Assembly (NCBI GenBank): GCA_023248815.1
Contig: JAHFDV010000007.1
Coordinates: 1-38,478 of the forward strand
Source: Myxococcales bacterium
Lineage (GTDB): Bacteria > Myxococcota_A > Polyangia > Polyangiales > Polyangiaceae
Direction of reading: 5' to 3'
DNA length: 38,478 nucleotides
Below the pieces are notes generated by a model. The model was not told the origin of the DNA. It searched no databases and saw only the letters and a list, made by a program, of their open reading frames with translations. This document shows positions 1 to 38,478 of the stretch, in pieces (the first letter of the stretch is position 1; each line of letters begins with the position of its first letter). A program made the translations under genes and the position numbers.

Positions 1-1
1 C

Positions 2-1381
2 ACGCTCGTCGAGCGCGCCCCATTTCCCGGAGGAAAGTCTGCCAAGCTCGAGGTCGACGGGTTCGTGTTCGACACGGGGCCGACCCTCCTGACGATGCCC
101 GATGAAGTGCGGCGCGCCTTCGCCGCCGTCAACGCAGAAGCGCGCTTCCCCGAGCTCCAACGCATCGATCCCAGCTGCCACTATTTTTTTGCGAGCGGTA
201 AAGAGCTCTCCATTCATGACGACGCGACGCGCACGGCCAGAGAGGTCGCGGAGATCAATGCGCAAGACGGCGAACGCTTTTTGCCGTTCCTCGCGGAATG
301 CGCCCGCATCGCACGGATTGCGGGGAACCCGTACCTCGAGGCTCCGTTCGAGGGCTATCTCGACTTCGCGCGGCGCATCATGAAGGGTGGCCGCGAGGCC
401 GTGACGCTCGGAATGGGGCTCGGCACGCTGCATGAGCTCGCCGAAAAATGGTTTCAGTCTCCCGAGATGCGAATGCTCGTCGACCGTTTCGCGACCTATG
501 CGGGAGGCTCCCCTTTTGCTTCGAGCGCGGCCTTTGCGATGATTGCCGATCTCGAGATGCAAAGCGGCGCCTTTTATCCGCACGGCGGCATGCACGCGCT
601 CGCTGCGCGCTTGGCCGAGTCGTTGGCACGCGCCGGCGTCCAATTCCGCTACGAGACGGATGTCGTCGGGCTCATCGGAGACAAGCGAATCAAAGGGGTG
701 CGCACGCCGCAGGAAGAGCTCATCGCCGATGTCGTCGTCGCCAATGTCGATCCCGCGGCGACGTGGGTGCAGAAGTCTGGCGCTTCGAGCTCGCGTCGCG
801 CCGAACGTGCGACACCCTCTTTGAGCGGGTTCGTCGTGACGTTCGCATTCGAAGGAGACGCGCGCGAACTCGCGATGCACACCGTCATCTTTCCGAAAGA
901 CTACCGCGAAGAGTTCGATGCCATCTTCGAACGCCAGGAGATTGCCGCGGAACCGACCGTCTATTTGAGCGTGCCGTCACTCGTGGATGCTTCGCGAACG
1001 AAGCCAGGGCATCATGTGGCCTTCGCGATGATCAATGCACCGGCCGCGCACGACGAAAACTATTGGGCCTCGCACACGGAGCGCCATTCGAGCTTCATCC
1101 TCAGCGCGATCGAGAAGCACTGTCTTCCCAACTTGCGGGAGCGCATCCGTCATCTGCGCGTGCGCACTCCCATCGACCTGCGACGCACGGGATCTCCTCA
1201 CGGCGAGATCTACGGCACGGCTCCGCATGGTCGCCTGGCCCCCTTCGAACGCCCTTCGAATCGCGACGCGCGCAAATGCCTCTATTACGTGGGCGGAGCG
1301 ACGCACCCTGGCGGCGGCGTTCCGATGGTGACGCTCGGAGGAAGATTCGTGGCGGATCTCGTCGAGAAGGATCTGCGATGA
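2..1381 (+). CDS. FAD-dependent phytoene desaturase-family protein (CrtI/CrtD-like), 5' end truncated by the window edge
   Basis: Frame is open to base 2 (TLVERAPFPGGKSAKLEVDGFVFDTGPTLLTMP), the conserved CrtI-family N-terminal region; C-terminal YYVGGATHPGGGVPMVTLGGRFVADLV is the typical C-terminal FAD-binding segment of carotenoid desaturases. Next to a CrtC-like gene, as crtD often is. Confidence 0.9.
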   Translation, partial: TLVERAPFPGGKSAKLEVDGFVFDTGPTLLTMPDEVRRAFAAVNAEARFPELQRIDPSCHYFFASGKELSIHDDATRTAREVAEINAQDGERFLPFLAECARIARIAGNPYLEAPFEGYLDFARRIMKGGREAVTLGMGLGTLHELAEKWFQSPEMRMLVDRFATYAGGSPFASSAAFAMIADLEMQSGAFYPHGGMHALAARLAESLARAGVQFRYETDVVGLIGDKRIKGVRTPQEELIADVVVANVDPAATWVQKSGASSSRRAERATPSLSGFVVTFAFEGDARELAMHTVIFPKDYREEFDAIFERQEIAAEPTVYLSVPSLVDASRTKPGHHVAFAMINAPAAHDENYWASHTERHSSFILSAIEKHCLPNLRERIRHLRVRTPIDLRRTGSPHGEIYGTAPHGRLAPFERPSNRDARKCLYYVGGATHPGGGVPMVTLGGRFVADLVEKDLR

Positions 1382-2355
1382 CGTTCGACCTCTCCTTTCG
1401 TGGAGGGCCCGGGAGCTATCGCTGGTGGTATCTCGATGCGATTTCGGACGACGGCGAGAAGGCGCTCGTCGCGATCTTCTTCATCGGCTCCGTGTTCTCT
1501 CCGCACTACGCCCGTCGCCGCGACTCCGGAGAAATCGCGCACCCCGAAGATCACATTGCGATCAACGTCGCGCTCTATGAAAAGGGAAGGCGCGTCGCTT
1601 GGGTCTTCAGCGAATACGGGCGCCACGCGCTCACGCTCGCGAAACGTCGTCTTCGCGTCGAGAAGAGCGCACTCTCGTACAACGAGAATGGCGGCCTCGA
1701 GATCGACATCGACGACATCACTGTCGCACGCCGAAAGCGGCTGAACGGGCTCATCCGCGTCGAGCCGCTCGAAGCTCCGCTCACCAAAGACTACGTGACC
1801 CTGGCCGACGGGCACGAGTGGCGCGCCCATGTGCCGCGCGCGCGTGTCACGGCGAACTTTCGCGGCTTCGACTTTTCGGGCACGGGCTATCACGACGAGA
1901 ATCGCGGCATCGAGCCCATCGAGAAGGGATTCTCGAGCTGGTCGTGGGGACGTTTCCACGACGGCCCAGGGACGCGCGTCTTCTTCGACACCGAGTCACG
2001 CGGGACGCGCACCGTTTCTACGATCGAGACGGGCGGCCTCGTAAACTCCGAGAAGCACGCTGCGCGCATCGTGAGACCATCGCTCTCCAACTGGCTCCTG
2101 CCGGTGCCGACCTCCTACGTGGGAGGGCGCTCCGCCAACGGCAGTCTCAGAATAGTGCAACCTACACGTGTTATCGATCGCGCTCCTTTCTACGTTCGCT
2201 TCTTGGCTTCGAGCGCGCGCGATCCGGGTGCACCTCTTACGCTCGGCATGGCAGAGCACCTCTCGCTCGAACGGACGACGCGCCCCATCGTGAGAAGGAT
2301 GGTGAACTTGCGCCTCGCGCTTCCCGAGCTCGGCTACTTCGGACGCATCCCTTGA
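1378..2355 (+). CDS. crtC: Carotenoid 1,2-hydratase (CrtC-like)
   Basis: MTFDLSFRGGPGSYRWWYLDAISDDGEKALVAIFFIGSVFSPHYARRR and GYHDENRGIEPIEKGFSSWSWGRF match CrtC/hydroxyneurosporene synthase motifs. ATGA overlap with the upstream desaturase. Confidence 0.88.
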   Translation: MTFDLSFRGGPGSYRWWYLDAISDDGEKALVAIFFIGSVFSPHYARRRDSGEIAHPEDHIAINVALYEKGRRVAWVFSEYGRHALTLAKRRLRVEKSALSYNENGGLEIDIDDITVARRKRLNGLIRVEPLEAPLTKDYVTLADGHEWRAHVPRARVTANFRGFDFSGTGYHDENRGIEPIEKGFSSWSWGRFHDGPGTRVFFDTESRGTRTVSTIETGGLVNSEKHAARIVRPSLSNWLLPVPTSYVGGRSANGSLRIVQPTRVIDRAPFYVRFLASSARDPGAPLTLGMAEHLSLERTTRPIVRRMVNLRLALPELGYFGRIP

Positions 2356-3542
2356 CGGCTTCCCGCGTGCTCGCCGACGCCGCGCTGGGCGGAGCACTCA
2401 CGGCCCTTTTCTTCGGTGCGGTGCTGCCCTTCGTGGCGGGCGTCGCATTGCTCGTCTTGCGCTCGAGAAATAGGCACGAAAGTGCCGCCGCCCGCGTGAT
2501 CTTGCTGCGACCAAATGAACGCCTCGACGCCATCTGGCTGGCGCAGATAGAAGCCGACACGGCGCAACGAGAGACTCCCATCGAGCGGTTCATCGTCGTG
2601 CACGACGTCGCGCCGGCTCTCGACATGAGAGGCGTTCTCGTCGTTCCACGCGGCGCGGATCCCGTGAATCCGAAGATCGCAAAGCTTCGCGCTGGGCTCG
2701 ATCGCTTGCCATCGCCGCTCCGAGACGAAGACATCCTCGTTTCCGCCGATACGGACGTCCGCTTCGACGCGGGGTCGCTCTCGGCGCTCGTCGACTCGCT
2801 GCCCGAGAAACTGTCGGCCGTGTCGTTTGGCGTACCCATGCCCGAGGGCGGAACGTTCCTGGGGCAATGGCTCTCGAAGACTGTCCTCACGTGTACGACG
2901 CAATCGTTCGCATCGGTGTGGCAGCTCGAACGCCTTCTCGGGGGTGCTCCGAGCCTTGCAGGCAAAGCGACGGCGATGCGGGCCTCGACGCTGAACGCCA
3001 TCGGTGGCTACGAGAACCTCGAAGCATTCATCGGTGATGATCTCGCGCTCTCCCGAGCCGTGCATCGCGCGCACGGAAAAGTTCTTCTTGGTCCCGAGGT
3101 TCGTGTCGAGAACCACGAGCGCACGTTCGCCTCACAAGAGGCGCAGTTCGTTCGTTGGCTTCGCGTGCTTTTCGCGCATCGCCCATTTCTCGCGCCTCTC
3201 TATCCTTTTACCAATGCGCCGCTCGCTCTCGCGGTGCCGCTCCTCATCGTTGCAGAGTGCACGCAACGCGGCTCGGTCTCGGCGCACCCGTGGATTCTCG
3301 AATCCGTCTCACTGATCGTCGGTCTGCGAATTTTTCATGCGCTCGTGCTTCGCTTTCGTATTTTTAGATCGGCGTCCGCGGGGGCCACGATCCTCCGCGC
3401 GCTCACGACGCCAGTCGTCGACTTCCTCTTGCTCGGCGCATGGATAGGGGCACTCTCGTCTCGGAAGATCGTCTGGCGCGACCGCGAATACGCGGTCACC
3501 AAGGGAGGCCGGATCACGAGCGTCTTGCGATCGAGGTCCTAA
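2352..3542 (+). CDS. GT21-like (ceramide glucosyltransferase/HpnI-like) membrane glycosyltransferase
   Basis: TTG start overlapping the crtC stop (TTGA). N-terminal TM segment, VVHDVAPAL (D1), VSADTDVRF (D2), GGYENLEAFIGDDLALSRAV (D3), QFVRW ((Q/R)XXRW motif) and C-terminal TM segments. Confidence 0.75.
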   Translation: MTASRVLADAALGGALTALFFGAVLPFVAGVALLVLRSRNRHESAAARVILLRPNERLDAIWLAQIEADTAQRETPIERFIVVHDVAPALDMRGVLVVPRGADPVNPKIAKLRAGLDRLPSPLRDEDILVSADTDVRFDAGSLSALVDSLPEKLSAVSFGVPMPEGGTFLGQWLSKTVLTCTTQSFASVWQLERLLGGAPSLAGKATAMRASTLNAIGGYENLEAFIGDDLALSRAVHRAHGKVLLGPEVRVENHERTFASQEAQFVRWLRVLFAHRPFLAPLYPFTNAPLALAVPLLIVAECTQRGSVSAHPWILESVSLIVGLRIFHALVLRFRIFRSASAGATILRALTTPVVDFLLLGAWIGALSSRKIVWRDREYAVTKGGRITSVLRSRS

Positions 3543-3572
3543 GAGCCGGCCCAAATATGCTAAAGCCGCGAG

Positions 3573-4682
3573 ATGCGAGCGATCTCTCGGACCCTCGGAA
3601 TCCTGACCTTTCTCGTTGCGACGGACGCGTTGGCCGACAACGTCGTCGTCCTTCCGTTTCGCGCCACCGAGGGCGCTGCCGACAAAAAAGATCTCGTGAC
3701 GCTCAAGGGTGCAGCTTCTGGCGCAACGACCGATCGCGGACACACGCTCGTTCCAGCAGCCGCCGCGACGCGCGCCGAAAAGTCTTCGAAGGACGGCGTG
3801 TTCGACACGCAAGCCGAGCTCATCGCTGCGGGCAAAACAGCCGACGCAAACTGGACGCTCTCGGCCAAGGTCGAAGCGCGCGCGGCCGGCGTGTACGCGA
3901 TCGATCTCGAAGCTTGCCAAGTGGGGACCGGACGCGTCGAGCTCGTTGCGCGCGACGTCGAGGTCGCCAACGCGCGCGTGCAAATCGCCGAGATGCTCGC
4001 GCTCTTGCTCCGTCCCGAAGGTATCAACGGCGCCGAGCTTCCTTGGAAAAAGAACGTTCCGCCGCAACCCTTGCCAAAACCCGAGCCCACACCCGAGCCA
4101 CCGAAGCCGACGCCGCCCGTACCTGCGCCGGTCCCGCAGCCGCCTCCCGCGGAAGTTCATGTCTTCACCCCGCCACCGCGGGGCTACGGAGAAGACCATC
4201 CGTTCGTCGCGGGTCTCGGCGTCGGTTTCATCAGCGCGTTCAAACGTCCAACGGGCGCCGTCGGCAATGCGACCTCGTTGCTCGTCCAAGCCTCGTTCGG
4301 CTACGCGGTCCTCACGACCTCCGACAACAAGGACAATCCCGACCGTTCCACGAGCGCACTCGAGCTCCGATTCGACGCGGCGGCCGGCGCGATCGGCCCC
4401 GGCTCCTTTCTCCTCGATGGCGGCGCGCGCTACGCACTCTTCTTGAACAAGAATGCTCAGTCGGGGCGGTTCTACATCGGTCCCGAAGCGAAGATCGGCG
4501 CATTCATTCCCTTCGCCGGTGACAAAAAGGCGCGCTTCCTCGCGCGCGGAGGCGGCTTCGTCGGGATGGCGATCACGCCCGAATTGTCGCTCGAAATCGC
4601 GCCCAACGTCAGCGTCGCGGCGGGTGGCTCGGGTGCGCTCGCCTTTTTCGACACGACGCTCGGCGTGTTCTACCGCTTCTGA
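3573..4682 (+). CDS. Secreted/outer-membrane protein: periplasmic domain, Pro-rich linker, beta-barrel-like C-terminus
   Basis: Signal peptide-like start, PLPKPEPTPEPPKPTPPVPAPVPQPPP linker, alternating-hydrophobicity C-terminal half ending LGVFYRF (terminal aromatic). Confidence 0.7.
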   Translation: MRAISRTLGILTFLVATDALADNVVVLPFRATEGAADKKDLVTLKGAASGATTDRGHTLVPAAAATRAEKSSKDGVFDTQAELIAAGKTADANWTLSAKVEARAAGVYAIDLEACQVGTGRVELVARDVEVANARVQIAEMLALLLRPEGINGAELPWKKNVPPQPLPKPEPTPEPPKPTPPVPAPVPQPPPAEVHVFTPPPRGYGEDHPFVAGLGVGFISAFKRPTGAVGNATSLLVQASFGYAVLTTSDNKDNPDRSTSALELRFDAAAGAIGPGSFLLDGGARYALFLNKNAQSGRFYIGPEAKIGAFIPFAGDKKARFLARGGGFVGMAITPELSLEIAPNVSVAAGGSGALAFFDTTLGVFYRF

Positions 4683-4683
4683 C

Positions 4684-5211
4684 ATGCGCGTCGATTTGCC
4701 GACGCGTCGGGCGACGCGCCTTCTCGGGCGAGCCATCGCCCACACGATCGAAGCGGGGGACGTCGTCCTTCTCGAAGGAGATCTCGGCGCGGGAAAAACA
4801 TTTCTCACGCGTGCGATCGCGCGTGCGCTCGGCGTCTCGAGAACGACGCGCATCACGAGCCCGACCTTCACGATCCTTCACGAGTACGCGCTCGCAGAGG
4901 GTGTCCTCCTTCACGCCGATCTTTACCGCCTACGTGGACCTCAGCTCGAAGACGAAGTACTCCGGCTCGGCATTCGTGAAAGGCTCGTCGACGGCGCGAT
5001 GCTGATCGCCGAATGGGCGATCGACGCGGAGCACGCGATCGGAATTCCCCCGAGCCTCGTCGTGCGACTGTCTCGGCACAGAGCTGCTACGTCATCCTCC
5101 GACCCTGCATCGACTGAACGATCCGCGCAGCTTTCGGGACCGCGCGCCTCGGATGTCATCGCGCGTCTCGCACTCGCGTTGTCGCTCTCGCGCTCACTCT
5201 CCGAGCTCTGA
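4684..5211 (+). CDS. tsaE: tRNA N6-threonylcarbamoyladenosine biosynthesis ATPase TsaE
   Basis: Walker A GDLGAGKT, SPTFTILHEY and HADLYRL motifs typical of TsaE (YjeE). Confidence 0.93.
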   Translation: MRVDLPTRRATRLLGRAIAHTIEAGDVVLLEGDLGAGKTFLTRAIARALGVSRTTRITSPTFTILHEYALAEGVLLHADLYRLRGPQLEDEVLRLGIRERLVDGAMLIAEWAIDAEHAIGIPPSLVVRLSRHRAATSSSDPASTERSAQLSGPRASDVIARLALALSLSRSLSEL

Positions 5212-5219
5212 CGAATCTC

Positions 5220-5537
5220 TCAGCGAACGAGTCGGCGCTTGGCCGTTTCTTTCGCCTCTTCAGATGTCTCGAGGAGCTCGTTGGGTTGCACGCCGAGCGC
5301 AGCGCAGAGCTGATGCACGACGAGAAACGAAGGGACGAGCTCACCGCGTTCGAGACGCGCAACGTAGTTCGATGAGAGGCGCGCAGCTTCTGCGAGCTCG
5401 GCTTGTGTCCATCCGTGCTCTTGACGAATGCGTCGCAGTGACTGACCTACGACGGCCGCAAACGCTTCGGAGCTTTCTTCAGGGACGACCGCTTTGACGA
5501 CGTCTACTCTTTTTCGACGCGTACTTTGGTCGTGCAT
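5220..5537 (-). CDS. XRE-family helix-turn-helix regulator
   Basis: GQSLRRIRQEHGWTQAELAEAARLSSNYVARLERGELVPSFLVVHQLCAALGV is a canonical HTH_3 domain. Confidence 0.88.
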   Translation of the reverse strand: MHDQSTRRKRVDVVKAVVPEESSEAFAAVVGQSLRRIRQEHGWTQAELAEAARLSSNYVARLERGELVPSFLVVHQLCAALGVQPNELLETSEEAKETAKRRLVR

Positions 5538-5590
5538 TCATTTAGGGTAACGTGAGGTCGCGCGCGAGGCGCGAGAAAGTTCTTTCCCGA

Positions 5591-6988
5591 ATGGCGTACG
5601 CGGCGATGTTGGAGGTAGATGTAGGCGACACGATCGGGGGAAAATACAAGCTTCTTCGCAAGGTCGGTGCAGGCGCGATGGGGGAAGTGTGGGCAGCCCG
5701 CCACGAAACCCTGGATGGCGAATACGCCGTCAAAATCCTCCACAACACGGACGAAGCCATGCACCTCGTCGAGCGCTTTCGCTCCGAAGGGCAAATCGCC
5801 GCCAGGCTCTCCAAGAAGACCCGCCACATCGTGCGCGTCACCGACCACGGCGAAGAGAAGGGCGTTCCCTATCTCGTGATGGAGCTCCTCGAGGGACGCT
5901 CGCTCGAACAAGTCCTGCTTCGCACGGGAAGGATGCCGCCACCTGCCGTGGCCGTCGTCATCTCGCAGATCGCTGCGGGTCTGTCTGCGGCACATGCCGA
6001 AGGCGTTCTTCATCGCGATCTGAAACCCGCGAACATCTTCCTCACGCGTGACGATCGCGAGCTCTTGCTGGTGAAGATTCTCGACTTCGGAATCGCGCGG
6101 CAGACGGGCGCGCTCGGTAACGCGGGAACGTTCAAGACGTCGGCAGGCATTCTCGTCGGCAGTCCCGCCTACATGAGCCCGGAGCAAGCGCGCGGAATCA
6201 AGACACTCGATGCGCGCTCGGACGTCTGGGCGTTGGGCGTGCTCGCGTACGAAGCGCTCACGCGGCGCATTCCGTTCGACGGCGAAACGGTCGAAGACAT
6301 TTTGGTTGCAGTATGCACGCGTAAGGTCGTTTCACTTCATCAACGCTCACCGGACCTTCCAAGCAGTCTCGCGTCCGTTTTCTCGCGCGCTTTCGCCGAC
6401 GACCTCGCCCTCCGCTTTCAAACCGCGACCGATTTCGCGCGCGCCCTGAGCGAAGCCTTGAACGTGCGAAGCCCGGATCTCTCGTTCGACGAATTCTCGG
6501 CCATGCTCACCGAAAGCAGCAACCGGGAGACGATGGATCCCCCGCCGATGCCTTCGGCCGTGTTCAAGAAAGACAAGAAGCAATTGGGCGTGATCGCCAG
6601 CGCGGTCGGAGTCGTTGCGATCCTCGGTGTTGGGATCACGCTCGCACTCTCGCCCAAAAAGAATGCGGCGACGAACGAGGCCGCCGCATCATCGACTGCC
6701 GTTCCGTCTTCTACGACGACCGTTCCGCCCGTGCTCTCCGCACTCCCGACCACTGCCATCGTTCCTTCGACCGCCGTCACTGCTTCCAACATAGCGCCCT
6801 CGCAACCGCCCGCGAGCGCGGCCCCATCTGCGCGAAGCGTCGAAACTGCGTCGCAAAAGCCAACCGCCAATCACGTTCCGCCCAATCCGCCACGCGTCGA
6901 CGTTCCGAAGGTCCCGGTGCCCGTTGGCACGGTCACGAGTGCGCCCACCGTGCCGCCGAAGCCGCGCGACAACGGCGACACGTTCTAG
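5591..6988 (+). CDS. Serine/threonine protein kinase with C-terminal TM segment and Pro/Thr/Ala-rich tail
   Basis: GAGAMGEVWAA, AVKIL, HRDLKPANIFL, DFGIA, GSPAYMSPEQARG; TM LGVIASAVGVVAILGVGITLAL; low-complexity C-terminus. Confidence 0.95.
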   Translation: MAYAAMLEVDVGDTIGGKYKLLRKVGAGAMGEVWAARHETLDGEYAVKILHNTDEAMHLVERFRSEGQIAARLSKKTRHIVRVTDHGEEKGVPYLVMELLEGRSLEQVLLRTGRMPPPAVAVVISQIAAGLSAAHAEGVLHRDLKPANIFLTRDDRELLLVKILDFGIARQTGALGNAGTFKTSAGILVGSPAYMSPEQARGIKTLDARSDVWALGVLAYEALTRRIPFDGETVEDILVAVCTRKVVSLHQRSPDLPSSLASVFSRAFADDLALRFQTATDFARALSEALNVRSPDLSFDEFSAMLTESSNRETMDPPPMPSAVFKKDKKQLGVIASAVGVVAILGVGITLALSPKKNAATNEAAASSTAVPSSTTTVPPVLSALPTTAIVPSTAVTASNIAPSQPPASAAPSARSVETASQKPTANHVPPNPPRVDVPKVPVPVGTVTSAPTVPPKPRDNGDTF

Positions 6989-7003
6989 CTAGCTGGAGCT
7001 AGC
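6988..7003 (+). terminator. Palindromic hairpin immediately after the kinase stop codon, possible terminator
   Basis: GCTAGCTGGAGCTAGC inverted repeat followed by CTTCTTA; no strong T-tract. Confidence 0.35.
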
Positions 7004-7164
7004 CTTCTTAGAGAACCACCTTGAAAAAAGGCGCGGAGTCGTGCCTCGGGTTTCCCATGAGGCCATGGCCCATCAGGCCGCGAGGCCGCATTTTGCGCCT
7101 CTTCTGGACGGAGATGGCCAGCAAGCCTGGACTATCCCGATAAGCCTCGTCCATACTAACCACC

Positions 7165-8166
7165 ATGCTTTCTCGCTTTGCTTTTTGTGGTGCACTCGGG
7201 CTCAGTCTCGTCGCGACGAGCGCGCGTGCCGACTCCGAAGGCGACGCCAAAGATCTTTTCGCGCGCGGCCGTGAGTATCGCCAAAAAGGCGATTGCACGA
7301 ACGCTTCTCCGCTCTTTCGTCGCGCGTACGACATTCATCCGAAGGGACTCGGCAGCCTCCGTAACTTCGCCGAGTGTGAGGAGCAGAACGGACACTTCGC
7401 GACGGCTCGCCGCAGCTGGCTCGATCTCAAGCGCGCGCTCGCGATCAACACCGACACCAAGTACGCAGGCTGGGAAGCCGACTCCGATGCGGGCGCGCAA
7501 CGCCTCGCGGTGAAGGTCTCTCACCTCACGATCGAAGCCCCGCCCGACGTGAGTGGAACGGCGGCGACGATCACGATCAACGACGAACCCCTTCCTGGCG
7601 CACTCAACGGAACGCTTCTCGACCGCGATCCCGGTGCATACCGCATTCGTGCGACGTGGAAGACGGATGATCAGCAGAACGACAAGGTGGACCTGGCGCC
7701 AGGAGAAACGAAACGCGTCACCTTGAAGTCGCAGCGCAAAGAGGCGCCCGCCGCACCGAGCGTTGCTGCGAGCACGAGCTCTCTCAAGCCGCCGTCTCCC
7801 GACGCAAACCGCGGAGCACCTCCGCCTGCTGCCGAAGATCCGACGCGCGAGAAATGGATGGCGCCCGTCGGCTGGACGCTGGTCGGAGTCGGCGGCGTCA
7901 CTCTCGTCGGTTCGCTCGTCACGGGGCTCATGTACAGCAGCGCGAAGTCCAAGGTCGAAGACGAATGCGTCAACAACCGGTGCCCCGAGGATCTCCGCAG
8001 CACTGCTTCACGCGGAAAAACGACGGCGGTTCTTGCGCCTGTGTTCCTCGGAATCGGCGTCGTCGCGGCGGGAGTCGGAGTGACGCTTCTCGTCATGCAC
8101 GGAAAATCTTCGAATGTTGCCGTCGGTGTTCGCGGCACGGGAATGGAAGCGAAGGTGACGTTTTGA
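7165..8166 (+). CDS. Secreted/membrane protein with TPR-like N-terminus, PEGA-like middle and TM segments
   Basis: Signal peptide MLSRFAFCGALGLSLVATSARA; AKDLFARGREYRQKGDCTNASPLFRRAYDIHP is TPR-like; two C-terminal hydrophobic segments. Confidence 0.75.
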   Translation: MLSRFAFCGALGLSLVATSARADSEGDAKDLFARGREYRQKGDCTNASPLFRRAYDIHPKGLGSLRNFAECEEQNGHFATARRSWLDLKRALAINTDTKYAGWEADSDAGAQRLAVKVSHLTIEAPPDVSGTAATITINDEPLPGALNGTLLDRDPGAYRIRATWKTDDQQNDKVDLAPGETKRVTLKSQRKEAPAAPSVAASTSSLKPPSPDANRGAPPPAAEDPTREKWMAPVGWTLVGVGGVTLVGSLVTGLMYSSAKSKVEDECVNNRCPEDLRSTASRGKTTAVLAPVFLGIGVVAAGVGVTLLVMHGKSSNVAVGVRGTGMEAKVTF

Positions 8167-8789
8167 AGCGCATCGAATTGCAGCGAACGATCTTGTTCGC
8201 GTTGGTTCTCGGCGGAACTGCTGTCGCGGTAGCGTGCTCGTTCCCGGACGTCACCTTCTCGAACACGCCGATCACCAACGACGAAGGCGGCCTCGATGGC
8301 TCGAGCGACGCGTCGAATGATGCGTCCACCGTCGACGAAGAGGGACCGACGGACGCGCGAACGGATGTCATCGACTTTCCGCCCGATGTCGTCGTCTACG
8401 GCGATGCGGGGATGCTCGATGGTGATGCGGCGAATCCCTGCGACATCGATCGCGATGGGTACAAGGCGAAGGGCACCGTAGGCACCATCGAGTGCGGCGG
8501 AAACGACTGCGACGACAACGACAGCCGCGCGAATCCCGGAATCAAAGACATCAGCACGGCGAAGGCGCGCCCCACCGCGAATGGCGATTGGAACTGCAGT
8601 GGAGCCGTGCAGAAGCAATTTCCCGAGGGCCAGAGTTGCCCAGGGCTCGCTCTCGGAAAGTGCGCTCAGAATACAGGCTTCACCAAAGTCGTCGCTTGCG
8701 GTGAACAGGGCGACTACATCACGACCTGCACGCTGAACATCGCGACGTGCGTGGCGACGACCAAGAAAGAAATTCAGGGCTGCCTTTAA
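8163..8789 (+). CDS. Lipoprotein with putative metal-binding motif (DxDGD/DCDDNDxxxNPG type)
   Basis: TTG start overlapping the upstream stop (TTGA); lipobox-like AVAVACS; CDIDRDGYKAKGTVGTIECGGNDCDDNDSRANPG. Confidence 0.72.
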   Translation: MKRIELQRTILFALVLGGTAVAVACSFPDVTFSNTPITNDEGGLDGSSDASNDASTVDEEGPTDARTDVIDFPPDVVVYGDAGMLDGDAANPCDIDRDGYKAKGTVGTIECGGNDCDDNDSRANPGIKDISTAKARPTANGDWNCSGAVQKQFPEGQSCPGLALGKCAQNTGFTKVVACGEQGDYITTCTLNIATCVATTKKEIQGCL

Positions 8790-8801
8790 GGCGCAGCTTC
8801 G

Positions 8802-9830
8802 TCACCCGCGCTTGGCGAACTCTGCGAAACGCGCGACGTCGTCTTTCGAGCCGAGGACGAGCGACGTGCGCTGATGGAGCGCTTTGGGCTGCACGTCGAG
8901 CATGCGATTGATGCCGTCCGTCGCCGCGCCGCCCGCTTGCTCGAGGATGTAGGCCATGGGGTTCGCTTCGTAGAGCAAACGCAGCTTTCCTTTGCCGTTC
9001 TTCGCATCGGCGGGATACGCGAAGACGCCGCCCTTCAAAAGCGTGCGGTGTGCATCCAATACGAACGCGCCGCTGTAGCGGAGCCCATGCGATCCGAGCT
9101 CGGGATCGGGCGTGCGCATCGCATTGGCCCAGTCCTGAACGCCTTTGGCCCACGTGCTGTAGTTGCCCTCGTTGACCGAATACGTATTGCCGCGCGCGGG
9201 GCAGCGAATGTTCGGATGCGAGAGGAAGAACTCGCCGACGTTGGGATCGAGCGTGAAACCGTCGACCCCGTGTCCGGTCGAAAGGACGAAGGTCGTCGAG
9301 GGGCCATAGATCGTGTAACCCGCGCAGACGATCTCGCGGCCGGGACGAAGGGCCTCGTCGACGACGGGAAGGAGCTCACCGGGCTGGCGTCGCAAGATCG
9401 CAAAGATGGTGCCGATGCAGCCGTTCGTGTCGATGTTGCCCGAGCCGTCGAGCGGATCGAACAAGACGACGTACTTGCCAGCCGACCCTGGTACGCGCAC
9501 TTCGTCGAGCTCTTCGCTACCGATGATTCCGCAGTGGCCGCTGCGCTCGAGCGCTTCCACGAGAACGTCGTTGGCAAACTCGTCGAGCTTGAGCACGTCT
9601 TCGCCCTGAATGTTTTGCTTGCCCGTGTAGCCGAGCATGCCGGCGAGCCCTGCTGATCGCACGCGCGAGCTGATGATGCGGATGGCGAGCGAGATGTGAT
9701 TGAGAAGCGAAGTGAACTGCCCGGTGGCGCCGGGAGCGGCTTGCATTCCTGAGAGCACGTGCTCGCGAAGGGTCGTTCCGTAGACGGAAGAGGCGGGCGG
9801 AAAGATGGAGGAGTCGACCATGTCGTCCAT
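8802..9830 (-). CDS. fbp: Fructose-1,6-bisphosphatase class I
   Basis: LFDPLDGSGNIDTNGCIGTIFAI, GEDVLKLDEFAND and KLRLLYEANPMAYILEQAGGAATDG are class I FBPase motifs. Start chosen at MDDMVDSS; the ORF extends to 9917. Confidence 0.95.
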   Translation of the reverse strand: MDDMVDSSIFPPASSVYGTTLREHVLSGMQAAPGATGQFTSLLNHISLAIRIISSRVRSAGLAGMLGYTGKQNIQGEDVLKLDEFANDVLVEALERSGHCGIIGSEELDEVRVPGSAGKYVVLFDPLDGSGNIDTNGCIGTIFAILRRQPGELLPVVDEALRPGREIVCAGYTIYGPSTTFVLSTGHGVDGFTLDPNVGEFFLSHPNIRCPARGNTYSVNEGNYSTWAKGVQDWANAMRTPDPELGSHGLRYSGAFVLDAHRTLLKGGVFAYPADAKNGKGKLRLLYEANPMAYILEQAGGAATDGINRMLDVQPKALHQRTSLVLGSKDDVARFAEFAKRG

Positions 9831-10067
9831 CTTTACGATCGCCCGGGCCGGAAGGGCAGATTCTTTTTTTAGTGCTGAATGTGGAGGGAAATCGGGGTTC
9901 GGCGGTCCGCAAGGCATCGGCGGTCACGTACGCATGGGACTAAGGGAGGGATGGAATCTGCATGGAGAAGGCGCGTCGCGAAGTTCGAAGGCGGTACATG
10001 TGACGAACCCGCGTGCGTCTTGGATTGTTAAGAATCACGCGGTTTTTCGAGTGCTAACCCGAAGCAG

Positions 10068-10751
10068 ATGCGACTCCATGCACTTCTTCTCGTCCTAGCT
10101 TGCAGCGCCGTCACCATTCAATTCGGCTGCGCCGACGGCAACACTTCTTCTGCCGCACCCACCACGCCCGCCGACGACGACAGCGATGACGACTCCAACG
10201 ACGATGAATCGGACGACGACTCCGATCCCAAAACGAAGGATGCCGGAAAAGACGCGAAGGACATCTCGCCGGATGGCGGGACGAAGAAGGACGGAAGTGC
10301 CTCCGACTCCGGTGCGGACGCGCAGCCGCCCGTCACTCCGGGAGTGACGACGGGAATCACGTACACGATCGACGGAAAAACGGTCACCGATACGGGCGCG
10401 TACGGAAGGCGCGACAGCACTCAGTCGGGCAATCAGACGACGTACAACGGGCGCGTCATTGGATACGGAGGACCCGGAACGCTCGCGGCGGGCACGTTCA
10501 GCATGGTCATTCTGAACAGCGGCTTTCCCGTTCCGGTCGGCGACTACCCCTGCTCCAAGGCCGATCACATTCCCTCCATGACATCGGACGTCACCTTGGG
10601 ATCGTGGTCCACCGAGAGCGACAATAGTTGCATCGTCCACGTCACGTCGTCTTCGCCGACGCACTTTGCGGGGACGATCTCGGGAACGCTCATCAAGCTC
10701 GGCGGAAAAACTGCGCAAGCCTCTGCGTCCTTCGACTACCCGATTCCTTGA
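10068..10751 (+). CDS. Lipoprotein with acidic Asp/Ser-rich spacer
   Basis: MRLHALLLVLACSAVTIQFGCADG signal/lipobox followed by DDDSDDDSNDDESDDDSD low-complexity spacer. Confidence 0.65.
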   Translation: MRLHALLLVLACSAVTIQFGCADGNTSSAAPTTPADDDSDDDSNDDESDDDSDPKTKDAGKDAKDISPDGGTKKDGSASDSGADAQPPVTPGVTTGITYTIDGKTVTDTGAYGRRDSTQSGNQTTYNGRVIGYGGPGTLAAGTFSMVILNSGFPVPVGDYPCSKADHIPSMTSDVTLGSWSTESDNSCIVHVTSSSPTHFAGTISGTLIKLGGKTAQASASFDYPIP

Positions 10752-10953
10752 ACGCTCTTCGCTTCGCTAGGGCTTCGCGGAAGTCGGCGTCGCACCTTGC
10801 TGTCGTGCCGATGTTGCCCGCGAACGAAGGTTGCGGAGATGGCAGGAGGGCGCCCAGCGACCATTTGCGTTTCAGGTCGGCTGCGCCCTCGGTGGAACCG
10901 TAGCGTTCGACTACAAACTGCTGTGATGGTGTTGAGAATTTCCTGACCGACTA

Positions 10954-10986
10954 GGCGGGCGAACGAAACCTCACAGGTCGCCCGCC
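10954..10986. terminator. Hairpin between convergent genes, candidate bidirectional terminator
   Basis: Perfect 9-bp inverted repeat GGCGGGCGA...TCGCCCGCC with 15-nt loop; lies between the ends of the convergent 10068-10751 and 11010-11642 genes. Confidence 0.4.
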
Positions 10987-11009
10987 GTGCTCGGGCGCAC
11001 ACCGATTCC

Positions 11010-11642
11010 CTAAGGACGCGTTTGGAGCGAATTTTTCAGCTCCAAAAACGCCTTCGCGCGGTGGCTGATCCGGTTTTTCATGTCCATCTCGAGCTCCGCC
11101 ATGGTGCGCCCGTCGCCCTCTTCAGGAACGAAGAGCGGGTCATAGCCGAAGCCATTCTCTCCGCGCTCTTCGCGAAGCAGATGTCCTTCGCATGAGCCGC
11201 GGAAAAATTGCACGGGATCGCGCTCGCCGGTCCCGCGTTCGTTCGGGCCCTCGACGCTCGGCACGAGAAGCGCGAGCACGCAGCGAAATCGACCTCGGGG
11301 CGCTTCGTCTTTCACGTTCGAAAGTGCTCGAACGAGCGCGGCGCGATTGGTCGCATCTGTCGCGCCATCGCCCGAAAAACGTGCAGAGTACACCCCAGGC
11401 TGACCGCCCAGGGCGTCGACTTCCAAACCCGAATCGTCGGCGAGCGTCGCGAGGCCGGTCGCTGCGTGAACCGCGCGTGCCTTGATCTCGGCATTCGCCT
11501 CGAACGTGGCGCCGTCTTCGACGATGTCGAGATCGCGCCCGAGCACTTCTTTCATCGAGACGACTTCGACGCTCGTGTCTTTCAAGAGCTCGCGGAGCTC
11601 ACGGAGCTTTCCCTGATTCGTCGTCGCGACAACCAGCTTCAT
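11010..11642 (-). CDS. rdgB: Non-canonical purine NTP pyrophosphatase (RdgB/HAM1)
   Basis: MKLVVATTNQGKLRELRELL, ADDSGLEVDALGGQPGVYSARFSG, GFGYDPLFVPEEGDGRTMAEL, KNRISHRAKAF. Confidence 0.95.
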   Translation of the reverse strand: MKLVVATTNQGKLRELRELLKDTSVEVVSMKEVLGRDLDIVEDGATFEANAEIKARAVHAATGLATLADDSGLEVDALGGQPGVYSARFSGDGATDATNRAALVRALSNVKDEAPRGRFRCVLALLVPSVEGPNERGTGERDPVQFFRGSCEGHLLREERGENGFGYDPLFVPEEGDGRTMAELEMDMKNRISHRAKAFLELKNSLQTRP

Positions 11643-11658
11643 TGGTGCAGCGTCGCTT

Positions 11659-12417
11659 TCAGCTCTTCAAAAGGGAGTTGAAGTCGATGCCCGCCGCTTC
11701 GAGCGTACGACGCTGGGCGCGCACGAGCTCACCGACGCCCTTGTTCGCAAGGCTGATGAGCTCGTCGATGCGCGCGCGCGGGACGGGCTCGCCCTCGGCG
11801 GTGCCTTGCACTTCGATGATGCTCCCCGATTCGGTCGCCACGAGATTGAGATCGACCTCGGCCGTCGAATCCTCGACGTAGGGAAGATCGAGCACGGCGC
11901 TCCCGTCTTTCATGATGCCAGCGCTCACTGCGGCAACGGCTTCACGTAAGACGCCCGTCGTCACGAGTCCTTGCTTCTTGAGCTTGTCGACGGCGATCGC
12001 GAGGGCGACGAAGCCGCCCGTGACGGAGGCCGTGCGCGTTCCGCCGTCGGCTTCGATGACGTCACAGTCGACCGTGATTTGGCGCTCGCCAAGCTTCACG
12101 AGATCGACCGATGCGCGGAGAGCGCGGCCGATGAGTCGCTGAATCTCGTGCGTCCGTCCCGAGATGCTCTTGCTGCCGCGACCTTCGCGGCTCTCGCGTC
12201 GTGGCGCATTCGAGCGTGGATGCATCAGGTATTCGGCAGTGACCCAGCCTTTCCCTTTTCCTTCGAGAAACGGCGGCACCTTGAGATCGATCGAAGCCGA
12301 GCAGAGGACGACCGTGCCGCCGGCGCGATAGAGCACCGAGCCGTCGGCCGTGCGCTGGAAACCAACCTGCATCTCAACAGGACGAAGTGCATCGAACGCG
12401 CGGCCATCTTTTCGCAT
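11659..12417 (-). CDS. rph: Ribonuclease PH
   Basis: [108 protein letters not shown]. Confidence 0.96.
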
Positions 12418-12500
12418 GCCCTCCCTTACCGTCTCGAGCGGGGATCCACAAGGAGGTGCCGGTGTCGTACTCGCGCGAAACAGGCCTTTTTCGCACGTGC

Positions 12501-14042
12501 CTACTTTGGCGAACGGAGAGGAGCGATTGGAAGCGAGAAACGAAAGATAGTGCCTTTGGGCGAGCGCGCTTCGCACGTGATCGAGCCACCGTGCTGCACG
12601 ATGATTTGCCGCGTGATGGCGAGGCCGAGGCCCGTCCCTTCGCCCTTCGTCGAAAAGAAGGGGTCGAAGATCTTGTCGCGTACGTCTTCTTCGATGCCAG
12701 CCCCTTCGTCTTCGACGGCGACGCTCACGCCCATTCCGTCTTTTCGCGCACGCACGAGAATCGTTCCACCTTCGGGCATCGCTTCACGCGCGTTGCGAAG
12801 GAGATTGAGCAACGCTTGGCGAAGCTGTCCTTCGTCGAAGAGCACTCCTGGGAGTCCGTCCTCGATCTCGAGCACGGCTTGCACTTTCGAGCGCGCGAGC
12901 TCGGGCTGCGCGAGGCGTACGACGTCGTGGAGCACGTCCGGGAGGTGATTCGTCTCGAGGCGAGGGGAGGGGAGCTTTGCGACGCGAAGGTATTCTTCCG
13001 AGAGCCGTTCGAGGCGATCGACCTCGCGTCCGATCGACTTCAAGAGCGAGCGCGCCTCTGCCTGTGGACCGGGCTTCTCGAGCTCGTCGGCGAGCAACTC
13101 GAGATTGAGCCCGATCGACGAAAGCGGGTTGCGAACTTCGTGAGTGACGTGCGCCGCCATCTTTCCGATCGCGGCGAAGCGCTCGTTCGAAAGCGCGTTG
13201 TCCTGAGCTGCGGCGAGACCACCCACCATCTTCTCGAACGCAAACGAGAGCTCTCCGAGCTCGTCACCAGACGCAATCGGCTCGAGCGGCACGAGATCGC
13301 CGCGAGCCACGGCGCGCGCGCGTTCGGTAATGCGCGAGAGCGGACGCAGCATTTTGCGCATGCGAAACGAGACGAAGAGCGCGACGACGAGTGAGAGAGT
13401 GGCGAGCGCAAAAAGCGCGAAGAGGCTACGGCGTTCGCGAATCGCAGCGTCTTTGCCCAGCGCGTCGATGAAGCGATTGAGAGCATCGGCGGTGAGACGA
13501 AGTTGATGATCGACATCCGATTCGACGGCTCCGAGGTCGATGATGATGCGATTGATGTCGTCCTTGTTGCCGTCGTTGATCGCGACGAAGAGCTCCCCGA
13601 AGAGCTCGTTGTCGTCGTCCGTGCGCGCCTCGGCAGCGGCGATGCCTTGGGCCAACGCAGAATTCGCTTCGGCGGCGCGCTCCCCCACGGCGCGTGTGAG
13701 ACCGCGTTCGATGGTGAGGCGCGTTTCCCGAAATCTCGAGCGACGCGCGCTCGTGAGCGTCTCGATGAGAATGCGCGTGGAGAGTGAGTTGCGCTCGTCG
13801 GGAATGCCGCCGACCAAGGTGGCGATCGTTGCATGCGTTGCGCGAAGTTGGGCGAGCTTCAGCGCGACCGGCACGAAGCCTTCCGTCACCTCGGCGCGAT
13901 CGCGCGAGGCTCTTCTTTGCGCGGAGACACTCCAGCCGACGGTTGCGGCGAACGCGACGAGTGTGACGACGAACGAAAGCAGGATGCGCGTCGAGAGGCT
14001 GCGGGTCGGCGCCTCTTCGATTCCACCGCGCGCCGTGTTCAT
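12501..14042 (-). CDS. Membrane sensor histidine kinase (periplasmic helical sensor, HAMP, HisKA, HATPase)
   Basis: Two TM segments, HAMP-like [19 protein letters not shown]-box [21 protein letters not shown]-box [13 protein letters not shown]-boxes [11 protein letters not shown] and [13 protein letters not shown] overlaps the upstream gene's stop. Confidence 0.93.
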
Positions 14043-15202
14043 GCCATCGACCGCGCGATCCACGTGACGATGTCGTCGGCTTCTCGCTCTTTGCGAAACT
14101 GTCGCAAGCTCGATGCGCAGGCGGTGACGACGCGTTCTTCGCTCGGCACCTCTTCGAGACGAGCGCGCGCCATTCCTTGCGCAACCTGCGGAAGCGTCTT
14201 CGGCAAGAGGCCACCCGCACCCGAGCACCGGCCGTGCTCGTGATGATCGACGAACTCCGAGGGCGCTCGTCCCGTGATCCGCTGCAAGATCGCCCGCGGT
14301 TCTGCCGTCAGTCCGAGGCCGCGCGAGAGCTGACACGGATCGTGATACCGCAGCACGGGGGCGGGGAGCGTTTTCAAACGATGAAGCGATCGCGCGACTT
14401 CTCCGACGAGCGGGACGACCTCTGGCACCTCCACTCCGAGAGCCTTTGCATGGGTCGTGAGGGCCGTCGCGCATCCGGGGTCGACGACGAGGATGCGTTT
14501 GCCGCCCCAGCGTTGAACCGCGCGCTCGACGTGCGCTTTGAAGCCATCTTGATCGCCCGCGTGAAGGAGAGGGAGACCGCAACATCCTCCGGCAATCTTC
14601 GGTGCACGTCCGAGAAGTGCGCGCGTCACGTGCGCTGCGGCGCGCGCTTCTTCTTCGAGCTTGAGCGTGTAGCCGCAACCGATGAGAACGTCGGCTTCGG
14701 AAGGAGTCGAGGCAAACCCCGCACCTCCGAGTCTTGCAACGCTCTCGCGCGTGCGTTCTTCGTGCTCGGCGAAGTGCGCGATGGTTTCCTTTGCAGCGGC
14801 GGGCGCGACGCCCTTGTCGACATACGCGGCGCGCGAATCGAAGAGCGTCGTCGTGACGTCGTTCTTGTGATCACACGCTTCGCGACAACCGAAGCATCCC
14901 GTGCACGCGTACGACGCTTCGACGAAGGAAGCCTCGAGCGGCGCGTCTCCGAGCGCCGTGAAATAGGCCGAAGACATCTTTCCCCAAGGCGTGAGCGTTT
15001 CGCGCGGGAGCGCATCCGTCACGGGACATGCGCCGCGACACAGCTTGGGACAAAACGCGCACGTCTCGAGTGACGTGCGATCTTTCTCGAGGACGGGCAA
15101 TGCGCGGAAAGGTCGCGCGCCGGGCCGAGCGTTGGGACGCGACAAATCGCTCGCGGCAAGGTTCGCCGCGGCGTCTCGCGCGCGCTTCTCTCCTCGCGCC
15201 AT
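14039..15202 (-). CDS. (Fe-S)-binding CCG-domain oxidoreductase-like protein (heterodisulfide reductase/GlcF-like)
   Basis: CAFCPKLCRGACP and CTGCFGCREACDH 4Fe-4S motifs; CCG-type segments GGCCGLPLLHAGD and YHDPCQLSRGLG / HGRCSGAGGLLP. Confidence 0.85.
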   Translation of the reverse strand: MARGEKRARDAAANLAASDLSRPNARPGARPFRALPVLEKDRTSLETCAFCPKLCRGACPVTDALPRETLTPWGKMSSAYFTALGDAPLEASFVEASYACTGCFGCREACDHKNDVTTTLFDSRAAYVDKGVAPAAAKETIAHFAEHEERTRESVARLGGAGFASTPSEADVLIGCGYTLKLEEEARAAAHVTRALLGRAPKIAGGCCGLPLLHAGDQDGFKAHVERAVQRWGGKRILVVDPGCATALTTHAKALGVEVPEVVPLVGEVARSLHRLKTLPAPVLRYHDPCQLSRGLGLTAEPRAILQRITGRAPSEFVDHHEHGRCSGAGGLLPKTLPQVAQGMARARLEEVPSEERVVTACASSLRQFRKEREADDIVTWIARSMA

Positions 15203-15210
15203 CCGCGAGT

Positions 15211-15975
15211 TCAGCGATAGGTGAAGCGGATTTCGTGATCGCAGATCTTGAAGCTGTCGCCTTCGTTGATCTGCTTCCGCGCGACCCTTTGGCCGTTGAA
15301 TTCGATGCCGTTGGTCGAGCCCATGTCGACGAAGAAGTAGGCGCCGTTTTGATATTCGATCATCGCATGCTGACGCGAGACGTTAGGATCCTTCAACGTG
15401 TAGTCGCTCGACTGCTTGCCGCGACCGACGATGAAGCGGTCCTTGTCGACCGTGACCTTCTCGTTGTTGCAGATGAGGCTGAGCTGACCCGCCGGCTGTT
15501 GCGGCTGTGCGTTCGGAAAGCCGGGTGGCGGACGCGAAGGAACGGGCGGAGGCACGCTGCGACCGCGCGCCTGTTGCGAAGGCGAACGTGAGTCGTACCC
15601 GGGAGCAGGAGCGTTGGCGTAGTGACCACCGACGGGGGGCAGCGTCTGCGCAGCGGGTGGCATTGGCGCGGTCGGCCCGCGACTCGCAAGTGGCGGCGGC
15701 CCTCCGCGCGGGCGAGCGGGCGGCGGCGGAAGCACGCTTCCAATCGCGCGACGCGCGTTGTTCGCGGCGACGTTGGGCGGCGGAGCCGAGACACTGTTTC
15801 CAGGATACGGCGTGCGCGATCCGTAGCTGCGCTGTCGCGCGTACTGCTTCATCGACTCGTTGATGAGGTAGTCGACGCTGCACTCGAGCTCACGCGCCAT
15901 CTGCTCGAACGTGTCCCAAAGGACGTCGCGGCATTGAAACGTTCGCGCGCTCTTTCGATTCGGATCAGATGTCAT
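15211..15975 (-). CDS. FHA-domain protein with ribbon-helix-helix-like N-terminus and Pro-rich linker
   Basis: C-terminal FHA: FIVGRGKQSSDYTLKDPNVSRQHAMIEYQNGAYFFVDMGSTNGIEFNGQRV. N-terminus RTFQCRDVLWDTFEQMARELECSVDYLINESMKQYARQR is RHH-like. Confidence 0.88.
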   Translation of the reverse strand: MTSDPNRKSARTFQCRDVLWDTFEQMARELECSVDYLINESMKQYARQRSYGSRTPYPGNSVSAPPPNVAANNARRAIGSVLPPPPARPRGGPPPLASRGPTAPMPPAAQTLPPVGGHYANAPAPGYDSRSPSQQARGRSVPPPVPSRPPPGFPNAQPQQPAGQLSLICNNEKVTVDKDRFIVGRGKQSSDYTLKDPNVSRQHAMIEYQNGAYFFVDMGSTNGIEFNGQRVARKQINEGDSFKICDHEIRFTYR

Positions 15976-16058
15976 GGTGCGGCTGGCGAAAATGTATCGT
16001 TATCTCGAACAAACCACAAACTCATAGCGTGCACGAATCCAACACCTTTTCGAGGACC

Positions 16059-16131
16059 GGAGCTTCTCCTTTGATTCGCGGACGAGAGTTTCCTCTCCGG
16101 CCGGCTGCAAGCCCCCGCGAACGGAGTTCGC
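16059..16131 (-). other. Candidate structured 5' leader RNA of the FHA gene (three-way-junction-like fold plus competing hairpin)
   Basis: Minus-strand TTCGCGG...CCGCGAA (16075-16081/16115-16121) encloses GGCT-TGC-AGCC (16103-16113) and GAGAG-GAAA-CTCTC (16084-16097); GCGAAC-TCC-GTTCGC (16117-16131) shares one strand of the closing stem. Confidence 0.35.
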
Positions 16132-16145
16132 CCAACAAACACTGA

Positions 16146-16240
16146 GTAACGAGCGCAGACCCTTGGCGATTAGGCATCTCATTCGGCCTTCACCCACGTG
16201 AGGCCGCAATGAGGTGCCGTCGCCCTCTGGCGCTCGTTAC
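16146..16240. repeat. Long imperfect inverted repeat (~95 nt hairpin) with 11-bp perfect ends
   Basis: GTAACGAGCGC (16146-16156) / GCGCTCGTTAC (16230-16240), then GGCGA/TCGCC, GGCATCTCATT/AATGAGGTGCC, CGGCC/GGCCG and TCAC-CCAC-GTGA inside. Includes the stop codon of the 16237-17844 gene. Confidence 0.8.
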
Positions 16241-17844
16241 TTCGAGTTCATCGACGGCAATACGCAGTACTTCGCGAAGTCGCCGACGGTCACGATGTCC
16301 TTGGACTCGGATTCCGCGGGCTTTCCCTCTTTAGGAATGTCGCAGCTCCAGCCGCAATCGTCTTCTTTCGCGCACTTGGGAGCGGGCTCTTTCGCCCCGC
16401 CTTGCGCTTCGACGAGGCCGCTGTCGGCCTTCTTGCCCTTGTAGAAGTAGCCGAGCGCGACGAGCTTCGGCGTGCCTTCTTTTCCGTTCAAATACGGGAG
16501 GATAGCGTCGCGCGTCTTCGGTTCGCCGGGGCCGGAATCCATCGTTTGGATGGCGCCGCCGTAGGTGAAGAACTCGGTCATGCCCATCGCGCCGCCGCGA
16601 GGGAGATGCGCGAAGAACTCGGGCAAGCCCTTGGTCGTGATGCTCTTCAAAACCAGCGAACCGGCGATCCAGCGGACCTTCCACTTCTTCGCGTCGAAGA
16701 GTTTGTACATGCGCGGAACGACTTGGTCCTTCGGGAGCTCGCCGAGACGGGCGAACGCGAGATCGCGAACGCCATCGGGGGTCGAGTCGTCGGCCGCGAT
16801 CTCACTCAGCTTGTTGAGGAGATCGGTGTTGGTCTTGTCGACGTGGCCTTCGAGGGCCGCGAGCGCGTTCTTTCGGCGATCTTCGCTCGCTGCCTTGTTG
16901 GCGGCGACGCCCGTGAGGTAGTCGATGACGGGCTTTTGCGCGATCTTCTTCATCGCGCTGAAGATCTTGAAGAGCTCTTGGTCTTGATAGGCCTTCAGCT
17001 GGTTCTGAAGAGCTGCTTCGGGGACGTCTTTTCGCCCCTGCTTTTCGTTGGTCTCTTTGACCTCGGCCGTCTTCTTCTGAATCCACTGCGGCGAGTCGAT
17101 GCCCTTCGCGAGGGTGACGAGCTGATTGGCAGACTTGAGCTTGGTCTCGGGATCGCCGAGGTCCGAGACGAGCGCCGTGATGCGGTCGACCTTGGAGGAC
17201 TCTTCACGGATGAGCGGCGGAAGGCCGACGACGGCGGGGTTGCCGATCGCCTTGAACATCTGCTCGACGCTGTATTTCTGCGGCGCATCGAGGCGCGCGT
17301 CGAAGTCGGCGACGACCCAATTGACGATCGCTTGCTTCAAGCGCGTGCGGATCGCTTCGTTCGTCACGAGCGGCGGCTCGTTCGCGAGGATGGCGAACGC
17401 GGCGTCCTTCACGGGAACCGTCGGATCGCGATCCTTCGTGCCGTCCGCCTTCTTCTGTGGCGGCGCCTTTTTCATCTCGTCTTCGAGAAACGGCGTGAGC
17501 TTCTCGATCATGACCTTGCGCGTGCTGTCGGTCAGCGCGCTGAGGGCACCGGGCTTGTCTTGGTCGTCGGCGTCGTCGTGGAAGCCTTCGATGAGGACGG
17601 GAAGGGCGATGTTTTTGCCCGAGCGCGCCGGCATCTTGATGATCGACTCGAGCGCGTGGAGACGAAGCTCCTCCCCATATTTTTCGTGGGTCGCGACGGC
17701 ATAGAGCTTACGTGGCCCTTGCTGCGTTCGTTCCCAACGCTCCAAGTCTTTGTCACCGACGGCGCAGCCGCTCAGCGACAGCAGCATCGGCGCAGTTAGA
17801 AGGAGGGTCGTGAAGCGAAGGCGACGTGGGGTCGGCGTTCTCAT
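16237..17844 (-). CDS. Large lipoprotein with HEAT-like repeats
   Basis: MRTPTPRRLRFTTLLLTAPMLLSLSGCAVGDKD lipobox (LSGC); repeated alpha-helical segments (RLHALESIIKMPARSGKNIALPVLIEGF; KNALAALEGHVD; VRDLAFARLGELPKD). Start chosen at the MRTPTP methionine. Confidence 0.7.
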   Translation of the reverse strand: MRTPTPRRLRFTTLLLTAPMLLSLSGCAVGDKDLERWERTQQGPRKLYAVATHEKYGEELRLHALESIIKMPARSGKNIALPVLIEGFHDDADDQDKPGALSALTDSTRKVMIEKLTPFLEDEMKKAPPQKKADGTKDRDPTVPVKDAAFAILANEPPLVTNEAIRTRLKQAIVNWVVADFDARLDAPQKYSVEQMFKAIGNPAVVGLPPLIREESSKVDRITALVSDLGDPETKLKSANQLVTLAKGIDSPQWIQKKTAEVKETNEKQGRKDVPEAALQNQLKAYQDQELFKIFSAMKKIAQKPVIDYLTGVAANKAASEDRRKNALAALEGHVDKTNTDLLNKLSEIAADDSTPDGVRDLAFARLGELPKDQVVPRMYKLFDAKKWKVRWIAGSLVLKSITTKGLPEFFAHLPRGGAMGMTEFFTYGGAIQTMDSGPGEPKTRDAILPYLNGKEGTPKLVALGYFYKGKKADSGLVEAQGGAKEPAPKCAKEDDCGWSCDIPKEGKPAESESKDIVTVGDFAKYCVLPSMNSK

Positions 17845-18029
17845 GAGCGGCGGCGATGTTACCGGCTGAACCGCAAGGTGCCAAGTAGAGCGTTCTCCTT
17901 CCGAACGAGCCACCAGCGACCCTGCGGCACGAATCAGGTGTCCAGCGGTCGAAACTTGGCCGCACAAAGTCGACCGTCGTAGCGTCGCGCTCCAACTTTT
18001 CGTGCCCGCTCGAGCGCTCCCCCGCGCTT

Positions 18030-20834
18030 TTGGCCCGCATCTCGATGCAGAACGCCCCCCTCTTCACTCCTCAACGCCTCCGCAACGAATCCCTCCGAAA
18101 AGGGGACAACGAGAACCTGCGCAAAACGGATGGCCCCCCGCCGTCACGCAAGCGCGAGGTGCTCGCCCTCGGTTTCGCCACCATGGCCATTCTCGCGGCG
18201 CTTTCGCTCGCGAGCTATCGCCAAGGAGCAAACCACGAGGCCGTTGGCGAAAATTGGATTGGCCCGGTCGGCGAATTCGTCGCGTCGTGCCTCGTTCAGC
18301 TCTTCGGGGTGATGGCATGGGCGATCCCTTTCGAAGCGTTCCTCCTCTCTTTCCCCTTCATCTTCCGCAGCCACGAATCGCCGAAGCTCGTGAAGCACGC
18401 GGGCGACGTGCTGGTCGTCTTCGTGCTTGCCGCGCTCATCCACGTCGCGCATCCGACCGCGCATTCGTTCGGTGAAGCGCCCATCGCCGGCGTTCTCGGC
18501 GAAGTGTTCGGTGAGCTCAGTCGCTCGCTCTTTTCGACCATCGGCTCGTATGTCGTCGGCCTTTCGCTGCTCGGCTTCCTCTTCATCATGCGCGCGCGCT
18601 TCTCGTTCGTTCGTCTCGTCACGCGCGTCTCCGAAGTCGGCGCGAAGGGTGCCGTGGGAACCGCGAAGGGCGCACGCGAGGTGAAAGAGGCGTGGCAAAA
18701 AGCGCGCGATATCGAACGCGCACGTCTCGAAGAAGCGGCCAATGCGGCATTGCCGAAGATTGCCGAACGCCTCGATTTGGGAGCAATTGCCGCCCTTCCC
18801 GAAGAAGACTCGGATCCGGGATCGCTTCTCTTGGCAGGTGACGATGACGTGATCGAACGCGGACTGACGGGTCTCGCCGCGGATGTCGCACGCGAAATCA
18901 ATCCGCCAGCGAAGCCGAAGCGTGCGCCGAAGAAGAAAACGACAGCGCTCGACGTAGAAGCCGAGAAGATGGTTCTCGAGCGCCGCGATCTTCCGAAAGA
19001 GGACGAGTCGGAAGAAGAAGACGGCGAAGAGCTCGGCCTCGAAGAAGAGGAAGAAGAGATCGCGGAGGTCGAAGAGCCCAAAAAGAAGCGCTCGCGCGGC
19101 TCGAAATCCGACATCAAGGTCGACGCCAAAGCGAACGAGATCTCTGCGAGCCCAGCGGCCGTTGCCGTCGCTGCCTCGATGGGAAACGGCACGGCGGAGA
19201 ACGCCGAGCCAAAAAAGCGCGCGCTCAAAAAGGGACCTGCCGAGCCGACGATCGTCGACACGTCCGCGGCGCTCAAGCTCGAGGTGGAAGTCGAAAAAGA
19301 GAAAGAGAAAGTCGTCGTCGAGAAAAAGCGAAACGACTTCCATCTCCCCTCCATCGACTTTTTGGTCATGGGAAAGGTCGATCCGTCACTGCACGTCGAT
19401 CGCGAAACGCTCCTGAAAAATGCGGACCTTTTGATCAAGACCCTCGCCGACTACGGCGTCTCGGGCAAGGTCGAAGACATTCTCCCGGGTCCAACCATCA
19501 CGACCTACGAAGTTTCGCCCGCGGCCGGTACCAAGGTCTCGAAGGTTGCGTCGCTGGCGGACGATCTCGCGCTCGCGCTCGCACGCAAGGTTCGTATCGT
19601 CGCGCCGATTCCGGGCAAGAACCGCATCGGCTTCGAGCTTCCCAACGAACGCCGCGTTCCCGTGAATCTTCGTGAGCTCGTCGAAGACCGACGTTTCCAA
19701 TCGATGGATGCGCCGCTTCCCGTCGTGCTCGGTCGCGACAATCTCGGCAGTCCCGTCTACGCGGATCTCGCGAGCATGCCGCACGTCATCGTCGCCGGTG
19801 CGACGGGCGCCGGTAAGAGCGTCGGGCTCAACGTGATGCTCACGTCTCTTCTCTATCGCCGCACGCCCGACGAGCTGCGCCTCCTCATGATCGATCCGAA
19901 GGTGGTCGAGCTCGCGCCTTTCGATCGCATTCCGCACATGCTTCTTCCTGTCGTCACCGACATGAAGCAGGCCGCAAATGCCTTGAAATGGGCCGTCGAC
20001 GAGATGGAACGCCGCTACCAGCTCTTCGCCGACGCCGGCACGAAGAACATGGGGACCTACAACAACTGGGTCGAACGCGTTCAGCGTGGCGAATTGAAAA
20101 ATCCTTTGCCGAAGGTCGTCATCACGAAAGATCCGAACGGGTTTTTTGATGTCATCCCCGCGGAAGATGGCGAGCAGCAACTGCCGGAGAAGCTTCCTTC
20201 GATCGTCATCGTCGTCGACGAGTTCGCCGACTTGATGATGCAGCAAGGAAAAGACGTCGAAACGGCCGTGGCGCGTCTTGCGCAAAAGGCGCGCGCCGCC
20301 GGCATGCACGTCATCCTCGCGACGCAGCGCCCGTCGGTCGACGTCATCACGGGCATGATCAAAGCGAACTTCCCGACGCGCATCGCGTTCCGCGTGGCGC
20401 AGAAGGTCGACTCACGAACGATCTTGGACGAGATGGGCGCCGAGCACCTACTCGGTCGCGGCGACATGCTCATCAAGCTCAACGGCACGAACGAAATGAA
20501 GCGCGTGCAGTGTCCGATGGTGAGCGAAGAAGAAGTGCAAGAAGTGACCGACTTCCTCCGCTCACAGGGCGAGCCCGTCTACGACCAGTCGATCCTCAAG
20601 CCGCGCGACGAAGACGAGAGCGAAGACGAAGAAGATGCAGAGCAAGACACGATGTACGACGACGCCGTGCGCATCGTCGCCGACACGGGCCGCTGCTCGA
20701 CCTCGTGGCTCCAGCGGAAGTTGGGCCTCGGTTACAACCGCGCAGCTCGCATCGTCGAGATGATGGAAAAGCGCGGAATCGTGGGGCCAGCGAATGGGTC
20801 GAAGGACCGCGAAGTACTAATTAGCTCTCTCTAA
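18030..20834 (+). CDS. ftsK: DNA translocase FtsK/SpoIIIE
   Basis: N-terminal TM segments, charged linker, Walker A GATGAGKSVGLN, Walker B IVIVVDEFADLMM, LATQRPSVDVITGMIKANFPTRIAFRVAQKVDSRTILD, C-terminal winged-helix gamma-like domain (CSTSWLQRKLGLGYNRAARIVEMMEKRGIVGP). Confidence 0.96.
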   Translation: MARISMQNAPLFTPQRLRNESLRKGDNENLRKTDGPPPSRKREVLALGFATMAILAALSLASYRQGANHEAVGENWIGPVGEFVASCLVQLFGVMAWAIPFEAFLLSFPFIFRSHESPKLVKHAGDVLVVFVLAALIHVAHPTAHSFGEAPIAGVLGEVFGELSRSLFSTIGSYVVGLSLLGFLFIMRARFSFVRLVTRVSEVGAKGAVGTAKGAREVKEAWQKARDIERARLEEAANAALPKIAERLDLGAIAALPEEDSDPGSLLLAGDDDVIERGLTGLAADVAREINPPAKPKRAPKKKTTALDVEAEKMVLERRDLPKEDESEEEDGEELGLEEEEEEIAEVEEPKKKRSRGSKSDIKVDAKANEISASPAAVAVAASMGNGTAENAEPKKRALKKGPAEPTIVDTSAALKLEVEVEKEKEKVVVEKKRNDFHLPSIDFLVMGKVDPSLHVDRETLLKNADLLIKTLADYGVSGKVEDILPGPTITTYEVSPAAGTKVSKVASLADDLALALARKVRIVAPIPGKNRIGFELPNERRVPVNLRELVEDRRFQSMDAPLPVVLGRDNLGSPVYADLASMPHVIVAGATGAGKSVGLNVMLTSLLYRRTPDELRLLMIDPKVVELAPFDRIPHMLLPVVTDMKQAANALKWAVDEMERRYQLFADAGTKNMGTYNNWVERVQRGELKNPLPKVVITKDPNGFFDVIPAEDGEQQLPEKLPSIVIVVDEFADLMMQQGKDVETAVARLAQKARAAGMHVILATQRPSVDVITGMIKANFPTRIAFRVAQKVDSRTILDEMGAEHLLGRGDMLIKLNGTNEMKRVQCPMVSEEEVQEVTDFLRSQGEPVYDQSILKPRDEDESEDEEDAEQDTMYDDAVRIVADTGRCSTSWLQRKLGLGYNRAARIVEMMEKRGIVGPANGSKDREVLISSL

Positions 20835-20842
20835 AGAGGAAG

Positions 20843-20898
20843 GGCTTTGTGGCTCCGCCACGGGTTGCTTTGTTGGCTTTGCGTGGCTCCGCCACGGG
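20843..20898. repeat. Two tandem-oriented hairpin repeats between convergent genes, possible bidirectional terminator/REP-like unit
   Basis: GGCTTTGTGGCTCCGCCACGGG (20843-20864) and GGCTTTGCGTGGCTCCGCCACGGG (20875-20898), each containing the palindromic stem GTGGC-TCC-GCCAC. Confidence 0.75.
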
Positions 20899-20900
20899 CT

Positions 20901-21782
20901 TTACTTCAGTGCGTGCCCGAGCGGACCTTGCGCATCGAGATAGGCGCGAGCGGTTGCCCATTGCAGCTTTAGATCGACGACAGGTGCACATGCTTGAACC
21001 ACGTGCGGAAAGTCGTAGCCAAAATTGAAGTCCAATCCTGATTCCGTGACGTAAACACCGGCGAATCGCCCTTCATCGAATGAGGGCCCTTCGCCATCCA
21101 TGAAGCCGGATACAACGTCGGGGCCGCAGTTGTTGGGGTCCTTCGGGGCTTTCGCGTAGCTGCGCTTCGTGGTGCGCCATGCCTCGTGGACGCGCGCGTC
21201 GAGGAGCTTCACGAGCTCGCGCTTTTTGTCGGCACGGAAGGCATCTGCGCCGACTTTTGCCCCCGTGGCCCAGAGGAGCGTCGCGATCGTTCCATAACCG
21301 CTCGGGTACGCGCCCATGGTCTGAACATGGGCGTAAAGCGTGACGACGTGCGTGTCGTGAAATTTCACCTCGAAGTCGATACCGGTCGTTCCACAACCGT
21401 CGTTTCGAAGCTCGTTTTCATCGATGCGCAGCAACGTTTGCAACGAGATGTTCGGTGCCATTCGTTGTGCCGCGGGTCCCTCGATCGCGGGGGCAAATCC
21501 GGAGTGGTCTTTCGGCTCGTCATGCTCGCAGGTCCATTGGAGGCGCCGTGCCTTCACGAGGTTTGCTCCCTCACGTGCGCGGACTTCAAGCGCGGAGGCT
21601 GCCGGCACTGTCGTCTGCGGCGGCGCTGATGGCGCGATGCTCGCCGAAGGAGCGACCGTCAGGACCTCGCGCGGAGCTGGCGTTGGGGTCGCGGCGGGCG
21701 GCGAAGCACAGGCCGTGGCGAGCGGAAGCGCGAGAAGGCAGAGGAGGAAAGGGGAGAGAGGGCGAAGGAATGAAGGACGCAT
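20901..21782 (-). CDS. Lipoprotein of unknown function
   Basis: MRPSFLRPLSPFLLCLLALPLATACASPP lipobox-like; globular remainder; possible DUF3298/RsiV-like region (weak). Confidence 0.6.
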   Translation of the reverse strand: MRPSFLRPLSPFLLCLLALPLATACASPPAATPTPAPREVLTVAPSASIAPSAPPQTTVPAASALEVRAREGANLVKARRLQWTCEHDEPKDHSGFAPAIEGPAAQRMAPNISLQTLLRIDENELRNDGCGTTGIDFEVKFHDTHVVTLYAHVQTMGAYPSGYGTIATLLWATGAKVGADAFRADKKRELVKLLDARVHEAWRTTKRSYAKAPKDPNNCGPDVVSGFMDGEGPSFDEGRFAGVYVTESGLDFNFGYDFPHVVQACAPVVDLKLQWATARAYLDAQGPLGHALK

Positions 21783-22169
21783 CGAGGTCTTGAAGAAGAA
21801 ACGTCGCACCGATTGATCCGATTCCGAGTCGCCGATCTACGAAGGCGCGAACCTCAGAATTGGGCCGCCAGCACAGAGAATGTTATTCGTGGAAAGTGCG
21901 TGCGGGGGATGTGGGGAGAAGAAGGAGACTAAAATTCCTTCAGAAACCTGCGATCACGGTCGTTTAGAAGAAAGGGTGCCAGGAACCCAGATCGCACTTC
22001 TCGCGAGTCTTGCTTTACAACCTTGGGGTGCTAGACCCTGCCGCCTTGCCGGGGAACCTACGTGGCGAACTACAAAATTCGACCGACCAACAAAAACGGC
22101 TACAATTCTCCCCTCGGTGCCGGGCGCGACCTCGCGACCGCCTTGCCGTCAGCTGCTTTGTCCTCAGAT

Positions 22170-22481
22170 ATGAAGTCTGCGAAAGCGATTATGACGACCG
22201 AAGTGAGCGCTGCGCACGGAAACGCGGAGGCTGAAGTGTTCCCTACGAACGAGATGTCAGCGCGAGGGTTGAGCGTGAACGAGTCGGAGCGAACGCGCCT
22301 CATCGGCGAGATCTCGCGCGCGATTCAAGGCCCGACGACGCCCGCTCCTGCGCGTGCCGCAGGTCTCACACTGATCGGATGGCTCGCGCGCCGCATGCCT
22401 GGCGAGTGCGCGCATGCTCTCGGCGTCGAAGAGGCGCGCGAATCCGGGCGCCGCATTCGCGCAAGCCGCAATAAGCTCTGA
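22170..22481 (+). CDS. Small uncharacterised protein (103 aa)
   Basis: ATG at 22170 (MKSAKAIMTTEVSAAHGNAEAEVFPTNEM...); plausible helical C-terminus (RAAGLTLIGWLARRMPGECAHALGVEEARESGRR). An upstream in-frame GTG at 22062 is less likely. Confidence 0.4.
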   Translation: MKSAKAIMTTEVSAAHGNAEAEVFPTNEMSARGLSVNESERTRLIGEISRAIQGPTTPAPARAAGLTLIGWLARRMPGECAHALGVEEARESGRRIRASRNKL

Positions 22482-22568
22482 GGGCGTTTGCGGCAGAAAC
22501 GAGCGCGAGGGCGCGAGACATTTTTTGACCGGCCGATCCGCCGACATCGGTGATAAAACGACCCTCCG

Positions 22569-24740
22569 ATGGAAGGCATCCCACCGCCAATTTCTCGCGA
22601 CTCCGAGGATGTTGCTTGGGCGCTCCAAACGGCAGACTCACTTTGGAAGCGCAACGAACGCGTCGACGCGATCGTTTGGTTGCGTCGCGCCGCCCAGTCG
22701 GCTGGTGAAGTTGGAGACGACGAGCGTGCGGTGATGCTCGCGCGCAATGCTTCGGAGCTCACGGACTTCGTCGCGCGCCATCCTGCTCCCCCGGCGATTG
22801 GCACGTTCGGATCGATCGCGCCCATGCGTTCGAACGATGCTTCACGCGACTCACTCATTCCGGATCTCTCCGGCGGCATGCCGGACCTCTCTGCCGAAAC
22901 GCACATCGAAGAAGTCTCGATCTCGCTCGATCTCTCGAACATGAGCGCCGACATCCCGATCCCGAGCGCGCCGCCTTCACGTCCCGAAGAAGACGACGAG
23001 CCGCCGACGGACGTTCGCGTCTTCTCGCACAATCTTCCGAAGCCCATCATCTCTGCGGCGGCGCCATCCCCCGCGATCGAAGCCTTTCCCATCGTGGAGA
23101 GTCTTCCTCCGGCAGTCTCCAAAGCGCCCCCCGCGATGTCGGTTCCGGCACCCGCTGCGCCGACGCGCTCGTTTGCGCCGAATCGTCCCGCGCCTCCCGC
23201 CAAGAAGCCGCCTCCTCCCGTACCTGGAAGAAAAGCGCCGCCCGTTCCCAAGGCCGCTGGATCCGAGCCGCGCGCGGGTGCACCCCTTCCGCCTCGTGCG
23301 CCGCAAGCGCCTCAAGCCCCCCAAGCATCGGGCGGAGGCGCGTCGATGCGCCCGCGCGTTCCGTCGGCGCCTTCGTTACCCGTGCCTCCGCCGTATCCGG
23401 GCGCGGCAGCTCCGCAGGGACGTGCCGAGTCGCGCGTTCCAATCAGCGAGCCTCCGATCTCGATCGACATCGAAGCGGCGGCCGAGTCGATCCGTGGGGA
23501 AGGCCTCCGGGCAAGCGATCGCGCGCCTGCGCCGGTCCACTTGGTCGACGAGCCGGCTCGTGAGGAGATCACGGCCAACGCCGACCTCAACGATCCAGAG
23601 TTCGTCTCGCTCGCAGCCCCGCTCTCGTCGGCCGCGCGCGACCTTGCTCCGAAGAAGCCCCAGTTCGACGATTCGACGCTGGGCGCTTTGATGCCCGGCC
23701 CGCGCGCCTCGGGGTTTCAAGACACGAGTGCTGGCGCGATGGTTCCCGAGTTGAAGCTCGGCGAAGTGCCGATCTCCAAGGGCCCTGTCTCTGGCGTACC
23801 GAGCGCGGGCTTCGACGACGATAGCCGTGCGATTCCACTCGTGCGTCCTGCTTCCGAGCGTCCTTTCCGCGCGGCCTCGCGCGTCGAAGCGCCGGCAAGC
23901 GATCCGCTGCCCGTCGCTTCGAACGAAGACGTCGACGAAGACAGCACGGGGACCTTCGAGCATCCGCCCGAGCTCATTCGTCAAGCGACGGGTGAAACGG
24001 CCGGTCTCGTCGATCTCTCGGCGATCGAAGTATTTTCGGATCTCCCGGACGACGCGCGCGATGCATTCGCCGCCGAGGCCGAGCTTCACCACCTCGGACA
24101 AGACGAGGAAGTTTCCGACTTCGCGCTCGCGCTCGTCCTCGAAGGCGAGTTCGACGTGGCCGCGACGATCGTCGACGCGTCCGCCGAACGCATTCGCGCA
24201 GGCGCCGTGCTTCGTAGCCAGGGCACGATTGGCGATCCGATGGAGCTACGTCTCATCGGCACGAGCGCGCAATGCGCCGTCGCAACGTGGAACGCAGACT
24301 CCGTCGAACGCGCGTTTCGCACGTGTCCTTGGGTTGCAGAAGATCTCGCGAGCCTCGCCGATCGCACGCAAGCGCTCGTCGGAGTAACGATGGGCCCGCT
24401 CGCAGAACGACTCGATGCCGAGCTTCGTCAGGCGCTGACCGATTCGCTCGAAGTGAAACGTCTCGAGCCTGGTGAAGTACTCATCGAGCAAGGCAAGGGC
24501 GTGCCAGGCATTCTGCTTCTCGGCGTCGGTGAGCTCGAGTTCACGGACGGCGACGAGGTGAAGGGAATCGTCGAGCGCGGCAGCTTCGTCTTCGGAAGCG
24601 AAGTGCTCGGCGGCGGCAAGGCGCCGTTCGGTGTACGCGCAAGGTCCGAAGGGGCCGTCCTTTTGACCGGCTCACGTATGAAGGCGCAAGAACTCCTCAT
24701 GACGTGTCCGCCGCTTCTCGAAATCCTCGCGGGCATCTGA
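22569..24740 (+). CDS. Large Pro-rich protein with C-terminal degenerate cyclic-nucleotide-binding-like domains
   Basis: Pro/Ala-rich central region; C-terminus LAERLDAELRQALTDSLEVKRLEPGEVLIEQGKGVPGILLLGVGELEFTDGDEVKGIVERGSFVFGSEVLGGGKAPFGVRARSEG resembles a cNMP-binding beta-roll, with a preceding similar segment (LSAIEVFSDLPDDARDAFAAEAELHHLGQDEEV...). Confidence 0.7.
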   Translation: MEGIPPPISRDSEDVAWALQTADSLWKRNERVDAIVWLRRAAQSAGEVGDDERAVMLARNASELTDFVARHPAPPAIGTFGSIAPMRSNDASRDSLIPDLSGGMPDLSAETHIEEVSISLDLSNMSADIPIPSAPPSRPEEDDEPPTDVRVFSHNLPKPIISAAAPSPAIEAFPIVESLPPAVSKAPPAMSVPAPAAPTRSFAPNRPAPPAKKPPPPVPGRKAPPVPKAAGSEPRAGAPLPPRAPQAPQAPQASGGGASMRPRVPSAPSLPVPPPYPGAAAPQGRAESRVPISEPPISIDIEAAAESIRGEGLRASDRAPAPVHLVDEPAREEITANADLNDPEFVSLAAPLSSAARDLAPKKPQFDDSTLGALMPGPRASGFQDTSAGAMVPELKLGEVPISKGPVSGVPSAGFDDDSRAIPLVRPASERPFRAASRVEAPASDPLPVASNEDVDEDSTGTFEHPPELIRQATGETAGLVDLSAIEVFSDLPDDARDAFAAEAELHHLGQDEEVSDFALALVLEGEFDVAATIVDASAERIRAGAVLRSQGTIGDPMELRLIGTSAQCAVATWNADSVERAFRTCPWVAEDLASLADRTQALVGVTMGPLAERLDAELRQALTDSLEVKRLEPGEVLIEQGKGVPGILLLGVGELEFTDGDEVKGIVERGSFVFGSEVLGGGKAPFGVRARSEGAVLLTGSRMKAQELLMTCPPLLEILAGI

Positions 24741-24742
24741 AC

Positions 24743-26350
24743 ATGCGCCCGCGCATGAAGGCGCTCTTCTCGTTTCTCGTTCTCTTCGCGATCGTCCTCG
24801 TCGCCGGACCCGCGTTCGCGCAAGACGCAGCGCAAGGCGTTCCGCAAATCGCCCAAGATGCAGTGCAGGCAGCGCAGCACGTGACCCCCGAGGCCCACGA
24901 GACGGGCCCCATCTTGAAGCGAGTCGCTACGGACTCGGAGCTTCTTCGCATCGTCCTCGGCCTCGGCCTCGCGCTCGGACTTGCCGTCGCAGCGACCCAC
25001 CCTTTCGTCCGCCGCATCGAACGCCGCCTCGGTCTCACGCTCGTGACGGCGAGTGGTCTCCCCTTCATTTTGATGGGCCTCATCTTTCGTCATCCGCGCG
25101 TCGGCATTCTCACGGATAGCGTCCTCGCCGACCTTCGTCCCGCGCTCGAGTTCGGCGTCGGCTGGCTCGGCTTCGCCGTAGGCATGAAGTTCAACCTCAG
25201 CGAGCTCGATCGCGTCCACCCGAAGACGGGCGCGATTCTCTTCGCAGAGACGGCCATCCCCGTCGTCACGACGACGATCGCCTGCAGTCTCTTCTTCATC
25301 TTCATCGACTACACGCAGACGTTCCCGATCCTCGCGTCGATTCACTCTTACGCGGACTTCAAGCGTGCGAGCTACGAGCTGAGTCGCCATGCGTCTTTCC
25401 GCGATGCGATTGCGCTCGGCGCCTGCGCTGCGCAAGCGGCACCCGTCGCTGCGCTCGCGATTGAGCGAAGCTCGGGATCGCGCGGGGCACGTATTCTCGA
25501 GCACGTTTCGCAGCTCGACGACGTCGCGGGGATCTTCGTCATCTCGCTCGTCTGCGCCTTTTTCCGCCCAACGGAATCGTTCGCGGCGTGGAAGCTCCCG
25601 CACATCGCGTGGCTCTTCGTCATTCTCGGCCTCGGCGGAGTGCTCGGCATTCTCGCCTACGTGCTCGTTCGTTCGGCAAAGACGCGCACCGAAGAGATCG
25701 CCTACCTTCTCGGCGCGATCGCGCTCTCTGCCGGGATGAGCGGATACCTCGGGATCTCGCCCCTTATTACTGGGGCCATCGCTGGAGCTCTTCTTGCGAA
25801 CTTGCCGCAGAAAGAAATGGCGCGCCTCAAGGAGACGATCGAGCAGGTCGAGCGTCCCTTGTTCCTCATCTTCTTGCTCGTCGCGGGCGCCCTCTGGGAT
25901 CCGCGCGGATGGCAAGGTTGGGTCCTCTGCCCACTCTTCGTGCTCTCGCGCATCGTCGGGAAGCTCGTCGGCGCACGTGCTGCGAAGCGGGTCGGACCCG
26001 AAGAGCTTCCCGATGCAACGACGATGGGACTCGCGCTCTCGCCGCAGTCACCCATGGTGATCGTCACGGTCGTCAGTTTCGTCACGATTTACAAAGGCGC
26101 CGACGATTCGAGCCATCTTCCTTGGCTGATGACGGCCTGCATCTTCGGGGCGCTCCTCACCGAGGTCACCGTGCAATGGATCGTCCGTGTGCGCGGCGGC
26201 CTCTCGCTCGATCCGAGGTCCGTCGGGACACATTCGTTGATGCCGCCTCCCGATCCCGATGACCCCGCCATCAGTCTCAGCATGCCGCCTGCGCCCGTCG
26301 ATGTGACCTCGCCGCCGCCCACCACCGACGTCGATCCGGAGCACCCATGA
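24743..26350 (+). CDS. CPA2-family cation:proton antiporter (first of tandem pair)
   Basis: Signal-like N-terminus plus multiple TM segments; VSQLDDVAGIFVISLV resembles the CPA2 ion-binding DD helix; Pro-rich C-terminal tail. Confidence 0.78.
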   Translation: MRPRMKALFSFLVLFAIVLVAGPAFAQDAAQGVPQIAQDAVQAAQHVTPEAHETGPILKRVATDSELLRIVLGLGLALGLAVAATHPFVRRIERRLGLTLVTASGLPFILMGLIFRHPRVGILTDSVLADLRPALEFGVGWLGFAVGMKFNLSELDRVHPKTGAILFAETAIPVVTTTIACSLFFIFIDYTQTFPILASIHSYADFKRASYELSRHASFRDAIALGACAAQAAPVAALAIERSSGSRGARILEHVSQLDDVAGIFVISLVCAFFRPTESFAAWKLPHIAWLFVILGLGGVLGILAYVLVRSAKTRTEEIAYLLGAIALSAGMSGYLGISPLITGAIAGALLANLPQKEMARLKETIEQVERPLFLIFLLVAGALWDPRGWQGWVLCPLFVLSRIVGKLVGARAAKRVGPEELPDATTMGLALSPQSPMVIVTVVSFVTIYKGADDSSHLPWLMTACIFGALLTEVTVQWIVRVRGGLSLDPRSVGTHSLMPPPDPDDPAISLSMPPAPVDVTSPPPTTDVDPEHP

Positions 26351-27678
26351 TCCGCGCAACCTTTCTTCTCGTTCTCGTCGTGTTGCTCGTCGCCGCGGCG
26401 CGCTCGTTCCTTCCTGCCGACGCCGACACCTCGCTCATTGGTTCTGGCGCAGCGCTCGCTTTCGGATTCATCCTGCTCGCTTCGCTCCAAGCGGGCGCGA
26501 TCTTCGGCGGCATCAAGCTTCCGCAGCTGACCGGCTATCTCGTCCTCGGATTTCTCGCGGGGCCGTCGGTTCTCAATTTCGTCACGCATCGAATGGTCGA
26601 CGACATGCGCCTCGTCAACAACGTCGCCATCGGATTGATCGCGCTCTCCGCCGGAAGCGAGCTCAATTTTCGTCGCTTGAAACCCAAGCTGCGCGCGATC
26701 TTCTCAATCACCATCGCCGCGCTCCTCGTCGCCGTCGTCGTCATTGGCGGCGCCGTTCTGACGCTCGGTACGATGACGCACTTCTTGCCATTCCTCGAAG
26801 GCATGACCTTGTGGCAAAAGTCCGTGGTCGCGCTCACGATGGGCGTCGTCCTCTCCGCGCTCTCGCCCACAGTCGCCCTCGCGCTCATCGGCGAGACGGG
26901 AACCGCGGGACCCATCAGCGAGACCATCCTCGGCCTCGTCGTCTTCGCCGACCTCTTCATCGTCTTCGCTTTCGCCGGCGTTCACGCGCTCGGACAGGCC
27001 GCTTTCGCGACCGCGGGCGCCTCGGCAGGCGGCATGGCGACCGAAGTCGTGCTCCATATCTTCGTCTCACCTCTCGTCGGTCTCGCGCTCGGAGCCGTGC
27101 TCGCGATCTATGTGAAGCGCGTCAACGTGCGCGTCGCGCTCTTCGTCTTCGGCATCTGCTTCCTCGGCGCCGAAGCGGGAAAGCGCCTTCACCTCGATCC
27201 GCTCCTGATGTGTCTCTCGGCAGGGCTCTTCATCGAAAACCTCACCGACATCCACGGCGCGCGCCTCATCAAAGACATCGAAGCTGCTGCCGTTCCTGTT
27301 TTCGCGATCTTCTTCGCGGTCGCCGGCGCGGGGCTCGAGCTGCACGTCTTCACGGCGACGGTCGCCATCAGCTCCCTCATCCTCGTGCTCGTCCGCGCGT
27401 TCGGGATGATCGTCGGCAGCCAAATCGGAATGGCGATTGGCCAGGTCCCGCAGGCGCATCGAAAGACGATTCCCTATGGCTTGCTCTCGCAATCGGGTAT
27501 CGCGATCGGCCTCGCGCTTCTCGTGAAAAATCACTTTCCGGCATGGGGTGACGGCGCCAGCGCCTGCCTCCTTGGAGCGGTCATGATCAACGAGCTCGTC
27601 GGTCCCGTGCTGTTTCGTCGCGCGCTTCTCGCGAGCGGCGAAGCGGGACGCAAAGAAGTCGTCGCCGGGAGTCACTGA
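26347..27678 (+). CDS. CPA2-family cation:proton antiporter (second of tandem pair)
   Basis: GIKLPQLTGYLVLGFLAGPSVLNF N-terminal TM motif, LSPTVALALIGETGTAGPISETILGLVVFADLFIVFAFAG core helices; ATGA overlap with the first antiporter. Confidence 0.85.
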   Translation: MIRATFLLVLVVLLVAAARSFLPADADTSLIGSGAALAFGFILLASLQAGAIFGGIKLPQLTGYLVLGFLAGPSVLNFVTHRMVDDMRLVNNVAIGLIALSAGSELNFRRLKPKLRAIFSITIAALLVAVVVIGGAVLTLGTMTHFLPFLEGMTLWQKSVVALTMGVVLSALSPTVALALIGETGTAGPISETILGLVVFADLFIVFAFAGVHALGQAAFATAGASAGGMATEVVLHIFVSPLVGLALGAVLAIYVKRVNVRVALFVFGICFLGAEAGKRLHLDPLLMCLSAGLFIENLTDIHGARLIKDIEAAAVPVFAIFFAVAGAGLELHVFTATVAISSLILVLVRAFGMIVGSQIGMAIGQVPQAHRKTIPYGLLSQSGIAIGLALLVKNHFPAWGDGASACLLGAVMINELVGPVLFRRALLASGEAGRKEVVAGSH

Positions 27679-27712
27679 GAGCGTCGTCGCAGCGCGCTCA
27701 CTCCCTCGCGAG

Positions 27713-29086
27713 TCAGGGACAGGGCATCGCGAGACGCGCACGGCCCGTGATTGCGGTCACGACGCGGAGATAGTTCGCGTGAGGATAGACACCCGTCACT
27801 TCGATGCGATCGACCGCGCCGCGGAAGCACGCATCGCCCTGGCCGAACTCGAGTGAGTCCTTGAGCTGCGTTTTGAGGGCAACGAAGCGCTCCGTGAGGT
27901 TGAGGCGCATTGCTTTTCTTGCCTGATCGCGAATGCCGTCGCCGTCCGCCATCGCTTTCAACTTGAGAAGAAAGCTCTTCGTTTCGATCGTCGGCTCGAG
28001 ATCCGGAATCGTGAGCTCGTTGTCGACGAGCGTAGGGTGACCCGTGAGGAAGAGATCGCCGTCGAGATCTTCGTCGAAGCCGAACTTGTGCACGGGTCCA
28101 CGAATGCGGAGCTTGAGGACGAGCTGATCGTCCGAGGCGTACACCTCGGGCTCGGTCATGTAGAGCTTGTAGAATTCCTTCGAGAAGAAGTACTTCCCGT
28201 CCGTGAACGTCATGCTCATCGCCTTCGCGAGCTCGTCGTAGGTTGCGGCGATCGGAATCGTCACCGTGAAGGGGCCCGAGGGAATCGCGGCAACGTTGGA
28301 GAGGGGTGGCAACGTCGACGTGTCGTTCGCGGGAGAGCACGGGAGCGTCACTTGTGGCGCGACGATGAGCGCGAGATCTTTCTCGATGCCGTCGGCGAGA
28401 ACCGTCGGGCCGGCCTCGACGCCGAGAACACGAAGCTCAGCGCAGCCTTTCGCATCGCCCAAGGGAAACTCGTAGGGCTTCTTCACGCGCGCGTAGGCTT
28501 CGCCGATCAGTGGCTTCAAGTCCTGCGAAAATGCCTTCAATTGCGCGTCGATCTCTTTTGCGATCTTGGGCAACACGTCGGCCACGGCATCGGCGACCTT
28601 CACGCGACGATCCATCGACGTGACTTGGACGTCGGTGGACTGAAGCTTCACGAGGTAGTCCGAATTGACGACGGGCTCCGCGAGAACCTTCACGTCGATG
28701 AGAACGTTCATCGTGACGAGTGGCATGTCGAGCACGGCCGCAACGTGCGTGTCGAGAACGACGCGACCCTGCGAGAAGGAGACCGCGAAAGGATCGCGCG
28801 TCCACTCGTAGTTGCGGTCGCCGCGAACGAAGGGAAACGTACCTTTGCCCGTTTTGGGCACGACACCGTCGATGGACGATCGGAAGCTCGTTCCGGAGAC
28901 GGCTACGTGCGCGACGACACGCGTCGGTGCGGGATCCGGCAGGGGAGCCATCGCCGCTTTCGATGGGCGCGACGGATACACCGCGCCGAACCGAGTTCCG
29001 CACCCGAGCATCGTCACGAGCGTGATCGAGGCGAACGCCCTGGAAAGGTCGACGCTGCAGAAGGAGAAAGCCGAGCTGGTTTTCAT
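27713..29086 (-). CDS. DUF4403-like lipoprotein
   Basis: Lipobox-like TMLGCGTRF; lipid-binding-like beta-rich repeats resembling DUF4403 (KLQSTDVQVTSMDRRVKVADAVADVLPKIAKEIDAQL...; EVYASDDQLVLKLRIRG; PTLVDNELTIPDLEPTIETKSFLLKLKA). Confidence 0.68.
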   Translation of the reverse strand: MKTSSAFSFCSVDLSRAFASITLVTMLGCGTRFGAVYPSRPSKAAMAPLPDPAPTRVVAHVAVSGTSFRSSIDGVVPKTGKGTFPFVRGDRNYEWTRDPFAVSFSQGRVVLDTHVAAVLDMPLVTMNVLIDVKVLAEPVVNSDYLVKLQSTDVQVTSMDRRVKVADAVADVLPKIAKEIDAQLKAFSQDLKPLIGEAYARVKKPYEFPLGDAKGCAELRVLGVEAGPTVLADGIEKDLALIVAPQVTLPCSPANDTSTLPPLSNVAAIPSGPFTVTIPIAATYDELAKAMSMTFTDGKYFFSKEFYKLYMTEPEVYASDDQLVLKLRIRGPVHKFGFDEDLDGDLFLTGHPTLVDNELTIPDLEPTIETKSFLLKLKAMADGDGIRDQARKAMRLNLTERFVALKTQLKDSLEFGQGDACFRGAVDRIEVTGVYPHANYLRVVTAITGRARLAMPCP

Positions 29087-29802
29087 CTTTTGGAAACCTC
29101 TTTTCGCGAAAATTGGATGCAAAGGTTCTCGCCAGGCGTTCGTTGCGTGAGAAGTGGCGACCATCCGCGTCGGAGTCGTTCCTCGGACGTGGCGAGAAAT
29201 ACGCTCGGCTTGGAGCAGAGAAAGGCAAACGCCCGTTCGAGCGTCGGTGTTCCCGGTTGCGACTGAATTTCGATGCGATCGAGCGCGGGCGCTTCACCTT
29301 TGTCGGGTGTGACGCCGAGGCGTACTTCGCGCAGCCCCGTTTCATCGGCCGAAGGCATCACGTGAACGGCGCGCAGTCGCACGACGAATCGCGTTCGTTT
29401 GGCGGTGGCACGCACGACGAGATTGCGCGGAAGGTGCACGGCGATCCCTGCGGCGCCCTTGGCTCCCGAGACCGCAATTTGCTTCGGCGCCGCGCGCGTC
29501 GCGAGGGTCCACGTGAGCGGCTCTTCGACGATTCCGCTCGGGCCTTCGAAGCGCAACGTTGCATCGACGGCTCGAGGAGCCCCCGGGGCCGCGAGCGCGA
29601 AGAACAGGTCGGCGTCGGCGGGACCACGCTCATCCACTCCGAAGCTCACGTCCTCCGTCGCGATGACGAACTCGTTTCCGACATCGACGTGAACGAGCGT
29701 GAAGATCGGAAGTACGACGTTTGCTTCGGCGACTCGCTCACCCTGCACTGCGCCGAAAAAAGCGCACACGGATCCGATTGCCGCTCCGAGCCACGGCTTC
29801 AT
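29083..29802 (-). CDS. Secreted protein of unknown function
   Basis: Signal peptide-like MKPWLGAAIGSVCAFFGAVQGERVAEA; 4-bp overlaps with genes on both sides. Confidence 0.65.
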   Translation of the reverse strand: MKPWLGAAIGSVCAFFGAVQGERVAEANVVLPIFTLVHVDVGNEFVIATEDVSFGVDERGPADADLFFALAAPGAPRAVDATLRFEGPSGIVEEPLTWTLATRAAPKQIAVSGAKGAAGIAVHLPRNLVVRATAKRTRFVVRLRAVHVMPSADETGLREVRLGVTPDKGEAPALDRIEIQSQPGTPTLERAFAFLCSKPSVFLATSEERLRRGWSPLLTQRTPGENLCIQFSRKEVSKR

Positions 29803-31112
29803 GCGAGGGACCGCTCGAACGCCTCGGCGATGCGACTCGCGGAAGTCGTCGCCGACGTCTCCTCGAGCTCGCCGCGGAGAAGAATGCCGGAGGTCACGGG
29901 GTCGCGCAGCAGGGTCACGAGACGGGGATTCTTGAACCAGTCTTCGTCGAAGCGTTCCATCAATTGCGACTCGAAATCGAGCGCAAAAGGCGCGCCGACG
30001 AGCTTCTCACGTGCTTGGGTTCCAAGGGCGGAGCTCACGCGATAGAGAGCGCTCGTCTCTTCGCGCGAGGCCTCCGTGAACATGTGAAGAGCCTCGCCGA
30101 AGTGCGCGAGGAGAACGAGTGCGCGGTTTCGCAATTCGAAGAGGAGAGCGATGCCGAGCTCACGCGCTTGTTCGATCGCTGCATCGCTTCCGAGATCGAG
30201 CGTGCGCCGCAGGAAGGTCGCGCGCGCTGGGAGCATTCCGAAAACGGCGCCCATCGTCTTGCGCTCCAGATCAAAGGGAGAAATCTCGCTCGCGAACATC
30301 GTCGTCTTTGCCTGCGACACCGCGGCCTCGCCGAATTTCTCGAAGGCGCGCAAGAACGAAGCGCCGTTGCGCGCCTCATGGACGCGAAACGCCCCGCGAT
30401 CATTTCCGACGTGCGGAAAGAGGCCGCGCATCCAACGGCTGCTCAAGGCTTGTGGCCAACCCTGAGTCGCGCGTAGACCTTGCGCGAGATCCCGAGCGAC
30501 GAGATACGGATCGAACTCTTGGTCCTCTGCTTTCGCGCGCTTTTTCAAGAGCTCGCGTGCGAGAGACTCGGTCTTCTCGAGAAGCGTGTGCGCGAAGGCG
30601 CGGAGAGACGCATCGGCGACACGATGCCGCTCGACGACGGCCTCGATGCCGATTTGCTTCCACGCTTCGTTTCGGCCTTGCTCGATCTCCTGCGCTTGTC
30701 CCTCGAGTTGGACCGCGCGGTCGACGATGGCCTTTCCGATGTCTCTCCACGCGCGGAGAGGACGAACGAGCAGACGATGACTTGCCGAGGCGAGGGAATG
30801 CTCTTCGGCGCGATCACCCTCGCGGAGGATGAGCTTCTTTTCGAGAAGCGCTTCGCCGAGATCTTTCGTGCGCTCGAAGAGAACGCGCTCGACGGTGAGA
30901 TGGCTCACCCAATAGGCGAGGGCGTCACGAAGGGGCCGGTCGAGAATGCTCGGCTTGAGCTCGACGAGCGCCTGCACTGTTTTTCGCGAAGACGCGTGTC
31001 TCAGCGCCTCGAAGGGCGAGACGACGTCGTCGCCGTTTTCGATTTTTGCGAGCGCGTCGCGCCAAGAAAGGGCCACGCGACGCACGTCACGGTCGAGCGC
31101 GAAGAGCTCCAT
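29799..31112 (-). CDS. Uncharacterised alpha-helical protein, 438-aa class
   Basis: Start at MELFALDRDVRRVALSW, overlapping the miaE stop by one base; no recognisable catalytic motif. Confidence 0.7.
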   Translation of the reverse strand: MELFALDRDVRRVALSWRDALAKIENGDDVVSPFEALRHASSRKTVQALVELKPSILDRPLRDALAYWVSHLTVERVLFERTKDLGEALLEKKLILREGDRAEEHSLASASHRLLVRPLRAWRDIGKAIVDRAVQLEGQAQEIEQGRNEAWKQIGIEAVVERHRVADASLRAFAHTLLEKTESLARELLKKRAKAEDQEFDPYLVARDLAQGLRATQGWPQALSSRWMRGLFPHVGNDRGAFRVHEARNGASFLRAFEKFGEAAVSQAKTTMFASEISPFDLERKTMGAVFGMLPARATFLRRTLDLGSDAAIEQARELGIALLFELRNRALVLLAHFGEALHMFTEASREETSALYRVSSALGTQAREKLVGAPFALDFESQLMERFDEDWFKNPRLVTLLRDPVTSGILLRGELEETSATTSASRIAEAFERSLA

Positions 31113-31738
31113 CAGCCGTGCACCGTCGCGCGAGCTTTTTCCGTCGCGAGGCGCGCGACGATTTGTCCTTCGCGCTGGGCCAAGAGCTCGAGGCGACCTT
31201 CTACGAAAGCGCGGTCCGTCGCGACGAGCACGGCAAGGTCGACATAGACGCGGTAATGGCGCGCCTCGCATTCGAAAAGATCGCGGTAAAACTCGGCGAG
31301 CTCGCGATCTTCCGACCCGCTTTCTTCGAGCGCCGTCAAAAGGAGCTTGAAGCGTTCACACGAGCGCGCTTCGATGAGCGCGCCGACGAGCAGGCGATCC
31401 ACGAGGGGCGTTTGGCCTGGTGAAGGGAGGGACGCGATCGAGGACCGAAGCTCCTTCGCATAGAGGTCGATCTCGGGGGGCGCCAAGGCGATCTTGCGGT
31501 GCTGCAGAAAGGCGAGCACGCGCTCGAAGTGTTCGAGCTCTTCACGCGCGATCTCGGAGAGCGCACGAGCGATCTCCGGAATGAAGGCGAAGCGCGCCAC
31601 GAGCGACGTCGCACTCGAGGCGGCCTTGAGCTCGCAGTGCGCGTGATCGATGAGCACGCTATCCAAATCGCGGATGGCCTCGTTTGCCCACGCCGCGTCG
31701 GTTTTCACCTGAAGACAGAGCACGGCACTACTTATCAC
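31112..31738 (-). CDS. miaE: tRNA-(ms2io6A)-hydroxylase MiaE
   Basis: DHAHCELKAASSATSLVARF, AREELEHFERVL, ALIEARSCERFKLL, and FYRDLFECEARHYRVYVDLA di-iron helices. Confidence 0.93.
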   Translation of the reverse strand: MISSAVLCLQVKTDAAWANEAIRDLDSVLIDHAHCELKAASSATSLVARFAFIPEIARALSEIAREELEHFERVLAFLQHRKIALAPPEIDLYAKELRSSIASLPSPGQTPLVDRLLVGALIEARSCERFKLLLTALEESGSEDRELAEFYRDLFECEARHYRVYVDLAVLVATDRAFVEGRLELLAQREGQIVARLATEKARATVHG

Positions 31739-31740
31739 TT

Positions 31741-32244
31741 CTAGGGAGGCGGAGGGGCCGGAGAGCGCTTTCGGACACCCCAGAGAGCTCCTCCCGCAGT
31801 GATGGCTCCGAGAAGCCCAGGGGGGACGACGAGCACGACGACGACCGCAACGAGCGCGCTGCTCGAGAAGCCTGCACGAAGCGCGGTGGCTGCGACGAGC
31901 GAGGAAGGGAGAAGTGCCGCGAGTGCACCGGCGATCGCGGCGAGGCGCGCGCGTTCACGTGTCGTCATGCGCTCTTCGCGATACCGACCAGCGACGTAGC
32001 CGCCGAAGGCTCCCGAAATCGTAATCGCAAGGAGCTGCGCCGCGATCTCGAGGAACGAGGGCGCGGTGCCCAAGGAGGCGATGCGCGGGCGGGTGAAGGC
32101 TGCTGCGAGGGCCGCGCTGGGAATCCAGAGCGCGAAGATCAGGGCGAGCGTGAGCCCCGTCCACTGAACATCACGAAACAGCGTGCGCGGCTCGGGGGCC
32201 TCCGCATCGTTCGAGAGGACAGTCAGTCGGCGTTTCGCGGCCAC
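31741..32244 (-). CDS. Small multi-pass membrane protein
   Basis: Hydrophobic segments LTLALIFALWIPSAALAAAF, LLAITISGAFGGYVAGRY, ALVAVVVVLVVPPGLLGAITAGGALWG. Confidence 0.6.
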   Translation of the reverse strand: MAAKRRLTVLSNDAEAPEPRTLFRDVQWTGLTLALIFALWIPSAALAAAFTRPRIASLGTAPSFLEIAAQLLAITISGAFGGYVAGRYREERMTTRERARLAAIAGALAALLPSSLVAATALRAGFSSSALVAVVVVLVVPPGLLGAITAGGALWGVRKRSPAPPPP

Positions 32245-32356
32245 GAGACGAATGTAGCCGGGGTTTCCGAGGTTTTCTCAACGCATCGCCCGGTGAGGTC
32301 GTCTCGGCTCCAAGTTTTTGAGAACTCGCGAGGGTAAACCTGTAAGCTCCGCGCTC

Positions 32357-32746
32357 GTGACACGCGCCGTGCCGGTCATGTTTTTTGCGCTCTTCGCACT
32401 TTCGTGCGGCGGTAAAGGTGCATCCCGTTTCCGCGGCCACTGGCAAGGTGTCGAGGCGCAGGGCACCGTAAAGGGCGGAGATCCGCGGGCAGCCAACGAT
32501 TTTGCGACATCGATGGATCTCGTCGTTCGTTCGCGCGACCTCACGCTTTCCTATCGCACCAAGAATCTCGAGAAGGTCACGGTCTCTTCGGCCTATCGCG
32601 TCGTGCGCGACGAGGGCGACCGCATTTCTGTCGAAGCCGAGCTCGACAAGGGCGAAAACTCGCAGTTCGAGTTTCCGACGGAGAACTCGCTTCTTTGGAG
32701 CGCGACGGACACCAGCAAGATTCGCTTCGAGCGCGTTCTCGACTGA
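32357..32746 (+). CDS. Small lipoprotein of unknown function
   Basis: GTG start; MTRAVPVMFFALFALSCGGKG lipobox. Confidence 0.6.
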   Translation: MTRAVPVMFFALFALSCGGKGASRFRGHWQGVEAQGTVKGGDPRAANDFATSMDLVVRSRDLTLSYRTKNLEKVTVSSAYRVVRDEGDRISVEAELDKGENSQFEFPTENSLLWSATDTSKIRFERVLD

Positions 32747-32800
32747 GCTGCATCGAAAGAGAATTCTCGACCTTTCCCGCCGAACGAAAATAGGCGCGGG

Positions 32801-33316
32801 TTAGCGCGAGCTCCCATTCTCGGATCCGAGGCGGCGCGCCGGCGACGCATCTCGCCTGCGGACAGCAGAGTCTTCGTCGTCGAAGAAAGCGTTGTCGCCC
32901 GAATCGCTTTCGAAGCGATTCTTGTAAGGAACACCGGCAGGCGCGAGCGTGACGAACGACGCACGCGACTTGTCTTCCTTCAGCGTGCACGGGAACACGT
33001 ACTCGACGCCGCGGATGGCATCGGCGACGAAAAGGATGAGGAGGCCGCGAGGCATCGCTCCTCCGTCGAGATCGACGACGATGCCGCTCGCTGTAATCTC
33101 GCGCACGCGCACTTGGACGGACGATCCTTCTCCTGCGAGACGCGCGCGCTCGCCTCGCGCGTTCTCCACGCGATCTTCCTCCTCTTCGACGAACGAAAGC
33201 ATCTCGAGCATTTCGAGGAGCTCCTGTTGTTCACGTTGCGAGAGCGGTTCACCGAGCGAGGCATGGCGCGCCTTCAGCTCCCAGAAGCGGGTGAGAAAAT
33301 CGAGTTGAGCCAACAC
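32801..33316 (-). CDS. PilZ-like domain protein
   Basis: Helical N-terminus (LTRFWELKARHASLGEPLSQREQQELLEMLEML), then VQVRVREITASGIVVDLDGGAMPRG...VFPCTLKEDKSRASFVTLAPAG. The canonical RxxxR motif is weak; start uncertain (ORF extends to 33577). Confidence 0.45.
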   Translation of the reverse strand: MLAQLDFLTRFWELKARHASLGEPLSQREQQELLEMLEMLSFVEEEEDRVENARGERARLAGEGSSVQVRVREITASGIVVDLDGGAMPRGLLILFVADAIRGVEYVFPCTLKEDKSRASFVTLAPAGVPYKNRFESDSGDNAFFDDEDSAVRRRDASPARRLGSENGSSR

Positions 33317-33629
33317 GGGTCTGCCTTTCAAACGTTCAAAGCAATGGAAACCTTCCCGCCACCCGAGTCTTGGGTGCACGGGAGCGAATGCAGTGGGAAA
33401 GCCATTAGCGAGCAGAGGTCGTGCCAGGTCGCCCAAACCCGCCGAACCTCCCGAAATACGTGGGAAAAGATGCGAACGCACACAGTGGTGAAAGGCGTGG
33501 CAATCGTGCATGCGGGGACAAGGCTGACGTACCGCCTGAAATTCCGAGGGTCGCGGCGACGCGGGACTCGTTTCCAACGAGCTTCGCTTTTCTCTGGGTC
33601 ATCGGTGCCGCTCATTGGTAGGAAGAAGT

Positions 33630-34313
33630 GTGCGATTCCTTGCGCTGCTGACGCTCCCTTTGACGGTCGGCGCCCTCGCGCTCGGTTGCAGTGAGAAGCG
33701 CGTGTCGATGGCTCCCGGTCCTCGCGAATACGTTGCGTCGGACTACTCGGAAGTGCTCGAGCGTTGGACGCGCCAAGAAAGCCTCGTGTCGATCGAGCGT
33801 CTCGACGATCTCTTGACCGTCACCGCGACATACGAGTCGTGGGACTTTCGCTGGGCCTACGTCGTTCGTTACGCACGCGACTATCGCCTCACGGTCGATC
33901 AACGCCGCGCTCTCCTCGACACGACGCTGAACGATGCTCGCGGCTCACATCAATTTTACGTGGCGCTCTACGGCGGGTCGAATCCCCGCGCGACCGACAT
34001 CTCGAAGCCCAACAGCGCCTGGGTCGTCCGCCTCATCGACAATCTCGGAAACGAAACCGCGCCGTCGAAGATCGAACGCATCGCGCGTCCGGGAGCGCTC
34101 GAGCACACGTACTTTCCGTACACGTCGCCCTGGCGCCAAGCATTTCGCATCACGTTCCCGCGCTCGAATCCGAACGGGCCTTCGATCTCCGAGCAGTCTT
34201 CTTGGTTCGGATTGCGCTTCGCAGGTGCCGAAGGGAACAAAGAGCTGCGCTGGGAAGTCGAGCCCGCTACCGAGCGTGCTTCGATCGAACAGCGAGCGAT
34301 CTCGACTTTCTGA
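33630..34313 (+). CDS. Lipoprotein of unknown function
   Basis: GTG start with upstream GGAAGAAG; MRFLALLTLPLTVGALALGCSEK lipobox. Confidence 0.65.
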   Translation: MRFLALLTLPLTVGALALGCSEKRVSMAPGPREYVASDYSEVLERWTRQESLVSIERLDDLLTVTATYESWDFRWAYVVRYARDYRLTVDQRRALLDTTLNDARGSHQFYVALYGGSNPRATDISKPNSAWVVRLIDNLGNETAPSKIERIARPGALEHTYFPYTSPWRQAFRITFPRSNPNGPSISEQSSWFGLRFAGAEGNKELRWEVEPATERASIEQRAISTF

Positions 34314-34316
34314 CTC

Positions 34317-37300
34317 CTAACGACGGACGAGCTCGCGTTCTACGCGATGCGTGGACTCGCTGCCGTTGCGTGACACCGTCACGAGAACGTCCGTCGACAC
34401 AGGACCCGCGAGAAGTCCTTCGCACTCTTTGGCGGTCGCGACGGTCTTGGGGCCGACAGCCAAGATCGTGTCGCCGACTTGAAGGCCCGCGCGATCGGCA
34501 GTCGATGACTCCGCAAGCTGCGTGATGCGCACGAAGCCTTCTTGATCCTCGAGCGTGACGGCGATCGACCCGCGAGCGGCGCGCTCGCTCGTTTCGCGGT
34601 TCTTCAGCGTGAGCACGACATCCCGCGTCGTGTCGCCAGCCTTCGTGCGGACGCGTGCATCGGCCACTTGCTCGCCGAACACTGCTTCCAGCGAGAGGTC
34701 GGCCTCGGGAAGCGATCGCAACGTGAACGAGCCGTCGGCATCGCTCGAGGTGACCCACGCGGGCATCTCTCTTCCGGCGGGAAGCACCGGCACGTGGCCC
34801 TGCGCCACGCGTGCGCCGCGAACTCCGCGGCCTTGCTCGTCGACGACGCGCCCCGTGACTTGCGCCTCTTCGAGAAGCTCGAATCGGCCGAGATCCGCAC
34901 GACCGCGATTCGTGTCGCGAATGAGGATGGTTTCCTCGCGACGCGCATAACCCTTCGCGAAGATCGAGACGTGCGCCGATCCCGTGCCGACATGGGATAT
35001 CTCGAAGTCACCGCCGCGATCCGTCGTCGCCGTGCTCGAGCCTTCTTCTTGCCGAACCGAAACTTCGGCGCGCTCGATTCGCTCTCCGCGGCGCCCTCGC
35101 ACTTCACCGAACCCTACGAGCTCGGGCACGAGCACGACGCGGTCCGTCTTCTTCACGACGACGGACACGGCTTTCTTCGAGAAGCCGGGTGCCGTCACTT
35201 CGAGGCGCGCCTCGAGACCTACGGCGTGCGCGAGCGTCGTCTCGCCATCGCGATTCGAAAAATTCGTCGCACGAAGGGGCACGCTCGGATCGAGCGAGAG
35301 GATCGTGACCTGCGCCATCGTGATGGGGAACCCTCTTGCATCGACGACGCGAATCGAAGCGTCGTCGCGCGGTGCCGGGAGGCGCAACGTCACGTGCTCC
35401 GTCTTTCCTTCGCCGACGACGAGAGCCGTGCGAAGTGCCTCGCTGAACTCGCGCGGGAGTGTCGCCGAGATCTGCACGGCCTCGGGCACTGCGGCAAATG
35501 CGAAAGAGCCGTCGTCGGCCGTGCGTGTCGACCGCTCGAGGCCGCTTCGCGCGTCTTCGATGCGAATCGTCGCGCCGGCGATGGCGCGTGCATTGCTGTC
35601 TTCGAGACGCCCTTCGACGAGCCCTCCTTTTCGCAGCGTGATCGTGACTTCTTCCGGTGCGCCGTTCTCTCGAGAAGAAGGGGCGAGCGTGATCGTGTTG
35701 CTCCAACCTTCGACGTATTCCGGATGACGCGCGACGATGCGTAGCGTTCCGGGACTCACGGGGTTCAACGAGAACGCGCCGCTCTCGCCCGTAATCCACG
35801 GGTCGATTTTTCGCTCGGCCTGTCCGCGAATGGGAATCGTGACGAGAGACGCGCGCGGGATCGGTGGAACGGGTCCCGGCACGACACCGAGCTCGCCCTT
35901 CGGAATGAGCGTCGGACTTCCGCGGGTGGCGCTCGCGAAGAGGTTCTCGCGAAACGACGCTCGAGCCGGGTCATCGTCGATCGGCATTCCGGCGCCGTCG
36001 GTGCCGATCACGGCGAGCCGAGCGCCGTTCACTCCGCGGCCTTGCGCATCGACCACTCGTCCGAGAAGCGTTCCCGCGCGCAAGAGCTCGACGTCCGCTT
36101 CGAGCTCGCCGTTGAGATGAACGAGCTTCGGGACGAATCCCGTGGCATCGACGGAGAGGGAGCCTACCCATCGCGCCGAAGGGCCGAGTAGGGCGATCGC
36201 CGTGCCCTCTCGTGGTTCCGTGACGGCACGAATCGGAAAGGGGGAGAGCCCATCTTCGACGAAGGTCACGCTCGCACCGATGATCTTCTCGCCACGTTCG
36301 GCATCGTGGACCTTCGCGCGCAGCGTCGTGCACGGGACGAGTCGCAGGGTGACGCTCGTCACCTCGGATTTCTTCACTTCGATTTCCGCAGGAACATCCG
36401 TGCATGATGCATCTAGTGAGGCGCGGAGTGCGTAAGGGCCGCGCGCGAGTGCACTGATGCGAACGAAGCCTCGAGCATCGGCTTTCGTCGCTCGCGGCGG
36501 CCAGACTTCGACGCCCACGATCTCGACGCGCGCAGATGGCACGGGCTCGCCGCGTGTGTTCACGACATGCGCCTCGATGGTGCCGAGTTTTTTCAGCACG
36601 AGCTTGGCGTTGGCACTCACGTCACGCACGATCGCAGGCTCGTAGCCAGGCGCTCGTGCGGTGACGGTATATGGGCCCTCGGAGAGCCGATGAATTTCGG
36701 CGTGACCCTCGCGATTCGTACGTGCGCCGCGTGGTAGAGGATCGCGACCGAGGATCTCGAGATCGACGGCTTCCGGAAGCGCGCCTTCCTCTGCCTGAAC
36801 GTCGACCGCGAGCACGGACTCCGCCTGAAGCACGAATTCGATGGCACGCTCGCTCTTCTCGACGACGATCGATTTGCTGGCGCGCGCCAGACCTTCACCG
36901 TCTGCGAGGATGAAGACAGCCGTTTCAGGGAGCGCCTCGAGAACGGCGGCACCCGAGCCGTCGCACGTCGCTTCGCGCACTACGGCGGTTCGATTTTCTC
37001 TCGTGACGAGGACCCGTATGCGCGCGCCTTCGACGGAAGACCCATCTTGGCGGTGCACCGAAATGCGCAGGCGCCCATCGTTGGACAGTGCCGTCGAGAT
37101 TTCTTCGGCAACATCGCCCGCGTCGGATCCATCGGAGTTCGCGGGCGAGACGTGCGTGGGGAAGGGTGCGCCGGGAACGAGGGCGGCGCTTGCAGCGAGC
37201 ACGAAAGCTGCGACTCGAGGTGTCGACACCGCAGAAGTCCAAGCAACCCATCGCGGCGTGAGGATCCGCTCCGGCGAGCGAGCGCGTGGGGCGCCTTCAA

Positions 37301-37328
37301 TCGCCGCGGGTTCCTTCGGTTCCACCAC
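34317..37328 (-). CDS. Large surface/periplasmic protein with many carboxypeptidase-regulatory-like repeats and a C-terminal PDZ domain
   Basis: Repeated motifs such as GRVVDAQGRGVNGARLAVIG, GRVVDEQGRGVRGARVAQG, GRLEDSNARAIAGATIRIED; PDZ-like GFVRITQLAESSTADRAGLQVGDTILAVGPKTV at the C-terminus; N-terminal TM segment. Confidence 0.82.
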   Translation of the reverse strand: MVEPKEPAAIEGAPRARSPERILTPRWVAWTSAVSTPRVAAFVLAASAALVPGAPFPTHVSPANSDGSDAGDVAEEISTALSNDGRLRISVHRQDGSSVEGARIRVLVTRENRTAVVREATCDGSGAAVLEALPETAVFILADGEGLARASKSIVVEKSERAIEFVLQAESVLAVDVQAEEGALPEAVDLEILGRDPLPRGARTNREGHAEIHRLSEGPYTVTARAPGYEPAIVRDVSANAKLVLKKLGTIEAHVVNTRGEPVPSARVEIVGVEVWPPRATKADARGFVRISALARGPYALRASLDASCTDVPAEIEVKKSEVTSVTLRLVPCTTLRAKVHDAERGEKIIGASVTFVEDGLSPFPIRAVTEPREGTAIALLGPSARWVGSLSVDATGFVPKLVHLNGELEADVELLRAGTLLGRVVDAQGRGVNGARLAVIGTDGAGMPIDDDPARASFRENLFASATRGSPTLIPKGELGVVPGPVPPIPRASLVTIPIRGQAERKIDPWITGESGAFSLNPVSPGTLRIVARHPEYVEGWSNTITLAPSSRENGAPEEVTITLRKGGLVEGRLEDSNARAIAGATIRIEDARSGLERSTRTADDGSFAFAAVPEAVQISATLPREFSEALRTALVVGEGKTEHVTLRLPAPRDDASIRVVDARGFPITMAQVTILSLDPSVPLRATNFSNRDGETTLAHAVGLEARLEVTAPGFSKKAVSVVVKKTDRVVLVPELVGFGEVRGRRGERIERAEVSVRQEEGSSTATTDRGGDFEISHVGTGSAHVSIFAKGYARREETILIRDTNRGRADLGRFELLEEAQVTGRVVDEQGRGVRGARVAQGHVPVLPAGREMPAWVTSSDADGSFTLRSLPEADLSLEAVFGEQVADARVRTKAGDTTRDVVLTLKNRETSERAARGSIAVTLEDQEGFVRITQLAESSTADRAGLQVGDTILAVGPKTVATAKECEGLLAGPVSTDVLVTVSRNGSESTHRVERELVRR

Positions 37329-37353
37329 GGCTCGATGCTACAATTGATTCGCC

Positions 37354-38478
37354 ATGCGTGTGTTCGCCGCAGCAGGAGTCCTCTTCGGACTCGCGATCGT
37401 CGCCGCTTGTGGCGAAGACCGGCCACCCGTCAGCGATTTTTCAGGGCCTGGGCCCGGTCCGAATCCTGGAACGGTCGACACGATCGACGCGAGCACGGAC
37501 CCCGCATGTACGGTCGTCCCGCCGGATGGTGGTTCGCTCGACTCGGGAGTCGCTCCCTGCGGTTGCTTCGAGTTTCCATTTCTCGGAGACGTGCCCAATA
37601 TCTACTTCGTTCTCGATCGCTCGGGCAGCATGGCCGTCGACTCCAAGTGGACGACGGTGCGCAGCGTCGTGAGCAACATGATCGGGCGCATCGGAGTTCG
37701 CGCGTCGTTCGGCGCGGCTTCGTTTCCCAACGCAAAGTCCGACAACACGTGCGGCGCAGGCGTCGAGCAAATGTCGCTTCGCCGCGGAGACAACCCGCCG
37801 AAGCTCGACGGCCCCGTGGCGAAGCAATTTCTGTCGCTCGTACCGACGCTTCCGGGAGGTGCCACGCCGACCGCCGCGACGCTGCGCGCGCTCACTCCGA
37901 AGCTCACCGCGTTCACCGGCACGACCTATGTCGTCCTTGCGACCGACGGCGGCCCGAACTGCAACTCGCTCGCGGAGTGCGCTTCAGACCAGTGCATTCC
38001 CAACATCGAAAACGATCCCGCGCAGTGTCTGCCGAACGGAACATTCAACTGCTGCCTTCCCAAAAATGGCGGCGACGTGAACTCGTGTCTCGATAGCGAC
38101 GGCCTCGTAAAAGCCGTCCAAGCACTGAAAACTAAGGGGATTCTCACGTACGTCCTCGGAATGCCCGGCAGTGTCGCCTATTCGTCGCTCCTCAACGAAG
38201 TGGCGACCGAAGGCGGTACCGCGCGCAAGAACAGCACGACCAAGTACTACCGCGTCGACGGCACCGGTTCCGGCGCGCTCGAATCTGCTCTCGCCGCCAT
38301 CGCCGCACAAATCACCGGCAGCTGCACGCTCCGTCTCTCGACGCCTCCCGTCGACGCCACCCTCTTGAACGTCTATCTCGACGACGTCGTCCTTCCCGCC
38401 GACGAAAACGAAGGCTGGGCCCTCGTCGACAAGACGACCATCGAAGTGCGTGGCGCCGCGTGCAAGCGCATCGAGTCG
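37354..38478 (+). CDS. VWA-domain lipoprotein, 3' end truncated by the window edge
   Basis: ATG at 37354; no stop before 38478, hence absent from the ORF track. MRVFAAAGVLFGLAIVAACGEDRPP lipobox; MIDAS-like FVLDRSGSM and VVLATDGGPN; Cys-rich insert. Confidence 0.88.
   Translation, partial: MRVFAAAGVLFGLAIVAACGEDRPPVSDFSGPGPGPNPGTVDTIDASTDPACTVVPPDGGSLDSGVAPCGCFEFPFLGDVPNIYFVLDRSGSMAVDSKWTTVRSVVSNMIGRIGVRASFGAASFPNAKSDNTCGAGVEQMSLRRGDNPPKLDGPVAKQFLSLVPTLPGGATPTAATLRALTPKLTAFTGTTYVVLATDGGPNCNSLAECASDQCIPNIENDPAQCLPNGTFNCCLPKNGGDVNSCLDSDGLVKAVQALKTKGILTYVLGMPGSVAYSSLLNEVATEGGTARKNSTTKYYRVDGTGSGALESALAAIAAQITGSCTLRLSTPPVDATLLNVYLDDVVLPADENEGWALVDKTTIEVRGAACKRIES

Follow-up and report, generated by a model that had tools for sequence, protein, structure and literature searches.

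Does a protein that resembles the cyclic nucleotide-binding domains work together with the two antiporters encoded directly behind it, or do the antiporters form a unit by themselves? The question is raised by three successive genes, termed here A, B and C, in a stretch of 38,478 nucleotides from a Myxococcales bacterium of the family Polyangiaceae (the window; Table 1). The first-pass annotation of this DNA presented the three as a single unit, with a gap of 2 bp between A and B and an overlap of B and C by the sequence ATGA. The open reading frames lie exactly as it described, with the stop codon of A followed after 2 bp by the ATG start codon of B at 24743.

Two features of the surroundings lie outside this question. 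The gene for a DUF4403 protein (27713-29164, minus strand) is convergent with C, and no relatives of this protein were found in the fetched neighborhoods of related genomes. The B protein of the window has a signal-peptide-like N-terminus ahead of the first core helix (24743-24880), and this is absent from the close relatives at loci L103, L139 and L140.

Table 1. Positions of genes A, B and C, their subregions and the conserved upstream neighbors within the window.
Feature	Position	Strand	Description
ftsK	18030..20834	+	Conserved upstream neighbor of A
g8	22062..22481	+	Small conserved ORF, 139 aa, between ftsK and A; no Pfam match
Gene A	22569-24740	+	723 aa; N-terminal ~75 aa conserved; a long linker rich in Pro and Ala leads to the C-terminal beta-roll region, whose CNBD is degenerate
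Conserved C-terminal region of A, residues 491-723	24039..24737	+	Possible first beta-roll and CNBD (about residues 610-723)
Gene B	24743-26350	+	Divergent CPA2-type antiporter subunit, 535 aa; acidic D260 and R371-P372 conserved
ATGA start/stop overlap, end of B and start of C	26347..26350	+	
Gene C	26347-27678	+	CPA2-type antiporter subunit, 443 aa; S173-P174 and D202 conserved; lacks a cytosolic regulatory domain

Gene A and its genomic setting

The C-terminal part of A had been suggested to comprise one or two cNMP-binding beta-rolls. The window protein taken singly matches the PF00027 profile over residues 630-701 with 21.7-25.9 bits, below the cut-off of 27.5. Within the A family the same Pfam profile matches 25 of 26 members, the best at 5e-13, and a profile of the A orthologs matches the regulatory CNBDs of PKG and PKA in the PDB at 6.7e-10. 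Judged by these two sets of matches the second beta-roll is real and is a true relative of the CNBD, so that this half of the suggestion is borne out. The first beta-roll is plausible, and was undetected by any search on its own.

Alignment to the CNBDs of PKG and PKA places A residue 676 at the position of the Glu in the GE motif of the phosphate cassette, where none of the 26 sequences has Glu, the residue being Ala, Pro, Gly or Ser. Residue 685 lies at the position of the phosphate-binding Arg, and is Ala in 25 of the 26. There is an invariant arginine, Arg690, but it lies away from the phosphate-Arg position. The cassette had been described as degenerate from the window protein, and the loss of its Glu and Arg positions across the 26 orthologs makes the suspected loss of the ligand site true of the whole A family. 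Cyclic nucleotide binding by A has probably been lost, to go by these residues.

We searched for each of A, B and C in 145 related genomes, and then fetched the loci. A is preceded by ftsK on the same strand at 28 of 41 A loci, beyond which there are mostly a HEAT-repeat gene and an FHA gene on the opposite strand, as recognized by their Pfam domains. Among the 13 loci where ftsK was not seen upstream, several are truncated at contig ends and a few have room for the gene yet lack it. B or C is found near A at just two of the 41 loci, these being the window itself and a locus in genome G009, at which A and B have two other genes between them. In relatives that carry both on one contig (G019, G058, G078 and G055, complete or near-complete) the distance between A and the antiporters is ~0.9-2.8 Mb. 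The distribution of A among 88 genomes of the same family is also independent of the pair. A (≥60 bits) is present in 12 of the 16 Polyangiaceae genomes that contain the close form of B-C (C ≥200 bits) and in 53 of the 72 that do not (Fisher test, p = 1, from counts made by hand and with the borderline genome G002 left out).

The linkage to ftsK, the megabase distances and the independent presence together argue that A is not a co-conserved partner of B-C. The three-gene unit is thereby reduced to two, since B and C are co-conserved and A is not. We conclude that A belongs to the ftsK neighborhood as a protein in its own right, and that its adjacency to B-C is mostly an accident of gene order. 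From its position near cell-division genes one may guess at a scaffold role. In the window this Polyangiaceae neighborhood (15211-24740) runs FHA, HEAT-repeat, ftsK, g8 and A, where both g8 and A are uncharacterized ftsK-linked genes. A PQQ/BamB-like propeller gene is found between g8 and A in many relatives, and is not at that place in the window.

These data bear directly on the earlier model of a three-part antiporter complex that has A as its regulatory subunit. The close spacing of A and B in the window would suit it, and there is one known exchanger that is gated by a CNBD, the sperm Na+/H+ exchanger SLC9C1 (PMC6052114), which is among the structural matches to our models of B and C. SLC9C1 is responsive to cyclic nucleotides and has its CNBD fused to the exchanger along with a voltage sensor (PMC6052114), whereas A is a separate, unlinked protein with a degenerate cassette. 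A regulatory subunit of this kind is hard to reconcile with a gene that accompanies ftsK far more often than B-C, that occurs independently of B-C and has lost its ligand cassette, and whose sole other nearby case has two genes between A and B. We therefore reject A as an antiporter regulatory subunit on the basis of gene distribution; the model is largely refuted, and we regard it as very improbable.

The pairing of B and C

Both B and C match the Na_H_Exchanger profile PF00999 (69.1 and 73 bits, respectively, with a cut-off of 26.2), and domain profile scans found no RCK or TrkA-N/C domain in either. This agrees with their original description as tandem CPA2-type antiporters lacking RCK. Several B orthologs have no PF00999 match in Pfam. 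The NCBIfam model of the CPA2 subfamily 2a37, TIGR00932, is matched by B with 23.9 bits and by C with 47.0 bits, below its cut-off of 238.3. No DUF1538 was found in B or C in a Pfam scan, so that they lie outside the UmpAB family proper.

The structures of the monomers are predicted with fair confidence for B (pLDDT 81) and good confidence for C (pLDDT 88), and the best match of both models in the PDB is NapA, with Foldseek E values of 2.5e-8 (B) and 2.9e-10 (C) and TM scores normalized to the target of 0.67 (B) and 0.71-0.75 (C). Both are predicted to adopt NapA/NhaP-like folds. Sequence searches of the solved structures gave no matches for the single sequences of B and C or for the B profile; the C profile matches the NHEs and NapA.

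In C, D202 aligns with the transport Asp of NHE1 and is Asp in 39 of 40 orthologs, while Ser173 (40/40) and Pro174 (39/40) form the SP break of TM5. This SP motif, nearly invariant in C, is lacking in B. Residue 260 of B is acidic (D or E) in all 38 orthologs, and a second conserved group lies near the predicted TM10, comprising Glu370 (35/38), Arg371 (34/38) and Pro372 (37/38).

B and C overlap by the 4 bp of ATGA at every one of the 22 named loci that have both genes, scanned with one peptide pattern. Across 331 genomes of the phylum there are 84 matches to the B profile above 100 bits, and for at least 74 of them, with positions transcribed by hand, a C match lies no more than 6 kb downstream in the same orientation. 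The two genes are adjacent in 42 of these 74 pairs and farther apart in 32, mostly by ~3 kb. Of the 10 B matches with no listed C several are near contig ends, and B is seldom found without C. The sampling is almost entirely of Myxococcota, with one match in a metagenome-assembled genome labelled Acidobacteria. The genes that flank the pair vary by lineage, indicating that the pair itself is the unit, and no conserved third gene was found up- or downstream of it in the lineages compared. Nor were natural fusions of B and C seen by eye among the B and C profile matches of the phylum. Genomes G099 and G114 keep both genes megabases apart, and adjacency is thus not strictly required. At their loci (L156, L158, L165 and L166) B adjoins a gene for an outer-membrane FadL/TodX-like protein, and these genomes provide a natural test of the need for linkage.

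When other CPA proteins from the same genome are included in a tree, B and C each form one side of a branch, with SH-aLRT values of 99 and 97; the tree comes from a quick search and its branches are long. The two separate supported groups indicate that the split is old and that B and C have diverged in parallel. The distances within B and within C mirror each other (r = 0.94), which is expected from vertical inheritance alone. B-C is a strongly conserved unit of two separate ancient clades.

Several relatives at the order and phylum level have a distant form of the pair. Here one or both of TrkA and TrkH come after B, and a C of ~1500 residues comes last; the genes often overlap by 4 bp. At locus L169 (2205-10904) the long C is separated from B by both TrkA and TrkH, and at L171, L174 and L177 by at least one of them, as assigned by Pfam; L173 has the same arrangement as L169 by clustering. 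The remaining 3-kb spacers between B and C are presumed to be similar, that is, to contain Trk genes. The long C has a C-terminal extension of ~1000 residues with at most a weak Pfam match to AAA_16. A further variant has an MscS-like gene upstream; at locus L168 (5096-11233) this gene precedes one copy of B and two of C, with 4-bp overlaps.

B and C as proposed subunits of one antiporter

We propose that B and C are two nonidentical subunits of one CPA2-type cation/H+ antiporter, most likely a heterodimer. The pairing, the gene overlap, the conserved acids and the lack of linkage to A are observed, and the monomer folds are predicted. The dimer, the transport activity and the ion are what we infer, and we put the chance of the whole proposal at about even. 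A heteromeric antiporter had been thought plausible from the window, and is now backed by the conserved pairing of B with C. The two proteins would probably be co-translated by virtue of the ATGA overlap, and most likely associate through their scaffold domains, where NapA and KefC form homodimers. Each keeps its ion-binding acid (D260 in B and D202 in C), so both protomers probably transport, and would do so by the usual elevator mechanism. B has in addition its conserved Glu-Arg-Pro, close to predicted TM10, and C has the SP break in TM5. The cation is likely to be K+ or Na+, where K+ is favored by the interleaving of the distant form of B-C with TrkA and TrkH.

B and C share the NapA-like predicted fold and the conserved transport Asp with NapA and KefC (CPA2, PF00999, TC 2.A.37). 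These are homodimers (PMC11150392), in contrast to the pair of distinct ancient clades found here, and the C-terminal RCK (TrkA-N) domain of the RCK-gated CPA2 antiporters of the KefC type is absent from both B and C. Paired homologous membrane proteins are found in the two-component Na+/H+ antiporters UmpAB (DUF1538) and PsmrAB. The products of umpA and umpB, which are overlapping genes, form a heterodimer by co-immunoprecipitation (PMC5484666). B-C resembles UmpAB in comprising two homologous subunits encoded by overlapping, co-conserved genes, but UmpAB and PsmrAB are unrelated to it, smaller (7 and 3 TMS in each subunit, respectively) and outside the CPA superfamily. A search of the literature on paired CPA2 antiporters, on KefC and TrkH in Myxococcus and on CNBD-regulated antiporters in Myxococcota gave nothing relevant except a survey of Myxococcus transporters (PMC3924187). 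This lists the Myxococcus xanthus protein Q1D5P4 (TC 2.A.37.6.1; 432 aa, 14 TMS) as a single protein of a novel CPA2 subfamily, with no partner noted. It is a distant CPA2 member of B-like length from the same phylum as B, and, compared by description only, may be a B-type subunit.

A heterodimer is the simplest account of the lasting association of B and C, given that KefC and NapA work as homodimers. However, both subunits keep the acid, and two co-expressed homodimers would fit this as well. In the main rival reading B and C are transcribed together to serve a common cation homeostasis, but each forms its own homodimeric antiporter, and the two complement one another in ion or pH range. The predicted fold of each is complete and its acid is conserved, and the two genomes with B and C at distant loci are consistent with independence. 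We nevertheless consider it unlikely, for it leaves unexplained why the pairing is near-universal and of fixed order, why the overlap has been kept over large divergence, and why B so rarely occurs without C. Transport by C alone, with B as a regulatory or assembly subunit, is less probable again. The failure of several B orthologs to match PF00999 and the missing SP motif of TM5 would be understandable in such a subunit, but the conservation of Arg371 and above all the invariance of the acid at 260 would be unexpected in a degenerate, transport-dead B, and make this reading improbable.

If B and C do act as one antiporter, nonidentical CPA2 subunits would leave one protomer free to specialize, for example in gating or in pH sensing, and the two-gene set means that mixed-dimer mutants could be easily built. 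A poorly described branch of the CPA2 family would also gain a candidate function. The neighboring cNMP-like gene A should not be read as the regulator of B-C. The well-studied CPA antiporters NapA and KefC are homodimeric, and an ancient nonidentical pair would depart from that. We tentatively suggest, at rather less than even confidence, that B-C represents a class of obligately heterodimeric CPA2 antiporters that is Myxococcota-wide and ancestral to the phylum. Its distant form, with TrkA, TrkH and the extended C, may then be a single K+ module, where one operon provides for both K+ uptake and K+/H+ efflux.
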